From Dorea formicigenerans (lineage in GTDB: Bacteria > Bacillota > Clostridia > Lachnospirales > Lachnospiraceae): 64,000 nt of DNA. A program made the translations under genes and the position numbers. The notes below the pieces were generated by a model. The model saw nothing but the letters and a program-made list of their open reading frames with translations, searched no databases and was not told the DNA's origin. Shown piece by piece: positions 1 through 64,000 of this stretch (its first letter is position 1; each line of letters starts with the position of its first letter). The stretch lies in NCBI RefSeq assembly GCF_025150245.1, contig NZ_CP102279.1, forward strand, positions 1,609,423 through 1,673,422. The letters run 5' to 3'.

Positions 1-562
1 TAACATGCAAAAGGTCTCCCAGTTTTTCCAGCTCCAGCATACCGCTCGCGATATAGGAACTGGCAGAAAGTACAATGATCAATTCTTCTTCCACGTCATG
101 CTCGTCCATAATATTTCCGACAATTTCTTCCAGTATATCTTCCAGTGTCACAAGACCGGAAGTCTGCCCATATTCATCCATAACAATTACGATATGGTTT
201 TTCTTTGCCTGCATCTCCTTAAAAAGGCGATCAATATTCTTAGACTCCGGTATAAAATCTACAGGTCTTATGTAAGAATGTAATTCTTTGACCGGAACAT
301 TTCTGTAATTGTTTTTCAAATAGCATGTCATGGCCTCACGCAAATGCATAAAACCGATGATCTCATCAATACTTCCTCTGTAAATCGGAAATCTTGAATA
401 ATTCGTCTCCAGCATAAAATGCAGTGCATCTTCCAGAGATTCCTCCTCATCTATCGCCACAATATTCTTCCTGTGAGTCATGATATCCCGGGCGTTCTTA
501 TCCATGTATCGGAACACATTACGGATCAGCTTATCCGCGGTTCCCTGTCTGGCCTCGTCCAT
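1..562 (-). CDS. CorC/HlyC-like CBS-domain protein, 3' end cut by window
   Basis: Reading leftward from an ATG at 562 gives at least 187 codons with no stop, starting MDEARQGTADKLIRNVF. A CBS-domain pair follows: first around DIMTHRKNIVAIDEEESLE, ending RFPIYRG...IIGFMHLRE; second around FIPESKNIDRLFKEMQ, then HIVIVMDEYGQTSGLVTLED. The MDEYG..GLVTLEDILEEIVG stretch is characteristic of the CorC/HlyC family, which is linked to divalent-cation (Mg/Co) efflux and tolerance. No N-terminal DUF21 membrane segments are present, so this is the short soluble form. The C-terminal transporter-associated domain would lie outside the window. It starts 26 bp after the MazF stop and is probably cotranscribed with it. 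An in-frame GTG six codons upstream (with GGAG directly before it) is an alternative start. Confidence 0.85.
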   Translation of the reverse strand, partial: MDEARQGTADKLIRNVFRYMDKNARDIMTHRKNIVAIDEEESLEDALHFMLETNYSRFPIYRGSIDEIIGFMHLREAMTCYLKNNYRNVPVKELHSYIRPVDFIPESKNIDRLFKEMQAKKNHIVIVMDEYGQTSGLVTLEDILEEIVGNIMDEHDVEEELIIVLSASSYIASGMLELEKLGDLLHV

Positions 563-588
563 AATTCTACTTTCTTTCACTCCTTTGA

Positions 589-936
589 TTATGTATGAAG
601 CTCAAAACTGACTTTGATTGCTTCATCTACTTTGTACATCATTTCTTTATCCAGGTGACAAACCATGTCCTTTAAGCGCTGTTTGTCTATGGTTCGGATC
701 TGTTCTAATAATACCACAGAATTCTTTACAATCTGATATTTTCTTGCATCTATCTCTACATGAGTTGGCAGCTTCGCCTTATTCATACGGGAAGTAATCG
801 CCGCACATATGACAGTCGGGCTGTGACGGTTTCCTACGTCATTCTGAATGATCAGCACCGGACGAATCCCTCCCTGTTCTGAGCCGACCACCGGACTCAA
901 ATCTGCATAATAGATATCACCACGTCTTACCTGCAC
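589..936 (-). CDS. mazF: MazF/PemK-family endoribonuclease toxin
   Basis: About 115 residues. The N-terminus [20 protein letters not shown], followed by RPVLIIQND and TVICAAITS, is typical of Firmicute MazF/NdoA toxins, which cut mRNA at short sequences. The family is normally neutralised by a small MazE-type antitoxin encoded just upstream. Here the 136 bp between the alr stop and this start encode no credible antitoxin. I chose the GTG at 936 because a GGAG lies about 10 nt upstream. The longer reading from the GTG at 945 would put that GGAG almost on the start codon. The order alr-mazF-corC resembles the Bacillus alr-ndoA locus without the antitoxin. Family assignment is confident; activity and antitoxin are unknown. 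Confidence 0.88.
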
Positions 937-1072
937 AATGTCCACACTCCGATTTTACTATGATACTACAAGTATTTCCAGCTTTTTCGGAAGTATTCTT
1001 ATATTTTCATGCAAGAATAAAGCAAAATCCATTCACAGGCATCCCAGTCTGGGCTTTTACCCTTTCTTACTA

Positions 1073-2242
1073 TTACACATCAAAATAATCGACCTGTTCT
1101 ATGACCTGCCCATTCTGAATGTATTCTCTTGGAATTCTCTTTCCGAGATCACAGACAAATTCATAGTTAAATCTTCCAGACAAATCACTTAAAGTCTCCA
1201 CCGGGAGAAATTCATCACCATCTTTACCGACCAGTGTTACTTTATCACCAAATTTTACATCTGGAATATCTGTCACATCGACCATAAACTGGTCCATACA
1301 AACTCTTCCGCGGATTGGTGCTTTTTTGCCATGGATCAGTACATAACCTTTGTTAGAAAGACTTCTGGGATATCCATCTCCGTAGCCGACCGGAATGGTC
1401 GCAAGAGAAGTCTCTTTTTCTGTCACATAGGTTCCGCCATAGCTGACCGGAGTTCCTTCCGGAACTGTCTTTACATAAGAGACATGACTGATCAGTTCCA
1501 TGGCCGGTCTTAACGGAACATTCTTTTTTTCTACCTCCTCGGAAGGATACAATCCATAAATGGATATTCCGGCACGTACCAGATCCATGTTCGCTTTCTT
1601 AATATCAATGATACCGGCACTATTTGAGCAGTGGTAAATCGGAAATGTGACACCTCGCTTTTTAAGTTCATCACGCATATAGTTGTATTTTCCAATCTGA
1701 ACATCTGTATATGCCTTGTCTGTTTCATCTGCTTTTGCAAAATGTGTGAACATTCCTTCTAATTTAAGTCCCGGCATTTTTGAAATTTCTTCAATTGCAT
1801 CTACACTGTCTTCATGAATCTGGAAACCAAGTCTTGACATTCCGGTATCCAGCTTAATATGAATATATGCATCTTTTCCCATTTTGACCGCAAGATTCGA
1901 AACTCCTTTCGCCATTTCTACTGTGTAAGTGGTCATCCGGACTTCATTTTCAATCATTGCTTCCCACTGATCCGGGAAAATGCATCCAAGCACAAGAATT
2001 GGTTTTTTTATTTCATTTTTTCTCAAGACGACAGCTTCGTCCAGTGTTGCAACCGCGTAGCCCCAGATATAGTCTACCGGTTCCAGTAACCGGGCAATCT
2101 GGACTGCACCATGTCCGTATCCATCTGTTTTGATAACTGCGATCATCTGTACTCCATCTTTGATATTTGCTTTCATCATCTGGAAATTATAAAAAATTGC
2201 ATCCAGATCCACTCGTTCACATACTCTGCTGTATTGTTTCAT
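1073..2242 (-). CDS. alr: Alanine racemase
   Basis: 389 residues, normal for the family. PLP enzyme interconverting L- and D-alanine for peptidoglycan in the cytoplasm. The PLP-lysine motif AVIKTDGYGHGAVQIA is near residues 34-50, the substrate-loop segment HIKLDTGMSRLGF is near 126, and the second-subunit catalytic tyrosine region SLATIPVGYGDGYPR is near 280. The FVCDLGKRIPREY stretch is close to the C-terminus. It starts 3 bp after nnr, so the two are certainly cotranscribed. mazF and the CorC-like gene continue in the same direction after a 136-bp gap. Confidence 0.97.
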   Translation of the reverse strand: MKQYSRVCERVDLDAIFYNFQMMKANIKDGVQMIAVIKTDGYGHGAVQIARLLEPVDYIWGYAVATLDEAVVLRKNEIKKPILVLGCIFPDQWEAMIENEVRMTTYTVEMAKGVSNLAVKMGKDAYIHIKLDTGMSRLGFQIHEDSVDAIEEISKMPGLKLEGMFTHFAKADETDKAYTDVQIGKYNYMRDELKKRGVTFPIYHCSNSAGIIDIKKANMDLVRAGISIYGLYPSEEVEKKNVPLRPAMELISHVSYVKTVPEGTPVSYGGTYVTEKETSLATIPVGYGDGYPRSLSNKGYVLIHGKKAPIRGRVCMDQFMVDVTDIPDVKFGDKVTLVGKDGDEFLPVETLSDLSGRFNYEFVCDLGKRIPREYIQNGQVIEQVDYFDV

Positions 2243-2245
2243 AAT

Positions 2246-3760
2246 CTAGTTTTCCTCCTGTATCGTCATGGCTGTTCCTGCCTTTTGTGCAAGTTCCCTT
2301 GCGAGAAGACTGTATGCGCCTTGTTCCTTCTCTATAATCTCACCAGCTCTTCCGTGAATATAAACACCGAGAAGCGCTGCTTCCCATTCAGAAAGTCCCT
2401 GTGCGAGATACGATGCGATAATGCCTGCCAGCACATCCCCGGATCCGGCTTTTGCCATAGCCGCACAGCCGGATAGATTTACCGCTACCCGCTCTCTCGG
2501 CTTTGCAATGGTTGTTCTGGAATCCTTCAGTACACAGGTAACGTCATATTCTTTAACAAATGTACGAAGTGCTGCAATACGATCTTTTTTTACTTCAGCA
2601 ATCTTCAAACCGCTGATCCGTTCAAATTCTTTCATGTGCGGTGTAAAGATAAAATGTTCACAATCTGCACCACACAGATAATCCATATGTTCAGACAAAA
2701 TATTGAGTCCGTCTGCATCTATGACACAAGGTTTCTTTGTATATGCAATGGTTTCTTTTAAAATCTTCCTTGCAGTCTTCTTTGTTCCAAGTCCGGAACC
2801 TATAGCTACGACATCTGCCCAGTCGATCAAGCGATGTAGTTCATTGACATCATATTTTTCATAAGTTGTAATAATCGCTTCCGGGATCTGGCTCTGTAAG
2901 ATCACGAGATTCTCTTTAGCAGTATAGATCTGCACCAGCCCGGTACCTGTCCTGTAAGCTGCAAGTGCGCCAAGATATGCAGCACCTGACATACCTTTGC
3001 TTCCGGTGATCATAAGAAGCTTTCCGTAAGTTCCTTTATTGGAGTCCGCATTTCGTTTCGGAAGAAGTGCTGCATAATCACTGCCCTCCAGTGTACAAAC
3101 TGTTTCCTCATCTCTTTCCAGTGGAAGTGATACAATTCCGATATCCTCGGATACACAGATTCCTGCATAACTTCTTCCCGGATCAAGTACAAGACCAACT
3201 TTCGTCTCCTGAATTGTCACAGTATAGTCTGCACGCACTGCAGTTCCTAATACATTTCCTGTAGTTGCGCAAATTCCGGAAGGAATATCCACGGACATAC
3301 GGACTGCATCAGACTGATTCACACACTCTATAATCTGTGCATATCTGCCTCCAACCTCCCGGCAAAGTCCAACTCCAAAAATTGCATCGATAATTAAAGT
3401 ATACGGTTCACTTTCAAATGCTTCTTGCTCAAACTGCTCCTTAAACTGTGCCCCTGTATTTTTCAACTGTTCTATCTGATGGGCAGTCTCTGGTGTGCAG
3501 TGATTTCTGTTTCCGACCAGAACTGCTGTTACGTCACACCCTTCCCATGCAAACATTCTGGCAATCGCAAAGCCGTCCCCGCCATTATTTCCAGAACCAC
3601 AGAGGACACATATTTTATTTAAATTAATTTTCCAGTCTTTAATGTGATCTACACATGCTCTGGCAGCCCGTTCCATAAGTTCCAGGGATGGGATTTTAAG
3701 TTCATTTATCGTAAATGAATCTGCCGTTTTCATCTGTTTAGCATCTGGCAAATATCTCAT
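2246..3760 (-). CDS. nnr: Bifunctional NAD(P)H-hydrate epimerase / ADP-dependent dehydratase
   Basis: 504 residues with both halves of the repair enzyme for hydrated NAD(P)H. The N-terminal YjeF-type epimerase domain has VLCGSGNNGGDGFAIARMF near residue 52 and IDAIFGVGL near 125. The C-terminal ribokinase-like dehydratase has GKLLMITGSKGMSGAAYLGA near 245, FTPHMKEFERISGL near 370 and the phosphate-binding AKAGSGDVLAGIIASYLAQG near 435. It repairs the R- and S-hydrates formed by heat or GAPDH side reactions. The start has AGGAGG 9 nt upstream. It lies between rex and alr on the same strand, 80 bp after rex. Confidence 0.96.
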   Translation of the reverse strand: MRYLPDAKQMKTADSFTINELKIPSLELMERAARACVDHIKDWKINLNKICVLCGSGNNGGDGFAIARMFAWEGCDVTAVLVGNRNHCTPETAHQIEQLKNTGAQFKEQFEQEAFESEPYTLIIDAIFGVGLCREVGGRYAQIIECVNQSDAVRMSVDIPSGICATTGNVLGTAVRADYTVTIQETKVGLVLDPGRSYAGICVSEDIGIVSLPLERDEETVCTLEGSDYAALLPKRNADSNKGTYGKLLMITGSKGMSGAAYLGALAAYRTGTGLVQIYTAKENLVILQSQIPEAIITTYEKYDVNELHRLIDWADVVAIGSGLGTKKTARKILKETIAYTKKPCVIDADGLNILSEHMDYLCGADCEHFIFTPHMKEFERISGLKIAEVKKDRIAALRTFVKEYDVTCVLKDSRTTIAKPRERVAVNLSGCAAMAKAGSGDVLAGIIASYLAQGLSEWEAALLGVYIHGRAGEIIEKEQGAYSLLARELAQKAGTAMTIQEEN

Positions 3761-3840
3761 AGTTTTGATTCCTCCTGATAGAAAGAAACGTGCAAAGCCA
3801 GGATGCTATCTGAACAAACCTGTCTTTACACGTTATCTCC

Positions 3841-4482
3841 TTAATTATGTTCTTCCTTGTAGCGGCATATATTATATGACAGCCTCATCAGACTCTCGGA
3901 TAAATGTACATTCTCAACAATCACACTTTCCGGGAGATTCAGATCTGTATGTGCAAAATTCCATATTCCGTGAACATTGTGTTCTGCCAGAAATTTTGCA
4001 ACTTTGATTGACTCATCCTTTGGAATCGTCAATGCTGCAATATCGATACTGTTCTCATCTACAAATTTCGGAAGCTCGTCCATCATCTGAATTGGAACAC
4101 CACGAACTTCCTGCCCGTCAAGCTCCGGATTGATATCAAACAATCCTTTTAAGATAAATCCACGCTTTTCAAATGACGCATAGTTCGCAAGTGCACGCCC
4201 CAAATTACCAGCACCAATAATAATAATATTATGATCCTGTTCCAATCCAAGAATTTTTCCGATTTCTGAGTACAGATATTTTACATTATAGCCATATCCC
4301 TGTTGTCCGAATCCGCCAAAATTGTTAAGATCCTGACGAATCTGGGAAGCTGTGACTTTCATTCTTTTACTAAGCTCATTGGAAGAGATTCGTTCTACTC
4401 CCTGCTCGATTAGCTCCCCAAGGTATCTATAATATCTGGGTAATCTACGGATAACTGCCTGTGAAATTCCCCTGTTTTGCAT
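3841..4482 (-). CDS. rex: Redox-sensing transcriptional repressor Rex
   Basis: 213 residues. The N-terminal winged helix contains LPRYYRYLGELIEQGVERISS and the recognition segment KVTASQIRQDLNNFGGFGQQG. The Rossmann NAD(H)-binding fold begins IIIIGAGNLGRALANYASF near residue 86 and continues GLFDINPEL. Rex binds DNA when NADH is low and releases it when NADH rises, controlling fermentation and NADH-producing genes. AAGGAGG lies 8 nt before the ATG. A consensus promoter (4520-4548) lies directly upstream, back to back with the ABC-F promoter. A possible Rex operator in this window is at 63550-63567, upstream of gap. Confidence 0.96.
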   Translation of the reverse strand: MQNRGISQAVIRRLPRYYRYLGELIEQGVERISSNELSKRMKVTASQIRQDLNNFGGFGQQGYGYNVKYLYSEIGKILGLEQDHNIIIIGAGNLGRALANYASFEKRGFILKGLFDINPELDGQEVRGVPIQMMDELPKFVDENSIDIAALTIPKDESIKVAKFLAEHNVHGIWNFAHTDLNLPESVIVENVHLSESLMRLSYNICRYKEEHN

Positions 4483-4519
4483 GATCCGTACCTCCTTCCT
4501 TCAAAAATTTCTACTCATT

Positions 4520-4548
4520 ATTATAGGCAATCGTTAGTATAATGTCAA
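4520..4548 (-). promoter_or_regulatory. Consensus sigma-A promoter of rex
   Basis: On the minus strand: TTGACA (4543-4548), 17-bp spacer, TATAAT (4520-4525), both perfect matches. The expected transcript start is about 30 nt before the rex ribosome binding site. Confidence 0.85.
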
Positions 4549-4557
4549 ACTTTTTAG

Positions 4558-4585
4558 TTGTTTTTTGTAGTATTTTCGTTATAAT
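4558..4585 (+). promoter_or_regulatory. Probable promoter of the ABC-F gene
   Basis: TTGTTT (4558-4563), 16-bp spacer, TATAAT (4580-4585). It diverges from the rex promoter with about 10 bp between the two -35 boxes. Confidence 0.6.
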
Positions 4586-4590
4586 AGTAT

Positions 4591-4645
4591 AAGATGATGC
4601 CAAAATTATGCGGTCGCAGCGCCGGACGCAGCCCTGCGGCATCTT
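4591..4645 (+). promoter_or_regulatory. Structured GC-rich leader of the ABC-F gene (possible attenuator)
   Basis: The predicted transcript begins close to AAGATGATGCC, which can pair with GGCATCTT at 4638-4645 (one 3-nt bulge). The GC-rich centre contains CGCAG/CTGCG and GCCG/CGGC pairings, and TTTATTTCTC follows the helix. This GC-rich block stands out in an otherwise AT-rich region. Leader attenuation is known for several ABC-F resistance genes; whether this one attenuates is inference. Confidence 0.4.
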
Positions 4646-4685
4646 TATTTCTCAAAATCACAGGATTTTTATCAAGGAGGATAGG

Positions 4686-6611
4686 ATGATACTTGCATGT
4701 CACAATATCGAAAAAGCCTTTGGAGAAGAAGTAATTGTCTCCGGCGGCTCCTTTCATATAGAAGACCACGAAAAAGCAGCTCTCGTAGGACCGAACGGTG
4801 CCGGAAAGACAACACTTCTTAAGATGATCGTTGGTGAGATACAGGCGGACGGCGGCAATGTTGTTCTGACACGCGGCAAGACGATGGGATATCTGGCACA
4901 GCATCAGGATATGAATAATGACCATACGATCTATCAAGAGGTGCGCACAGCAAAAGCCGATATTCTCGACATGGAGCGGCAGATTCGTGAGATCGAACAG
5001 GAAATGAAGCATTTAAGCGGAGAACGTCTGGAAGAACGTATGAATACATACCAGCGGCTTACAGCAGCATTCGAACGTGAAAATGGATACGCCTGCGAAA
5101 GTGAGATCACTGGTGTTTTAAAAGGACTTGGATTTACAGAAGAAGAATTCGCAAAACCGGTCGCGACTTTATCCGGAGGTCAGAAAACCCGTGTCTCTCT
5201 CGGAAAACTGCTCCTCACAAAGCCGGATATTCTGCTTTTGGACGAGCCAACCAACCATTTGGATTTAAATTCCATCTCATGGCTGGAAACTTATCTTCTG
5301 AATTATCCCGGTGCAGTACTGATTGTCTCTCATGACCGGTATTTTCTGAACCGGGTTGTAACAAAAGTCGTCGAGATCGAACTGGGCAAGCTTACCACTT
5401 TCATGGGCAATTATACAGATTACGCCAAGAAAAAGGAAATGCTCCGTGAAGCCAGAATGAAAGAATATCTGAACCAGCAGCAGGAAATTAAGCATCAGGA
5501 AGCGGTCATTGAAAAGCTCCGCTCCTTCAACCGTGAAAAATCCATCAAGCGTGCAGAAAGCCGTGAAAAGATGCTGGATAAGATGACCCCGGTTGAAAAA
5601 CCGATGGAACTGCATACAGATATGCACTTAACACTGGAACCTTCCTGTGTCAGCGGTAATGATGTCTTAATTGTCGAGCATTTAAGCAAGGCATTTCCAC
5701 CACAGATTTTATTTGAAAATGTCAGCTTCGAAATCAAGCGAGGGGAACATGTCGCGATCATTGGAGACAATGGAACCGGAAAAACAACAATCCTTAAGAT
5801 TTTAAATCAGGTACTTAAAGCTGATTCTGGAAGTTTCCGTCTCGGTTCTAATGTAAAGATTGGTTATTACGATCAGGAACATCACGTTCTGCATATGGAA
5901 AAAACTATTTTCCAGGAGATTTCCGATGACTATCCTAATCTTAATAACACGCAGATCCGTAAAGTGCTGGCAGCATTTTTATTTACCGGAGATGATGTAT
6001 TTAAACTTATTAGTGACTTAAGCGGTGGCGAACGTGGACGCGTGTCCCTTGCAAAGCTGATGCTTTCTGAAGCGAACTTCCTGATTCTCGATGAGCCGAC
6101 CAACCATCTGGATATTACATCAAAAGAGATTCTGGAACATGCACTGAATAATTACACAGGAACGGTTCTTTATGTTTCACACGACCGTTACTTTATCAAT
6201 CAGACTGCAACACGTATCATGGATCTTGTTAATCATACGTTTGTAAATTATATTGGAAATTATGATTATTATCTTGAGAAAAAAGAAGAACTGACAGCCG
6301 CATATTCCAATACGTCTCGCTTAGAAAATAATTCCTCTTCTGCAGCTGCTGACTTGGCCTCCGATTCAAAGTTAAGCTGGCAGGAACAAAAAGAAGCTCA
6401 GGCAAAAGAACGGAAACGCGCTAATGAATTCAAAAAGACAGAAGAACGGATTGGTGTTCTGGAAGATAGAAGTGCTGAAATTGATACTCTAATGTCGCAG
6501 GAGGAAGTTTATACGAATTCAGTAAAATGTCAGGAACTTGCAAAAGAACATGCAGAAATTGACGCTGAACTTGAAACTTTATATGAAAAATGGGAAGAGC
6601 TGGCCGAATAA
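4686..6611 (+). CDS. ABC-F family ATP-binding protein (ribosome-associated type)
   Basis: 641 residues from the ATG at 4686, which has AAGGAGG 5 nt upstream. The frame is open 26 codons further, but those lie in the structured leader. Two ATPase domains: Walker A GPNGAGKTT near residue 36 with signature LSGGQKTRVSLG near 165 and LLLDEPTNHLDLNS; second Walker A GDNGTGKTT near 360 with LSGGERGRVSLAK and LILDEPTNHLDITS. A charged linker of about 80 residues separates them, and a coiled-coil tail (about 555-641) is rich in E and K. There are no membrane segments, so this is a translation-type ABC-F rather than a transporter. Overall layout suggests the YdiF/YfmR-like group. Housekeeping versus antibiotic-protection role cannot be decided from sequence. 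Confidence 0.93.
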   Translation: MILACHNIEKAFGEEVIVSGGSFHIEDHEKAALVGPNGAGKTTLLKMIVGEIQADGGNVVLTRGKTMGYLAQHQDMNNDHTIYQEVRTAKADILDMERQIREIEQEMKHLSGERLEERMNTYQRLTAAFERENGYACESEITGVLKGLGFTEEEFAKPVATLSGGQKTRVSLGKLLLTKPDILLLDEPTNHLDLNSISWLETYLLNYPGAVLIVSHDRYFLNRVVTKVVEIELGKLTTFMGNYTDYAKKKEMLREARMKEYLNQQQEIKHQEAVIEKLRSFNREKSIKRAESREKMLDKMTPVEKPMELHTDMHLTLEPSCVSGNDVLIVEHLSKAFPPQILFENVSFEIKRGEHVAIIGDNGTGKTTILKILNQVLKADSGSFRLGSNVKIGYYDQEHHVLHMEKTIFQEISDDYPNLNNTQIRKVLAAFLFTGDDVFKLISDLSGGERGRVSLAKLMLSEANFLILDEPTNHLDITSKEILEHALNNYTGTVLYVSHDRYFINQTATRIMDLVNHTFVNYIGNYDYYLEKKEELTAAYSNTSRLENNSSSAAADLASDSKLSWQEQKEAQAKERKRANEFKKTEERIGVLEDRSAEIDTLMSQEEVYTNSVKCQELAKEHAEIDAELETLYEKWEELAE

Positions 6612-6624
6612 GCCAGCTCATTTT
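6597..6624 (+). terminator. Terminator overlapping the ABC-F stop codon
   Basis: GAGCTGGC (6597-6604) pairs perfectly with GCCAGCTC (6612-6619), followed by ATTTTT. The 7-nt loop contains the TAA stop codon (6609-6611), so the last codons form the left arm. The converging nudix gene ends at 6626. Confidence 0.85.
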
Positions 6625-6625
6625 T

Positions 6626-7138
6626 CTACTCTTCAAAAACACGTTTGATACTATCATAATGCAGGAAGATTCCTTCGTCAGCCAGAGCCTTGATCTCATC
6701 AGCTGTTGCAATCTTATATCCTGCAGTCTCTTCTGTCTGAAGATGCAGGTCTTCTTCTTTAAAATCCTTCTCAAAACGATAGACATCTACAAAATAATTG
6801 TCGCCTTCTCCAGGATTTTCTCTGTGATAGGTAAACATATAACCGCCCACACAGCCATTTACATCCAATCCTGTTTCTTCCAGTACCTCACGACGTACCG
6901 CTTCCTCGGAGCTTTCACCTGCCTGTGCAGCGCCTCCGGAAACTTCCCACCAGCCTGGTGCCCATGCCTTTGTCAGAACGCGGCGGGTAATCAGATATTT
7001 CCCATCTGGACGGCGGATCACACCTAACACTGTCAAGTGATACTCATCCTCTTTCAGGCACCAGTCATTGCGCTTCATTTTTCGCCCGGTCAGCTGTTTG
7101 TTTTTATCATAAATATCCCAGTATTCCATGCATTTCAA
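6626..7138 (-). CDS. NUDIX hydrolase
   Basis: 170 residues. The complete Nudix box GGAAQAGESSEEAVRREV followed by LEETGLD matches GX5EX7REUXEEXGU. The N-terminus (WDIYDKNKQLTGRKMKRND) resembles the Nudix group related to isopentenyl-diphosphate isomerase and ADP-ribose/NDP-sugar hydrolases. The substrate cannot be assigned. It starts 6 bp after the icd stop, so it is the last gene of the gntR-icd-nudix operon, and it ends against the converging ABC-F terminator. Confidence 0.9.
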   Translation of the reverse strand: MKCMEYWDIYDKNKQLTGRKMKRNDWCLKEDEYHLTVLGVIRRPDGKYLITRRVLTKAWAPGWWEVSGGAAQAGESSEEAVRREVLEETGLDVNGCVGGYMFTYHRENPGEGDNYFVDVYRFEKDFKEEDLHLQTEETAGYKIATADEIKALADEGIFLHYDSIKRVFEE

Positions 7139-7144
7139 CTCTTT

Positions 7145-8344
7145 CTATACTAACTTTTCAGCAATCGCTTTAATAAAGTCTTCACTGTTTAACACTGTTG
7201 GATTCGGAAGTGTTGTGATAAGAGCCAGATCTTTTGTCATCTTTCCTTCCTCAATTGTATCAATCGTTGCCTTCTCTAATTTATCTGCAAAATCCATCAG
7301 CTCCTGATTTTGATCCAGTTCACCACGTTTACGAAGAGCTCCGCTCCATGCAAAGATTGTTGCAACAGAGTTAGTAGAAGTTTCTTCGCCTTTCAAATGC
7401 TTGTAATAATGACGCTGTACTGTACCGTGAGCAGCTTCATACTCGTAATATCCTTCTGGTGATACAAGCACGGATGTCATCATGGCAAGAGAACCAAATG
7501 CAGAAGAAATCATATCGCTCATAACATCTCCATCATAGTTCTTGCATGCCCAGATGTAGCCTCCTTCAGATTTCATAACACGCGCTACAGCATCGTCGAT
7601 CAATGTGTAGAAATATTCGATACCGGCTTCATCGAATTTTTCTTTATATTCTGAATCAAAGATTTCCTGGAAAATGTCTTTGAATGTGTGGTCATATTTC
7701 TTAGAAATTGTATCTTTTGTTGCGAACCAGAGATCCTGCTTTGTGTCTAATGCGTAATTGAAGCAGCTTCTGGCAAAGCTCTCGATAGAACCACAGAGGT
7801 TATGAATTCCCTGAGCAACCCCTGGTCCGTCATATTTGTGGACAAGTTCTTTGATCTGTGTTCCATCATCTCCTGTATACACAAGCTCTACCTTTCCAGG
7901 TCCAGGAACTTTGATTTCTGTATTTTTATATACATCACCATAAGCATGTCTTGCAATGGTAATTGGCTTTTTCCAATTTTTAACGCATGGCTCGATTCCT
8001 TTTACAACGATCGGTGCACGGAATACCGTTCCATCTAAAATTGCACGGATGGTACCATTCGGGCTTTTCCACATTTCCTTCAGATTATACTCTGGCATAC
8101 GCGCAGCATTCGGTGTAATTGTTGCACATTTTACTGCTACTTTGTACTTCTTTGTTGCTTCTGCGGAATCAAATGTAACCTGATCATTCGTCTCATTACG
8201 ATGTTCAAGTCCAAGATCATAGTAATCTGTATTTAACTCAATAAATGGATTCAGAAGATGTTCTTTGATCATCTTCCAGAGAATTCTTGTCATCTCATCT
8301 CCATCCATCTCTACAATTGGTGTTGTCATTTTAATTTTCGCCAT
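7145..8344 (-). CDS. icd: NADP-dependent isocitrate dehydrogenase, eukaryotic-type
   Basis: 399 residues. Converts isocitrate to 2-oxoglutarate and CO2 with NADP+. The N-terminus [19 protein letters not shown] and blocks such as [36 protein letters not shown] and [20 protein letters not shown] are those of the dimeric eukaryotic/mitochondrial-like subfamily, not the E. coli Icd type. Several anaerobic Firmicutes carry this form. No citrate synthase or aconitase is nearby, so it probably supplies 2-oxoglutarate/NADPH for glutamate synthesis. The FCD regulator gene 59 bp upstream probably controls it; the Nudix gene follows 6 bp downstream. Confidence 0.95.
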
Positions 8345-8403
8345 GTCTTTGTCCTCCTGCCACTATATAAACTTTACTTATATGATTCTTACAATTTGAA
8401 ACA

Positions 8404-9060
8404 TTAATCTTCAATTTCGATATGAAGATTTTCCATTACATGCATGATGTGCAGATTTGCAAGTCTTTCCGCTTCATCAGCATCCCCTTTTTTGATTGCT
8501 TCCAAAATTGCCTTGTGCTCCTCGATGGACTTCTCAGCCCGGTTTTTTGCGCCTACAGACAACATACGTGCCATCTTTACATATTTATGAAAGTCCGATA
8601 ACGTATGTTCCATAATCCGGCTGTTGGATGCTTCATATAGAACATGATGGAATTTACCGTCAAGATCTGACACCTGAACAACTTTGTCCTTATCCTTTTT
8701 CAAATGAAACTCAGATAAAAGAACAATTTCTTCCAGCTGCTCAATCTGTTCTGGAGTGATATGCTCTGTCGCCCATCTGGCGCACATACCTTCCAATATA
8801 GAACGAATCATGTAAATATCCTGAACGTCTTTCGGCGTAATACCTGTTACATAGGCTCCTTTATTAGGAATAATCTTTACAAGTCCTTCCAGTTCCAGTT
8901 GCCTAAGTGCCTCACGGACCGGAGTCCTGCTGACTCCCATCTCCTCACCGATTGTAATCTCCCTAAGTTCATCACAATCCTTATAGACACCGGATAAAAT
9001 ATCCTCCCTCAATTTTTCAAATACCCTTCCTCTAAGAGAACGGTCCTGATACTCTTCCAT
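8404..9060 (-). CDS. GntR-family transcriptional regulator, FCD (FadR-type) subgroup
   Basis: 218 residues. The N-terminal winged helix contains LREDILSGVYKDCDELREI and the classical GntR stretch GVSRTPVREALRQLELEGLV near residues 44-65. The C-terminal all-helical FCD ligand domain has YMIRSILEGMCARWA and conserved DLDGKFHHVLYEAS and EHKAILEAIKKGDADEA. Such proteins bind carboxylic-acid ligands. It is the first gene of the operon with icd and nudix. A 12-bp palindrome of the GntR type overlaps its own -10 box, suggesting autoregulation and ligand control of isocitrate dehydrogenase. Confidence 0.93.
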   Translation of the reverse strand: MEEYQDRSLRGRVFEKLREDILSGVYKDCDELREITIGEEMGVSRTPVREALRQLELEGLVKIIPNKGAYVTGITPKDVQDIYMIRSILEGMCARWATEHITPEQIEQLEEIVLLSEFHLKKDKDKVVQVSDLDGKFHHVLYEASNSRIMEHTLSDFHKYVKMARMLSVGAKNRAEKSIEEHKAILEAIKKGDADEAERLANLHIMHVMENLHIEIED

Positions 9061-9144
9061 AATTTTAACCTTCTTCGTGACCTCCTGGAATCTTTCTGAT
9101 ACTAAAAAGTCACCTTTCTTTTTATATAATGCACTTCGTGTATA

Positions 9145-9173
9145 ATTGTATACAATCCAATCTCATATGTCAA
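9145..9173 (-). promoter_or_regulatory. Promoter of gntR-icd with overlapping GntR-type operator
   Basis: Minus strand: TTGACA (9168-9173), 17-bp spacer, TACAAT (9145-9150). The perfect palindrome ATTGTATACAAT (9145-9156) covers the -10 box and fits the TNGTNNNACNA-like sites of FCD regulators. Confidence 0.75.
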
Positions 9174-9211
9174 GAGACAAAACAAAAATCCTTCAAAAAT
9201 CCCATAGCAAA

Positions 9212-9261
9212 AAGAGAAAACCCGAAACTTTTTTTGAATCTTGCTCTTTCTGGTTTTCTCT
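9212..9261 (-). terminator. Probable terminator downstream of ilvA
   Basis: AGAGAAAACC (9213-9222) pairs with GGTTTTCTCT (9252-9261) across a long loop. On the minus strand the hairpin is followed by TTTTTGC. It lies between the ilvA-distal repeat and the gntR promoter. Confidence 0.55.
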
Positions 9262-9275
9262 TCTATGATATTTTT

Positions 9276-9403
9276 ATTCAAGAATGCCGAGGCATTCTTG
9301 CTGCAAGGTGCGCGTCATGCAATTGCATGACATACTTCTACTGCGCACCTCTGCAATCCTGCCGGAGGCTATATCAGCTGGGGGATTGACTCCCAGCTAA
9401 TAT
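9276..9403 (-). repeat. Structured dispersed repeat, copy A (full length)
   Basis: 128 bp after and overlapping the ilvA stop. Minus-strand order: terminal helix with 12-bp arms (9392-9403 with 9371-9382, one G-U, 9-nt loop); an AGGTGCGC/GCGCACCT helix (9306-9313 with 9343-9350) enclosing the 18-bp perfect palindrome GTCATGCAATTGCATGAC (9314-9331); and a GAATGCC/GGCATTC hairpin at the far end. The ilvA stop codon TAG (9397-9399) is part of the terminal arm. Copies B (11585) and C (24846) share parts of it. Confidence 0.8.
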
Positions 9404-10611
9404 AATTTTGCACCGATCTCTCTTGGCCGGAATCCTTTTTCTTCCAGAGCTTTCATAATCTGGTTCTTATGCTCTGTACCGTAAGCTTCCATTGTAATAC
9501 GAAGCTCCACAGCAGCATTACGGTTGGTGCTAACGAACTGGTTATGTTCCAGTTTAATAACATTTCCCTGGGCATCAGCAATCGTCTGAGCAACAAGCGC
9601 AAGCTGTCCCGGTTTATCCGGAAGTAATACAGATGCCGAAAAGATACGGTCTCTCTGAATCAGTCCATGCTGTACAATGGAAGACATTGTGATAACATCC
9701 ATGTTGCCTCCACTTAAAATTGCAACCGCCTTCTTTCCTTTCAAATCTAACTGCTTGAGTGCTGCAACTGTCAGCAGTCCGGAATTCTCAACAATCATTT
9801 TATGATTTTCGACCATATCGAGGAAAGCTCCGACAAGCTCATCATCTTCTACAGTCAGCATCTGGTCGATGTTCTTCTTTGCATACTCGAAAATGCGGTC
9901 TCCGACACGTTTTACTGCAGTACCGTCTGCTATGGTATTTGCACTGTCCAATGTAACCGGCTCGCCAGAAGCAAGTGCCATTGTCATACTTGGCGCAGCA
10001 GCAGGCTCAACACCAATCACTTTAATCTTTGGATTCAACATTTTTGCAAGTGTAGATACACCTGTAATCAATCCGCCGCCACCAACTGGCGCAAGAATAT
10101 AATCGACGGTCGGAAGCTCCTGCACAATTTCCATTGCAATACTTCCCTGACCTGCTACGATGTCCAGATCATCAAACGGATGCACAAATGTACTTCCGCG
10201 CTCCTGGGCCAGTTTTTCGGCATACGCACAGGAATCATCATAGACATCTCCGTAAAGAATCACCTCTGCGCCGTAGCTTTTTGTACGATTTACTTTGATC
10301 AATGGTGTTACTGTCGGCATAACGATTGTAGCCTTACATCCGAATTTCTGTGCTGCGTATGCAACACCCTGTGCATGGTTTCCGGCTGATGCAGCCACCA
10401 GTCCTTTTGCTCTTGCCTCTTCAGACATTGTGCTGATCTTATAATATGCGCCACGCACTTTATAAGCTCCTGTATACTGCATATTTTCCGGCTTCAGATA
10501 AACCTTACCACCCGTCTGCTGGCTTAAGTTTTCACTGTATACCAGTTTCGTCGGAAGAGTTACGTTTTTTACAATTTCGCTTGCCTCTTCAAATTTTTCT
10601 AATGTTAACAT
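9397..10611 (-). CDS. ilvA: Threonine ammonia-lyase (biosynthetic/catabolic threonine dehydratase)
   Basis: 404 residues. PLP enzyme converting threonine to 2-oxobutyrate and ammonia. The PLP-lysine motif YTGAYKVRGAYYKI is near residue 46, AASAGNHAQGVAYAA near 75, the glycine loop VGGGGLITGVS near 178, and SGGNMDVI near 300. The C-terminal region from about 325 (FSASVLLPDKPGQLALVAQTI) is a single ACT-like domain, as in the short IlvA/TdcB-with-ACT form of Firmicutes. No branched-chain genes are adjacent. It overlaps the ftsY end by 7 bp (ATGTTAA), so translation is coupled to ftsY. The final codons lie within repeat copy A. Confidence 0.95.
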   Translation of the reverse strand: MLTLEKFEEASEIVKNVTLPTKLVYSENLSQQTGGKVYLKPENMQYTGAYKVRGAYYKISTMSEEARAKGLVAASAGNHAQGVAYAAQKFGCKATIVMPTVTPLIKVNRTKSYGAEVILYGDVYDDSCAYAEKLAQERGSTFVHPFDDLDIVAGQGSIAMEIVQELPTVDYILAPVGGGGLITGVSTLAKMLNPKIKVIGVEPAAAPSMTMALASGEPVTLDSANTIADGTAVKRVGDRIFEYAKKNIDQMLTVEDDELVGAFLDMVENHKMIVENSGLLTVAALKQLDLKGKKAVAILSGGNMDVITMSSIVQHGLIQRDRIFSASVLLPDKPGQLALVAQTIADAQGNVIKLEHNQFVSTNRNAAVELRITMEAYGTEHKNQIMKALEEKGFRPREIGAKLY

Positions 10612-11552
10612 ACTTCATGCTCTCCTTTTACATCAAACAATGCATTTACAAATGTATCAGAATTAAATTTCTGCAAATCGTCAATCGTCTCGCCGACACC
10701 GATATATTTTACCGGAATACCAAGTTCCGCCTGGATTGCAACTGCAATACCACCTTTTGCAGTTCCATCCATTTTTGTCAGGATAACACCTGTAATATCA
10801 GCCACTTCATTAAATTCCTTTGCCTGAGCAAGTGCATTCTGACCTGTTGTGGCATCTAGCACTACCAGTGTCTCACGATATGCGTCCGGAAATTCACGGT
10901 CAATGATTTTATTCATTTTACGAAGCTCTTCCATCAGGTTCTTCTTATTGTGAAGCCGTCCGGCAGTATCAATCAAAAGTACATCGGCATGTCTTGCCTT
11001 GGCAGCTGCAACTGCGTCATAGACTACGGCTGCAGGATCAGAACCTTCCTGGCCTCCGATCAATTCTGCTTGTGCACGGTTCGCCCACTCTTTCAACTGC
11101 TCTCCCGCTGCAGCACGAAATGTATCTGCGGCAGCCAGCACAACTTTTTTATTCTGACTGCGGAGTTTTCCAGCTAATTTACCAATCGTAGTTGTCTTTC
11201 CGACACCATTCACTCCAATGACCATGACCACCGAAGTTCTCTCTTCAAATTCATAAGCAGCTTCTCCGACGTCCATCTGCTCTTTGATGCTGTCAATCAG
11301 GATTTGTCTGCATTCAACAGGTTCTTTGATATGCTGGGTTTTTACCTTTTCTCTTAATTTGTCCAGAATATCATAAGTTGCCTGAACTCCGAGATCGCCC
11401 ATGATGAGGACTTCCTCCAGTTCTTCATAAAAGTCCTCATCAATATGTGTAAATCCGTTAAAAATACTGTCCATGCCGGACACAATATTATCTCTTGTCT
11501 TTGTGAGACCATCGACAAGTCGTCTGAAAAAACCTTTCTTTTCTTCTGCCAT
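10605..11552 (-). CDS. ftsY: Signal recognition particle receptor FtsY
   Basis: 315 residues from MAEEKKGFFRRL, chosen because GAAAGGAG lies 8 nt upstream. The open frame continues 54 codons further, but those codons are repeat copy B and not protein-like. SRP GTPase NG domains: GVNGVGKTTTIGKLAGKL near residue 120, DTFRAAAGEQL, DTAGRL, TKMDGTAKGG and YIGVGE. FtsY docks SRP-ribosome complexes at the membrane for co-translational insertion. The long acidic A domain of enteric FtsY is absent, which is usual in Firmicutes. It follows smc after a 121-bp gap and overlaps ilvA. Confidence 0.97.
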   Translation of the reverse strand: MAEEKKGFFRRLVDGLTKTRDNIVSGMDSIFNGFTHIDEDFYEELEEVLIMGDLGVQATYDILDKLREKVKTQHIKEPVECRQILIDSIKEQMDVGEAAYEFEERTSVVMVIGVNGVGKTTTIGKLAGKLRSQNKKVVLAAADTFRAAAGEQLKEWANRAQAELIGGQEGSDPAAVVYDAVAAAKARHADVLLIDTAGRLHNKKNLMEELRKMNKIIDREFPDAYRETLVVLDATTGQNALAQAKEFNEVADITGVILTKMDGTAKGGIAVAIQAELGIPVKYIGVGETIDDLQKFNSDTFVNALFDVKGEHEVC

Positions 11553-11584
11553 ACTTTTACTCCTTTCAAGGCCGGCCCCCTGCC

Positions 11585-11650
11585 ATTCAAGAATGCCGAG
11601 GCATTCTTGCTGCGAGGTGCGCGTCATGCAATTGCATGACATACTTCTAC
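11585..11650 (-). repeat. Structured dispersed repeat, copy B (half element)
   Basis: 66 bp between smc and ftsY, differing from 9276-9341 of copy A at a single position. It contains the AAGAATGCC/GGCATTCTT hairpin and the GTCATGCAATTGCATGAC palindrome (11623-11640). The matching GCGCACC arm and the terminal CAGCTGGG helix are missing, so this is a truncated copy. Confidence 0.85.
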
Positions 11651-11673
11651 GTTCTATCTTACCTGCACTTTCT

Positions 11674-14600
11674 CTAATCGTCCAGTTCATCTTCCAGAAG
11701 ACTGACGGACACAAGTGTCGAAATTCCTTTTTCCTGCATGGTGATTCCGTACAGACGGTCTGCCGCAGTCATTGTACCTCGTCTGTGCGTAATGACAATG
11801 AACTGTGTATTCTTTGTAAGCTTATGCAGATACTGTGCAAAACGGTCAACATTGCTATCGTCCAGTGCTGCCTCAATCTCGTCAAGCAGACAGAACGGGG
11901 ACGGCTTGAGATTCTGAATTGCAAATAATAATGAGATTGCTGTCAGAGCCTTCTCTCCACCAGATAACTGCATCATATTCTGCAGTTTCTTTCCAGGCGG
12001 CTGAGCAATAATACGAATTCCTGCTTCCAGAACATCTTCATCGTCCATCAGTTCCAGTGTACCTTTTCCGCCTCCAAACAATTGCTTGAATACATGGTCG
12101 AATTCCTGACAAATGTGTGCGAACTGCTCTGTGAACTGCTTTCGCATCGCTTCGTCCAATTCTGCGATAACTTTTTCCAGTGTTGCTTCTGCTTCCACGA
12201 GATCATCATGCTGCGTCTTTAAGAACTCATATCGCTCCGATACATTTTTATAGTCCTCAATGGCATTGACATTAACATTTCCCAAAGCGCGTATTTCTCC
12301 TTTTAATTCCTGAATACGCTTTTTCATCTTCGCAACATCCGTTAAATTTTCATTCCTAAGTTCCATCGCACGATTATAAGTGAGTTCATACTCTTCCCAC
12401 ATATAATTGATCTGCTTCTCGGCAGCTTCTTCATAACTGTTTTTCTGACTCTCCAGACGGAAGATTTCTTTATCCAGATCAGAAATCTGCCTGGAGAGGT
12501 CTTCACGCTTCTGTAAGAATTCTTTATGGCGCTGGTTCAGATCTTCACGTGTCTTCTTCGCCTTTTCAATCTCATCCTGAATTTCCACAAATAATTCTCC
12601 GGAATTCTCAATCGTCTGGCGCAATTCCTGAATCTGAGATTCTTTTTCCTCGATTTCTCTGCTTGTACCGCCTTTACTTGCTTCCAGCCCCTTCAACTCT
12701 TCGCGGAATTTTTGCATCTCTTCCTGAATACGTTCTGCATTTTCCATTACGAACAGAACCTTTTGTTCTGTAGCAGCACAGGATAAATGTGCATTTTCCG
12801 AAGCCTGCTGCTGTAATATTTCCTGATGTTTCAGATCATCTAACTTTGTCTGCCCTTCTTCAATCTGTTTATTCAGGTCACGTTCTAACTGTTCAGACGT
12901 ATCCAGCTCCACATTGATGGACTGCTGATTATCCATGATGTCACTGATCTCCTGATCCAGTTGCTGTGTCTCTTTCTGAATTTCCAGCGCAGTCTGATTC
13001 GCTGCTTCGATCTTACTCTTTGCCTGATCGGCATTCATCTTCGCTGTATTTTGGCGGACATATGCTTTCTGTAGTAGATCTTTGATCTGTTCGATTTTAT
13101 CATAGTAACCGGAACGATTGTTTTTCAGCTCCGCGATCTCCTGCTCTGTCTTTGCTACATCAGCACGGAGTTTTTGGACAGCCTGCTCCAGTTCTTCTAT
13201 CTCACGGCGTCTGCTTAAAAGGTTGCTGGAATTCTTGAATGCTCCACCAGTCATAGAACCGCCCGGATTGATCAGATCACCTTCCAGCGTTACAATTCGA
13301 ATAGACTGCCTGTATTTTCTTGCAATGGCAAGTCCGTGATCAATATGATCGACAACCAGTGTTCTGCCAAGCAGAGAGCCTGCCAGTTCCAGGTACTTGT
13401 CTTCCACCATAACAAGAGTGTCTGCAAGACCGATAACCCCTTCTTCATTCAATGCCTGTGGCTGAGCGATTCCTCCATGGGAACGGATCTGCGTCAGTGG
13501 GAGAAATGTTGCACGACCGAATTTATTCTTTTTCAAAAATTCAATCATACGTTTTGCTGTCTGTTCGTTATCTGTAACAATATTCTGGATACTGCCGCCA
13601 AGAGCCGTCTCAATGGCTGTCTCATATTTTTTTTCTACTTTAATAATATCTGCAACAACACCTAACAGCCCTTTTTCATGACTGCGGTTATCCATAACAC
13701 GCTTAATACTGTTACCGTATCCGTCGTAGCGTTCAGTCATATTTCTAAGAGACTCCAGGCGTGAATGCTCTCTGTGGTAAGCACTCTGACTTGCACGGAT
13801 CTGCTCATTTTTTTCATTTAGAGACTTTTGAAGTTCCTGAATCTGTGATTCATAGTTCTTCTTCTCTTCTGCAAAGGAAATAATCTGATCTGATACTTCT
13901 TTTAATTCCGCATAAAATGTCTCATATTGTTCTTTCTGAAGACCGGCTTCACTTTGCGCACCAAAATATCTCTGGTTCAGTCCGGATTTCCGCACCTGGA
14001 TCTGTTCCATCATAGTATCGAACTTCTGGATCTGAGCTTTTGTGGATGCACGGTTTCCGAGAATTTCCCGAATATCATTCTGGTTCTTTTCAATATCAGA
14101 ACTAAGACTTGCAATACGGATCTGAAGCTTGTTCAGATTCTCTTTTTCAAGTGTTTCTGCTTTTCGGCCGGAATCTAATTCTGCCTGGAGTCTTGTCTGA
14201 TCCGAAATCAGAGTACCAAGCTGTTCCTCACGCTCAGAAAGTTCCCGTTCAATGGACTGGGCACGATTCGCGTAATGCTCATCATTCATTCTGGCACTGT
14301 GGATCTGCTCCTTCAAAAGAGCAATCTGATTCTCCAACTGTTGTTTTAACATGCTTGTCTCAGTAAGCTTGCGATTATAAGTCTCAATAGACGCGTCCAT
14401 CGTATCGACTTGTTCTTCAATACTTTCATATTCCTGCTTTGTATCTTCATACAAGCGGTTTGCTTCTCCCATCTGAGCCTTTGTCAGATTATCTTTTGCT
14501 TCCACATCCCGGATCTGCTCTTTCAGGCGGTCTGCTTCTAACAGAAACATATTGATATCATAAGTCTTCAGTTCTTCTTTTTTCTTCAGATATTCTCTTG

Positions 14601-15234
14601 CTTTCTCAGACTGCCGTTCCAATGGGCCGACCTGCTTCTCAAGCTCCGAAAGAATATCATTGACACGGATCAGATTCTGCTGTTCCTCTTCCAGCTTCTT
14701 CACAGACATACTCTTACGTCTTTTGAATTTTACAATACCGGCAGCCTCATCAAACAACTCTCGCCGCTCTTCCGGTTTACCACTTAAGATCTTGTCAATC
14801 TGTCCCTGTCCGATAATGGAGTATCCTTCTTTACCGATACCTGTATCATAAAATAATTCATTAATATCTTTCAGCCTGCATGCACTGCCATTGATCAGAT
14901 ATTCACTTTCACCAGAACGGTATAACTTTCTTGTTACCGTAACTTCTTCGAAATCAATCGCAAGTTTATGATCTGAATTATCCAATGTGATTGCTACAGA
15001 CGCATAGCTTAACGGTTTACGGTTCTCTGTACCGGAAAAGATAACATCTTGCATTGTGCCGCCTCGAAGCTGCTTGACACGCTGTTCACCAAGTACCCAC
15101 CGCACCGCATCGGCTACATTACTCTTACCACTTCCATTTGGTCCGACAATTCCTGTAATACCGTTGTGAAAATCGAATTTTATCTTATTTGCAAAGGACT
15201 TAAACCCCTGCACTTCTATGCTTTTTAAATACAT
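11674..15234 (-). CDS. smc: Chromosome segregation ATPase SMC
   Basis: 1186 residues, full length. N-terminal ATPase half with Walker A VGPNGSGKSNVADA near residue 32 and FKRRKSMSVKKL. A long coiled coil (about 170-500), a hinge (about 515-640, LLGVVADIIKVEKKYE to LTQIRSHGG, ending NPGGSMTGGAF), the returning coiled coil, then the C-terminal ABC signature LSGGEKALTAISLLF and Walker B FCLLDEIEAALDDSNV. Together with ScpAB (not in the window) it compacts and separates the chromosome. It starts 8 bp after the rnc stop, giving rnc-smc-ftsY, a classical Firmicute order. Confidence 0.98.
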   Translation of the reverse strand: MYLKSIEVQGFKSFANKIKFDFHNGITGIVGPNGSGKSNVADAVRWVLGEQRVKQLRGGTMQDVIFSGTENRKPLSYASVAITLDNSDHKLAIDFEEVTVTRKLYRSGESEYLINGSACRLKDINELFYDTGIGKEGYSIIGQGQIDKILSGKPEERRELFDEAAGIVKFKRRKSMSVKKLEEEQQNLIRVNDILSELEKQVGPLERQSEKAREYLKKKEELKTYDINMFLLEADRLKEQIRDVEAKDNLTKAQMGEANRLYEDTKQEYESIEEQVDTMDASIETYNRKLTETSMLKQQLENQIALLKEQIHSARMNDEHYANRAQSIERELSEREEQLGTLISDQTRLQAELDSGRKAETLEKENLNKLQIRIASLSSDIEKNQNDIREILGNRASTKAQIQKFDTMMEQIQVRKSGLNQRYFGAQSEAGLQKEQYETFYAELKEVSDQIISFAEEKKNYESQIQELQKSLNEKNEQIRASQSAYHREHSRLESLRNMTERYDGYGNSIKRVMDNRSHEKGLLGVVADIIKVEKKYETAIETALGGSIQNIVTDNEQTAKRMIEFLKKNKFGRATFLPLTQIRSHGGIAQPQALNEEGVIGLADTLVMVEDKYLELAGSLLGRTLVVDHIDHGLAIARKYRQSIRIVTLEGDLINPGGSMTGGAFKNSSNLLSRRREIEELEQAVQKLRADVAKTEQEIAELKNNRSGYYDKIEQIKDLLQKAYVRQNTAKMNADQAKSKIEAANQTALEIQKETQQLDQEISDIMDNQQSINVELDTSEQLERDLNKQIEEGQTKLDDLKHQEILQQQASENAHLSCAATEQKVLFVMENAERIQEEMQKFREELKGLEASKGGTSREIEEKESQIQELRQTIENSGELFVEIQDEIEKAKKTREDLNQRHKEFLQKREDLSRQISDLDKEIFRLESQKNSYEEAAEKQINYMWEEYELTYNRAMELRNENLTDVAKMKKRIQELKGEIRALGNVNVNAIEDYKNVSERYEFLKTQHDDLVEAEATLEKVIAELDEAMRKQFTEQFAHICQEFDHVFKQLFGGGKGTLELMDDEDVLEAGIRIIAQPPGKKLQNMMQLSGGEKALTAISLLFAIQNLKPSPFCLLDEIEAALDDSNVDRFAQYLHKLTKNTQFIVITHRRGTMTAADRLYGITMQEKGISTLVSVSLLEDELDD

Positions 15235-15241
15235 ACAACAC

Positions 15242-15943
15242 CTACTTTATATTCTTTTTGCGGAGCATCAGAATGGTCTTGTAGGCAGCTTCCTGTTCTG
15301 CGCTCTTTTTTGTACGTCCTTTTCCGATTCCATAGACCTGTTCTCCGATCTGAAGTTCGACCTGGAAAGTTTTATCGTGATCTGGTCCCTCTTCCCCAAC
15401 CAGATGGTAAGAAAGTTCTTCTTTAAAATGTGCCTGCACAATTTCCTGCAGGATAGTCTTGCTATCATAAAAGAGCTTTTTATTCTCCAGGTCTTTTAAA
15501 ATGAATCGGTTGATAAACTCTTTTGCATTAGCAAAACCACCGTCTACATAGATTGCACCAATCAGTGCCTCCATAGCATCAGAAGTAACAGATTCTCTCT
15601 TCCTTCCTCCTGTTGCATCCTCTCCTTTTCCAAGAAGCAGATATTCTCCAAGTTCAATCTCCCGTGCACAAAATGCGAGTGCCGGTTCGCAGACCATGCT
15701 GGCGCGGGTCTTTGTTAATTCTCCTTCCGGAGTTGTCGGATGTTCAAAAAATAAAAATTCACTGGACACAAGTTCCAGTACTGCATCACCCAGGAATTCC
15801 AGGCGCTCATTACATTCATACTTCGGAAGATGCTCTTCATTCACATAGGAGCTGTGACTCATCGCCTTCTTAAGAAGCGCAAAATCCTGAAATGTATATC
15901 CGATTCTATGTTCTAGTTCTTTTAAATTTCTCTTCATGTTCAT
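15242..15943 (-). CDS. rnc: Ribonuclease III
   Basis: 233 residues. Double-strand-specific RNase for rRNA and mRNA processing. The catalytic signature NERLEFLGDAVLELVSSEFL is near residue 45, the second acidic motif DAMEALIGAIYVDGG near 122, and a C-terminal dsRNA-binding domain has DHDKTFQVELQIGEQVYGIG and KKSAEQEAAYKTI. It lies between acpP and smc. A hairpin (15963-15990) sits between the acpP stop and this start. Confidence 0.97.
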   Translation of the reverse strand: MNMKRNLKELEHRIGYTFQDFALLKKAMSHSSYVNEEHLPKYECNERLEFLGDAVLELVSSEFLFFEHPTTPEGELTKTRASMVCEPALAFCAREIELGEYLLLGKGEDATGGRKRESVTSDAMEALIGAIYVDGGFANAKEFINRFILKDLENKKLFYDSKTILQEIVQAHFKEELSYHLVGEEGPDHDKTFQVELQIGEQVYGIGKGRTKKSAEQEAAYKTILMLRKKNIK

Positions 15944-15962
15944 TCTCCTATAGTCAGAAAGA

Positions 15963-15990
15963 GAGAAAGCCCTTTTTTCCGGACTTTCTC
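15963..15990 (-). terminator. Hairpin between acpP and rnc (partial terminator)
   Basis: GAGAAAG (15963-15969) pairs with CTTTCTC (15984-15990), with extra GG/CC pairs inside. On the minus strand it is followed by the pyrimidine-rich TCTTTCT. It could dampen read-through from the abundant acpP message into rnc. Confidence 0.45.
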
Positions 15991-16002
15991 ACTTATAATA
16001 TC

Positions 16003-16239
16003 TTAGTTGTTTCCAGTTGCATTCTGGATCTGCTCAACAGCATCTCCTACCGTCACGATCTTCTCAGCATCTTCATCACTGATTTCAAGTTCAAACTCAT
16101 CCTCTATAGCTGTAACAATCTGGAATACATCCAAGGAATCTGCGTCCAGATCATCCTTGAATGTAGAATCCATTGTAATTTTGTCCTCGTCAACATCACA
16201 GACCTCTGCAATAATTTTTTTCAGTTTTTCAAACTCCAT
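16003..16239 (-). CDS. acpP: Acyl carrier protein
   Basis: 78 residues starting [17 protein letters not shown] took the ATG at 16239 because AAAGGAG lies 8 nt upstream; the frame is open further but not protein-like. The 4'-phosphopantetheine serine is in [13 protein letters not shown], the conserved DSL motif. The protein is strongly acidic and carries acyl chains in fatty-acid synthesis. It follows plsX by 34 bp and precedes rnc, the usual plsX-acpP-rnc order. Confidence 0.96.
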
Positions 16240-16273
16240 AATTACGTCTCCTTTTGCTTGTTTGTTCATTCTA

Positions 16274-17296
16274 TTATTCAGCGGCAGCTTCTTCCGCCTG
16301 AATACTTGCTTTGATTTTCTCACTGATATTCTGTTGTTTAAATGTGACACACTGAATGATCGTATTCGTCACTTCTTTTGCTTTCGCACTTCCATGGGTC
16401 TTAACTACAAGACCGTTCAGTCCCAGAAGCGGAGCTCCACCGTACTCTGTAGCATCGAATGTCTTCAAAGTCGTCTTAAGCGCCGGTTTTACAAGCAACG
16501 CGCCAATCTTGCTTCGAAGAGTGGACATCATACCGCCTTTGATCTTATCGACAAGAACAGCCCCCAGTCCTTCATAAAGCTTTAAGATCACATTTCCCAC
16601 AAATGCTTCACAGACAATTACATCTGCCTGGCCATGTGGAATCTCTCTCGCCTCCACACTTCCGATAAAATTAATTCCCGGAAGTTCTTTTAACTGTGGA
16701 AATGTGTCTTTGACTAGTGCATTGCCCTTCTCTTCTTCCGCACCGATATTCACGATACCTACTTTCGGATCCTTTATACCAAGAACATTCTCCATATAGA
16801 TGGACCCCATCTTGGCAAACTGAAGAAGATGTGCCGGTCTGGCGTCTACATTCGCACCACAGTCAATCAAAAGAGAAACTCCTTTTTCCGTTGGAATAAG
16901 CGGAGCTAATGGCGCACGGTCAACACCTTTGATTCTGCCAACGATCACCTGTCCGCCCACAAGAATCGCTCCTGAACTTCCTGCAGATACAAAAGCATCT
17001 GCTTTTCCCTCTTTTACAAGCTTCATCCCGACTACGATGGAAGAATCTTTCTTCCTGCGTATAGCATGTACCGGCGGCTCTGCTGTCTCGATCACTTCTG
17101 TCGCATTCACAATCTCGATCTGCTCTGGATTGTAGGTCTTGCCTTCCAGACCTTTTCTTATGACGTCTTCAATACCGACCAGAATGACTTTTACATTCTT
17201 TTCCTTGGAAATGGCATCAATTGCGCCGTCAATCATTGCAGCCGGAGCATTATCTCCACCCATAGCATCCAGTACTACTGTTGTAATTTCTGACAT
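16274..17296 (-). CDS. plsX: Phosphate acyltransferase PlsX
   Basis: 340 residues from [20 protein letters not shown], with CAGGAGG 6 nt before the ATG. PlsX makes acyl-phosphate from acyl-ACP, the first step of phosphatidic acid synthesis with PlsY. Motifs seen: [10 protein letters not shown] at the start, [13 protein letters not shown] near 90, [13 protein letters not shown] near 137, [14 protein letters not shown] near 170 and [15 protein letters not shown] near 225. It lies directly upstream of acpP. rpmF and yceD are the usual partners, but here the AEC transporter gene and a 359-bp non-coding stretch separate them. Confidence 0.97.
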
Positions 17297-17362
17297 GATA
17301 TTTCCTCCTGTCTCTACTGGTAATATTCTACTAAACATCACCGGAAAAATCAACACGTATCT

Positions 17363-18316
17363 TTACAACATGACAATCAATGCAGCTGTGATCAGTCCGA
17401 TACTGATCAGCATCGAAATGGAATTAATTGTACTGGAAAGCTCATAATCTTCTCCCAGAGCATCTGTATAAGCCGGGCAGGCGCTGGCAATCGGGCTTAA
17501 AAATGCAAGAACAAGCGCTTGTCTGATCTGCAGTGGGAATGGCAGATAGAAAAAAGCAATCGCAGCAAATGATATGGTCACTGCATAACGCGTGAACAAA
17601 ATCCGGATCACATGACTGATTCCATCTTTTTTAATATTCAGTTTGAATCCGACCCCAATCATCAGCATCGCCGTAAATGCATTGGCATTGGAGCCAATCT
17701 GTGTAACCGACAATACAAGTCTGGGAATCGGAATCCCTAGAATCAGAACGATCAACATCCCAAAATAAACAAGAAACGGAGTGGATCTACTCAATGCCCG
17801 CCCCATAGTCTTCAGCGAATTTTTTAACTGCGTTTTGGTATCTGTCTCTGTCCCCGGCATTCTATGTATAGAGTTTTTAAATACTTCCGCAACTGCCTTT
17901 GCCCCACCGTTACAATAAAAAGCATTTCCCATATCAAATAATGTGATGCCAAGAAGACTGAGCGGCTCTAAAAAGCTCTGTGCAAACGGCAGGCAGAAAT
18001 TTCCAATATTGTATCCTGACAAATTCAAAATATTAAACGGAATATTCTCTTTTTTTCCTGTCATTCTCGATGTAAAAAACGCAATAAACATCATAAGAAT
18101 TCCAACAAAAAGACTTAGTACTGTCACTGTTAAAAGCGAAATCTGAAAATCTACTTTTGAAAATGAATAGATAATTGCACATGGCAACGTGATATTTAAC
18201 AAAATTTTTGCAAGTGTACGGAAATCCTGTTCATGAAAAAATCCGACTTTCTTCAGAAAAACTCCAAGTGCAATAATAAGCAGATACGCTGCTGCGCGGT
18301 ATAAAATGTCATTCAT
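17363..18316 (-). CDS. AEC-family (auxin efflux carrier-like) membrane transporter
   Basis: 317 residues, about ten hydrophobic segments in two halves separated by a hydrophilic region near 155-170. The N-terminus AAAYLLIIALGVFLKKVGF and LAKILLNITLPCAIIYSFSK (prolyl break in the second helix) are typical of bacterial AEC permeases. The C-terminus has SPIASACPAYTDALGED, like the conserved APxA..P region. Bacterial members often move dicarboxylates such as malate; the substrate here is unknown. It lies between rpmF and plsX, interrupting the usual rpmF-plsX pairing, 67 bp upstream of plsX. Confidence 0.85.
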   Translation of the reverse strand: MNDILYRAAAYLLIIALGVFLKKVGFFHEQDFRTLAKILLNITLPCAIIYSFSKVDFQISLLTVTVLSLFVGILMMFIAFFTSRMTGKKENIPFNILNLSGYNIGNFCLPFAQSFLEPLSLLGITLFDMGNAFYCNGGAKAVAEVFKNSIHRMPGTETDTKTQLKNSLKTMGRALSRSTPFLVYFGMLIVLILGIPIPRLVLSVTQIGSNANAFTAMLMIGVGFKLNIKKDGISHVIRILFTRYAVTISFAAIAFFYLPFPLQIRQALVLAFLSPIASACPAYTDALGEDYELSSTINSISMLISIGLITAALIVML

Positions 18317-18675
18317 AATCTGTCCCTCTACTTCTATTTTACTCAGGTTTTACTATACCACAGAATTTCATTTTATCAATCCTTAACTTCCAATCTTATA
18401 TAGTTACCGTTCATAGTACCTGTGCTCAGTAACCTTATATCCACCCACAGTAATCCCAATCACGAATCTTGTTGTCATATAAAATGGCACAAAAAAAAAC
18501 AGCTTTAAGCTGCTACGAAGTTAAATCAATAAAATTTATATACAAGGACTATACATAACCGTTGAAATTCGTTTGTTTAAATTGGGGTACAGAGTGGGGT
18601 ACATTTTAGAAAATACCGCTTTATCACGGGGTTAAGGAATGCCTCAACCCCTAGATTTACAGCGTTTCTTGCTTA
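18317..18675. other. 359-bp non-coding stretch after rpmF, with hairpins and a repeated GGGGTAC
   Basis: No protein-like frame. Just after the rpmF stop the minus strand has GGGGTTGAGG...CCTTAACCCC (a 10-bp hairpin, about 18633-18656). Next comes a pair of GGGGTAC direct repeats 12 bp apart (about 18583-18601). Further on, AGCAGCTTAAAGCTGTT plus a run of T residues (about 18489-18517) forms a probable rpmF terminator. The AEC promoter should lie in the left part. The makeup resembles the edge of an old integration event, but no integrase is present. Confidence 0.5.
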
Positions 18676-18855
18676 TTAATCCTGAGCAATGATTTCTTTT
18701 TTGTTGTAGCTTCCGCAAGCCTTGCAGACTCTATGAGGCATCATTAATTCGCCGCATTTGCTGCATTTTACCAGGTTCGGAGCACTCATCTTCCAATTAG
18801 CTCTTCTCTTATCTCTTCTAGCTTTTGAAGATTTGTTCTTTGGACAAATTGACAT
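18676..18855 (-). CDS. rpmF: 50S ribosomal protein L32
   Basis: 59 codons, MSICPKNKSSKARRDKRRAN at the N-terminus and ending EIIAQD. It has the zinc-binding version of L32: two CxxC pairs, in VKCSKCGELM and VCKACGSYN. AGGAGG precedes the ATG by 7 nt. It starts 3 bp after yceD, the near-universal yceD-rpmF pairing. Strong probable terminators follow. Confidence 0.97.
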   Translation of the reverse strand: MSICPKNKSSKARRDKRRANWKMSAPNLVKCSKCGELMMPHRVCKACGSYNKKEIIAQD

Positions 18856-18858
18856 AGG

Positions 18859-19392
18859 TTACACCTCCTTAAAATTCTTAAAAACATCGCGGATAACTGA
18901 CATTCTAGGGTCAAGACTCGTATCTTCACAGTTACAAGTTCCCTGATTCAGGTTTTGACCACATACGTTGCAAATCCCTTTACAGTCTTCGCTACACAGA
19001 ATCTTCGTCGGCCACCCTATTAGAATCTCGCTGCCGACCAGTTGATCAACATCGAGTGTATATCCGTCAATATAATTTGCTTCGTCTAAATCCTCTGATT
19101 CCACTTCACTCTCATCTGTGACATTTCCCTTTGTGATGCGTGAAATATTCAGATCGAATACTGTCGCCACCGGTTCCAGACATCTGTCGCACGGAATCTC
19201 AACAGTCAGCTTGCAAGTTCCTTCTATCTGAAGTTTTCCGTTCTCCATATAATTAATCTTTACATGAACATCAGAACTTTCAGTGACCGGATACTCACCA
19301 AGCCCGTTCCGAAATATTTTAAGTTCACATGGAACTGTCTCATCAACAGATCTGTGTGGTTCGGATAAGACATTGGATAGGTCAATCAACAT
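18859..19392 (-). CDS. yceD: YceD family protein (DUF177), partner of rpmF
   Basis: 177 residues from MLIDLSNVLSEPHRSVDE; AGGGG lies 8 nt before this ATG. An in-frame GTG three codons earlier overlaps that site and is less likely. The conserved DUF177 core is KLTVEIPCDRCLEPVATVFDL, followed by an acidic stretch and a C-terminal four-cysteine region (LCSEDCKGICNVCGQNLNQG). YceD proteins are linked to 23S rRNA/50S maturation. It is cotranscribed with rpmF from the consensus promoter at 19420-19447. Confidence 0.92.
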   Translation of the reverse strand: MLIDLSNVLSEPHRSVDETVPCELKIFRNGLGEYPVTESSDVHVKINYMENGKLQIEGTCKLTVEIPCDRCLEPVATVFDLNISRITKGNVTDESEVESEDLDEANYIDGYTLDVDQLVGSEILIGWPTKILCSEDCKGICNVCGQNLNQGTCNCEDTSLDPRMSVIRDVFKNFKEV

Positions 19393-19419
19393 ATTAATCA
19401 CCCCTATTCATACCTGTCT

Positions 19420-19447
19420 ATTATATCATGGAAAAGCTGTTTGTCAA
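19420..19447 (-). promoter_or_regulatory. Consensus promoter of yceD-rpmF
   Basis: Minus strand TTGACA (19442-19447), 16-bp spacer, TATAAT (19420-19425); transcription would start about 20 nt before the yceD ribosome binding site. Confidence 0.85.
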
Positions 19448-19570
19448 CTACATTTTAGAAATTATTTTTTGATTATTCCAAATATTTTTATACCCATCTT
19501 CTTTTCGAACTATACATCATACTTTGTTCTGTCCGGAAAATATTCTACATCTTGTAATTATTACAGACAT

Positions 19571-19600
19571 ACACCCTTCCGTATTCAGACGGAAGGGTGT
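19571..19600 (-). terminator. Strong hairpin after ackA, probable terminator
   Basis: Perfect 12-bp stem: ACACCCTTCCGT (19571-19582) with ACGGAAGGGTGT (19589-19600), 6-nt loop. It lies 40 bp past the ackA stop. There is no clean T-run on the minus side, so it may be a processing or stability hairpin instead. Confidence 0.6.
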
Positions 19601-19639
19601 AAATAATCAAATCAATAACTTTTTTACAATAGTTTTAGA

Positions 19640-20830
19640 TTAAACTAATGCTACTGTCTCACGTGCGATTGCAAGCTCTTCGTTAGTAGGAATAACCATA
19701 ACAAGAACTTTTGAATCTGGTGTAGAGATTGTAATCTCTTCTCCGTGAGTATCATTTGCTTTCTCATCTACTGTAATTCCAAGGTATCCAAGATATTTCA
19801 GAACAGCGCTTCTAACTGTACCTGAGTTCTCTCCGATTCCTGCTGTAAATGCAATTACATCAACACCATTCATAGCTGCTACATAGCTTCCCACATACTT
19901 AGCTACACGGTAAGCGAATACTTCAAGAGCTACTTTAGCCTGAGCATTTCCTTCGTTAGCTGCGTTCTCAAGGTCACGGAAGTCGCTTGAAAGGTTGTTG
20001 GAAAGTCCATATACACCTGACTTCTTGTTGAGCATTGTCATAAGCTCAGAAATATCAAGTCCCTCTTTCTTAGCTACGAACTCAAGGATAGCCGGATCAA
20101 TATCTCCGGAACGTGTTCCCATTACAAGTCCCTCAAGTGGTGTAAGACCCATAGATGTATCTACGGATTTTCCATTCTCTACTGCACAGATACTTGCACC
20201 GTTACCAAGGTGGCAGACAACTGTCTTAAGATCATCGTAAGATTTTCCTGCAAGCTCAGCAGCTCTCTTAGATACAAAGCTGTGGCTTGTACCATGGAAA
20301 CCATATCTTCTTACTTTGTATTTGTCATAATACTCATATGGAAGACCATACATGTAAGCTTTCTCCGGCATTGTCTGATGGAATGCAGTATCGAATACAG
20401 CTACCATCGGTGTTCCAGGCATTAACTTCTGGCATGCATTGATACCGATTAAGTTTGCCGGGTTGTGAAGTGGTGCAAGATCATTACACTCTTCAATTGC
20501 AGCTTTTACCTCATCAGTAATTACAACAGAGCTTGCAAACTTCTCTCCACCATGTACGACACGATGTCCGACTGCCCCAATCTCATCCAGACTCTTAACA
20601 ACACCTGTCTCGGCATCTGTTAATGCGTCGATAACAAACTGAATAGCCTCTGTATGTGTAGGCATAGCTTTGTCAGATTTAACCTTCTCACCGCCTGCTG
20701 GCTGGTATGTAAGGCTTCCATCAATTCCGATTCTCTCGCAAAGTCCTTTTGCAAGTACTTTCTCTGACTCAGAGTTGATGAGCTGGAACTTCAGTGAAGA
20801 ACTTCCACAGTTGATTACTAATACATTCAT
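19640..20830 (-). CDS. ackA: Acetate kinase
   Basis: 396 residues. Converts acetyl phosphate and ADP to acetate and ATP, the main substrate-level ATP step in acetogenic fermentation. N-terminal [28 protein letters not shown] near 88, [11 protein letters not shown] near 145, YGFHGTSH near 176, [10 protein letters not shown] near 207, [20 protein letters not shown] near 225 and FTAGIGENS near 325 are all intact. It is downstream of pta but separated by a pta terminator and has its own promoter, so the two can be expressed independently. Confidence 0.98.
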
Positions 20831-20869
20831 TTCATTTACCTCTCTTTTAGATTAGAATTCTTAACTTAT

Positions 20870-20898
20870 ATAATAAGGACTTTCGTCCCTAATGTCTA
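20870..20898 (-). promoter_or_regulatory. Promoter of ackA
   Basis: Minus strand TAGACA (20893-20898), 17-bp spacer, TATTAT (20870-20875). A GGACGAAAGTCC hairpin sequence lies in the spacer. Confidence 0.7.
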
Positions 20899-20910
20899 TC
20901 CCTAATTTGA

Positions 20911-20959
20911 AAAAATTTCAGCCATATGCATATTTTTTGTGCAAAATACATATGGCTGA
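20911..20959 (-). terminator. Terminator of pta
   Basis: TCAGCCATATG (20918-20928) pairs with CATATGGCTGA (20949-20959); on the minus strand AAATTTTTTC follows the stem. It lies about 20 bp beyond the pta stop. Confidence 0.8.
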
Positions 20960-20977
20960 TCATTAAAGATATGAAAT

Positions 20978-21982
20978 TTATTTATCTTCTGCCATTGCCT
21001 GAACTGCTGTAATTGCGATTACACCCTCAATATCCTTAGCGCTGCAACCGCGGGAGAGATCATTGACAGGCGCTGCGATTCCCTGTGTAAGAGGACCGTA
21101 AGCTTCTGCTTTTGCAAGTCTCTGAACTAATTTGTATCCGATGTTTCCAGCATCAAGGTCTGGGAAGATCAGTACATTCGCTTTTCCTGCAACCGGGCTT
21201 CCCGGTGCTTTAGATGCTCCTACTGACGGAACAATTGCTGCATCAAGCTGGAATTCTCCATCAATGAGAAGTCCTTCCGGAGCATTCTCTTTTGCAATCT
21301 TTGTAGCCTCTACAACTTTATCTACGTCAGCGTGTTTTGCGCTTCCCTTTGTTGAATGTGAAAGAAGTGCTACAACTGGCTCTTTTTCTGTCAGAAGTCT
21401 AAAGGAGCCTGCGGATGAAAGTGCGATTGCTGCAAGTTTCTCCGGATCCGGATTCTGCTCAAGTCCGGAATCACCAAACAGGAATGTTCCATTGGCACCC
21501 ATCTCACAATCTGGTACTACCATAATAAAGAATGCGCTTACGAGCTTTGTTCCAGGTTTTGTCTTCAGGATCTGAAGGCTTGGTCTTAATGTATCTGCCG
21601 TTGAGTGGCATGCTCCGGATACCATTCCGTCAGCATCTTTCATCTTAACCATCATAACACCATAGTAGAGATAATTAGTCAGAAGAAGTTCTCTTGCTTT
21701 TTCCTCTGTCATTCCCTTTTTCTCACGTAATTCTACAAGTTTTGCGATGTAGGCGTCTGTCTTCTCGCTCTTTGCAGGATCTACGATTGTGGCTCCGCTG
21801 ATATCGAAAGAACCTTTGTTCTTTGCAATCTCTTCTTCGCTGCCGACAAGGATCAGGTTTGCTGTTCCTTCTTTCAGAACTGCTTCTGCTGCTTCATATG
21901 TTCTGATATCCTCTGTCTCCGGAAGTACAATTGTCTTTTTACTTGTTTTTGCTCTCGCTTTAATATCATCAATAAATCCCAT
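20978..21982 (-). CDS. pta: Phosphate acetyltransferase
   Basis: 334 residues, the short class I form without the DRTGG/P-loop domain of enteric Pta. Converts acetyl-CoA and phosphate to acetyl phosphate. Conserved segments: KKTIVLPETEDIRTYEAAEA, MVSGACHSTADTLRPSLQI near 120, FGDSGLEQNPDPEKLAAIAL near 175, HSTKGSAKHADVDKV near 210, KAPGSPVAGKANVLIFPDL near 258 and NDLSRGCSAKDIEG near 306. Own promoter at 22029-22057 and terminator after it. With ackA it completes acetate formation. Confidence 0.97.
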   Translation of the reverse strand: MGFIDDIKARAKTSKKTIVLPETEDIRTYEAAEAVLKEGTANLILVGSEEEIAKNKGSFDISGATIVDPAKSEKTDAYIAKLVELREKKGMTEEKARELLLTNYLYYGVMMVKMKDADGMVSGACHSTADTLRPSLQILKTKPGTKLVSAFFIMVVPDCEMGANGTFLFGDSGLEQNPDPEKLAAIALSSAGSFRLLTEKEPVVALLSHSTKGSAKHADVDKVVEATKIAKENAPEGLLIDGEFQLDAAIVPSVGASKAPGSPVAGKANVLIFPDLDAGNIGYKLVQRLAKAEAYGPLTQGIAAPVNDLSRGCSAKDIEGVIAITAVQAMAEDK

Positions 21983-22028
21983 GACTTAAAGACTCCTTTC
22001 GTTTGTATTCAGTTATTTCAACGTTCTC

Positions 22029-22057
22029 ATTATAATACAAAGGATTGGCATGGACAA
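22029..22057 (-). promoter_or_regulatory. Promoter of pta
   Basis: Minus strand TTGTCC (22052-22057), 17-bp spacer, TATAAT (22029-22034). Confidence 0.7.
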
Positions 22058-22118
22058 GTTGTATCTACGTACTAAATTCAGTACATTGGGATTGTTTCTG
22101 ATTAAATACAAAATGTTA

Positions 22119-23471
22119 TTATAAGTGGAATACATGGCTGACGATCATAAAGTATACAGTTACCGTGCTGATATCTACAAGGGTAGAAATAAGCGGGGTC
22201 GCCATGATTGCGGGATCGAGTCCGATCTTGGAAGCAAGCATCGGAAGCGTACAGCCTACGACTTTTGCAATCAGGACGGTACAGATCATAGTTCCACCAA
22301 TGGATAATGCAATGAGTGCATCTCCTTGTCCCATAACAATGATCCTGATTCCATTCACAACTGCCAGTATCACGCTGACCACTGCTGCCACCCGGACTTC
22401 TTTAAATATAACTTTGAATAAATCCCGAAATTCTATTTCTCCTACAGACAATCCACGAATAACCAGCGTAGAACTCTGTGAACCGCAGTTTCCACCAGTT
22501 CCTGTCAGCATTGGAATAAAACCGGCAAGCTGTGGCATAACTACAAGTGCGCTTTCATAGCTGTTCATGATCATCTGTGTCACTGTCGCAGAAAGCATCA
22601 GAAATAACAGCCATGGAAGCCTGCTTTTTACATGTTCCACAACAGATGTTCCAAAATAAGTCTCTTCACTTGGAGACATACCGGCCATGATACTGATATC
22701 TTCTGTTGTCTCTTCCTGCATTACAAGCATGGCATCGTCAACAGTTACGATACCGACCATGCACATTTCATGATCCACGATTGGAAGGGCAATAAGACCA
22801 TATTTATTGATCATCATAGCTACATCTTCCTGATCGTCTGTTGTATGCGCGTAAAGCACATTCGTATCCATAATCTCTTCGATTGTTCTGGATTCACCGG
22901 TTGTCAGAAGTTCTTTGACATCGACCCGTCCGATCAGTTTTCGTTTTTCCGTAACATAACAAGTGTAGATAGTCTCACGATTCAGACCAACCTGACGGAT
23001 TTTTAAAATAGACTCTTCGACCGTCATCTCTTTGCGGAGTGCAATGTACTCCACATTCATAATACTTCCGGCACTGTCTTCCGGATATTGCAAAAGCTGA
23101 TTGATCTGGGCTCTTGTCTCTTCATCGGTAACCATCAAAAGACGATCCACAACATTCGCAGGCATCTCTTCCAGGACATCGACCGTATCGTCCAGATACA
23201 TCTCTTCCATGACCTCTTCCAACTCGGAATCGGTAAGTGCCCCGATCAGTACCTCGCGCATGTCACTGTTCATATAAGTAAATGTCTCAGCAGCCTCTTC
23301 TTTTGCCAGGAGACGGAACACCATAACGAGCGGTTTCTGCTCAAAATCTTCCAGTGTCTCGGCAATATCGACGGGGTACATATTTCCCAGTTCTTCTTTT
23401 AATTCTTTGTACTGACCTGCATCAAGCATATCAAGAATCTGTTCTTTTGTCAGCATCTGTTCCTCTTCCAT
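22119..23471 (-). CDS. mgtE: Magnesium transporter MgtE
   Basis: 450 residues from MEEEQMLTKEQI; AGGAGG lies 6 nt upstream of this ATG. Order: N-terminal MgtE_N superhelix (about 1-125), two CBS domains (SAGSIMNVEYIALRKEMTVE near 130; EIMDTNVLYAHTTDDQED near 195), a plug helix, then five membrane segments with the signature GTGGNCGSQSSTLVIRGLSV near 330. It is a Mg2+-gated Mg2+ channel in the membrane. The upstream region is only about 90 bp to the divergent tmcAL start, too short for an M-box riboswitch. Confidence 0.96.
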   Translation of the reverse strand: MEEEQMLTKEQILDMLDAGQYKELKEELGNMYPVDIAETLEDFEQKPLVMVFRLLAKEEAAETFTYMNSDMREVLIGALTDSELEEVMEEMYLDDTVDVLEEMPANVVDRLLMVTDEETRAQINQLLQYPEDSAGSIMNVEYIALRKEMTVEESILKIRQVGLNRETIYTCYVTEKRKLIGRVDVKELLTTGESRTIEEIMDTNVLYAHTTDDQEDVAMMINKYGLIALPIVDHEMCMVGIVTVDDAMLVMQEETTEDISIMAGMSPSEETYFGTSVVEHVKSRLPWLLFLMLSATVTQMIMNSYESALVVMPQLAGFIPMLTGTGGNCGSQSSTLVIRGLSVGEIEFRDLFKVIFKEVRVAAVVSVILAVVNGIRIIVMGQGDALIALSIGGTMICTVLIAKVVGCTLPMLASKIGLDPAIMATPLISTLVDISTVTVYFMIVSHVFHL

Positions 23472-23499
23472 ACATACCCTCCTGCCTGTTGTCATTCAT

Positions 23500-23549
23500 T
23501 TGCAAGCAAAACATAGTTATAGTATAATAAATTTTATTAACAGTGACAA
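23500..23549. promoter_or_regulatory. Overlapping divergent promoters of mgtE and tmcAL
   Basis: Plus strand: TTGCAA (23500-23505), 17 bp, TATAAT (23523-23528) for tmcAL. Minus strand: TTGTCA (23544-23549), 17 bp, TATACT (23521-23526) for mgtE. The two -10 boxes overlap, so both cannot be occupied at once. Confidence 0.65.
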
Positions 23550-23560
23550 GGAGAAAGTGT

Positions 23561-24838
23561 ATGAAAATTGTTGGAATTATCGCGGAATACAATCCATTTC
23601 ACAAAGGGCACGAATTCCATCTAGAAAAAGCAAAGAAAATCACAGGCGCTGATGCTGCAATTATTATTATGAGCGGCGACTATGTTCAGCGTGGAATTCC
23701 TTCCATCATGCCAAAGCATCTGCGTACCCAGATGGCACTTGCATGTGGTGCCGACGTAGTTTTAGAACTACCAGTCTGTTACGCAACCGGAAGTGCAGAA
23801 TACTTTGCCACCGGTGCGGTCAGCCTCCTTGAAGCTCTCGGCTGTGTAGATTATCTGTGCTTTGGAAGTGAGTGCGGCGAAATAAAAATAATACAACAGA
23901 TTGCCGATGTTCTTTGTAAGGAACCCGCGCATTACAAAGTTCTCCTTCAAAAACATTTTAAAAATGGAAATACATTTCCTGCCGCAAGAAAACTGGCTTT
24001 TATAGAATATTTAAATCAACACAAATCCTTATCCTGTATTCCCGAACAGATCAGTAAGATTCTGGATTCGCCAAATAATATTCTGGGTATTGAATATCTA
24101 AAAGCGCTTTCTTGTCTGAACAGTTCCATCGAACCGGTGACTATTACACGCGAAGGAGCCGGATATCATGACCAGACACTCGGTGGCCTTTTCAGCTCTG
24201 CCTCTGCACTCCGGCAGGGATTACAGGATTGTGAACTTACAAAAAATGCGAATCACACTCCTGCTATTAATCATATACTTCAGGAACTGCCGCAAAACTG
24301 TCACAAGATTTTTAAAGAAAACTATCACAAATGCTTTCCTGTGTTTGCAGATGATTTTTCCTTGCTTTTAAAAGCAAAGCTTTTGACCGAAACAAAAGAT
24401 ACACTGACGCGATATCTGGATATTACACCGGAGATTGCAAACCGGATCATCACATTTAGAAATGATTTTTTAACTTTCAGACAGTTCTGCGACCTGATAA
24501 AAACAAAAAATGTAACTTACTCTCGCATCAGCAGATGTCTGATCCACATTTTACTCGGCATCAGCAAATGTGATGTACCGGATCAGGCAGCAGATTCCAG
24601 GTGTGGATATGCCAGACTTCTTGGTTTCCGCCAAGAATCCTCATGGGTACTTACTTCTATCAAAAAAAATACCGGCATTCCTGTTATCTCGAAATTATCA
24701 CAGCCTGCCGGTATAGATATCCATATGCTGGAACAGAATATTTTTGCATCAAATCTGTACGAAAGTGTTGTGACAGACAAGTATCATACATCTTATAAAA
24801 ATGAATATCAAAAACAGATTATTCGATTTAAGTCTTAA
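23561..24838 (+). CDS. tmcAL: tRNA(Met) cytidine acetate ligase (nucleotidyltransferase)
   Basis: 425 residues from MKIVGIIAEYNPFHKGHEFH; AAGGAG lies 8 nt before the ATG. The HxGH nucleotidyltransferase motif is in NPFHKGH, followed by IIIMSGDYVQRGIPSI and ELPVCYATGSAEYFATGAV, all typical of the YlbM/TmcAL family. It makes ac4C34 on elongator tRNA(Met) from acetate and ATP. Its use of free acetate fits a cell with pta-ackA, which lie 2.7 kb away, though no operon link exists. It is one of few plus-strand genes. Confidence 0.92.
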   Translation: MKIVGIIAEYNPFHKGHEFHLEKAKKITGADAAIIIMSGDYVQRGIPSIMPKHLRTQMALACGADVVLELPVCYATGSAEYFATGAVSLLEALGCVDYLCFGSECGEIKIIQQIADVLCKEPAHYKVLLQKHFKNGNTFPAARKLAFIEYLNQHKSLSCIPEQISKILDSPNNILGIEYLKALSCLNSSIEPVTITREGAGYHDQTLGGLFSSASALRQGLQDCELTKNANHTPAINHILQELPQNCHKIFKENYHKCFPVFADDFSLLLKAKLLTETKDTLTRYLDITPEIANRIITFRNDFLTFRQFCDLIKTKNVTYSRISRCLIHILLGISKCDVPDQAADSRCGYARLLGFRQESSWVLTSIKKNTGIPVISKLSQPAGIDIHMLEQNIFASNLYESVVTDKYHTSYKNEYQKQIIRFKS

Positions 24839-24845
24839 GTATAAT

Positions 24846-24965
24846 ATTCAAGAATGCCTCTGCAAGTCTACACTCCGTTTCGGTCGGCGCAAAACCATTG
24901 TCCACCGGACAATGTGCGCCCTGCCGGAGGCTATATCAGCTGGGGGATTGACTCCCAGCTGATAT
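24846..24965 (-). repeat. Structured dispersed repeat, copy C (divergent centre)
   Basis: 120 bp between the converging tmcAL and TPM genes. It has the same two ends as copy A: ATTCAAGAATGCC on the left and, on the right, CTGCCGGAGG followed by the CAGCTGGG terminal helix, here a perfect 12-bp stem (24933-24944 with 24954-24965). The inside differs but can still fold: GGCGCA/TGCGCC enclosing ATTGTCC/GGACAAT (24897-24913). Its right end meets the TPM stop codon (24965-24967). Confidence 0.8.
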
Positions 24966-25828
24966 TAAAACCCACCACTTCGTCCACCGTGTGACCGGCC
25001 GGAAGAACTGACATGTGTTGTGCTTCCGCCTCCGCCACTGTGGCCGTGATCCTCATCATCTCTTGGAATCAGGCGTTTTGTCACAATACTATTGATATAT
25101 CGATCCTCTTTTGTTGTCACTTTCATACTGCCTTGTTTCTTATACGCATTGGCAGCAACTTGATTTTTGACAGATTTTAATTTGCTTTTCTTCACCTGCG
25201 CCATTATGAATGCAACAACAAATCCTATGAGCAGATCCACAACGCCCCAGAAGATCATAGTGAAAACATCTGGCTTATCATCATCGCTGTCTACATCATA
25301 TGGATGCCCATCTCTCGCCTGGGTAAGAAGATCATCGCAAAGTGTGGCATATTTTGAAAATGCTTCCAAATATTCACCATCACTTAAATAAGACAAGAAT
25401 TCATCTTCCATATATTCCAGTCCATAATCTGTAAATGCAGTGATACCATAGCCGTATGTAGTAATTGCCCATTTCCGTTCGTCCATTCCAATCAGAAACA
25501 GAACACCGCTGTCATCATCACCGTATCCATATCCATTATAATCAAAGAAGTCATCCGCATAATCCTGCGCGCTTTTTCCATCTAATGAATTTTCCGTCAC
25601 TACAACAACATCACATTGCTGTTTTTCACTGATTTCGTCCAGTTCTGTGTTAAGCTCCTGTTCTTCACTGTCTGTCAGAAGATCTGCATCGTCTACCAGT
25701 CTGGGGAGTTGTCGATCCTGCGGAATTTCTTCAGCACATACCGGGATCTTCAAAATGCTAAGCCCGACTATCAATGTCAGTACACATAGCAGGGTGAAAA
25801 TTTTTCTTGTTATTCTATTTTCTCTCAT
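24965..25828 (-). CDS. Secreted/membrane TPM-domain protein (YgcG/YdjH-like)
   Basis: 287 residues. Signal peptide KIFTLLCVLTLIVGLSILKI, likely cut near VCAEE. TPM domain (about 38-165): RLVDDADLLTDSEEQELNTE, CDVVVVTENSLDG, DDDSGVLFLIGMDERKWAI and TYGYGITAFTDYGLEYM. One membrane helix near 185-208 (MIFWGVVDLLIGFVVAFIM), a cytoplasmic basic region and a glycine/serine-rich tail ending SHGGRSGGF. TPM proteins are associated with membrane quality control and stress. It is the last gene of the SPFH cassette, 12 bp after the zinc-ribbon gene, and its stop is immediately followed by repeat copy C. Confidence 0.85.
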   Translation of the reverse strand: MRENRITRKIFTLLCVLTLIVGLSILKIPVCAEEIPQDRQLPRLVDDADLLTDSEEQELNTELDEISEKQQCDVVVVTENSLDGKSAQDYADDFFDYNGYGYGDDDSGVLFLIGMDERKWAITTYGYGITAFTDYGLEYMEDEFLSYLSDGEYLEAFSKYATLCDDLLTQARDGHPYDVDSDDDKPDVFTMIFWGVVDLLIGFVVAFIMAQVKKSKLKSVKNQVAANAYKKQGSMKVTTKEDRYINSIVTKRLIPRDDEDHGHSGGGGSTTHVSSSGRSHGGRSGGF

Positions 25829-25840
25829 ATTCCCACCCTC

Positions 25841-26953
25841 CTACAAAAACATGACAACCATCATGATGATATAAAGGATCACACTGATAAGAATCCCTCT
25901 TGTTCCTACATATTTCCAGAATGCACCTTCGTCCGCCGGCAAATCTCCTACAATCTTTCCACTCTGTCCGTTCATGGCAAATGTGTACTTCTGTCCTTTC
26001 CACGTAGTATTCAGAAGCCATACCGGATACATGGCATAACTGGTCTTGGAATCCCGGATATTTACTGTACTGCTCTGCGTAGAAAGTGCATAATATCCGT
26101 TGACAGTCTCCCGAAAAGAATCTTCCGTACTCCGTCTGATTCTCTTTTTCGCCCGTTTCATGCATTCATCTTGGTCTACATCGTATCGGTCGGCTACATA
26201 ACCTGCCAGGTACGCAGATTTAAATGGTACAGCATCTTTAAAGTCATAAGGCTCCAGTGATTCCATCAATGCATCATCCATTTTTACAGAACCGTCTTCC
26301 GGCACATGTTCAAAATAGATTGTGCCTCCCCGGCGGATTTTATAATATTTGTGTTCTGTATATTCGGTATCCCCGGACTTCCAGACACGGATTTTTTCTG
26401 CGTCATAGGATATATCAGCTTCTGATTCGATATTGAATACCCAGAACGGAACATATAAACCTACAATCTCGTCTATATGATTCTCCTGTCTGAACACAGA
26501 CGGGATAAATGCTTTTCCTGTCAGATGCTTATAATAAGCTTCTTTTGCAGCTATTTTATCTAATTTGAATGGAATGACATAATCCGGTTTTAACGCTCCT
26601 TCAAACTGTCCTTTTAAAACAACACGATTTCCGCAGAACGGACAAGTTGTAGCGCCTGTATTTTTATCTGCCGTGATTTCACCGCCACAAGACTGACAGA
26701 TATAGACAACCATATTATCAATCTCATCCTGATTCCAGTCATGTGCAGTATAGTTTTCGGACTTCTTCTGTTCTGTCTCGACATCTGATGCTGCATCTGC
26801 GGCAACTACCTGATCTGCCTTTGCGATCAACGATTCATATTCGTCCACGGAGATCTCTGTATCACAGTACGGACACTTCATTTTCTGGCTTTTGCTGTCA
26901 AATTCCATGGCACCGCCACATGCCGGACATTTGTATTCTTTTATCTCTGACAT
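25841..26953 (-). CDS. Zinc-ribbon membrane protein (YdjG-like)
   Basis: 370 residues. Two treble-clef zinc ribbons: YKCPACGG...MKCPYCDTE at residues 8-35 and YICQSCGGEI...TTCPFCGNRV near 88-112. A central soluble domain of about 200 residues follows (DYVIPFKLDKIAAKEAYYK, VGLYVPFWVFNIESEADI, PVWLLNTTWKGQKYTFAMNG), with a C-terminal membrane anchor ISVILYIIMMVVMFL. B. subtilis ydjG has this plan next to ydjH (TPM) and ydjI (SPFH). Annotation tools often label it as PriA-like because of the ribbons; nothing else supports a helicase. Confidence 0.8.
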   Translation of the reverse strand: MSEIKEYKCPACGGAMEFDSKSQKMKCPYCDTEISVDEYESLIAKADQVVAADAASDVETEQKKSENYTAHDWNQDEIDNMVVYICQSCGGEITADKNTGATTCPFCGNRVVLKGQFEGALKPDYVIPFKLDKIAAKEAYYKHLTGKAFIPSVFRQENHIDEIVGLYVPFWVFNIESEADISYDAEKIRVWKSGDTEYTEHKYYKIRRGGTIYFEHVPEDGSVKMDDALMESLEPYDFKDAVPFKSAYLAGYVADRYDVDQDECMKRAKKRIRRSTEDSFRETVNGYYALSTQSSTVNIRDSKTSYAMYPVWLLNTTWKGQKYTFAMNGQSGKIVGDLPADEGAFWKYVGTRGILISVILYIIMMVVMFL

Positions 26954-26999
26954 TCGTGTTTCTCCTTACAAAGTCTCTTCTTATGCAATTCTGTGGGAG

Positions 27000-28397
27000 T
27001 TAAATTCTGTCGTCATCTGTAAACGGATCTCCGCACTCCGGACAGAATTTCGGAGGATTTGCAGGATTTTCCGGTTCCCAGCCACATTTATCGCAGCGAT
27101 AGTGTAATTTCTGCGGTTTCGGTTTTCCACACTCCATGCAGAATTTTCCTTTGTTGAGCGTTCCACAGCTGCAAGTCCAGCTATCGTCATCCTGTGGTTT
27201 TGGCTTACCACACTCGATACAGAATCTGCCATTGTTGACCTGACCACAGGAACAAGTCCAGGACGATGTTTCTCCACCTGCTGCCGGGTCTGCTGCTTTG
27301 TTTTGCAGATTTTTTGGGTTACCTGCCTGTGGATTCTGTCCATTTACCTGATTCTGCTCTTTTTGTACCTGCTGCTCTTGCTGCGCCTGTTTCTGAGCGG
27401 CTCCCTGGTCATAGAGTCCCTGGATATTCATGCCGCCGCTCGCCATATTCATTCCCATAAATCCCATCATAGCACCATTCGGATTGCTGGCCGCATTCTT
27501 CATTGCCTCTGCCTGTGCCATACCAAGTGTCGCTGCCATCATGCTTGGATCTGTATACATAGATGTATTTTGTGCCTGACGGATTGCCTCAGCATCTTCT
27601 TCTTTGAGTGTGACTGGATTAAATGCAACAGACACAATAGAAAGTCCACGGATCTCAGACCATTTTTTCGTCAAAATCTCGTTCATGGCGTCACCAATCT
27701 CGGTGGCATGTGCCGGAATCTGGCTTGGGCGTATCTCCATCTCTGCAATCTTAGCAAATGCCGGCTGCAGCGCATCTACGAACTCCGTCTTAAGCTGCGG
27801 CATGATCTCACTTTTTTCATAACATTCTGTCACATTTCCGCTAAGACTTGTGTAAAACAAAAGTGGATTTGTAATTTTAAAGGAATACACTCCGTTACAG
27901 CGGATCTCAATATCTTTGTCCAGATTGATGCGTTTATCTACTACACGGAACCAGACTGGATTAGCAGTACCAAACTTATTATCTGTGATTTCCTTTGTGT
28001 TGATATAGTAGACTCTCTGATCTTTTCCTGTATCACCGCCATAACTGAATCTCTTTCCGATCGTCAGAAATGTATTTTTGATACTGTCACTTAAATTTCC
28101 CGCAAAAATACTTGGTTCAGAAGACGTGTCGTATGTATATTCTCCCGGCTCCGCACACACTTCCGCAATTTTCCCCTGATCAACAATCAGCATACACTGA
28201 CCATCTGCCACTGCGATTCCAGAACCATTGGAAATGATGTTGTCGTTACCGTTTGTATTTGAGGAACGGCTTCCTGTGCGCTTTTTTCCTCTTACAAGCA
28301 GTGTATCGTTATCAAGAGAATCACAATAGAAGAATTCCTTCCACTGATCTGCCATGACCGTCCCTGTTGCGGCTTGAGCTGCTTTTATTAATCCCAT
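27000..28397 (-). CDS. SPFH/virion-core-like protein with C-terminal zinc ribbons (YdjI-like)
   Basis: 465 residues from MGLIKAAQAATGTVMADQWK; AGGAGG lies 7 nt upstream, and the open frame before it is not conserved-looking. SPFH core about 20-300 (QCMLIVDQGKIAEVCAEPGE, RFSYGGDTGKDQRVYYINTK, EIRCNGVYSFKITNPLLF, EMEIRPSQIPAHATEIGDAM). Then comes a Met/Gly/Gln-rich linker (310-375), then three cysteine pairs of zinc-ribbon type (WTCSCGQVNNGRFCIECGK, WTCSCGTLNKGKFCMECGK, YRCDKCGWEPE). SPFH proteins scaffold membrane microdomains. First gene of a three-gene cassette with the zinc-ribbon and TPM proteins. Confidence 0.85.
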   Translation of the reverse strand: MGLIKAAQAATGTVMADQWKEFFYCDSLDNDTLLVRGKKRTGSRSSNTNGNDNIISNGSGIAVADGQCMLIVDQGKIAEVCAEPGEYTYDTSSEPSIFAGNLSDSIKNTFLTIGKRFSYGGDTGKDQRVYYINTKEITDNKFGTANPVWFRVVDKRINLDKDIEIRCNGVYSFKITNPLLFYTSLSGNVTECYEKSEIMPQLKTEFVDALQPAFAKIAEMEIRPSQIPAHATEIGDAMNEILTKKWSEIRGLSIVSVAFNPVTLKEEDAEAIRQAQNTSMYTDPSMMAATLGMAQAEAMKNAASNPNGAMMGFMGMNMASGGMNIQGLYDQGAAQKQAQQEQQVQKEQNQVNGQNPQAGNPKNLQNKAADPAAGGETSSWTCSCGQVNNGRFCIECGKPKPQDDDSWTCSCGTLNKGKFCMECGKPKPQKLHYRCDKCGWEPENPANPPKFCPECGDPFTDDDRI

Positions 28398-28421
28398 AAT
28401 ATTCCTCCTATTTACACCCTG

Positions 28422-28450
28422 CAATCTGGCGTCTCGTCTCAGCCAGATTA
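28422..28450 (-). promoter_or_regulatory. Hairpin in the SPFH-gene leader
   Basis: AATCTGGC (28423-28430) and GCCAGATT (28442-28449) form an 8-bp stem about 20 nt upstream of the ribosome binding site. A TATAAT-like box lies about 50 bp upstream. It could be an operator or an RNA hairpin. Confidence 0.4.
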
Positions 28451-28541
28451 CAGTATATTTTGATCAATTAATACATATTTTGATTATAACATTTCAGTGA
28501 CATTTTGTGTGATTTTCTTTTTATTGTCTGAAAAATCTATT

Positions 28542-29984
28542 TTATTTTCCCTGCAGCAAATTCAGTAATCTGCCATACACCTCTTCATTTTCAAGTATGA
28601 CCAAAGCCAGACTTTCTTTTACCTGATTCAAGTAATGAAAAAGTTTTCGGACATCAGACATTTCTTTTCTTCCCTGCTTGTTTGATCTAAGATACCCTTC
28701 TTCGTCATAATAATACTGGTCATTAAGCACCACTGCCAGATACTCTGCATGCTCTTGTCCGGTAGTATTATCATTTGCATCATATGACTCTTCCCGATAT
28801 TGATACCCCTGACATTTGTAATTCTTTATCAATTTTTCCGCTTCTATTGAATCATTTGCATAAACGACTTCGATATGTGGGTAGCCTTTCTGACTTTTCC
28901 CGGCTGGCAGATGCATCATATTCTGGATAAAAGAGGATACCTCTGCATTAGCGCGGATTCGGTTTGTCAGGCGAAAGATCTGTATCCCCGGCAAATGTTC
29001 GATTCTGTACATTCCTCTTCTGTCAATTTCTTTTGAGGATATCATATCTTCCACATCACTGGAAAATATAACCGGCTGTTCTTTCACGCATTCCAGCAAT
29101 AGCTCTAATTTTTCTGTCGAAAGCAAATGCGCTTCATCCACAAGAATAGCGCTGTAATCTTCTAAGTTCATTGCATTTTTTATCTGATTATCCGGCCAAA
29201 AGTCAATCCGTCGTAATCGTTCATGTAGAATCTCCCATTTTTTTCCTGCCTCTCCACAGTGAATCATACATACTTTATGCTTCTGCGATAATTTCATGGC
29301 AATATCATAAAGTAACAGCGTTTTTCCTGTTCCTGGAAGTCCACTGAAACTATAATACCCAGTATGTTCTGTTCGGATTCTTTTTAGAATCTGACGCTTA
29401 ATGTCTCTTTGCTGGGAAGTCAGGAAATATTCCTTTCGCAAAAATTTCAAAGGTTCTGTCAGAGGCGAAATCAGATACATTTCTGCCTGAAATAAATCTT
29501 CAATCTCTCCACCATAATCTGAACTTTTATTTTTCAAGAGTCCGCACAACTGCTGCCAGTCGGCCTCCACAATATGATCGTGGTTCGTCAGCCTTACAAG
29601 CCGGTTCTGACTGCTAATGTAAGTGTAAGAATAAATCGGGCGTCCCAGCACAGACAGATAATAACGGTTCTGAATCAACTGCTTCCGAATCGTCTCATCG
29701 GATACTGCGCCACTTTTCAGTTCAATATTCACAATCTGCTCGTCCTTGATCTGAAGCAGATCAAATTCCTTTCCAAGTCTCGGAATCTGGAAGGAATAAA
29801 AAAAACGAAGGGCGTATACTTCATCCATATGCGCTTCCAGTTCACGGACAAGAGATCTCATACTCTCCAGTTCCCATGTACGCATTTTCAGAAAATACTC
29901 CCTTCCTGATAGTTGCCGTTCCAGTTTTTGTAACTGTCCTATGTTCTGATTTCTTGTCACTGCATAAATAGAAATTGATTTCAT
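28542..29984 (-). CDS. NERD-like nuclease fused to a P-loop ATPase/helicase-like domain (DUF2075 type)
   Basis: 480 residues. The N-terminal ~130 residues look like a PD-(D/E)xK fold: LGKEFDLLQI...IVNIELKSG (D, then ExK) followed by QLIQNRYYLSVLG, the pattern of NERD domains. The ATPase half has Walker A FSGLPGTGKTLLLYDIA near 218, Walker B YSAILVDEAHLLS near 278, VIFSSDVEDM and FRLTNRIRANAEVSSFIQNM. The C-terminal region MSDVRKLFHYLNQVKESLAL resembles the end of DUF2075 proteins. The canonical helicase motif VI is not obvious. Cytoplasmic, no membrane segment. It is monocistronic, between the YibE/F pair and the SPFH cassette. A DNA-directed role in repair or phage defence is inference. Confidence 0.75.
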   Translation of the reverse strand: MKSISIYAVTRNQNIGQLQKLERQLSGREYFLKMRTWELESMRSLVRELEAHMDEVYALRFFYSFQIPRLGKEFDLLQIKDEQIVNIELKSGAVSDETIRKQLIQNRYYLSVLGRPIYSYTYISSQNRLVRLTNHDHIVEADWQQLCGLLKNKSSDYGGEIEDLFQAEMYLISPLTEPLKFLRKEYFLTSQQRDIKRQILKRIRTEHTGYYSFSGLPGTGKTLLLYDIAMKLSQKHKVCMIHCGEAGKKWEILHERLRRIDFWPDNQIKNAMNLEDYSAILVDEAHLLSTEKLELLLECVKEQPVIFSSDVEDMISSKEIDRRGMYRIEHLPGIQIFRLTNRIRANAEVSSFIQNMMHLPAGKSQKGYPHIEVVYANDSIEAEKLIKNYKCQGYQYREESYDANDNTTGQEHAEYLAVVLNDQYYYDEEGYLRSNKQGRKEMSDVRKLFHYLNQVKESLALVILENEEVYGRLLNLLQGK

Positions 29985-30036
29985 TTCCTATCTCCTACAT
30001 TTAAAATAGAATCTTTTCTTCAGTATAGTTGAATTT

Positions 30037-30786
30037 CTATTTTACAGCAAGCATTTTTGCCATTAGCACTGCCGCAATCGGCATCACCATTACACAGGCA
30101 ATTGCACCGAAAATCATAGAAGCAAAATTTTGAAACAATATTTTTGAATTTAGCAAAAGTTCCAACGAATAATTTTGCATTTTCAAATAGGTAAATAACA
30201 ATAGTGATTCTCCAAGATATGCAAACAGCAATGTATTTACCGTTGTTCCAATCACTTCTCTTCCGATTTTCATTCCACTTTCTACAAGCTCTGTAAATTT
30301 CATCTCGGATTTATGATTTTTCACCTCATATACAGAAGTCGTAACTGTCAGAGCCATGTCGAGAATTGCCCCCAGTGTACTGAGCAAAATAACTGAAACC
30401 ATCACATTTCGCATACTGATATTCAAATCCATATTGTAATATAAAATGTCATCTCCAACAGATTGGATTTCATTCAATCCACCAGCCTCAGTACTCCATA
30501 TTACAACATAAATGACAAAAAATAAAACCAGCATTGTAATAGCCACAGAAATAAATGCGCTCCAGGTCTTTACATTCGTTCCATTTTGATAAAACAATGT
30601 AATGCAGGATATCACGATTCCCGCTCCAACCGTAACAAATAGAACCGGTACTCCTGCTGCCATAAGCCAGATTGCAAAGCTAAGCAGAAGTAAATTCCCG
30701 ACCAAGGCAATTAAAGATACAACTCCTCTGTCTCCTCCGACAATTACAATCAAGCTAATCAAAATCAATCCAAGTATTATCAGCAT
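30037..30786 (-). CDS. YibE/F family membrane protein, second paralogue
   Basis: 249 residues, about seven hydrophobic helices starting MLIILGLILISLIVIVGGDRG. The family core is present: ILLSTLGAILDMALTVTTSVYEV, then GMKIGREVIGTTVNTLLFAYLGESL. It starts inside the 3' end of the longer paralogue (7-bp overlap), so it is translationally coupled. Function of the family is not established; a transport role has been suggested for some members. The two proteins may form a heteromer. Confidence 0.8.
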   Translation of the reverse strand: MLIILGLILISLIVIVGGDRGVVSLIALVGNLLLLSFAIWLMAAGVPVLFVTVGAGIVISCITLFYQNGTNVKTWSAFISVAITMLVLFFVIYVVIWSTEAGGLNEIQSVGDDILYYNMDLNISMRNVMVSVILLSTLGAILDMALTVTTSVYEVKNHKSEMKFTELVESGMKIGREVIGTTVNTLLFAYLGESLLLFTYLKMQNYSLELLLNSKILFQNFASMIFGAIACVMVMPIAAVLMAKMLAVK

Positions 30787-31880
30787 ATCTTTTTCACCTT
30801 CTTTACAGACATTTTCATCATAACAGATGTTATAATAATCGATACCGGTATTGCCAATACAATACCAATACTCTCAACAAAAAATCGACATAATTCACAT
30901 GGAATATGAAGTTTAATAATTGTAACGAACCTCACACTGTTATTCATCCGAATCAGACACATTGGAATAAGTCCACAGCCAAATACAAATAACAGTACAT
31001 TAATCATCGTCCCCATAATATCATATCCAATTTCTCTTCCTGATTTAAACAATTCAAAAAATGTTACATCTGGTTTTTTCCGGACAATTTCACTCAAAGC
31101 GGCAGAAATTGCAACGGATACATCCATAATAGCTCCCAACCCGGACAATAATATTTCTGCATGAAACATTTCATCTGGATTATCAATGCTTCCAAGATAT
31201 TCCATTGTGGAGTAATCCAGTTCTTCCATATGTCTCATTACCAGATCAAAAATCCCCATAATCATTGCGAGCACACACAATGTGGACAACAATGCTGCCC
31301 ATGTTTTTCTATTAATTCCATTTAGCCCAATCAAAGTAGCTGCTGCAAAAAGTATTACCAATTTGTTACAAAGCGATAACACATTCGAACTGTCTCCACA
31401 TTTCCAGAATCCCACGAAAAATATAATTAGATTTATTATGACTGTCCCGACAGTCAATGCTCCATGTCTTCCGGTTACAATAAGAAGAAGCAGAAGTAAA
31501 AATCCAAGCAGTACGACAATCTCAGTATCCCTTTTTACACCTCGTATTCCCGATCCAACATCATCTTTGGAACCATTCAGGAAAACTTTTTCCCCTTTAT
31601 GGTATCCTTGCTTCAACATACCTGTATAAGTATATTCATGAGAAAACGAAACTTTTTTCCCTTTATTTTTCCCGTTTAGAACAACTCCTTGAATGTTCTG
31701 CTCGTATTTTTTCTCCTTCGTTCCACGAGTGCTTTTTCCTTCTCCGGTCATCCGCGTCTCAACCTTCGTAAGTTTCGCAATTGGCGTCTGATATAGCCAG
31801 GCATCATTCATAACAAATACAACTGCCAGAAAGTAGACCAGACCCAAAATACAATATACTTTTCTTTTTTTACTTTTCAT
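30780..31880 (-). CDS. YibE/F family membrane protein, long form with extracytoplasmic domain
   Basis: 366 residues. N-terminal helix VYCILGLVYFLAVVFVMND, then an extracytoplasmic segment of about 100 residues including EQNIQGVVLNGKNKGKKVSF and KQGYHKGEKVFLNG, then seven helices from about 120. The family signature ILLSGLGAIMDVSVAISAALSE near 240 is followed by SGREIGYDIMGTMINVLLFVF. The shorter partner repeats the same core, so the pair arose by duplication with loss of the N-terminal domain. Cotranscribed with it. Confidence 0.82.
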   Translation of the reverse strand: MKSKKRKVYCILGLVYFLAVVFVMNDAWLYQTPIAKLTKVETRMTGEGKSTRGTKEKKYEQNIQGVVLNGKNKGKKVSFSHEYTYTGMLKQGYHKGEKVFLNGSKDDVGSGIRGVKRDTEIVVLLGFLLLLLLIVTGRHGALTVGTVIINLIIFFVGFWKCGDSSNVLSLCNKLVILFAAATLIGLNGINRKTWAALLSTLCVLAMIMGIFDLVMRHMEELDYSTMEYLGSIDNPDEMFHAEILLSGLGAIMDVSVAISAALSEIVRKKPDVTFFELFKSGREIGYDIMGTMINVLLFVFGCGLIPMCLIRMNNSVRFVTIIKLHIPCELCRFFVESIGIVLAIPVSIIITSVMMKMSVKKVKKIC

Positions 31881-31949
31881 TACATATTCGATTATTCTTT
31901 ATACGGAAATTTTTCATCTTCTTACTTCTTTTCATTTATTCTATTACCT

Positions 31950-32645
31950 TCATATTTTGAGCGTTTTCAGATATACTTTCTGTTCTGGAGTGATTCGATA
32001 ACTTTCAAGGGCTTTCTGTATCGACTTATTGTGTGTCCACACATCTAGTTTGCGCTCTTCAATAAATGGGAGTATCTGGTCATATTGCTTTGCGAGCGCG
32101 GTTGCAAAATACCATGCCCGCATCATATTCACATAATATTCGTCTGACTGAACCAAAGCTACTTTCCTGGGATATTCGATCCGGAATTCGTCTCCCAGAT
32201 AATAACGCATCAGCATACCGATACCAAATCGGATTGTATAAGTGCGGTCTGATTTCATCCAGCGGCAGACCTCTTCTATAAATGTATCCAGATGATTTTT
32301 CATTACTTTGACTGCCAGCATATCACAGGTTGCCCAGTTATCGATGTATGGTAAAAATCGTTCCAGCTCTGCCAGACATCTGTCATAATCCTTAATCTGT
32401 TCAATCAAAAGCCCGTGCAGATTATTTTCATCATAATACTGATGTGGAAGAATTTTCAAGAATTCTTTTGCTTCTTCTGTTTTTCCATATCCTTTTGCAA
32501 ATTTGCGAAGCACAGGCATTCGCACACCAATAACCGTTTCTTTCTCTATTGTCGGCAAGAGTTTTGCCTGAAAATCCCGATATTGTAAATCCTGTAATTC
32601 AAACAACTGTTTTTGTACACGCTCTGTTACTTTAACCTGATTCAT
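31950..32645 (-). CDS. AlkD-like DNA alkylation repair protein
   Basis: 231 residues, all helical, in the HEAT-like repeat family of AlkC/AlkD DNA glycosylases that excise 3- and 7-alkylpurines. Seen: GVRMPVLRKFAKGYGK near 41, HQYYDENNLHGLLIEQI near 69, PYIDNWATCDML near 99 (Trp and Asp of the active-site cleft), RFGIGMLMRYYLGDE near 139 and MMRAWYFATALAKQYDQIL near 175. It is monocistronic, 70 bp after the YibE/F start region, and divergent from the plus-strand channel remnant. Confidence 0.85.
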   Translation of the reverse strand: MNQVKVTERVQKQLFELQDLQYRDFQAKLLPTIEKETVIGVRMPVLRKFAKGYGKTEEAKEFLKILPHQYYDENNLHGLLIEQIKDYDRCLAELERFLPYIDNWATCDMLAVKVMKNHLDTFIEEVCRWMKSDRTYTIRFGIGMLMRYYLGDEFRIEYPRKVALVQSDEYYVNMMRAWYFATALAKQYDQILPFIEERKLDVWTHNKSIQKALESYRITPEQKVYLKTLKI

Positions 32646-32736
32646 AACTACCCTTCCTTCGTTAATTCATTTTGAGATTTCGTCCCAGATATGTCAGACT
32701 ATATAATAACTGGAAAAATATGTTTGGGGAACTATT

Positions 32737-32980
32737 ATGAAAGAAAAAATACTTAACATCATTCAAATTGGAGACATCTGACTTAAAAAATACAGACATT
32801 AAAGAAATTGCGGAAGTATTTGTAGACAAGCGCTACGCCGGAAAGACTGTCGGAGAAATGGAAGAAACACAGCAGATCACCATATTTCTTGTACTACGAG
32901 ATGATCTTTCTGTGCTTCCACAAAAAAATACCATTTTAAAGTTAAACGATATTATCATTATCCGTGAACCTGATCTATAA
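32737..32980 (+). pseudogene. Remnant of an ion-channel/transporter gene with TrkA-C-like C-terminus
   Basis: An ATG at 32737 with GGGGA upstream reads MKEKILNIIQIGDI then TGA. Shifted by one base, the frame from 32768 reads SDLKNTDIKEIAEVF and continues to 32980 with YAGKTVGEMEETQQITIFLV...DLSVLPQKNTILKLNDIII, a pattern like TrkA-C/RCK regulatory domains. Removing one base would give IIQIGD-SDL, resembling the N-terminus of small bacterial voltage-gated-type potassium channels. The membrane part and most of the gene are missing. I read this as an internal deletion plus frameshift. An alternative is a genuine small protein using the TTG at 32768. Confidence 0.5.
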
Positions 32981-32983
32981 CAC

Positions 32984-33472
32984 TTACAGTTCTTTATAGT
33001 GCACAATAATATCTTCGTACACACCATCTTTGTTCAGGAATCCACCCGGAATTGTCCCAAGCTGTGTAAATCCAAGCTTCTGATAAAGCTTCAGTGCAGT
33101 TGTATTACTTTTTACAACTGCATTGAACTGCAGCACACGGAAACCGATTTCTTTTGCTTTTTCCAGGCAGTCCGTCACGATTGCCTTACCAACGCCTTGC
33201 CCTCTTACCGTAATTTTTACTGCATAGCTGGCATTACAGATGTGTCCGCATCTGCCAATATTATTCGGGTGAAGAATATAAAGTCCGACGATCTCATCAT
33301 TTTCGTTGACCGCAATACCTGTATAAGACTGCTCTTTAAAAAAAGCTTCTCCGTCTTCCACTCCCAAATCCTCAAGCTGTGGAAATGCTTTTCCCTGATC
33401 TACAACTTCATTCCAGATTGCAATTGCATCTTTCGTATCCTCACTTCGAAATTCTCTTACAGTAATCTCCAT
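32984..33472 (-). CDS. GNAT-family N-acetyltransferase
   Basis: 162 residues from MEITVREFRSEDTKDAIAIW; AGGGAGG lies 8 nt before this ATG. The acetyl-CoA loop VRGQGVGKAIVTDCLEKAKE is near 92 and the C-terminal NTTALKLYQKLGFTQLGTIPGG near 122 is classical. It resembles the phosphinothricin/L-amino-acid acetyltransferase-like group (EVVDQGKAF...); the substrate is unknown. It lies 49 bp after degV on the same strand and converges on the channel remnant. Confidence 0.88.
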   Translation of the reverse strand: MEITVREFRSEDTKDAIAIWNEVVDQGKAFPQLEDLGVEDGEAFFKEQSYTGIAVNENDEIVGLYILHPNNIGRCGHICNASYAVKITVRGQGVGKAIVTDCLEKAKEIGFRVLQFNAVVKSNTTALKLYQKLGFTQLGTIPGGFLNKDGVYEDIIVHYKEL

Positions 33473-33521
33473 AGTTTTCCTCCCTGTATGAGTCCACACA
33501 TTAAAATTGTAATTTCATTTA

Positions 33522-34379
33522 TTACAATTTAATTTTACGACTGCAGGCAATTGCCCTTGCCCCTGGTCCAATATGACACGATACACTCAATGACAGCGGA
33601 TTCATAACAATCTCATATCCCGGGAATCTTGCCTCTATCTCTGCTTTCCATTCTTGTGCTTCTTCAACAGAACATGTATAGGCAGCCTCGAGATGTACTT
33701 CTTCTCCGGCAAACCGTTCTTTCAAATCTTTTTCCATTGCATCAAGCATCGTCTTCTTTGCAGATTTCCATCCACGCGCTTTCGAAAAGGCATCCAGCTT
33801 ATCGCCTTGAATCTGAAGAACCGGTTTTAAATTCAACACAGTACCGATAGCTGCAGCTGCCGGTGTGATACGTCCACCTTTTTTCAAGTACTTTAGTGTA
33901 TCTACTGTAATATAGACACTGGACTCTAGTTTTTCACGCATCAGAACTTCTTCGATTTTCTGTACAGACATCCCTTTCTCTGCCATTTCAATCGCATCAA
34001 GAACCGACTGTCTCTGAGTAACAGAAATCCTCTGATTATTTACTACACGGACTTTTCCTTCAAATTCCATAGCAAGTCCCATGGCTGTATCACAGGAACT
34101 GCTAAGTCCACTTGACATCGGAATATAAAGGATTTCGTCATATTTTTTCAAAAGCTCTTCCCACAAATCCATCACATCTCCAGGAGATGGCTGTGAGGTA
34201 GATATCTCTGCATCCTCTGCCAGTTTTTTATAAAATTCTTCCTGGGACAATGTGATATCTTCATAGAATAATTCTCCGTTAATATAGAATGGCATCGGAA
34301 GAATATGGATTCCTAATTTCTTACTTTCCTCCTGTGTAATTCCACTGTTGCTGTCTGTAACAATTGCTACCTTTCCCAT
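33522..34379 (-). CDS. DegV family protein (FakB-like fatty-acid binding)
   Basis: 285 residues. N-terminal KVAIVTDSNSGITQEESKKL, TSQPSPGDVMDLWEELLKK near 60, IPMSSGLSSSCDTA near 86, LKYLKKGGRITPAAAAIGTVL near 160 and the C-terminal HIGPGARAIAC are the DegV hallmarks. Members bind a long-chain fatty acid and, as FakB, present it to the kinase FakA. No fakA is in the window. It lies 16 bp after the DUF711 gene, so it is in the polA-coaE-MBL-ACT-DUF711-degV run. Confidence 0.92.
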   Translation of the reverse strand: MGKVAIVTDSNSGITQEESKKLGIHILPMPFYINGELFYEDITLSQEEFYKKLAEDAEISTSQPSPGDVMDLWEELLKKYDEILYIPMSSGLSSSCDTAMGLAMEFEGKVRVVNNQRISVTQRQSVLDAIEMAEKGMSVQKIEEVLMREKLESSVYITVDTLKYLKKGGRITPAAAAIGTVLNLKPVLQIQGDKLDAFSKARGWKSAKKTMLDAMEKDLKERFAGEEVHLEAAYTCSVEEAQEWKAEIEARFPGYEIVMNPLSLSVSCHIGPGARAIACSRKIKL

Positions 34380-34395
34380 TCTTGTTAATAACCTC

Positions 34396-35766
34396 CTAAT
34401 TCTTAAAGCTGTGCACCGGAGCCGGAATCCTTCCTTTTCTGCTCACAAATGCGCTACAGTCATATTCATTCACCGGTATGATCGGTGCATATCCTAACAA
34501 TCCGCCAAATTTAGCGGTATCTCCAACGTCTTTTCCTATAACAGGAATCAGACGTACTGCTGTTGTTTTCTGATTGATCATTCCGATTGCCATCTCATCG
34601 GCAATAATTCCTGAAATCGTAGATGCTTTCGTCTTTCCTGGAATAGCGATCATGTCCAGACCTACAGAGCATACACAAGTCATAGCCTCTAATTTTTCCA
34701 TTGTCAGCGCGCCTATCGTTACCGCATCGATCATTCCCTGATCTTCACTGACTGGAATAAATGCACCGCTAAGTCCACCTACATAAGAGGATGCCATAAC
34801 ACCGCCTTTTTTCACCTGATCATTCAGCATTGCAAGCGCTGCTGTCGTACCAGGTGCTCCAACACGCTCCAGACCGATTTCTTCCAGAATCTCAGCGACA
34901 CTGTCTCCAATCGCCGGAGTAGGTGCCAGTGACAGATCGACAATTCCAAACGGAACACCGAGACGTTTTGATGCTTCTCCTGCTACAAGCTGACCGACAC
35001 GCGTCACCTTAAATGCAGTCTTCTTGATTGTCTCACATAATTCTTCAAACCCCTGTCCACGCACCTGCTCTATGGCATGCTTTACAACCCCCGGTCCGCT
35101 GACTCCTACATTAATCACCGCATCGCCTTCTGTCACGCCAAGAAATGCCCCTGCCATAAATGGGTTGTCATCTGGTGCATTACAGAATATAACAAGCTTT
35201 GCACATCCAAGAGAATCGTTGTCTTTCGTTGCTTCTGCAGTCTCTTTTACAATCTCTCCGCAGAGACGGACTGCATCCATGTTGATACCTGTCTTTGTAG
35301 ATCCTACATTAATAGAACTGCACACCCGATCCGTACAGGCAAGCGCCTGTGGAACAGAATGGATTAAAAGCTCATCACTTTTTGTCATAGCCTTTGACAC
35401 TAATGCAGAATAACCACCGATAAAATTCACACCGACTTCTTTCGCTGCCCTATCCAATGTCTTTGCAATTTCCACAAAGTCTTCCGGTTTCTTGCATGCT
35501 GAACCACCGATCAATGAAATCGGAGTTATAGAAATACGTTTATTGACAATTGGGATTCCGTACTCCTGTTCAATCTGATCACCTGTCACAACCAGATCCC
35601 TTGCAACTGTTGTAATCTTTTCATATACTTTTTGATTCAACTTATCCAGATTAGAATCAATACAGTCCAAAAGACTGATTCCAAGTGTGATTGTTCTCAC
35701 ATCCAGGTTCTCATGTTCAATCATCTGCTGGGTTTCATTTACTTCGTAAAAATTAATCATGTCCAA
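34396..35766 (-). CDS. PFL/DUF711 family protein (UPF0210)
   Basis: 456 residues, single full-length DUF711 domain related in fold to glycyl-radical enzymes but without a radical glycine loop. Conserved stretches: [33 protein letters not shown] near 78, [16 protein letters not shown] near 117, [18 protein letters not shown] near 152, [19 protein letters not shown] near 215, [20 protein letters not shown] near 277, and TSTISG-like [10 protein letters not shown] near 380. Enzymatic activity is not established. The ACT-domain gene 19 bp upstream is its nearly constant partner in Firmicutes. Confidence 0.93.
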
Positions 35767-35785
35767 TCCTCCGCTTTATTCAAGA

Positions 35786-36058
35786 TTACAAACGATGCAT
35801 TTTTTCAAAGATATCTTCCCGCTGGCAGTGGATATCTACGCCAATTGTTTTTCCGAGTTCTTCCATCTCATTAACAACTACTGCAATTTCTTTTGTACAA
35901 TTTGTGACCTCTACAATCATCATCATATTAAAATAACCCTCTACGATTGTCTGGGAAATATTTAATATGTTTACAGAAATATCAGAAAGATACTGACATA
36001 CTCCCGCAATAATTCCAACCTTGTCTTTTCCAACTACAGTAATGATACATTTCTTCAT
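35786..36058 (-). CDS. ACT-domain protein (UPF0237), partner of DUF711
   Basis: 90 residues from MKKCIITVVGKDKVGIIAGV; GAGGAGG lies 6 nt before the ATG. The whole protein is one regulatory ACT fold, followed by NILNISQTIVEGYFNMMMIV and a C-terminal helix. Such proteins bind an amino acid or similar ligand; partner DUF711 is translated 19 bp downstream. The upstream 107 bp carries tandem copies of the end of the preceding metallo-hydrolase gene. Confidence 0.9.
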   Translation of the reverse strand: MKKCIITVVGKDKVGIIAGVCQYLSDISVNILNISQTIVEGYFNMMMIVEVTNCTKEIAVVVNEMEELGKTIGVDIHCQREDIFEKMHRL

Positions 36059-36082
36059 GGTGTTCCTCCTCGTAATCTCCGT

Positions 36083-36186
36083 GTCAGTAAAATTTCTGAC
36101 ACTATGCTTTTTTGTAAGGCAGTTACAGATCAATCATTTTTGACCAGTGTTTTTTTACAAAACAGTTACAGATCAATAATCTCTGA
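36083..36186 (-). repeat. Tandem duplication of the 3' end of the metallo-hydrolase gene
   Basis: Unit 1 (36144-36186, 43 bp) includes the last codons and stop of the MBL gene. Unit 2 (36100-36143, 44 bp) is a diverged copy sharing ATTGATCTGTAACTG and the following A-rich tract. A 17-bp partial third unit lies at 36083-36099. Transcribed leftwards, the units run one after another into the ACT-gene leader. Confidence 0.75.
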
Positions 36187-36963
36187 CACACTGCTTCTCT
36201 TTGCAACAGTGATTGGGAAATCGTCCCCTTTATATGGATTATCTCCCAAAGTAACCTCTAACTTCACCGTCTCATAGGCAAGCTCTTCATAATTGTTCTC
36301 TTTACTGAGATGTCCAAGAACAACATGTTTCAGGTTATCATGTAATATATCACATAACAGCCTTCCTGACAATTCATTTGATAAATGTCCTTTGTCTCCT
36401 GCCACTCTTCGTTTGAGCGGATATGGATATGGACCGACCTCCAACATCTTTAAGTCATGGTTTGCCTCCAGCACGATTGCGTCCAGATTTTTCAAATGTT
36501 CCACGGTATAATCGTCATACTTTCCAAGATCTGTTGCGACTGCAACGGATTTTTTCCCGTCACCGATTCGGTATCCGGACGGTTCATTTGCATCGTGAGA
36601 GATTTTGAATGGTTCTACTTTCAGCTCACCCAGTGTAAATGTTTCATCCGTCTGGATTTCATGGAATAATCCTTCCGGCATCTTTCCAATACTGGAAATC
36701 TTTTTGATTCCTTCTATTGTACCTTTTGTCGCATAGATCGGCACTTCATACTTTCTGCTGAACACGCCAAGCCCCTGCACATGGTCAATATGTTCATGAG
36801 TGATCAGAATCCCGTTAAGCTCCTCTCCCTTGATATCCAGAGCTTTCAGACCTTCCTCTACTCTTTTTTTGCTGATTCCTGTATCTACAAGAAGATGTGT
36901 ATGCTCTCCTCCCGTATAGATACAATTGCCACTGCTTCCGCTGGCAATACTGCATAGTCTCAT
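36166..36963 (-). CDS. MBL-fold metallo-hydrolase (YycJ/WalJ-like)
   Basis: 265 residues. N-terminal LCSIASGSSGNCIYTGGEHT is characteristic of the YycJ group. The metal motif ITHEHIDHVQGLGVFSR near 54, a further SHDANEPSGYRIGDG near 120, ATDLGKYDDYTVEHLKN near 142 and the distal histidine HVVLGHLSKENN near 215 are present. B. subtilis YycJ is an exonuclease in mismatch repair. Here it is not with walRK but between coaE and the ACT gene, 43 bp after coaE. Its last bases are duplicated downstream. Confidence 0.88.
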   Translation of the reverse strand: MRLCSIASGSSGNCIYTGGEHTHLLVDTGISKKRVEEGLKALDIKGEELNGILITHEHIDHVQGLGVFSRKYEVPIYATKGTIEGIKKISSIGKMPEGLFHEIQTDETFTLGELKVEPFKISHDANEPSGYRIGDGKKSVAVATDLGKYDDYTVEHLKNLDAIVLEANHDLKMLEVGPYPYPLKRRVAGDKGHLSNELSGRLLCDILHDNLKHVVLGHLSKENNYEELAYETVKLEVTLGDNPYKGDDFPITVAKRSSVSEIIDL

Positions 36964-37006
36964 ATATATGTAAATTCCTTCCGTATATCTTAGGTATGAG
37001 ATCTGT

Positions 37007-37597
37007 CTATAATTCCTTTACAATCTGATCGATCTGGATCATTGTCTCTGCAAAGATTCCACTATTATCAATTACACGGTCACAGGCTTTCAGGAACATC
37101 TCCTTTGGCAGCTGTGCTGCAATAATCTCATCAATCTTCTTATTATCATATCCCCTGGAATAGTAAAGACGGTTTCTGCGCACTGCATCCTCCACATATA
37201 TATACCAGAGCTCATCACAGATCTCATTATAATGATCTTCTACAAGAACAGCCGATTCTACAATCAGAAGATTCGTGTTCTTGCGTTCTTCTTTTTTGAT
37301 TTTTTTATTTACTTCCTCTTTTACCGCCGGGTGTACGATCTCATTGAGTACATTTAACTCTTTGGGATCACCGAACACGATATCTGAAAGTTTCTTTCTG
37401 TCAAGCTCCCCTTTTTCGTCCAGTATTTCTGTACCAAAATGTTCTACGATCGGATCGTAACAGATTCCGCCTTTTTTCTGTAATTTCTTTGCCACCTTAT
37501 CAGTCTGACAAACGGAAGCTCCGTATTTGTCACTTAAATATTCCAGTATCTGTGTCTTTCCTGCTCCTACTCCGCCAGTAATACCTATAATTTTCAT
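37007..37597 (-). CDS. coaE: Dephospho-CoA kinase
   Basis: 196 residues from MKIIGITGGVGAGKTQILEY; GGGGTGGAG lies just upstream of this ATG. An in-frame GTG three codons earlier is embedded in that site. Last step of CoA synthesis. P-loop GGVGAGKT, QTDKVAKKL near 34, VHPAVKEEV near 90 and the lid region RNRLYYSRGYDNKKIDE near 140. It starts 12 bp after the polA stop, a very common polA-coaE pairing. Confidence 0.95.
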   Translation of the reverse strand: MKIIGITGGVGAGKTQILEYLSDKYGASVCQTDKVAKKLQKKGGICYDPIVEHFGTEILDEKGELDRKKLSDIVFGDPKELNVLNEIVHPAVKEEVNKKIKKEERKNTNLLIVESAVLVEDHYNEICDELWYIYVEDAVRRNRLYYSRGYDNKKIDEIIAAQLPKEMFLKACDRVIDNSGIFAETMIQIDQIVKEL

Positions 37598-37609
37598 AAT
37601 CTCCACCCC

Positions 37610-40237
37610 TTACTTTGCTTCGTACCAGTTTTCTCCTGTGTGCATATCTATCTCCAGCGGTACATCTAAGGATGCCGCCTGCTCCATCTCCTCCCGGAGG
37701 ATTTTTTCTACTTCCGGAAGTTCTGGTCTGTAAGCTTCTATGAGAAGTTCATCATGTACCTGAAGTACAAGTCTGGACTTCAGATTCTGCTCTTTCAGTC
37801 TACGGTTCACACCAATCATGGCAATTTTCATAATATCTGCTGCGGTTCCCTGGATTGGTGCATTCATTGCCACTCTCTCTCCGAAGGAACGCTGCATAAA
37901 ATTGCTGGAAGAAAGTTCCGGAACCGGACGTCTTCTTCCGAACAATGTCACAACATACCCCATCTCTTTTGCATGTGCCACAGTATCATCCAGAAATGTC
38001 TTGATTCCCGGATATGTCTTAAAGTAATCTTCAATATATTTTGCAGCTTCTTTTCTGCCAATACTCAAGTCCTCAGACAATCCAAAAGAACTGATCCCAT
38101 ATACAATACCGAAATTGACCGCTTTCGCATTTCTTCTTTGAAGTGGAGTTACCTCTTCAAAAGGAATGTGAAATACCTGAGAAGCTGTAATTCTATGAAT
38201 ATCCTTTTCTTCCCGGTAAGCCTCGATCAGATTTGCGTCACCGGAACAATGTGCCAGCACACGAAGTTCAATCTGAGAATAATCGGCATCCACAAAAATG
38301 TATCCGTCCTCCGGCACAAATACCTTCCGGATCAGTCGTCCCAGTTCTACCCGGACCGGAATATTCTGAAGATTCGGCTCCGTACTGCTGATCCGTCCGG
38401 TCGCTGTAATTGTCTGATTGAACTTGCTGTGGATTCGTCCATCTTCTTCAATATAATTGACCAGACCATCTGCATACGTAGATTTTAGCTTTGTAAGCTG
38501 TCTGTATTCCAGCACTTTACTTACAATCGGATAATCCGGTGCAAGCTTGTCCAGCACACTTGCCGCAGTGGAATAACCACTTTTCGTCTTTTTACTTCCC
38601 GGAAGTAAAAGCTTTTCAAAAAGGATCACGCCAAGCTGCTTTGGTGAATTAATATTGAACGATTCACCTGCCATTTCGTAAATTTCTTTTTCCAGTTCAC
38701 TAATCCGTCCGCCAAGCTGGCTGCTATAAACTTTCAGCGCCTCACCTTCAGCACGGATCCCATTTCTTTCCATATCATAAAGAGTAAATACAAGCGGCAT
38801 CTCAATATCTTCAAATAGATGCAGCATCTGTGTTTCTTCTAACTTCTTGTATAACAAGTCACTGCCCTTAAACGCTGTATATGCTTCATAGCAAACCTTC
38901 ACATAAGCTTCTGACTTTTCTTCAATTACAATATTAAGCTGCTCTCTTGCCACATCTTCGTATGTGTAATCATTCTTCAACGGATTCAAAAGGTAAGCCG
39001 CAACCGTTGCATCAAAGCAATGCTTCTGATTTTTGATTGGCAGCCACTTCATAGCTTCTTTGATATCGAACATGACAAAACGTCCGCAACTTTCATTCAG
39101 CTTACTCAGCTTTTCAAGAAGGAATTCCTTTGTAATCTGCTCAGTCACTTCAATACAGTATGCATGCTCTTCATCAAAACAAAGACCGATACCGCCAATT
39201 GCCGCTTCATTTGCAAAAAGCGGAAGTACATTTTCCGTATTCTGGAAGATCACCGCTCCAACACATGTGGATTCTTTTGCCTGATCCAGAACTTTTTCTG
39301 CCTTCTTATAATCTGTAATCTGTTCAAATCCGTCTTCCACCTGATTTGCCGGTGCAGTAACATCGAATTTGGACAAAAGATTCTTAAACTGTAGTTTCTG
39401 GAAAAATGCATATGCTTCTTCTGTAAATATATTACCAAGCTTCGCCTCAGACAGTTCATACGGAAAATCCGCATGCACTTCAATCGTGGCAAGTGTCTTG
39501 CTCATAACTGCCATATTCCAGTGCTCAGCAAGTGCCTTGGACGCTCGTGGCGGCTTCAGTTCACTCACATGTTCATATGCATTCTCGATTGAATGATATT
39601 CTGTGATAATCTTGGTCGCTGTCTTTTCTCCGATGCTTGGAACTCCTGGAATGTTATCGGCCGTGTCGCCCATCAGCGCTTTCAGATCAATGAACTCCTT
39701 CGGTGTCACCTGATAACGTTCTTTCACATCTGCCGCATAATAATCTTCCACTTCAGTACGACCCTGCTTTGTCTTTGGAATGCGGATCTTAACATGTTGC
39801 GTTGCAAGCTGCAGAAGATCTCTGTCTCCGGAAATAACGGACACTTCCATTCCTTCTTCTTCACATCGTCTGGACAGTGTTCCAAGAAGATCGTCAGCCT
39901 CCAATCCCGCACACTCTATAGTCTTAATCCCCATAGAGCAAAGGACTTCCTTAATAACCGGAACCTGCTGCCTCAGTTCGTCTGCCATCGGCTTTCTTGT
40001 TCCTTTGTAAGCGTCATACATCTTATGACGGAATGTCGGCGCATGCACGTCAAATGCGACCGTCAGATAATCCGGCTTTTCTTCATCCAGAATCTTGAAC
40101 ATGATCGTCAGAAATCCATAGATTGCATTCGTATGAAGTCCTTCGGAATTCGTCAGATCCGGAAGTCCGAAAAATGCCCTGTTTAATATGCTGTGCCCAT
40201 CGATGAGCACAATTTTTTTATTTGTATTCTCGCTCAT
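37610..40237 (-). CDS. polA: DNA polymerase I (proofreading domain degenerate)
   Basis: 875 residues. 5'-3' exonuclease domain 1-290 (VLIDGHSILNRAFFG, AFDVHAPTFRH, GDRDLLQLATQHVKI, ALMGDTADNIPGVPSIGEKTA). The middle 310-480 has the 3'-5' exonuclease fold, but the usual DxE of motif I is absent (VGAVIFQNTENVLPLF); only a motif-II-like CFDATVAAYLL remains. Polymerase domain with ADYSQIELRVLAHCSGDANL (motif A), RRNAKAVNFGIVYGISSFGL (O helix) and LVLQVHDELLIEA (motif C). It fills gaps and removes RNA primers. First gene of the run to degV. Confidence 0.97.
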   Translation of the reverse strand: MSENTNKKIVLIDGHSILNRAFFGLPDLTNSEGLHTNAIYGFLTIMFKILDEEKPDYLTVAFDVHAPTFRHKMYDAYKGTRKPMADELRQQVPVIKEVLCSMGIKTIECAGLEADDLLGTLSRRCEEEGMEVSVISGDRDLLQLATQHVKIRIPKTKQGRTEVEDYYAADVKERYQVTPKEFIDLKALMGDTADNIPGVPSIGEKTATKIITEYHSIENAYEHVSELKPPRASKALAEHWNMAVMSKTLATIEVHADFPYELSEAKLGNIFTEEAYAFFQKLQFKNLLSKFDVTAPANQVEDGFEQITDYKKAEKVLDQAKESTCVGAVIFQNTENVLPLFANEAAIGGIGLCFDEEHAYCIEVTEQITKEFLLEKLSKLNESCGRFVMFDIKEAMKWLPIKNQKHCFDATVAAYLLNPLKNDYTYEDVAREQLNIVIEEKSEAYVKVCYEAYTAFKGSDLLYKKLEETQMLHLFEDIEMPLVFTLYDMERNGIRAEGEALKVYSSQLGGRISELEKEIYEMAGESFNINSPKQLGVILFEKLLLPGSKKTKSGYSTAASVLDKLAPDYPIVSKVLEYRQLTKLKSTYADGLVNYIEEDGRIHSKFNQTITATGRISSTEPNLQNIPVRVELGRLIRKVFVPEDGYIFVDADYSQIELRVLAHCSGDANLIEAYREEKDIHRITASQVFHIPFEEVTPLQRRNAKAVNFGIVYGISSFGLSEDLSIGRKEAAKYIEDYFKTYPGIKTFLDDTVAHAKEMGYVVTLFGRRRPVPELSSSNFMQRSFGERVAMNAPIQGTAADIMKIAMIGVNRRLKEQNLKSRLVLQVHDELLIEAYRPELPEVEKILREEMEQAASLDVPLEIDMHTGENWYEAK

Positions 40238-40381
40238 ATAGTCTCCTTGTTAATAAACAAACTACCTTATTACTATACACCAAATCTGTTTTTTTTAAAA
40301 GCTATATATTATCAAAACAAATAAAATAACGCTAAATTTGATACATTTCTATCAAATTGTTCCATTCAAGACTCTGATGGC

Positions 40382-40410
40382 AAAAAAAGAAAGCCCGGCG
40401 ATGAGCTTTC
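40382..40410 (-). terminator. Terminator of the etfBA cluster
   Basis: GAAAGC (40389-40394) pairs with GCTTTC (40405-40410), with more GC pairing possible in the loop. On the minus strand CTTTTTTTG follows. It lies about 70 bp after the etfA stop. Confidence 0.75.
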
Positions 40411-40477
40411 CTTTTTGTCATGCTTTTTAAAGCATGCATATATTCTAAAATTGAGGTAAGTAATTTCTGTCTTTATA

Positions 40478-41461
40478 TTACAGTGTCAGGTAGTTCTCCA
40501 GAATTTCTTTTAAATCTGCCTGGATTCCGTAATCTGCAACTCCAAAAATCGCAGCATTTTCGTCTGTATTGACTGCAACATATAAATTTGTATCCTTGAT
40601 TCCTTCTGTATGCTGAATTGCTCCGGATACACCAAAGGAGATACAGATCTTCGGACGGATTGTAAGTCCTGTCTGTCCAATCTGGTGATTGAACGGAATC
40701 ATCTCTGAATCAACCATTGGTCTTGTTCCTCCGATTGCTCCTCCGACTTTCTCAGCAAATTTCTCGAGAAGTTCAAAGTTATCATCTTCCAGAACTCCAC
40801 GTCCTCCGACAACAACAACTTCTGCTCCGAGAATACTGTCTGTTGTATTTTCTGCCGGAAGTTCTTCCAGAATCTCAACTCCAGATTTTTCAATTTTGAT
40901 ATCATCAAAAAATGTTACATTTGCATTTCCGCTTTCTTTTGCCTCACAGGCTGCATAGACACCAGGTCTTACTGTCATCATCTGCGGATAAATACCTTCT
41001 TTTGTAAGAATTGTAACAAATACATTTTCTCCGTAGGACGGTTTGTTCTGTTTAATATAGAAAGAACCGTCTTCTCTCTGAGCAGCCAGAACCTCTGTAC
41101 AGTCCGCAGTCATACCACAACCAAGACGCATCGCTACTCTTGAGAAAATAGAACGTCCCTGTGGTGTTGCCGGAACAAGCACTGCGGATGGCTCGATTTT
41201 CTTTAACATTTCAGCAATTGCAGCACTGACTGCATCATCCTGAAGTGTGATATCATGATCTGCTTTTACTGCATAGATTTCATCTACACCAAGCTTATCT
41301 AATTCTTTTACAAGTTCTTCTGCATGGTCGGAAAGAACGATTGCCTGAACTTTTTCTTTTGTTGTCTCAGCCAGACCTTTTGCCGCTGAAACCAGTTCTG
41401 CAGCTACCGTCTCTAATTCACCATTATAACTTTCTGCATAAACACAAATTCCATTAGCCAT
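40478..41461 (-). CDS. etfA: Electron transfer flavoprotein, alpha subunit
   Basis: 327 residues from MANGICVYAESYNGELETVA; AAAGGAAAG lies upstream, and this start is 4 bp after the etfB stop. N-terminal ETF fold, VLVPATPQGRSIFSRVAMRL near 95, then the FAD-binding C-terminal part: VVVGGRGVLEDDNFELLEKF, GGTRPMVDSEMIPFNHQIGQ, and CISFGVSGAIQHTEGI near 278, which includes the family signature. With EtfB it accepts electrons from a flavin dehydrogenase, very likely the FAD oxidoreductase encoded upstream in the same operon. Confidence 0.95.
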   Translation of the reverse strand: MANGICVYAESYNGELETVAAELVSAAKGLAETTKEKVQAIVLSDHAEELVKELDKLGVDEIYAVKADHDITLQDDAVSAAIAEMLKKIEPSAVLVPATPQGRSIFSRVAMRLGCGMTADCTEVLAAQREDGSFYIKQNKPSYGENVFVTILTKEGIYPQMMTVRPGVYAACEAKESGNANVTFFDDIKIEKSGVEILEELPAENTTDSILGAEVVVVGGRGVLEDDNFELLEKFAEKVGGAIGGTRPMVDSEMIPFNHQIGQTGLTIRPKICISFGVSGAIQHTEGIKDTNLYVAVNTDENAAIFGVADYGIQADLKEILENYLTL

Positions 41462-41465
41462 AGGT

Positions 41466-42257
41466 CTACTTTCCTTTCTCCTCTTCAATCAGGTCATAAA
41501 GCTGTTTTGCAAGTTCTGCCGGTGTACCTGTAAGCATCTTAGCACTTCTCTTTGTCTCCGGCTGGAAGGAATCAACAGTAACTGTCGGTGATCCCTTGAT
41601 TCCAATTTCCTCTGCTGCAAATCCAAGTTCAGCATTTGTATAGGTAACAAGTGGTTTTGATTTTGCCGCACGTTTACTTCTAAGTGTTGCAAGTCTTGGC
41701 TCATTGCAACCAAAGTTTACAGATAATACTGCCGGTGTAGCGCAGGAAATCCTGAAACTTGTATCGTGCATTTTCTTTACAACTTCAACTTTTCCTGCCT
41801 GATCTTCCTTATATTTTACAGACTGGATTTCTACAACATGTGGAAGATTTAATTCTTCTGCAACCATTGCTGCCACCTGTCCGGTTGCCCCGTCTGCTGA
41901 CAGGGCACCTCCTAAGATCAGGTCAAATTCGCCATATAACTGAATTGCTTTTGCTAATACTTTTGCTGTTGCTACGGTATCTCCTCCTGCAACTGCTCTA
42001 TCTGTAATCAGGCAGCTTTCGTCACATCCGAGTGCCATCGCATCACGCAATGCTTTTTCTGCATCCGGTGGTCCCATCGTAAATACTACAACTTTTCCGT
42101 CTGTCTGCTCTTTTAACTGCATTGCTTCTTCAATGGCATTCAGATCTGCCGGATTAATCATTCCTTCAGAGCTTGCACGTACAAGTGCATGTGTTTCCGG
42201 GTCTACAGATACATCGTTAGATACCGGAACCTGCTTAATAAGAACTGCTATATTCAT
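41466..42257 (-). CDS. etfB: Electron transfer flavoprotein, beta subunit
   Basis: 263 residues. N-terminal MNIAVLIKQVPVSNDVSVDP, GMINPADLNAIEEAMQLKEQ near 31, FTMGPPDAEKALRDAMALG near 59, LGGALSADGATGQVAAMVAEE near 113 and the beta-subunit signature region CNEPRLATLRSKRAAKSKPL near 185. Binds AMP or, in bifurcating ETFs, a second FAD; which applies cannot be decided here. It is 61 bp downstream of the FAD oxidoreductase gene and 4 bp upstream of etfA. Confidence 0.95.
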   Translation of the reverse strand: MNIAVLIKQVPVSNDVSVDPETHALVRASSEGMINPADLNAIEEAMQLKEQTDGKVVVFTMGPPDAEKALRDAMALGCDESCLITDRAVAGGDTVATAKVLAKAIQLYGEFDLILGGALSADGATGQVAAMVAEELNLPHVVEIQSVKYKEDQAGKVEVVKKMHDTSFRISCATPAVLSVNFGCNEPRLATLRSKRAAKSKPLVTYTNAELGFAAEEIGIKGSPTVTVDSFQPETKRSAKMLTGTPAELAKQLYDLIEEEKGK

Positions 42258-42318
42258 AGTTTCCTCCTATTATTTTTACTTTCATCTGTTACTTTCAATG
42301 GTAACTTTCGTTTGCTTA

Positions 42319-43485
42319 TTAGTCTTCAAGAAGTCTCTCGAATGCCCAGTTCTCAAGAAGTGGTGTGCTCTCGTCACGCATGATTAGTTTTGCAAGATCA
42401 CGTGTTGCTGCCGGAACCTCGATGACTCCATTTCCACCAAATCCTGTTGAAAGCATGTATCCTTCTACTGGTGTCTTACCAAGTACCGGCCAGAAATCCT
42501 TTGGCTCTGCACGGTAGGATAACCAGGAAGATACAAGTCCGCTGTCTACGATTCCCGGAACCTTAGCATCCAACTGATCCAGAAGGAAGTCGATGAAGTA
42601 ATCGTCTGTTCCACCTGTTGCAGGTAATTTGTCTGGATCCCACTGTCCTGCATGCATCGGATTGTTCAGATCCATAGATAAGTGAGATTTGCAGATAAAA
42701 ATGTTGTCTCCTGCTCTCAGTGCATAGAACTCTGGGTATTTCAGTACTGGGAATGTGTAGTCTAATTTCTTTCCTGGAGGGCATAAGAAGAATGCTTCCG
42801 CTTTTGTATGCCAGATTGGTACGTTCAGTCCAACCATTTCTCCTGTAATTTTGCTCCATGGACCTGTACAGTCAACAACTACATCAAACTCATACTCTGC
42901 TCCATCGTCAGTTGTAAGACCTTTTACTTTGTTATCTACAATCTTAACATCTGTAACTTTCACGCCTGTCTTTACAGTTACGCCATTTTTCTGAGCTTTT
43001 TTCATATATGTATTGGAAATCATTGTTCCATCAAAATATCCGTCATCCTCTGTATATCCTGCTCCAAGAATATTTTCTGTAGAAATGTCTGGAAGGATTT
43101 CTTTGATACGGTCTTTATCTGTAATATACTCTCCTGTATATCCTGCTGCTTTTGCAAGAGCGATTCCTGTCTTAATAACCTTCTCTACTTCTTCATTTGT
43201 TGCTACTACAAGAGTTCCTGTCTTATCAAATCCTGCTGAACCTTTCTCTTCCTCTTCCATTTTCAGATAGGACTCGAAACCATAAAGTCTAACGTCCCAG
43301 TATCTGTTCTTGAGGGAATCATCAAAAAGACATACTGTTCCGGCTGATTTTGCTGTAGAAGCTCCACCGATTGTGTCCTTTTCAAATACTGTCACATCAG
43401 CTTCTCCTTCGTAGAGGCTTAAGTGATAAGCCAGTCCTGCTCCTGAGATTCCGCCACCGATAATACCAATTTTTTTCTTTGCCAT
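42319..43485 (-). CDS. FAD-dependent oxidoreductase of the DAO/sarcosine-dehydrogenase type
   Basis: 388 residues. Rossmann FAD site KIGIIGGGISGAGLAYHLSL at the N-terminus, FEKDTIGGASTAKSAGTVC near 35-55, a second dinucleotide strand VVVDCTGPWSKITGEMVGL near 205, and the C-terminal GYMLSTGFGGNGVIEVPAATRDLAKL near 345. This is the layout of glycine/sarcosine oxidases and D-amino-acid dehydrogenases. In an anaerobe next to etfBA, it is most likely a dehydrogenase passing electrons to ETF. The amine or amino-acid substrate is unknown. Between the M20 hydrolase (61 bp upstream) and etfB. Confidence 0.88.
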   Translation of the reverse strand: MAKKKIGIIGGGISGAGLAYHLSLYEGEADVTVFEKDTIGGASTAKSAGTVCLFDDSLKNRYWDVRLYGFESYLKMEEEEKGSAGFDKTGTLVVATNEEVEKVIKTGIALAKAAGYTGEYITDKDRIKEILPDISTENILGAGYTEDDGYFDGTMISNTYMKKAQKNGVTVKTGVKVTDVKIVDNKVKGLTTDDGAEYEFDVVVDCTGPWSKITGEMVGLNVPIWHTKAEAFFLCPPGKKLDYTFPVLKYPEFYALRAGDNIFICKSHLSMDLNNPMHAGQWDPDKLPATGGTDDYFIDFLLDQLDAKVPGIVDSGLVSSWLSYRAEPKDFWPVLGKTPVEGYMLSTGFGGNGVIEVPAATRDLAKLIMRDESTPLLENWAFERLLED

Positions 43486-43546
43486 AGTTTTTTACCTGCC
43501 TTTCTTTTTTTTAGGTTTCCTTAAAGTGCATCATGTCTTTCGACTT

Positions 43547-44782
43547 TTATTTTTCATCCAGTTTTAAAACTGTATTTAACAAAACATTGCAGCCATTCTC
43601 AATGTCTTCCGGCGCTGTGTATTCATATCTGGAATGACTGATTCCGTCTTTGCTAGGCACGAAAATCATTCCTGTCGGGAATACGCTTGTCATGATCAGG
43701 GAGTCATGAAATGCACCGCTTGGGATGACTGTATAATCAATTCCAAGCTCTTTTACCGCTTCCTCTATCGTTCCTCTTACTAATTCCGACATTGGTGCCG
43801 GATCATGATAAGATGTCGGAACAAATGTAGACGTAACTCCATATTTTTTGCAGATGTCCTCAAGAAGCTGTCTGAGATGATTTTCGATCAGTTTCATAAC
43901 TTCTGCGCTCTGGTCACGAATCTCCAGGCTGAAAGTGCAAGTTCCTGGAATTACATTAACGGAATGTGGTGTAACTTTAATGGTTCCGACTGTTGCAACA
44001 GTAAATTCATTTCCATACTCTTTTACAATTTCCGGAACCTTGTTGATGAATCCAGCCGCAGCAACGAGTGCATCTTTTCTGTCAGCCATCGCAGTACTTC
44101 CTGCATGATTTGCCTCGCCTGCTACAGTCACATCATATCGGTTCACACCTGCAATCGATGATACAACGCCGACCGGTGTATGTGCTTTATAAAGTCTGGA
44201 TCCCTGTTCTACATGAAGTTCGATAAAACTGTGTACCGTCTTTGGATCTCTTTTGGCTTTCATCACATTTGCACTTGTGATTCCATATGATTTCATCACT
44301 TCGCCTCGTGGCTCACCGTAAATATCCAGCTCATCATCACTGACATCAGGGTCCTGTCCACAAAGTGAACTGCTTCCCAGAAGTCCTTTTCCAAAACGGA
44401 ATCCTTCTTCATCGGTAAACACAATCACCTCGATCGGGTGTTTCGGAACTTTTCCATGTTCCTTTAACACTTCACATACTTCCAATCCTCCAACGCAGCC
44501 AGTCACTCCATCGTATCGGCCTCCGTCCGGAACCGTGTCAAGATGGGAACCCATCATGATTGCCGGAAGATCATTATCCTGCCCATCCATATGAGCAATC
44601 AGGTTACCAGCTTCGTCCACATGGCATGTCATGCCAAGGCGCTTTGCCCAAGATGCAAAAAGTTCTCTTCCTTTTACATCTTCTTCGGAGAATGCCATTC
44701 TCGTGTACGTTCCATCTTCTTTTTTACCACACTGATAAATGTCTTCTAATCTGGAAACCACACGATTTATATTTGCTTTCAT
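43547..44782 (-). CDS. M20-family Zn-dependent amidohydrolase (N-carbamoyl-amino-acid hydrolase/allantoate amidohydrolase type)
   Basis: 411 residues from MKANINRVVSRLEDIYQC; AGGGAGGAGG lies upstream of this ATG. Metal and fold motifs: MMGSHLDTVPDGGRYDGVTG near 78, VFTDEEGFRFGKGLLGSS near 120, SFIELHVEQGSRLY near 180, AGEANHAGSTAMADRKDALV near 210, IPSGAFHDSLIMTSVFPTGM near 350 and FVPSKDGISHSRYEYTAPED. This is the HyuC/AllC subfamily, which removes a carbamoyl (ureido) group from N-carbamoyl amino acids or allantoate. First structural gene after pucR, 61 bp before the FAD enzyme. The exact substrate is open. Confidence 0.9.
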   Translation of the reverse strand: MKANINRVVSRLEDIYQCGKKEDGTYTRMAFSEEDVKGRELFASWAKRLGMTCHVDEAGNLIAHMDGQDNDLPAIMMGSHLDTVPDGGRYDGVTGCVGGLEVCEVLKEHGKVPKHPIEVIVFTDEEGFRFGKGLLGSSSLCGQDPDVSDDELDIYGEPRGEVMKSYGITSANVMKAKRDPKTVHSFIELHVEQGSRLYKAHTPVGVVSSIAGVNRYDVTVAGEANHAGSTAMADRKDALVAAAGFINKVPEIVKEYGNEFTVATVGTIKVTPHSVNVIPGTCTFSLEIRDQSAEVMKLIENHLRQLLEDICKKYGVTSTFVPTSYHDPAPMSELVRGTIEEAVKELGIDYTVIPSGAFHDSLIMTSVFPTGMIFVPSKDGISHSRYEYTAPEDIENGCNVLLNTVLKLDEK

Positions 44783-44870
44783 CCGAATTCCTCCTCCCTT
44801 GTGAATCTTTGTTTTTCTATGTCTCATATTATAGATATTTTTTTAACAATACGCATCTGCATAATTGGAC

Positions 44871-44914
44871 AAAAAAATAACAGAGATTTATCAACAACTG
44901 ATAAATCTCTGTTA
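44871..44914 (-). terminator. Terminator of pucR
   Basis: Perfect 15-bp stem (44879-44893 with 44899-44913), loop ACAAC. The minus strand continues ATTTTTTTGTCC. It separates pucR from the M20 hydrolase gene, which has a TATAAT box nearby of its own. Confidence 0.9.
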
Positions 44915-44930
44915 CTTTCTCAAAAAACTG

Positions 44931-46613
44931 CTATTTTTTTAAATTTTCCATCATTTTACATACAACTAAGCCAATTCGGACAGATAGTACTTCATTAGGG
45001 TTATCAAAATCTATGCCTGTGATCTGCGAAATCCGCTCAATACGATAGGCCGCCGTCTTATAATGTATATACAAGTCCTGAGCTGTCTTTGTCAGATTCT
45101 GGTTGTGTTCCAGATAAGTCTTAAGTGTCAGGATCAGATCCTGACGCTGCTGTTTTTTGTAATGATATAATTTTTGAAGAGATTCTGGTACATATTCCAT
45201 CATTTCTTTCTCATCACTGAGCTGACAAAGCAGTTTGAAAATTCCCATGTCGGAGAAAATCATAATTTTGGACTGACTGTCTTCATTTTCATCTCCAAGA
45301 ATATCAATAAACATCAGTGAATCAGTTGCCTCTTTAAAACTGCTCGGAATATGTTCAATCCCCTCTATCATTCGTCCGACTCCGGCACAGACTTTCAAAT
45401 CTTTTTTCGTACTTGCCACACGCTTCTGGATTTTCATGACTATTTCTTTCAATTCATGACGATATTCTTCCTGTTTTCTCGCCGGATCTACTTCCTGGAT
45501 CACAATGACTCTGTCCATATCATTCTGAATCTTCACATTCGGAAATTCAATAGCGATCGCATTGTTCAATATATTCGTGTATTTCACCGTGTCATTCAGA
45601 TCGACCTGATTTGAGCTATATCCGAGATTGAACGCAATAATACGGTAGGACGCATCCATAGAAATTCCAAGCAGGGAACTGTCCCTTCGAAGTTCCTGAA
45701 TTGAGTGAACCTTTCCATTCAAAATATTGTTCATAATATCACTCTGGAACTTTTTCTCAAGATCTGCCAGTGAACTTTGACGGAACAATTCCTGCTTCAA
45801 CGCTGTTACTGCATTCTCAACTGCAATAAAATCCATACCGTTGACCGGATGTTCTGTTTCAGTAACAACCAGATACATTCTCGCATTATACATAACATTC
45901 AATCGCACAAGATACTGCCCAATCTTTTCTTCCGGTTTTTCCTCCAATGTAATTTCCTGTCTCCGGTATTTATAATTTGAATAGAAGTCTAAAGAATATT
46001 CTTTTGCGTCCGGCTGAATTTCAAATTCACGGATTCTCGTATCTGTTGTCGCCTGGCATTCCAGATTCTGATCAAACAATGCCACCGGGTTTCCAATCAG
46101 TTTTGACAAAATGTCTACAATACGCTGCACTCCATTTTCCATGGAATGAAAGGAAAGTGACAGTGCCGTGAAATTATCATGAGTTGTCTTAAAATACTTA
46201 AGTCTGATAACTTCCTCACTGAAAATATGCTCCATGATCGTATTAAGAATTTCTCGAAATGGCATTTCAAACGGAATCTCAATGACAGGAATTTCTGTCT
46301 TTTGAGCATACTCCTGTATGACCGCCATCTTTTCCTCCAGGAAGTCTACGGTTCTTCCTTGCTTAATCACAAGTGCACTTACTTTTTTCTTTGCAAGCTC
46401 CGCGATATAACTGCGGAACTCTTCCGGGGAACAATTCTGAAATGCATTCAATCCTGTCAGAAGGACCTCTCCACCACTGATAAAACGAACAATATCTGGA
46501 GATTCAATAATCGTAACACCACGGATTTCCTGGCCAATACCACCTTTGCCCCAGAGCAGATTCGCTTTCTGAAATAATTTCATATCAAGCATATCCTGTA
46601 CTGTAAATCCCAT
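44931..46613 (-). CDS. PucR-family transcriptional regulator
   Basis: 560 residues. N-terminal PucR domain (GFTVQDMLDMKLFQKANLLW, GVTIIESPDIVRFISGGEVL, IPVIEIPFEMPFREILNTIM) up to about 130, a central GAF/GGDEF-like region, and the C-terminal helix-turn-helix: LKTYLEHNQNLTKTAQDLYI then HYKTAAYRIERISQITGIDF. PucR in Bacillus controls purine catabolism; relatives control amino-acid and hydantoin use. It lies 148 bp upstream of the amidohydrolase-FAD-etfBA genes on the same strand and is their likely activator. Its own terminator makes it a separate transcript. Confidence 0.92.
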   Translation of the reverse strand: MGFTVQDMLDMKLFQKANLLWGKGGIGQEIRGVTIIESPDIVRFISGGEVLLTGLNAFQNCSPEEFRSYIAELAKKKVSALVIKQGRTVDFLEEKMAVIQEYAQKTEIPVIEIPFEMPFREILNTIMEHIFSEEVIRLKYFKTTHDNFTALSLSFHSMENGVQRIVDILSKLIGNPVALFDQNLECQATTDTRIREFEIQPDAKEYSLDFYSNYKYRRQEITLEEKPEEKIGQYLVRLNVMYNARMYLVVTETEHPVNGMDFIAVENAVTALKQELFRQSSLADLEKKFQSDIMNNILNGKVHSIQELRRDSSLLGISMDASYRIIAFNLGYSSNQVDLNDTVKYTNILNNAIAIEFPNVKIQNDMDRVIVIQEVDPARKQEEYRHELKEIVMKIQKRVASTKKDLKVCAGVGRMIEGIEHIPSSFKEATDSLMFIDILGDENEDSQSKIMIFSDMGIFKLLCQLSDEKEMMEYVPESLQKLYHYKKQQRQDLILTLKTYLEHNQNLTKTAQDLYIHYKTAAYRIERISQITGIDFDNPNEVLSVRIGLVVCKMMENLKK

Positions 46614-46705
46614 AATCTTCTTCCTTTCGTCATTTCATTCTTTCTTCTTTTGTTCCTCTAAAAACATCGATTTTATTATAATGAATATCTAATAAATGTG
46701 CAAGA

Positions 46706-46742
46706 GCAAAAAAGCACCGAAAACTTTAAGTCTTCGATGCTC
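46706..46742 (-). terminator. Terminator of tRNA-Leu
   Basis: On the minus strand AGCATCGAA pairs with TTCGGTGCT (one G-U), followed by TTTTTTG. It starts about 15 nt after the tRNA 3' end. Confidence 0.8.
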
Positions 46743-46756
46743 TTTCATAAATCAAC

Positions 46757-46839
46757 TGCGGATGACGGGACTTGAACCCGTACATAGTCACCTACGTCAG
46801 ATTTTGAGTCTGATGCGTCTGCCATTCCGCCACATCCGC
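46757..46839 (-). tRNA. tRNA-Leu (anticodon CAA)
   Basis: 83 nt. Acceptor arms GCGGATG/CATCCGC are complementary, and the T-arm GGGTTCAAGTCCC is perfect. The anticodon loop CTCAAAA gives anticodon CAA, decoding UUG. The long variable arm (class II) TGACGTAGGTGACTATGTAC region fits leucine. No CCA is encoded; the discriminator is A. Confidence 0.95.
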
Positions 46840-46867
46840 ATATCCCAGCTTTTTCAAGCCGAGATTA

Positions 46868-46896
46868 ATTGTAACACACAACTGCGTGAAATACAA
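46868..46896 (-). promoter_or_regulatory. Promoter of tRNA-Leu
   Basis: Minus strand TTGTAT (46891-46896), 17-bp spacer, TACAAT (46868-46873); start expected about 22 nt before the tRNA 5' end, just past the lysA stop. Confidence 0.6.
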
Positions 46897-46899
46897 CAT

Positions 46900-48171
46900 T
46901 TATTTTATTAATTTTTTTCCAATATCAAAACAATCAAAGGTTGCGAAATAATCTGCTGGTGTTTCAGCTCTTCGGATAAGCTGTGTGCTTCCATCTTCTT
47001 TTAAGAGCACCTCTGCGGATTTTAATTTTCCATTATAATTGTATCCCATAGAAAATCCATGTGCCCCTGTATCATGAATCATAAGAACATCTCCCATATC
47101 AATCTTCGGAAGCATACGGTCAATTGCAAATTTGTCATTATTCTCACAAAGGGAACCTGTTACATCATATTTGTGATCACACGGCACATCTTCTTTTCCC
47201 ATGACTGTAATATGGTGATATGCACCATACATAGCCGGACGCATCAAATTTACTGCGCATGCATCTACCCCAATATATTCCTTATGGGTGTGTTTCTCAT
47301 GAATTGCTTTTGTTACAAGGCAGCCATAAGGTCCCAACATAAATCTTCCAAGTTCTGTATAAAGAGCTACATCTCCCATGCCTGCAGGCACAAGAACCTC
47401 ATTATAAACTTCCCGCACACCGTCTCCAATCGCACGGATATCATTTGGCTCCTGATCTGGTGTATACGGAATTCCGATACCGCCTGACAAATTAATAAAT
47501 TTGATATGAATGCCTACCTCTTTCTGAAGCTTTACAGCCACTTCAAATAATACTTTTGCAAGCATCGGATAATATTCATTTGTTACAGTATTACTTGCAA
47601 GGAAGGCATGAATTCCAAATTCCTTCGCACCTTTGCTTTTTAAAATCTTAAATGCTTCAAAAAGCTGCTCCGTTGTCATACCAAACTTGGCATCTCCCGG
47701 GTTATCCATAATATCATTACTAATCTTAAACAGTCCGCCCGGATTATACCGGCAACTGATCGTTTCTGGAATCTCACCAATTGTCTCTTCAAGGAAATCA
47801 ATATGCGTAATATCATCCAGATTAATAATTGCTCCTAACTTGTGTGCAAGTTCATATTCTTCTCTCGGTGTGTCATTGGAAGAAAACATAATGTCCTCTC
47901 CCTTTACTCCCATTGCATCTGAAAGGAGAAGTTCTGTATAAGAAGAACAGTCACATCCGCATCCATACTCTCTCAAAATATCAATCAGAAACGGATTCGG
48001 CGTTGCTTTAACTGCAAAATACTCTTTATACCCCGGATTCCATGCAAATGCTTCTTTTAGTGCCTGCATATTCTTGCGAATTCCCTTCTCATCATAAAGA
48101 TGAAATGGAGTTGGATATTTTTTAATAATTTCATCCAGTTGTTCTTTTGTTACAAATGGTTTTTTCTTCAT
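46900..48171 (-). CDS. lysA: Diaminopimelate decarboxylase
   Basis: 423 residues, PLP fold III. The PLP-lysine is in KEYFAVKATPNPFL near residue 54. Glycine-rich and phosphate-binding segments are FINLSGGIGIPYTPDQEPND near 226 and ALYTELGRFMLGPYG near 275. The substrate/PLP residue motif GSLCENNDKFAIDR near 345 replaces the usual xxGPxCESxD. Makes L-lysine from meso-diaminopimelate. It overlaps the regulator gene upstream by 4 bp (ATGA), so they are translated together. Length and motifs are near the LysA norm; a related decarboxylase of another carboxylated amino acid is less likely. Confidence 0.88.
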   Translation of the reverse strand: MKKKPFVTKEQLDEIIKKYPTPFHLYDEKGIRKNMQALKEAFAWNPGYKEYFAVKATPNPFLIDILREYGCGCDCSSYTELLLSDAMGVKGEDIMFSSNDTPREEYELAHKLGAIINLDDITHIDFLEETIGEIPETISCRYNPGGLFKISNDIMDNPGDAKFGMTTEQLFEAFKILKSKGAKEFGIHAFLASNTVTNEYYPMLAKVLFEVAVKLQKEVGIHIKFINLSGGIGIPYTPDQEPNDIRAIGDGVREVYNEVLVPAGMGDVALYTELGRFMLGPYGCLVTKAIHEKHTHKEYIGVDACAVNLMRPAMYGAYHHITVMGKEDVPCDHKYDVTGSLCENNDKFAIDRMLPKIDMGDVLMIHDTGAHGFSMGYNYNGKLKSAEVLLKEDGSTQLIRRAETPADYFATFDCFDIGKKLIK

Positions 48172-48899
48172 TGCATGTTCTCCTCTCGTATTGCCAGAAG
48201 TTTTATTTCATTACTAAGAGCACTTTTATATAACTCTACAAAATTTTTCTGTCCGGAATAAAGGCATGTATTAATACTTCCTTCTCCATACTCTCCGGTC
48301 AGCACATATCTGGAATCTGTAATCACACCAATCTGCATTCCACGATTGTTTCCCATATAGACTCTGGCATTTCTAAAATTCACAGGTTGATCTGTCACAA
48401 TTACGACTTTCTTTTTAGCCCGGATCAGACTTTCCAGCTCATCCACGAACAATAACAGGTAATTTCTTGTACAGGAAATGTATACTCTCTCTTCGGCTTT
48501 TGCCAGAAGATTACGAATCTTATCCAAAATATTAGAAGAACCTTCTATTGTAATGTACCCTTCTACATGATCTTTTTCAGATGGCATATGCTTCTTTAGC
48601 CATCTTTGGGACTCTTCCAGCCTCCGGATTCTATTCCGGCAAAATTCGTCCAATGGCACAGATACATATTTTTTTGTTGTTCCTTCTTCCACCAGATAAG
48701 CCGCACCTTTTTCAGTCATACTTGCAAGCGAATTATACGCATTGGATCTAGATATTCCAAGCTGCTTTGCGACTTCATAGCCTGTCGTCTTTCCTTCACT
48801 GATCAGGCAGCCGTAAATTCCTGCTTCCTGCCTTGTAAGCCCAAATTCCATCAGGCGTTCGATATATGATTTATCTTCCATTTTTTCACCTGTTCTCAT
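48168..48899 (-). CDS. TrmB-family transcriptional regulator
   Basis: 243 residues. N-terminal winged helix: LMEFGLTRQEAGIYGCLISE, GKTTGYEVAKQLGISRSNAY, NSLASMTEKGAAYLVE. The C-terminal half (GYITIEGSSNILDKIRNLLA, RVYISCTRNYLLLFVDELES) is the phospholipase-D-like sensor half of TrmB proteins. It starts at an ATG with AAAGGA upstream; an ATG six codons in also has an AGGTGA. It overlaps lysA by 4 bp. A 10-bp inverted repeat flanks its own -35 box, so autoregulation is plausible. Confidence 0.85.
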   Translation of the reverse strand: MRTGEKMEDKSYIERLMEFGLTRQEAGIYGCLISEGKTTGYEVAKQLGISRSNAYNSLASMTEKGAAYLVEEGTTKKYVSVPLDEFCRNRIRRLEESQRWLKKHMPSEKDHVEGYITIEGSSNILDKIRNLLAKAEERVYISCTRNYLLLFVDELESLIRAKKKVVIVTDQPVNFRNARVYMGNNRGMQIGVITDSRYVLTGEYGEGSINTCLYSGQKNFVELYKSALSNEIKLLAIREENMQ

Positions 48900-48932
48900 T
48901 TTTATCCTTTTGTAGTAGTTCTCTCACGGAAC

Positions 48933-48981
48933 ACTATAGTATATTTCTCGCTATCAGTCAAGTGCTTAAATGAGAAATATA
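48933..48981 (-). promoter_or_regulatory. Promoter and candidate operator of trmB-lysA
   Basis: Minus strand TTGACT (48956-48961), 17-bp spacer, TATAGT (48933-48938). The inverted repeat TATATTTCTC (48940-48949) / GAGAAATATA (48972-48981) brackets the -35 box with a 22-bp gap. Confidence 0.6.
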
Positions 48982-48984
48982 TTC

Positions 48985-49027
48985 AAAAAACGAACAACAG
49001 ATGAAAGAAATCTCTCATCTGTTGTTC
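48985..49027 (-). terminator. Terminator of pyk
   Basis: 13-bp perfect stem GAACAACAGATGA (48992-49004) / TCATCTGTTGTTC (49015-49027); the minus strand continues GTTTTTTG. It lies 15 bp after the pyk stop. Confidence 0.85.
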
Positions 49028-49041
49028 ATTTTCAGTAGTTC

Positions 49042-50478
49042 TTAATCTATCACTGCTATTTTCATAATATTGCTGACTCCGGCAACATTTCCGGAAATAT
49101 TCGGGGAAGGGATTCCTGCTGTCAGGACTACAGTGTCTCCAGTCTCTGCAATCTGTTTTGCTCTTACAAGATCTAACGCGCTGCTACAGATTTCATCTGT
49201 AGAATTTGCATTAATAGAGCAATACGGACGTACTCCCCAGTAAATCTGCATTCTGCGAAGTGTATCTTCATTTGGTGATATACCGATAATCTCTGTCTTC
49301 GGTTTAAATTTGGACACAACTCTTGCAGTTGCTCCTGATACAGTTGGTGTAATAATACACGCTGCTTTCAGATTTCTTGCAGTTGTTACAGTTGCATATG
49401 CCAGAGCACTGGAAGCATTTCTCATTCTGTGTGCACCTGCTTTTTCCAGCATCTCCTTATAATCCAGATGCTGCTCCGTACTTTCTACAATGTGTACCAT
49501 CATCTTCAGTGCTTCAACCGGATATTTCCCCTGTGCAGTCTCACCTGAAAGCATGACAGCGTCTGTTCCGTCGTAAACTGCGTTTGCCACATCTCCAACC
49601 TCTGCTCTTGTCGGACGTGGATTACGGATCATAGAATCCAGCATCTGAGTTGCTGTAATGACCGGTTTGTAATTATCATTACATTTCTGAATGATCAATT
49701 TCTGGAGATATGGAACTTCTTCTGCCGGGATTTCTACACCGAGATCTCCTCTGGCAACCATGATACCGTCTGCACAGCGGATAATCTCATCAATATTATC
49801 AATTCCCTCTGAGTTCTCAATCTTTGCAATGATCGGAATATATGGTGCTCCGCATTTATTTAAGTAAGAACGGATTTCCAAAATACACTCAGCATTTCTT
49901 ACAAATGATGCTGCAATAAAGTCAATTTTCTGCTCAACACCGAATTTCAGGTCTTCTTTATCCTTTTCTGTAATTGCCGGAAGTCTGACTGGAACATTCG
50001 GGACATTGACTCCCTTTCTCTCGCCAAGTTCACCACCATTAACGATTGTACAGATAATATCTGTCTCCGTCTTTTCTTTTACTTTAAGTCCGATCAGACC
50101 ATCATCGATCAGAATCATGTTCCCGATCTGCACATCATCGACCAGACCTTTGTATGTCAGAGAAACTTTTGTTTCATCTCCTTCGATTTCTTCATTCGTC
50201 AGAGTGATTGTCTCGCCTTCTTTTAACAATACCTTTTTTCCGTCTTTCAAAACACCTGTACGGATTTCCGGTCCCTTTGTATCCAGAAGGATTGCCACTG
50301 GTTTCTTCTCTTCTTCGCGAATCTTCTTCAACATGTCCATACGGCCTTTTTGTTCTTCATGTGAGCCATGTGAAAAGTTAAATCTTGCGATATCCATGCC
50401 TTCTTTTACAAGCCGTCTCATGATATTCTCATCGTTTGAATTCGGTCCCATTGTGCAGACAATCTTTGTTTTCTTCAT
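49042..50478 (-). CDS. pyk: Pyruvate kinase
   Basis: 478 residues from MKKTKIVCTMGPNSNDENIM; AAAGGAG lies 10 nt upstream. Converts phosphoenolpyruvate and ADP to pyruvate and ATP. Conserved ARFNFSHGSHEEQKGR near 32, ILLDTKGPEIRTG near 65, FIAASFVRNAECI near 200, IIAKIENSEGIDNIDEI near 225, MVARGDLGVEIPAEEVP near 253, TATQMLDSMIRNPRPTRAEV near 282 and MLSGETAQGKYPVEAL near 320. It lacks the extra PEP-utiliser C-terminal domain of Bacillus pyruvate kinase. It follows the rhomboid-like gene by 27 bp, so the two are probably cotranscribed. Confidence 0.97.
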   Translation of the reverse strand: MKKTKIVCTMGPNSNDENIMRRLVKEGMDIARFNFSHGSHEEQKGRMDMLKKIREEEKKPVAILLDTKGPEIRTGVLKDGKKVLLKEGETITLTNEEIEGDETKVSLTYKGLVDDVQIGNMILIDDGLIGLKVKEKTETDIICTIVNGGELGERKGVNVPNVPVRLPAITEKDKEDLKFGVEQKIDFIAASFVRNAECILEIRSYLNKCGAPYIPIIAKIENSEGIDNIDEIIRCADGIMVARGDLGVEIPAEEVPYLQKLIIQKCNDNYKPVITATQMLDSMIRNPRPTRAEVGDVANAVYDGTDAVMLSGETAQGKYPVEALKMMVHIVESTEQHLDYKEMLEKAGAHRMRNASSALAYATVTTARNLKAACIITPTVSGATARVVSKFKPKTEIIGISPNEDTLRRMQIYWGVRPYCSINANSTDEICSSALDLVRAKQIAETGDTVVLTAGIPSPNISGNVAGVSNIMKIAVID

Positions 50479-50505
50479 TCCTGTTCTCCTTTTGTTGTTC
50501 AATTT

Positions 50506-51372
50506 CTAAATTACATGTTTATGAGTAAATAAATGCTCCTGGCAATATTCATAATTTCCATTGCACTTGGAACAATATCTAAACTCCAGTTTTGGGTCAT
50601 CCAGTTCGGTTCTTCCGCAGACTGCGCATCTATGTCTTGCACCGTCTTTATAGTAATTGACCGGGTGTGCCTTATGAACCTGTCTGTGAAAATCATTTTT
50701 GCGCTTCACCTGTGAAGGACGGTATGGTCTTACATTTCTTGAATTCAGGAAAAATATCAGAAAATTCAAGATTGAGACAACTGCCGCCAGTGCATTTGCT
50801 TTATAGTATATTCCATAGGCACTTCCTCCATACGCCGGGAGAAATGCCTGGATAACTGCCCAGATAAAATACGCTCCGTCCAGCCACGCCAGCCATTTGG
50901 CTTTTACCGGAATGATGAAATATAGCATGAACTGTGCATTCGGATTCATAGCTGCGTATACAAGGAATAACGACATGTTCAGATATCCTGTTCCAAGCGG
51001 CAATACAAGCCCTGTCAGTACATAGACCAAAATGGCAGCAATCACATGAAACAGAACTCCGGCAAAGAAGTAGAGGTTAAAACGGAAAGTCCCCCATGCC
51101 CGTTCCAGTTCTTTCCCGATAAAATAATAAAGAGATAATGCCACCAGCATCCAGATCAGACTGTATGACGGAGGCTGAATGATAAATGTAATGATCCTCC
51201 AGACCTGTCCGTGCAGAATTGCCTGTGCATTCAGGCAGAGATACTGTGCATAAAATGCCGGATTTATCAAGTAGAGCACATATCCGGCTCCATACATGAT
51301 GATAATGTACAACATCAAATTCGGAACTGCATATCTTCCGATCTTTCGTTCCATTTTGTCCATCCAATTCAT
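50506..51372 (-). CDS. Rhomboid-like membrane protein with C-terminal zinc ribbon, protease residues not seen
   Basis: 288 residues. Six or so helices from about 18 to 210. GQVWRIITFIIQPPSYSLIW near 55 and YFIGKELERAWGTFRFNLYFFAG near 86 match the HGxxWRLxT and LE..WG regions of rhomboid proteins. The catalytic GxSG serine and histidine are not visible in the matching later helix (KANALAAVVSILNFLIFFL), so it is probably a non-protease rhomboid-fold protein. The cytoplasmic tail (about 230-288) is basic then has RHRCAVCGRTELD...FRYCSKCNGNYEYCQEH, a zinc ribbon. Just upstream of pyk on the same strand. Confidence 0.75.
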   Translation of the reverse strand: MNWMDKMERKIGRYAVPNLMLYIIIMYGAGYVLYLINPAFYAQYLCLNAQAILHGQVWRIITFIIQPPSYSLIWMLVALSLYYFIGKELERAWGTFRFNLYFFAGVLFHVIAAILVYVLTGLVLPLGTGYLNMSLFLVYAAMNPNAQFMLYFIIPVKAKWLAWLDGAYFIWAVIQAFLPAYGGSAYGIYYKANALAAVVSILNFLIFFLNSRNVRPYRPSQVKRKNDFHRQVHKAHPVNYYKDGARHRCAVCGRTELDDPKLEFRYCSKCNGNYEYCQEHLFTHKHVI

Positions 51373-51546
51373 ATTGTCCTAACTCCTGTTAAAATTATTT
51401 TCACACATAGCCATTCTATCGTCTTGCTATTATTTTGTCAATCATACGCTCCCCAGCTTTCTGTAATTTTACATTTTTTACAATTTTTTTATTCGCATTT
51501 CATATTTCTTTTATGTTTCTTTTATGTTAAGAACACGATTTCTTAA

Positions 51547-51626
51547 TTGTAATTTGGCGCAAACTGTCGTATAATATTTTAGTTATATTGGCAGATTATA
51601 TTATAATAGGAAGAGATATCTGCCAA
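51547..51626 (+). promoter_or_regulatory. Promoter and inverted repeat upstream of the giant activase gene
   Basis: The 311-bp region between the divergent rhomboid-like gene and the activase. TTGTAA (51547-51552), 17-bp spacer, TATAAT (51570-51575). Downstream, TTGGCAGAT (51588-51596) and ATCTGCCAA (51618-51626) form 9-bp arms in the expected 5' leader, usable as an operator or RNA hairpin. The remainder (51373-51546) is AT-rich with no feature I can support. Confidence 0.55.
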
Positions 51627-51683
51627 ATGAATTTTAATCATATCTTTTTTAATAATAAACATTGAATAAGGAGTACATAAATT

Positions 51684-54600
51684 ATGGTTCAAAACGACAT
51701 TTACACTCTCGGTATTGACATCGGTTCTACTACGGTTAAGATTGCTGTATTAGATCAGGATAATGAAGTACTGTTCTCCGATTATGAAAGACATTTTGCC
51801 AATATCCAGGAGACTTTATCTGATCTTCTTGGGCGTGCCATTCATAAACTTGGTGCCATTCACGTCTCTCCGGTCATCACCGGATCTGGCGGACTGACAC
51901 TTGCCAAGCATCTGGGGGTACCTTTCGTTCAGGAAGTTATAGCCGTATCCACGGCTCTTCAGGACTACGCTCCTCAGACCGATGTAGCTATTGAGCTCGG
52001 CGGTGAAGATGCTAAAATCATTTATTTTGAAGGCGGGAATATTGAACAACGTATGAATGGTGTCTGTGCCGGTGGTACAGGTTCTTTTATTGACCAGATG
52101 GCATCTCTTCTTCAGACAGACGCTTCCGGTCTTAACGAATACGCAAAGAATTACAAAGCACTTTACACGATTGCTGCAAGATGTGGTGTATTTGCAAAGA
52201 CGGATATCCAGCCACTCATCAACGACGGTGCTGCAAGAGAAGATCTGGCTGCCTCCATTTTCCAGGCAGTTGTCAACCAGACTATCAGTGGTCTTGCATG
52301 CGGTAAACCTATTCGCGGACACGTTGCATTCCTTGGCGGACCTCTGCATTTTCTCTCCGAACTGCGCAAGGCATTTATCCGTACATTGAATCTGGATGAT
52401 GAGCACATCATTGCCCCGAATCATTCCCATCTGTTTGCAGCCATTGGTTCTGCCCTGAACTCCAAAAAGGATCTGGACGTACCAATCCAGGAGATGCAAA
52501 AGCGCCTGGAAGGCAAGATTAAGATGGAATTTGAAGTTGACCGTATGGAACCTTTGTTTGCAAGTGAAGCTGACTTTCAAGAGTTTAAAAAGCGGCACGA
52601 CAAGGATCAGGTTCCCATCAGAGATCTGGCTACCTATAAAGGAAAGGCTTTCCTTGGTATCGATGCCGGATCTACCACTACAAAGGCAGCTCTTGTCGGC
52701 GAAGACGGAACACTTTTATATTCCTTCTATCACAACAATGACGGAGATCCGCTTGGTACAACAATTACTGCGATCAAAGATATTTACAGCAAATTACCAG
52801 AAGATGTACAGATTGTACACTCCTGCTCTACCGGATATGGAGAAGCTCTGATCAAAGCAGCCCTTCTCCTTGACGAAGGTGAAGTAGAAACTGTCTCTCA
52901 TTACTATGCAGCTTCTTTCTTTGAGCCGGATGTTGACTGTATTCTGGACATCGGCGGTCAGGATATGAAGTGTATCAAGATCAAAAATCAGACCGTTGAC
53001 AGTGTACAGCTCAATGAGGCCTGCTCCTCCGGCTGTGGTTCATTTATTGAGACATTTGCAAAATCACTGAATTATTCTGTTGAAGATTTTGCCCACGAAG
53101 CTTTATTTGCAAGAAATCCAATCGACCTTGGAACACGTTGTACTGTATTTATGAACTCCAAGGTTAAACAGGCACAAAAAGAAGGTGCTGAGGTTGCTGA
53201 TATTTCCGCAGGACTTGCATATTCTGTTATTAAGAATGCGTTATTCAAGGTCATCAAAGTTTCTGATGCATCGGAACTTGGAAAACATATCGTAGTTCAA
53301 GGTGGAACATTCTACAACAATGCTGTCCTTCGAAGTTTTGAGAAAATCGCAGGATGCGAGGCTATCCGTCCGGATATTGCCGGAATTATGGGCGCATTTG
53401 GTGCAGCTCTCATTGCACGTGAACGTTATGTAGAATGCGAAGGCACGACTATGCTCTCTATTGAGGACATTGAGGCCATGGAATATTCTACAACTATGAC
53501 AAAATGTAAAGGATGTACAAATAACTGTCGTCTGACGATTAATCATTTCAGCGGCGGACGTAAGTTCATTACCGGAAATCGATGCGAACGCGGACTTGGA
53601 AAAGCAAAATCCGAGAATAAGCTGCCAAATTTATTTGAATACAAATTAAAACGTTATTTTGATTATGAACCATTGCCGGAAGGATCTGCAAAACGCGGTG
53701 TAATCGGAATCCCCCGTGTATTAAATATATACGAAAACTATCCGTTCTGGTTCACATTTTTCAATCAGCTTGGATTCTCTGTCAAACTCTCTCCTGCTTC
53801 TACAAGAAGCATTTATGAACTCGGTATTGAGTCCATTCCAAGTGAGTCTGAATGCTACCCGGCAAAACTGGCTCACGGACATGTACAATGGCTGATCAAC
53901 GAAGGTGTGAAACACATTTTCTACCCAAGCATTCCTTACGAGCGCAATGAATTTGCAGACTCTGACAACCATTACAACTGCCCGATTGTTACTTCTTATC
54001 CGGAAAATATCAAGAATAACATTGATGCCATTGTAAATGGAGAAGTTGATTTTATGCACCCATTCCTCTCTTTTGCCAGCGAGGATACTATCTCCTATCG
54101 CCTGGTGGAAGAACTTGGAAAGAAATTTGATATTTCCGATCAGGAGATCCAGTCTGCCGTCCATGCAGCATGGGAAGAACTTGCAGCATGCCGTGAAGAT
54201 ATGCGTCGAAAAGGGGAGGAAGTTATCAAATTCCTGGATGAGACCGGAAACAGAGGTATTGTACTGGCAGGACGTCCATATCACATTGACCCGGAGGTTA
54301 ACCATGGCATTCCAGAACTGATCAATTCTTATAATATTGCTGTGCTGACTGAGGATTCCATCTCCCACTTAAATCCAGCTGAGCACCCACTCAACGTGAT
54401 GGATCAGTGGATGTACCATTCCCGTCTGTATGCAGCGGCAAACTATGTAAAAACAAAAGACAATCTGGATCTGATCCAGCTCAACTCTTTCGGTTGCGGA
54501 CTGGATGCGGTCACAACTGATCAGGTTGCGGATATTTTAAATAATTCAGATAAGATCTATACATCTCTGAAGATTGATGAAGTCAACAACTTAGGTGCTG

Positions 54601-55928
54601 CAAGGATCCGTGTCCGCTCTCTTCTGGCTGCTATCCGCGTCAGAGAACAGCGAAATGACAAACGTACGATTCATTCCGCAGCTATTGAAAAAATATCTTT
54701 CACAAAGGAAATGCGCGAGAATTACACGATTCTCTGCCCACAGATGTCACCGATCCACTTCGAACTGATGGAGTCTGCATTTAAAGCTTCCGGATACAAC
54801 ATCGAAGTCCTTCCAAATGACAACAAACAGGCAGTAGATGTGGGGCTTAAATACGTTAACAATGACGCATGTTACCCGTCCCTTATGGTTGTCGGACAGA
54901 TCATGGAGGCCATCCTTTCCGGCAAATATGATACACACAAGATTGCTGTCATCATCAGCCAGACCGGTGGTGGCTGCCGTGCTTCCAATTATATCGGATT
55001 TATCCGCCGTGCCCTAAAAAAAGCCGGTTACGAATATATTCCGGTTATTTCCATTAACTTAAGCGGACTGGAAGAAAATCCTGGATTTAAGATCACACCC
55101 GCTCTCGTACTTCGTGGTATTTACAGTGTAGTATTTGGTGATATCTTTATGAAATGTGTGTATCGGTTAAGACCATACGAAGCTGTTGCGGGATCTGTGA
55201 ATGCAATGCATAGAAAATGGGTGGAAGTATGTAAAGAGTTTGTCTCTTCCGGCTATCCTTCCAGACGAAAATTCAAGAAGTTATGCCGGCAGATCATCGA
55301 AGACTTTGACAATAATATCGAACTTTTAGATGTTAAAAAACCACGCGTCGGCGTTGTCGGTGAGATTCTTGTCAAATTCCTTCCGGCAGCTAATAATCAT
55401 CTGGTCGATCTGCTGGAAAGCGAAGGCGCCGAAGCTGTTGTTCCAGATCTTCTGGACTTCCTGCAGTACTGCTTCTACAATCAGAACTTTAAAGTAGAAA
55501 AGCTTGGATTTGCGAAATCAAAAGCAACTGCTGCAAACTGGGGCATCAAGGTCATAGACTGGTTCCGCGCTCCGGCTACCGAAGCATTTAAGAAGAGCAA
55601 ACATTTTAACCCGCCGGCAGATATCCGTGATCTCGGAAAGATGGCTTCTGACATTGTATCTCTTGGAAATCAGACTGGTGAAGGCTGGTTCCTGACCGGC
55701 GAAATGTTAGAGCTGATCCACAGCGGTGCACCAAATATCGTGTGTACACAGCCATTTGCCTGCCTGCCAAACCATGTAGTAGGCAAGGGTGTTATTAAAG
55801 AGTTACGAAGACGCTACCCACAGTCAAATATCGTAGCGATCGACTTTGATCCGGGCGCAAGTGAAGTAAATCAGTTGAATCGAATTAAACTGATGCTTTC
55901 CACAGCAAACAAGAATTTAGAGGCGTAA
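51684..55928 (+). CDS. Giant 2-hydroxyacyl-CoA dehydratase activase-related protein (BadF/HgdC type, double ATPase plus DUF2229)
   Basis: 1414 residues. Two ASKHA ATPase halves: first [15 protein letters not shown] near 8, [12 protein letters not shown] near 104, [20 protein letters not shown] and [16 protein letters not shown]; second [20 protein letters not shown] near 325, [14 protein letters not shown] near 420, [20 protein letters not shown] and [16 protein letters not shown]. The two cysteines in each half match the [4Fe-4S]-bridging cysteines of HgdC-type activators. Then comes a Cys-rich [11 protein letters not shown]...GNRCERG near 600, followed by DUF2229 ([52 protein letters not shown]). 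HgdC drives electrons into dehydratases with ATP; this fused form has no known substrate and no dehydratase gene beside it. It is monocistronic. Confidence 0.92.
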
Positions 55929-55929
55929 T

Positions 55930-56166
55930 TTATAATTTGTAGTGATACATAAAAAAGAATCCAGCTAGATGTGTTCCTGACACGAATGATTTCTGACATC
56001 TGCTGCGTCGTTTATTTCTCATATATTTTACAAACTCGTCCGTATGGACTCAGACAATGTAAAATATATGAGACTATACTCGCAGATGTATCAGAAATCA
56101 CTCTACCGTCAGATAACATCACCTTGCTGGATTCTTTTTATTCACTAATATCACTACACTTTATAA
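55930..56166. repeat. 237-bp nested near-palindrome directly after the activase stop
   Basis: Starts one base after the TAA. Matching arms from outside in: TTATAA..GTAGTGATA (55930-55947) with TATCACTAC..TTATAA (56149-56166), 16 of 18; AAAAGAATCCAGC with GCTGGATTCTTTT (56126); ATGTGTTcCTGAC with GTCAGataACAT; GATTTCTGAcATCTGC (55988-56003) with GCAGATgtaTCAGAAATC (56082-56099); and TCTCATATATTTTACA (56017-56032) with TGTAAAATATATGAGA (56058-56073), a perfect 16-bp pair around a 25-nt loop. A MITE-like element or an unusual RNA; no coding frame supported. Confidence 0.8.
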
Positions 56167-56215
56167 TTCCTTCGAAAAGCGAAAATCACCTTATAATTTT
56201 GTTCAAAATATAGAA

Positions 56216-56354
56216 AATCCAGGAAAATTATTATTTGGAGAAAGGTACTCTGGAGCGGTCGGTACTTAGGCGGTGTTTTTTAGCGCCTTATGTACCGCTA
56301 CCAGCGGAAGGTAGCGCGAGCGTGCCTTTGACAAATAATAATTTTCTCTGGATT
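56216..56354. repeat. 139-bp multibranched inverted-repeat element before the HAD gene
   Basis: Outer stem: AATCCAG (56216-56222) with CTGGATT (56348-56354); AAAATTATTATTTG with CAAATAATAATTTT; AAAGG with CCTTT. Inner arms: GGTACTTAGGCG with CGCCTTATGTACC and GCTACC with GGTAGC, both GC-rich. It lies between the two converging genes (activase, HAD) after the 237-bp palindrome. The GC-rich head on an AT-rich stem suggests a mobile or RNA element; I cannot name it. Confidence 0.7.
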
Positions 56355-56373
56355 AATATTGGCGAATAAATTT

Positions 56374-57024
56374 TTATACGAATTGTAAAATGTCTTCTAC
56401 ATTTTCACGAATGTAATCCGCTCCGGCTTCTTCAAATTCTTTGCGGCTTCCAAATCCGTAGAGAATGCCGAGACAGTCAAGTCCATTTTCATGGGCGCCG
56501 ATGACATCGTGTTCGCGGTCACCGATCATAAGTACGTTAGACTTGTCTGTAATATCATTTTTCTCAAGAGCATAGGTAATGACCTGCGCTTTTGTTCCTC
56601 TTCCACCGTCCATCTCCATACCCGCAACGCATGCAAAGTATTTAGTCAGATGAAAATGATCAATGATAATCTTTGCATATTCCTCCGGTTTTGATGTTGC
56701 AACAATTGCCTGCTTTCCGGCTTCATTTATCTTCTTTAAAACTTCTTCTAATCCATCATAAACACGATTCTCATAGATGCCTTTATCATGATAATATTCC
56801 CGGTAATACTTTACTCCATCCAGACTCTGCTCTTTTGTAAAACCGTAAAATTTCTCAAAGGATTCTGTAAGCGGCGGACCGATAAATTTATATAATTTTG
56901 TCCGGTCTGTCTCTTCGATGCCGAACTTTTTCAATGCATACATGACTGAATTGGTGATTCCAAGAGCAGAATCTGTAATAGTTCCGTCCAGATCAAATAA
57001 AAATATCTCATATTTTTTGCTCAT
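56374..57024 (-). CDS. HAD-superfamily hydrolase (phosphoglycolate phosphatase/PpaX-like)
   Basis: 216 residues. Motif I FLFDLDGTITDSALGITNSV near 8, motif II ATSKPEEYAKIIIDHF near 108, motif III/IV VLMIGDREHDVIGAHENGLDC near 163 and YGFGSRKEFEEAGADYI near 185. Small cap domain between motifs I and II (IGPPLTESFEKFYGF). Members dephosphorylate phosphoglycolate, pyrophosphate or nucleotides. Starts 29 bp after the TraX-like gene and ends 20 bp before the 139-bp element. Confidence 0.9.
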   Translation of the reverse strand: MSKKYEIFLFDLDGTITDSALGITNSVMYALKKFGIEETDRTKLYKFIGPPLTESFEKFYGFTKEQSLDGVKYYREYYHDKGIYENRVYDGLEEVLKKINEAGKQAIVATSKPEEYAKIIIDHFHLTKYFACVAGMEMDGGRGTKAQVITYALEKNDITDKSNVLMIGDREHDVIGAHENGLDCLGILYGFGSRKEFEEAGADYIRENVEDILQFV

Positions 57025-57053
57025 ATTCCTGTACTCCTGTTATTTATACTTCT

Positions 57054-57758
57054 CTACAACATGCAAAGCTGATGTACTGCCCACAAGAAAAGAAGATGCG
57101 CCGGATAGTATATGTAAAAGAACCATTTTGACGCTTTCCCTGCATGATTAGATTTCTTTCCATTGTAGCAGAATAAAATGATGATTCCTGCCACAACCGG
57201 TCCGATACCTGAACACAATGCATGAATCAGCGCACTGCCTGTACTCATACTCTCTAAATTTGACAAATAATTAAATCCTGCAAATAAACATGCTCCTATT
57301 CCAAATGATATTGCTGTTTTTATTCGATTTCCTTTACTTTTTGCAAATAAAATTGCAAAAACAGGAGCCAGTAATGCCCAGTCTGAATACAGGGATACAA
57401 AGATTAAAATTAATATTACAATCCATTTTTCCCATTTTAAAGTGGACATTTCCATAACCTTAAGAATCAGGAAACACAAAAATAAGGTACACAGCATATT
57501 CATCTGGACCATGCCAAATGCCAGACAAAATGGTATGAATGATATCACACCGAACAGCAGCAGCCGCTCCCCATATTTTTTCTTATCATGGGTATAACCG
57601 TAACCTTCCACCAGAAAGTAGCACATCGTAATTGCAGTAAAATACCCAATGTCGATCATAACTTCAAATAGTAACGTTCCCGGCGTCAGAAATATATTTG
57701 CAATATGGTTGCATGTCATGGTAATGATTGCAAGAAATTTAATTTGATCTCGATTCAT
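57054..57758 (-). CDS. TraX-like integral membrane protein
   Basis: 234 residues from MNRDQIKFLAIITMTCNHIA; AAGGGG lies 8 nt upstream of this ATG. Seven or more membrane segments. The N-terminal IKFLAIITMTCNHIANIFL and YFTAITMCYFLVEGYGYTHD, with RLLLFGVISFIPFCLAFGMV, match the TraX family (membrane acyltransferase-like, named for F-pilin acetylation). The C-terminal WFFYIYYPAHLLFLWAVHQL is conserved. No conjugation genes are present, so pilin acetylation is unlikely here. It follows gpmI by 27 bp. Confidence 0.85.
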   Translation of the reverse strand: MNRDQIKFLAIITMTCNHIANIFLTPGTLLFEVMIDIGYFTAITMCYFLVEGYGYTHDKKKYGERLLLFGVISFIPFCLAFGMVQMNMLCTLFLCFLILKVMEMSTLKWEKWIVILILIFVSLYSDWALLAPVFAILFAKSKGNRIKTAISFGIGACLFAGFNYLSNLESMSTGSALIHALCSGIGPVVAGIIILFCYNGKKSNHAGKASKWFFYIYYPAHLLFLWAVHQLCML

Positions 57759-57785
57759 GTTCTGCCCCTTACAATTTTTCACCGA

Positions 57786-59324
57786 CTATTTCACTAAAAG
57801 GCTCTTTCCGGTCATCTCTGCTGGCTGTTTCATTCCCATTAATTCAATCAATGTCGGAGCAATATCTGCAAGGCATCCGCCTTCTCTTAATTTATATGCA
57901 GGATCTGCATTTACAAGAATAAATGGAACCGGATTTGTTGTATGAGCAGTGAATGGTTCGCCTGACTCATAGTCGATCAACTGTTCTGCATTTCCATGGT
58001 CTGCACAGATAAACATCTGTCCATCTACCTTCTTAATTGCTTCAACTGTTTTTCCTACACACTCATCAACCGCCTCAATAGCCTTGATTGCAGCTCCTTC
58101 TACGCCAGTATGTCCGACCATATCTGGATTTGCAAAGTTGATGATAATCACATCATATTTATCAGATTCAATTGCTTCAACTAATTTGTCACATACTTCA
58201 TAAGCACTCATTTCCGGTTTCAGATCATAAGTTGCCACCTTCGGAGATTTCACAAGGATTCTATCCTCGCCCTCATTCGGCTCCTCAACTCCACCGTTAA
58301 AGAAGAATGTCACATGTGCATATTTCTCTGTCTCGGCGATACGTGCCTGTTTAAGTCCATTCTTTGCAAGGAATTCACCAAATGTATTGGTAATCTTTTC
58401 TTTTACAAATGCCACAAGTTTATTTTCGATTGTCACATCGTACTCTGTAAAGCATACGAATGTTGTCTTAATTCTCTCGCCTCTGTCAAAGCCTTCAAAT
58501 TTATCATCGCAAAATGTTCTTGTAATTTCTCTCGCACGGTCTGGACGGAAATTAAAGAAGATGATGGAATCATTTTCTTTGACTGTTGCAAGCGCAGCTC
58601 CATCTTTTTCAACAACTGTTGGCAGAACGAACTCATCTGTTGTATCTTTATCATAAGATGCCTGGATTCCGGCTGGTCCGCTTGTTGCCTTTTCGCCTTC
58701 TCCGTATGCAATTGCACGGTATGCCTTTTCTACACGATCCCAGCGATTATCACGATCCATCGCATAATACCGTCCCATAACAGACGCTACTTTACCAACA
58801 CCTATTTCTTTCATCTTAGCTTCTAACTGCTCTACATACTCTTTTCCTGATGCCGGTGGTGTATCACGTCCATCCAGGAAGCAGTGTACATAAACTTTCT
58901 TAAGTCCCTGTCTTTTTGCCAGCTCAAGAAGTCCGAAAATATGCTCAATATGACTGTGTACTCCTCCATCTGATACAAGTCCCATCAAATGAAGTGCAGA
59001 ATCATTTTTCTTTACATTTTCACACGCTGCAAGCAGTGCTTTGTTCTCAAAGAAATCTCCATCCTGAATAGATTTTGTGATTTTTGTCAATTCCTGGTAT
59101 ACAATACGTCCGGCACCCATATTCAGATGTCCGACTTCAGAGTTTCCCATCTGTCCATCCGGAAGTCCGACAGCTAGTCCGCTTGCATATCCTTTTACAA
59201 ATGGATACTCTGCCATTAACTTATCCACAACCGGAGTCTTTGCTTCAGCTACAGCATTTCCTTTCTGATTATTATTTAAACCGTAACCATCTAAAATCAT
59301 AAGAACTGTTGGTCTCTTGCTCAT
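57786..59324 (-). CDS. gpmI: 2,3-Bisphosphoglycerate-independent phosphoglycerate mutase
   Basis: 512 residues, full length. Two-Mn enzyme interconverting 3- and 2-phosphoglycerate. RPTVLMILDGYGLNNNQKGN with the first Asp, the catalytic serine in QMGNSEVGHLNMGAGR near 59, SDGGVHSHIEHIFGLLEL near 117, DGRDTPPASGKEYVEQL near 150, FFNFRPDRAREITRTFC near 255, NFANPDMVGHTG near 400 and CADHGNAEQLIDY near 440. It starts at the last base of the esterase stop (TAATG), so it is coupled to it. Confidence 0.97.
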   Translation of the reverse strand: MSKRPTVLMILDGYGLNNNQKGNAVAEAKTPVVDKLMAEYPFVKGYASGLAVGLPDGQMGNSEVGHLNMGAGRIVYQELTKITKSIQDGDFFENKALLAACENVKKNDSALHLMGLVSDGGVHSHIEHIFGLLELAKRQGLKKVYVHCFLDGRDTPPASGKEYVEQLEAKMKEIGVGKVASVMGRYYAMDRDNRWDRVEKAYRAIAYGEGEKATSGPAGIQASYDKDTTDEFVLPTVVEKDGAALATVKENDSIIFFNFRPDRAREITRTFCDDKFEGFDRGERIKTTFVCFTEYDVTIENKLVAFVKEKITNTFGEFLAKNGLKQARIAETEKYAHVTFFFNGGVEEPNEGEDRILVKSPKVATYDLKPEMSAYEVCDKLVEAIESDKYDVIIINFANPDMVGHTGVEGAAIKAIEAVDECVGKTVEAIKKVDGQMFICADHGNAEQLIDYESGEPFTAHTTNPVPFILVNADPAYKLREGGCLADIAPTLIELMGMKQPAEMTGKSLLVK

Positions 59325-60163
59325 TATTCTTCTCCTTCTTTCTTCATAAGTCTGTCAAGCCATGTATCAACAAGCGAAATCCAGCTTGTACATTCCTCCT
59401 GTACACCCCTTCCATCCAGACATTCTACCAGTTCATTGGCAAGGCTGAGTCCATGAATCCCTTCCGGATACACATGCAGCTCCACCGGAATGCCTGCTTT
59501 CCATAATGCCATGGCAAGCAGCAAAGAATTCGGCAGCGGTACTGTCTGATCTGTTGCTGTATGCCAGATAAAACAAGGCGGCATGGAATCTGTAATCTGA
59601 TGATCCAAAGATAAGTTCCAAGCCTCTTCCTCTACTGTATCTCCAAGAAGATTCTGGAAGCTTGGCATATGCGCATATTTCGGATCCGATGTGATAACCG
59701 GATAACAGAGGATCAGGCCTCTTGGCTTTAACATCTCTCTTGGCATACCACTTTTCTCCACCAAAAACTCGCGTTTCCAAAATGCACAGTAATTAGCCGC
59801 CAGATGTCCTCCTGCTGAAGCTCCCGCCAGTACAATTTTCTTTGTGTCAATATACCATTCTTTTGCATGTTCATGAATCTGTCTGACACTCTCTGTCACT
59901 TCCAAAAGCTGTGTCGGATAAAATGCCTCCGGTGACACGGAATACTGTAACACACATGCATGATAGCCCAGACTCAAAAAATGCATGGCAAGGGGTTCTC
60001 CTTCCCGGTAACTGACCATGTGATATCCTCCGCCCGGACAAATCAGAATGATCGGCCGTTTCTGGATCTTCATCTCGTCCGGAAGTGTATCCAGTATATA
60101 AAACTGTGCTCGGCTCGTCTTATCAGAACCTTCCACTTGAATTGGTATTTCTTTATATATCAT
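59324..60163 (-). CDS. Alpha/beta-hydrolase (acetyl esterase/lipase-like)
   Basis: 279 residues. Oxyanion-hole PGGGYHMVSYREGEPLAMHF near 44, nucleophile elbow VLAGASAGGHLAANY near 115, likely acid in CFIWHTATDQTVPL near 208, and catalytic His in VYPEGIHGLSLANELV near 240. This resembles the secreted-less esterase group BD-FAE/AXE. No signal peptide. It lies between the tpiA terminator and gpmI and shares one base with gpmI. Substrate unknown. Confidence 0.88.
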   Translation of the reverse strand: MIYKEIPIQVEGSDKTSRAQFYILDTLPDEMKIQKRPIILICPGGGYHMVSYREGEPLAMHFLSLGYHACVLQYSVSPEAFYPTQLLEVTESVRQIHEHAKEWYIDTKKIVLAGASAGGHLAANYCAFWKREFLVEKSGMPREMLKPRGLILCYPVITSDPKYAHMPSFQNLLGDTVEEEAWNLSLDHQITDSMPPCFIWHTATDQTVPLPNSLLLAMALWKAGIPVELHVYPEGIHGLSLANELVECLDGRGVQEECTSWISLVDTWLDRLMKKEGEE

Positions 60164-60233
60164 AATACTATCCTCTAGCGCTGTTTATTTTCGTAAACTG
60201 ATCATACCTTAAGACTCTTTGACGAGTCAGGGT

Positions 60234-60269
60234 AAAAATCGCAGGAAGTGTCTGCCGCCCCCTGCGATT
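60234..60269 (-). terminator. Terminator after tpiA
   Basis: AATCGCAGG (60237-60245) pairs with CCTGCGATT (60261-60269); the minus strand continues TTTAC after the stem. It lies just past the tpiA stop. Confidence 0.85.
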
Positions 60270-60276
60270 CAAAATC

Positions 60277-61026
60277 TTACTTGTAATTTACAATTTTTCC
60301 GAAATCTGCTTTCAGAGATGCTCCACCTACAAGTCCTCCATCGATATCAGCCTGTGCGAACAATTCTGCTGCATTTCCAGCATTTACAGATCCGCCATAC
60401 TGAATACGGATAGCTTCTGCTGTTGCCTCATCATAGATTTCAGCGATACATGCACGAATACCTGCGCATACTTCTTCAGCCTGCTCGGTTGTTGCTGTCT
60501 TACCTGTTCCAATTGCCCAGATTGGCTCGTAAGCGATAACTGCTGTTTTTGCCTGATCTGCTGTCACATTCTGGAATCCGACTTTCACCTGCTGGCGGAT
60601 GAAATCCATTGTCACACCCTGCTCTCTCTGCTCTAGTGTCTCACCACAGCACATAATTGGTGTAATACCATGCTCAAATGCTTTCAGGATTTTCTTATTG
60701 ACATCAGCATTTGTTTCACCAAAATACTCTCTTCTCTCAGAATGTCCAAGAACAACATATTTGACACCTGCATCTACCAACATAGCTGGTGAGATCTCGC
60801 CTGTGTAAGCCCCGCTCTCTTCAAAATACATATTCTCAGCGCCAACCTGAATGTTGGTCCCTTTTACTGCCTCAGCAACTGGAATAATATCAATTGCCGG
60901 TACACAGAACACTACATCTACTTCGTCATTTGCAACTAAAGGTTTTAACTCATTTACAAGAGCAACTGCCTCGCTTGGAGTTTTATTCATCTTCCAGTTA
61001 CCTGCAACAATTTTTCTTCTTGCCAT
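60277..61026 (-). CDS. tpiA: Triosephosphate isomerase
   Basis: 249 residues. Interconverts dihydroxyacetone phosphate and glyceraldehyde 3-phosphate. [19 protein letters not shown] with the N-terminal Lys, [20 protein letters not shown] with catalytic His near 95, [19 protein letters not shown] with catalytic Glu near 166, and the phosphate loop [15 protein letters not shown] near 210. Follows pgk by 96 bp. Ends at the terminator at 60234-60269. Confidence 0.98.
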
Positions 61027-61122
61027 GATTTTATCTCCTAATTTAAATTTTATTGTTCAGTATTTTTCTGAAATTAATCAAAGAAAAACATTGGATACGA
61101 GTGTATACTTGGTTTTCCTCAC

Positions 61123-62316
61123 CTATTTATCGTTAGCAGCTGCAACACCCGGTAATTCTTTTCCTTCCAGGAATTCCAGAGAAGCTCCGCCACCTGTGGA
61201 AATGTGTGTCATCTTGTCGCCATATCCAAGCTGGTTCACTGCTGCTGCGGAATCTCCACCACCGATGATTGTAACTGCATCTGTATCAGCAAGTGCTTTT
61301 GCAACTGCCTCTGTTCCATGTGCGAAGTTCGGCATCTCGAAGCAGCCCATTGGTCCGTTCCATACAACTGTCTTAGCATCTTTTACTGCGTCACAGAAAA
61401 TTTTCTCTGTCTCAGGTCCAATATCAAGTCCCTGCCATCCGTCCGGAATCTCACCGCTTTTTACAACTTTTTTATTTGCTCCATTGGAGAAATCATCTGC
61501 AATGACTGTATCTACAGGAAGAAGAAGTTTTACACCTTTCTCCTGTGCTTTCTTTAACATGTCAAGTGCATACTGGCAGTAGTCAGCTTCAAGAAGAGAA
61601 TCTCCAACTGTACCGCCCTGAGCTTTGCTGAATGTGTAAGACATACCACCACCAATGATCAGTGTGTCGACTTTATCGATCAAGTTCTCTATTACAGAAA
61701 TCTTGCTGGATACCTTTGCTCCACCGAGAATTGCTACAAACGGTCTCTCCGGATTGTTTACTGCATTTCCGAGGAAATCAATCTCTTTCTGCATTAAATA
61801 TCCTACAACTGCTGTGTCCACATATTTTGTAATACCTACGTTAGAGCAGTGTGCACGGTGTGCTGTGCCAAATGCATCATTTACAAATACTTCGCAAAGA
61901 GAAGCAAGGTCTTTGCTGAAAGCATCTTCATTCTTTGTCTCTTCTGCTCTGTAACGTGTATTCTCAAGTAAGATGACATCTCCGTCTTTCATATTGGCTA
62001 CTGCTGCTTTTGCGTTAGCTCCTACAACCTCAGGATCTGCTGCAAATTTTACTTCCTGTCCAAGAAGCTCTGAGAGTCGTACTGCAACTGGTGCAAGAGA
62101 TAACTCCGGTACTGGCTGTCCCTTAGGTTTTCCCAGGTGTGAGCAAAGGATGATCTTTCCTCCGTCAGCAATCAGCTTTTTAATTGTAGGAAGTGCAGCA
62201 ACAAGACGGTTCTCGTCTGTGATTTTTCCATCAATAAGTGGTACGTTAAAATCGCATCTTACAAGAACCTTTTTCCCTTTTACATTGATATCATCTACTG
62301 ATTTTTTATTTAACAT
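61123..62316 (-). CDS. pgk: Phosphoglycerate kinase
   Basis: 397 residues. Makes ATP and 3-phosphoglycerate from 1,3-bisphosphoglycerate. N-terminal [35 protein letters not shown] near 58, [12 protein letters not shown] near 120, [14 protein letters not shown] near 193, [14 protein letters not shown] near 320 and [20 protein letters not shown] near 352. Downstream of the gap terminator, with tpiA next. Confidence 0.98.
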
Positions 62317-62407
62317 AACATTCTCTCCATTCTCAAAATGAATATACTCTGGCTTGTTCTGCCAAATGCTTTTTAAGCAATAAAATTATATTTCTATTAC
62401 TTAAAAA

Positions 62408-62433
62408 GGATCCGGTCCATATTAGACCGGACC
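62408..62433 (-). terminator. Terminator between gap and pgk
   Basis: On the minus strand GGGTCCGGTC pairs with GACCGGATCC (one G-U, loop of 6), followed by TTTTTAAG. The pair contains an A-C mismatch on the plus strand, so the hairpin is best formed in the gap transcript. Confidence 0.8.
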
Positions 62434-62464
62434 CTTTGTGAGTCTTTATGAAATACTCGAAATC

Positions 62465-63478
62465 TTATGCAAGCTCTGAGAAGTATTTGATTGTTCTTAC
62501 CATCTGGCTTGTGTAAGAATTCTCGTTGTCATACCAGGAAACAACCTGAACCTGTGTTGTTCCGTTGTCAAGTGGCATAACCATTGTCTGTGTTGCATCG
62601 AACAGTGAACCATATCTCATTCCAACGATATCACTGGATACGATCTCATCTGTGTTGTATCCGAATGACTCATTAGAAGCTGCTTTCATAGCCTCATTGA
62701 TCTGCTCTACTGTTACGTTACCCTCTACAACTGCTGTAAGGATTGTTGTTGATCCTGTAGGTGTTGGTACACGCTGTGCAGAACCGATGAGTTTTCCATT
62801 CAGCTCTGGAATAACAAGACCGATTGCTTTTGCAGCACCTGTGCTGTTTGGTACAATATTAACTGCTGCTGCACGAGATCTTCTTAAATCACCTTTTCTC
62901 TGTGGTCCATCAAGAGTCATCTGATCTCCTGTGTAAGCATGGATTGTGCTCATGATACCAGATTTGATCGGTGCAAGATCATTCAGTGCCTTAGCCATAG
63001 GTGCAAGACAGTTTGTTGTACAAGAAGCTGCAGAAATAACTGTATCCTCTGGTTTTAACTCATTGTGGTTTACATTATATACGATTGTTGGCAGGTCTTT
63101 TCCAGCTGGTGCGGAAATAACAACTTTTCTAGCTCCTGCTTTGATATGTGCCATGGATTTTTCTTTAGATGTATAGAATCCTGTACACTCCAGAACAACG
63201 TCTACACCGATTTCTCCCCATGGAAGTTCCTCAGCATTAGCTTTTGCGTAGATTTTGATCTCTTTTCCGTCAACAATGATAGAATCCTCTGTAGCCTCTA
63301 CCTTATCAGCTAAAGCATATCTTCCCTGAGAAGAATCATACTTTAACAGGTGTGCAAGCATCTTAGGAGATGTCAGGTCGTTGATTGCAACTACCTCATA
63401 TCCCTCTGCTCCAAACATCTGTCTGAAAGCTAAACGTCCAATACGTCCAAAACCATTAATCGCTACTTTTACTGCCAT
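62465..63478 (-). CDS. gap: Glyceraldehyde-3-phosphate dehydrogenase, type I
   Basis: 337 residues. NAD-linked oxidation of glyceraldehyde 3-phosphate. Rossmann [20 protein letters not shown], the catalytic cysteine in [20 protein letters not shown] near 153, [16 protein letters not shown] near 178, [20 protein letters not shown] near 198, and [17 protein letters not shown] near 315. AGGAGG lies 8 nt before the ATG. Its promoter has a palindrome over the -10 box, and a candidate Rex operator lies in the leader, consistent with NADH control. Confidence 0.98.
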
Positions 63479-63549
63479 GATTAATTCCTCCTAAAGTTTT
63501 AAATTTAGTTCTTTGCATTTTATTCTATGCTGATATCTTCAACAAAAGT

Positions 63550-63567
63550 TTGTTAAAGATTCATCAA
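63550..63567 (+). promoter_or_regulatory. Candidate Rex operator in the gap leader
   Basis: TTGTTAA-AGAT-TCATCAA on the plus strand, against the clostridial Rex consensus TTGTTAA-N4-TTAACAA: left half exact, right half 5 of 7. It sits at roughly +2 to +20 of the predicted gap transcript. Confidence 0.5.
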
Positions 63568-63575
63568 CCTCTTTC

Positions 63576-63604
63576 ATTGTACTAAAGAAAGTACAAAAAT
63601 TCAA
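63576..63604 (-). promoter_or_regulatory. Promoter of gap with palindrome over -10
   Basis: Minus strand TTGAAT (63599-63604), 17-bp spacer, TACAAT (63576-63581). The inverted repeat TTGTACT...AGTACAA (63577-63596) covers the spacer and -10 box and could be a repressor site. Confidence 0.65.
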
Positions 63605-63619
63605 GTCTCTTTTCGAATT

Positions 63620-64000
63620 CTATCGAAGTGTCAAAAAAATCGGCTTTCTTTCCTTAAATTCTGTATAATATTTAAAATTACACCCTTTTAAAATGTCACA
63701 CGCCTTGTCAAATTCCCATGCAATATGCTCTGGCCGATGCCCATCTGCACCAACTGTAACAATTTCGCCTCCAAGCTCTCTGTAACGCTTCAGAATATCC
63801 GGATGCGGATGTGCAAAGGGCAGTCCATATTTGAGTCCTGCCATATTAAGCTCAAGTCCTTTGCCATGTTCGATCAGTTCTCTTAAAAGAGCGTCTATCT
63901 CATCTGCAAACATCTTATACGAATATTCTTTTTCTTTGTTCTTACCATATCTTACCACATAATCCAGATGTCCCATAACATCAAAATCATGAAAATGTCT
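63620..64000 (-). CDS. PHP-family histidinol phosphatase-like protein, 5' part outside the window
   Basis: The last 126 or so codons; the frame stays open upstream of an internal ATG at 63976 to the window end, reading HFHDFDVMGHLDYVVRYG. The DVMGHLDYVVRYG block with metal-binding His and Asp, LELNMAGLKYGLPFAHPHPD and the closing VTVGADGHRPEHIAWEF match HisJ-type polymerase-and-histidinol-phosphatase enzymes (histidinol phosphate to histidinol). No his genes are in view. Separated from gap by the gap promoter region. Confidence 0.85.
   Translation of the reverse strand, partial: RHFHDFDVMGHLDYVVRYGKNKEKEYSYKMFADEIDALLRELIEHGKGLELNMAGLKYGLPFAHPHPDILKRYRELGGEIVTVGADGHRPEHIAWEFDKACDILKGCNFKYYTEFKERKPIFLTLR

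Follow-up and report, generated by a model that had tools for sequence, protein, structure and literature searches.

An amidohydrolase–flavoenzyme–ETF gene unit of Dorea formicigenerans as a likely side branch of anaerobic allantoin catabolism

Which compound is processed by a PucR-associated amidohydrolase and a flavoenzyme that are encoded together with an ETF? The question is raised by a locus of Dorea formicigenerans within a 64,000-nucleotide stretch of DNA (the window; GCF_025150245.1, contig NZ_CP102279.1, positions 1,609,423–1,673,422). An earlier note had proposed that a carbamoyl group is released from an N-carbamoyl compound, possibly N-carbamoylsarcosine, a hydantoin or a ureide, and that the freed amine is then oxidised with ETF as electron acceptor. 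Allantoin is a purine breakdown product that is fermented by gut bacteria.

Organisation and conservation of the unit

Five ORFs on the minus strand occupy positions 40478–46613 in the order pucR, M20 amidohydrolase (M20#1), DAO-family flavoenzyme (DAO), etfB and etfA (Table 1), matching the coordinates of the earlier note. The family calls were confirmed by Pfam, with PucR plus HTH_30, Peptidase_M20, DAO, ETF (beta) and ETF plus ETF_alpha all far over their cut-offs. The reading frame of M20#1 is open from 44827, which had been taken as its start, and ATG 44782 is most likely the true one because the ribosome site GGAGGAGG lies upstream and the proteins of relatives are mostly 410–415 aa long. 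The start of etfA is probably ATG 41461.

The terminator expected to close the unit is present 3′ of etfA, and a second one lies between pucR and M20#1. Because this second terminator is accompanied by a conserved promoter of its own, pucR and M20-DAO-etfBA probably form two transcripts. The intergenic hairpin with its T-run is present in most relatives, and the promoter is conserved downstream of pucR in 29 of 32 pucR loci; it is likely activated by PucR, which would make PucR the activator of the unit. No further site scoring >9 was found in the sequences of this genome that were scanned, namely the window and the loci L049, L050, L052 and L090–L092. The main allantoin locus, as far as scanned, lacks this promoter, and a promoter shared with that locus was rejected for this reason.

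Conservation, which the earlier note had set beforehand as a check, was assessed in 36 independent loci of relatives from one genome scan. The linkage held: all five genes occur together in 30 of the 36 loci, across genera, M20 and DAO in 33, and DAO and etfB in all 36. Median identity to the window proteins is 89% for DAO, 78% for EtfB, 76% for both M20 and EtfA, and 54% for PucR, and DAO is the most conserved and most constrained gene of the unit. Its distribution is patchy, with DAO found in just 7 of 299 genomes of the family. Carriers of the unit include Extibacter muris DSM 28560 and Faecalicatena contorta.

Table 1 Features of the unit, in window coordinates
Feature	Position	Strand	Evidence and remarks
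pucR, PucR-family regulator	44931..46613	-	Pfam PucR 100.9 bits, HTH_30 69.9 bits
Strong intrinsic terminator between pucR and M20#1	about 44871..44917	-	15–20 bp hairpin and U-run
Conserved promoter of M20-DAO-etfBA	44828..44862	-	-10 TATAAT; ATG-N5/6-TGTTA block 10 nt upstream
M20 amidohydrolase (M20#1), ureidoglycolate-amidohydrolase-like	43547..44782	-	NF006771 458 bits; SGAFHDSL; travels with DAO
FAD enzyme of the DAO family and amine type; putative glycine-forming imine reductase	42319..43485	-	Pfam DAO 179.9 bits
etfB, sole EtfB of the genome	41466..42257	-	Nearest sequences CarD and further EtfB of the bifurcating type; Gly123, Arg87 and SPT kept
etfA	40478..41461	-	Pfam ETF, ETF_alpha; TTG 41488 a possible alternative ORF start
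Intrinsic terminator 3′ of etfA	40382..40410	-	8-bp stem and T-run

Genomic association with allantoin catabolism

Allantoin-pathway genes adjoin the unit in 23 of the 36 loci, or in 24 when L042 is counted, in which the AllE match is weak and the genes, masked by long overlapping reading frames, were read by direct translation. The neighbours vary among relatives and include allantoinase, an NCS1 permease, AllE, a second M20, AllFG, AllH and carbamate kinase. Beyond the family, the unit is likewise linked to such genes in C. cadaveris, Synergistaceae, other Clostridia and family f39, and complete allantoin clusters lie beside the unit in lineages outside the Lachnospiraceae. The earlier remark that no hydantoinase or transporter is adjacent applies to the window locus; it fails for the rest of the genome and for relatives, where the proposed inspection of neighbours revealed allantoinase and the NCS1 permease next to the unit.

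Part of the route had been predicted to lie elsewhere in the genome, and a second locus (C1, about 2.215–2.232 Mb) indeed encodes allantoin uptake, allantoinase, AllC, AllE, AllD, AllFG, AllH and carbamate kinase. The scores for AllD (537.6 bits; cut-off 496.2), AllE (333; cut-off 200) and the fused AllFG (FdrA/AllF 718, cut-off 433; AllG 316, cut-off 27) identify it, by gene content, as the allantoin-to-oxamate locus of the window genome. A carrier of the LctP/glycolate-permease type is also encoded inside the main allantoin locus.

Across the 299 family genomes, DAO is present in 7 and AllD in 12, with both in 6 (Fisher p = 7e-9), while AllFG is present in 17 and overlaps with DAO in 6 (Fisher p = 9e-8); these genomes are related, so both p values overstate independence. 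AllD and AllFG are encoded in all six well-assembled Lachnospiraceae DAO genomes. The seventh DAO genome of the family sample (G136) is a highly fragmented assembly. A substitution of DAO for AllD was ruled out, for the Lachnospiraceae only, by the presence of AllD in these six genomes. In the lineages outside the Lachnospiraceae AllD and AllFG are absent, G695 having distant AllD relatives only, and DAO could act there in place of AllD.

We consider it highly probable, from this genomic context, that the unit belongs to the allantoin pathway, most likely as an accessory side branch of anaerobic allantoin catabolism that acts on a pathway intermediate. Ureides, one of the substrates first considered, are supported by the allantoin genes beside the unit, whereas N-carbamoylsarcosine, hydantoins and carbamoyl amino acids are not; neighbours, second locus and co-occurrence all indicate allantoin or ureidoglycolate.

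Predicted roles of the amidohydrolase, the flavoenzyme and the ETF

The alignment shows that M20#1 retains the di-metal ligand motifs GSHLDT, YDG, DEEG, ELHVEQG and GISH. In every DAO-adjacent M20 that was read, the motif SGA[FY]HDSL contains an aromatic pocket residue, which we take to correspond to Tyr423 of Arabidopsis ureidoglycolate amidohydrolase (UAH); it is Phe in the window enzyme (SGAFHDSL) and Tyr in a non-orthologous DAO-adjacent M20 of family f39. Arabidopsis UAH (PDB 4pxb) carries SRAYHDSL and shares the aromatic-HDSL signature with M20#1. The same position is Gly, Ala or Val in M20s that are not DAO-adjacent, including Gly (SGAGHD) in E. coli AllC and in all enzymes of the second type (M20#2), and it is Gly, or Val in one case, in the M20s of AllD-positive genomes lacking DAO. 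M20#1 thus lacks the small residue (SGAGHD) that in the AllC pocket accommodates the second ureido group. In published UAH and AAH structures, the UAH pocket is reportedly the smaller one.

M20#1 is found in 7/7 DAO genomes of the family sample and in 0/6 of the AllD-positive genomes lacking DAO, which contain M20s of other types only (33–38%). Because of this restriction, M20#2 probably performs the AllC step and M20#1 another. It could be argued that M20#1 is a second AllC and the unit a redundant duplicate whose flavoenzyme is unrelated, since NCBIfam labels both M20#1 and M20#2 as allantoate amidohydrolase. The consistently different pocket residue, the separate clades of M20#1 and M20#2 and the occurrence of M20#1-type and AllC-type enzymes side by side in the C. 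cadaveris and f39 clusters make this improbable. We favour the assignment of M20#1 as a putative UAH, which is probable on a signature of one residue plus HDSL. This points to ureidoglycolate (or ureidoglycine) as the substrate, either of which would yield iminoacetate/glyoxylate and ammonia.

The closest relatives of DAO in sequence and fold are proline dehydrogenase, sarcosine oxidases and glycine oxidases. The best 50 fold matches of its model are amine or amino-acid enzymes (Foldseek TM 0.63–0.72, with the substrate domain poorly modelled); a second model of this domain is somewhat better, and no residue-level claim about the active site rests on the models. Supported, too, is the order of steps in the earlier note, in which an M20 removes a carbamoyl group and an amine-type flavoenzyme coupled to ETF acts next. 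The N-terminal GxGxxG motif for FAD is present as GGGISG, and the score against the NCBIfam equivalog for ThiO glycine oxidase (93 bits) is under the cut-off of 250.8. An Anaerolineae homologue (L046; 53% identity) adjoins FixABCX together with a carbamoyltransferase and carbamate kinase, which suggests an oxidative role there.

EtfB is present as a single copy in the window genome and no acyl-CoA dehydrogenase was found in it, so the ETF probably serves DAO, exchanging electrons with NAD(H) or ferredoxin. EtfAB is closest in sequence to NADH-linked bifurcating ETFs. Markers of that group include EtfB Gly123 for the β-FAD isoalloxazine (PMC12630350), the DGDTAQVGP motif and the NADH residues R87/F89/G91 (PMC9232219), and a positive residue, Arg or Lys, at EtfA 205 that contacts N5 of the β-FAD (PMC12630350, PMC9232219). 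EtfB retains Gly123, Asp122, Thr125, Gln127, Val128, Arg87, G91 and SPT, and at the position of LctC Arg205 EtfA has Lys in 13 of 14 rows, the exception being the unrelated L046 type. The β-FAD motif reads DGATGQVAA, with Asp124 replaced by Ala and Pro130 often Ala among members, and F89 is Val in the window and Val or Leu in many members. NADH linkage is therefore plausible, while bifurcation is uncertain because the β-FAD motif is altered and Phe89 is replaced in many members.

A possible glycine-forming branch and its alternatives

The direction of electron transfer is the point at which the original proposal, amine oxidation with electrons passing to ETF, appears doubtful and is probably to be reversed. 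A reductive role of DAO and ETF fits better, because EtfB is single, acyl-CoA dehydrogenase is missing from the genome and the ETF belongs to the NADH-linked bifurcating lineage. Formation energies give an E0′ of about −0.10 V for glyoxylate + NH4+/glycine; reduction of iminoacetate by NADH would amount to about −42 kJ/mol, or −7 to −23 kJ/mol with bifurcation, and would be downhill, and amine oxidation with NAD+ as the acceptor would be uphill. A GRDB-family glycine/sarcosine/betaine reductase is encoded in 15 of 17 DAO genomes, none being found in G441 and G520, and in 0 of 14 controls. The glycine reductase operon is complete in G000, and sarcosine and betaine reductase genes are encoded in the genome. 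The co-occurrence is supportive of glycine as the product, and only that.

The best explanation, to which we assign a probability of roughly 45%, is a side branch in which a UAH step is followed by reduction to glycine through DAO and ETF. M20#1 would cleave ureidoglycolate to 2-hydroxyglycine, NH3 and CO2, and hydroxyglycine would equilibrate both with iminoacetate and with glyoxylate plus NH3. Electrons of NADH would reach DAO via EtfAB, possibly with some bifurcating to ferredoxin, and DAO would use them to reduce iminoacetate to glycine, which would enter glycine reductase, yielding acetyl phosphate and ATP, or biosynthesis. In the Lachnospiraceae the branch would balance the NADH formed by AllD in the oxamate branch, with oxidation and reduction of ureidoglycolate side by side; where a lineage has no AllD, the branch would stand alone as the sole ureidoglycolate exit seen there. 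PucR would switch the branch on. More tentatively, the DAO flavoprotein itself may be an imine reductase that runs against the usual direction, is driven by NADH through ETF, possibly with bifurcation, and makes glycine from hydroxyglycine or iminoacetate; in gut anaerobes this would connect the breakdown of purines with the energy metabolism based on glycine reductase.

To our knowledge, no DAO-family enzyme is a physiological imine reductase, and members of the family normally oxidise. DAO might instead convert ureidoglycine, an α-amino acid, or ureidoglycolate to oxalurate, which M20#1 would turn into oxamate, or hydroxyglycine directly to oxamate, with electrons flowing through ETF to NAD+ or ferredoxin. 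The neighbours of the Anaerolineae homologue and the possible replacement of AllD in lineages without AllD and AllFG speak for such a route, yet in the Lachnospiraceae it would be redundant with the AllD and AllFG of all six well-assembled genomes. It would also forfeit the ATP of carbamoyl phosphate and render the ETF superfluous, since AllD performs the same oxidation with NAD, and the UAH-like aromatic pocket fits ureidoglycolate; we regard it as less likely. Reduction of glyoxylate to glycolate rather than to glycine would leave the position in the pathway unchanged and would agree with the suitable glycolate/glyoxylate potential and with the carrier in the main allantoin locus, but the closest folds and sequences of DAO are amine-acting enzymes and not hydroxyacid dehydrogenases, so that glycolate is an improbable product. 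Hydrolysis of N-carbamoylsarcosine, hydantoin-derived or other carbamoyl amino acids with oxidation of the amine via ETF, suggested by the general carbamoylase character of M20 enzymes and by the similarity of DAO to sarcosine and glycine oxidases, is very improbable given the allantoin neighbourhood and co-occurrence, the other visible fate that the sarcosine and betaine reductase genes give to sarcosine, and the membership of the known N-carbamoylsarcosine amidohydrolase, a cysteine hydrolase, in a different superfamily.

The proposed glycine-forming branch resembles known systems in its parts. The E. coli oxamate branch (AllBCE, AllD, AllFGH, AllK) is represented as a whole set at the second locus, whereas the E. 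coli allantoin cluster has no M20-DAO-ETF branch; the second E. coli branch leads through AllA/Gcl to glycerate (PMC12535856). Plant UAH (PDB 4pxb/4pxe) is an M20 enzyme with the same aromatic-HDSL pocket motif and releases glyoxylate; here the aromatic residue is Phe (Tyr in f39) and the enzyme would be coupled to a flavoenzyme and ETF. CarCDE, LctBCD and Bcd-EtfAB combine EtfAB of the same lineage with a dedicated oxidoreductase in one operon, but their partner is an acyl-CoA dehydrogenase or FAD-linked lactate dehydrogenase, whereas here it is a DAO-family protein and the β-FAD motif is altered. Sarcosine/dimethylglycine dehydrogenase and glycine oxidase share the DAO fold and, in the mitochondrial enzymes, ETF coupling; DAO differs in having no folate domain, ~20% identity and the opposite proposed direction. 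The Rubrobacter ureidoglycine carbamoyltransferase cluster combines carbamoyl transfer with carbamate kinase, as beside the Anaerolineae homologue, and the available part of its description contains no M20-DAO-ETF unit (PMC4016543). In the literature searched, which covered few subscription journals, no description of the M20-DAO-ETF unit was found, and nothing relevant was returned on the fermentation of allantoin with oxamate in Clostridium, on glycine reductase in connection with allantoin or on Tyr423. The glycine-forming, ETF-linked step, which would be the most likely reading of the unit, is likewise not described there.

These findings assign a likely pathway to a widespread and so far unnamed gut gene unit and offer a possible reason why an ETF is retained in an anaerobe without acyl-CoA dehydrogenase. 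If the proposed reduction is true, DAO would represent a new partner family for ETF-based electron transfer, and the branch a new route by which allantoin provides gut bacteria with energy, carbon and nitrogen, which would bear on the turnover of purines from host and diet.

M20 and DAO genes in relatives

Outside Lachnospiraceae, the cluster of family f39 (L064, L065) has the order M20-DAO-etfBA-AllE-DctA/GltP-type carrier-AllC-AllB-AllB-NCS1. The M20 that occupies the place of M20#1 there is not its orthologue, yet it has the aromatic pocket motif of M20#1. A 51% orthologue of M20#1 lies on a contig (L069) of the highly fragmented genome G136, in a different cluster with an ABC transporter, dehydrogenases and an amidohydrolase, and DAO is absent from that contig. 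At the Anaerolineae locus L046, genes for carbamate kinase, FixABCX and an enzyme resembling ornithine carbamoyltransferase accompany a 53% DAO homologue; M20 is absent from this cluster, which is perhaps a phosphorolytic, respiratory form of the M20-DAO-ETF allantoin branch.

Neighbouring and other genes of the genome

The decarboxylase and regulator adjoining the unit are common to relatives as chromosomal context only.

Positions of the adjoining genes and the carrier
Feature	Region	Positions
LysA-like decarboxylase (score below LysA cut-off) and TrmB-type regulator	Window	46900–48899
LctP/glycolate-permease-type carrier	L049, allantoin-to-oxamate operon	10910–12520

Elsewhere in this genome, regions L090 and L091 contain a complete glycine reductase operon together with genes for betaine and sarcosine reductase; reading frames there stop at TGA, the position of the expected selenocysteine. 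The LctP/glycolate-permease-type carrier within the allantoin-to-oxamate operon may export oxamate, which resembles lactate.
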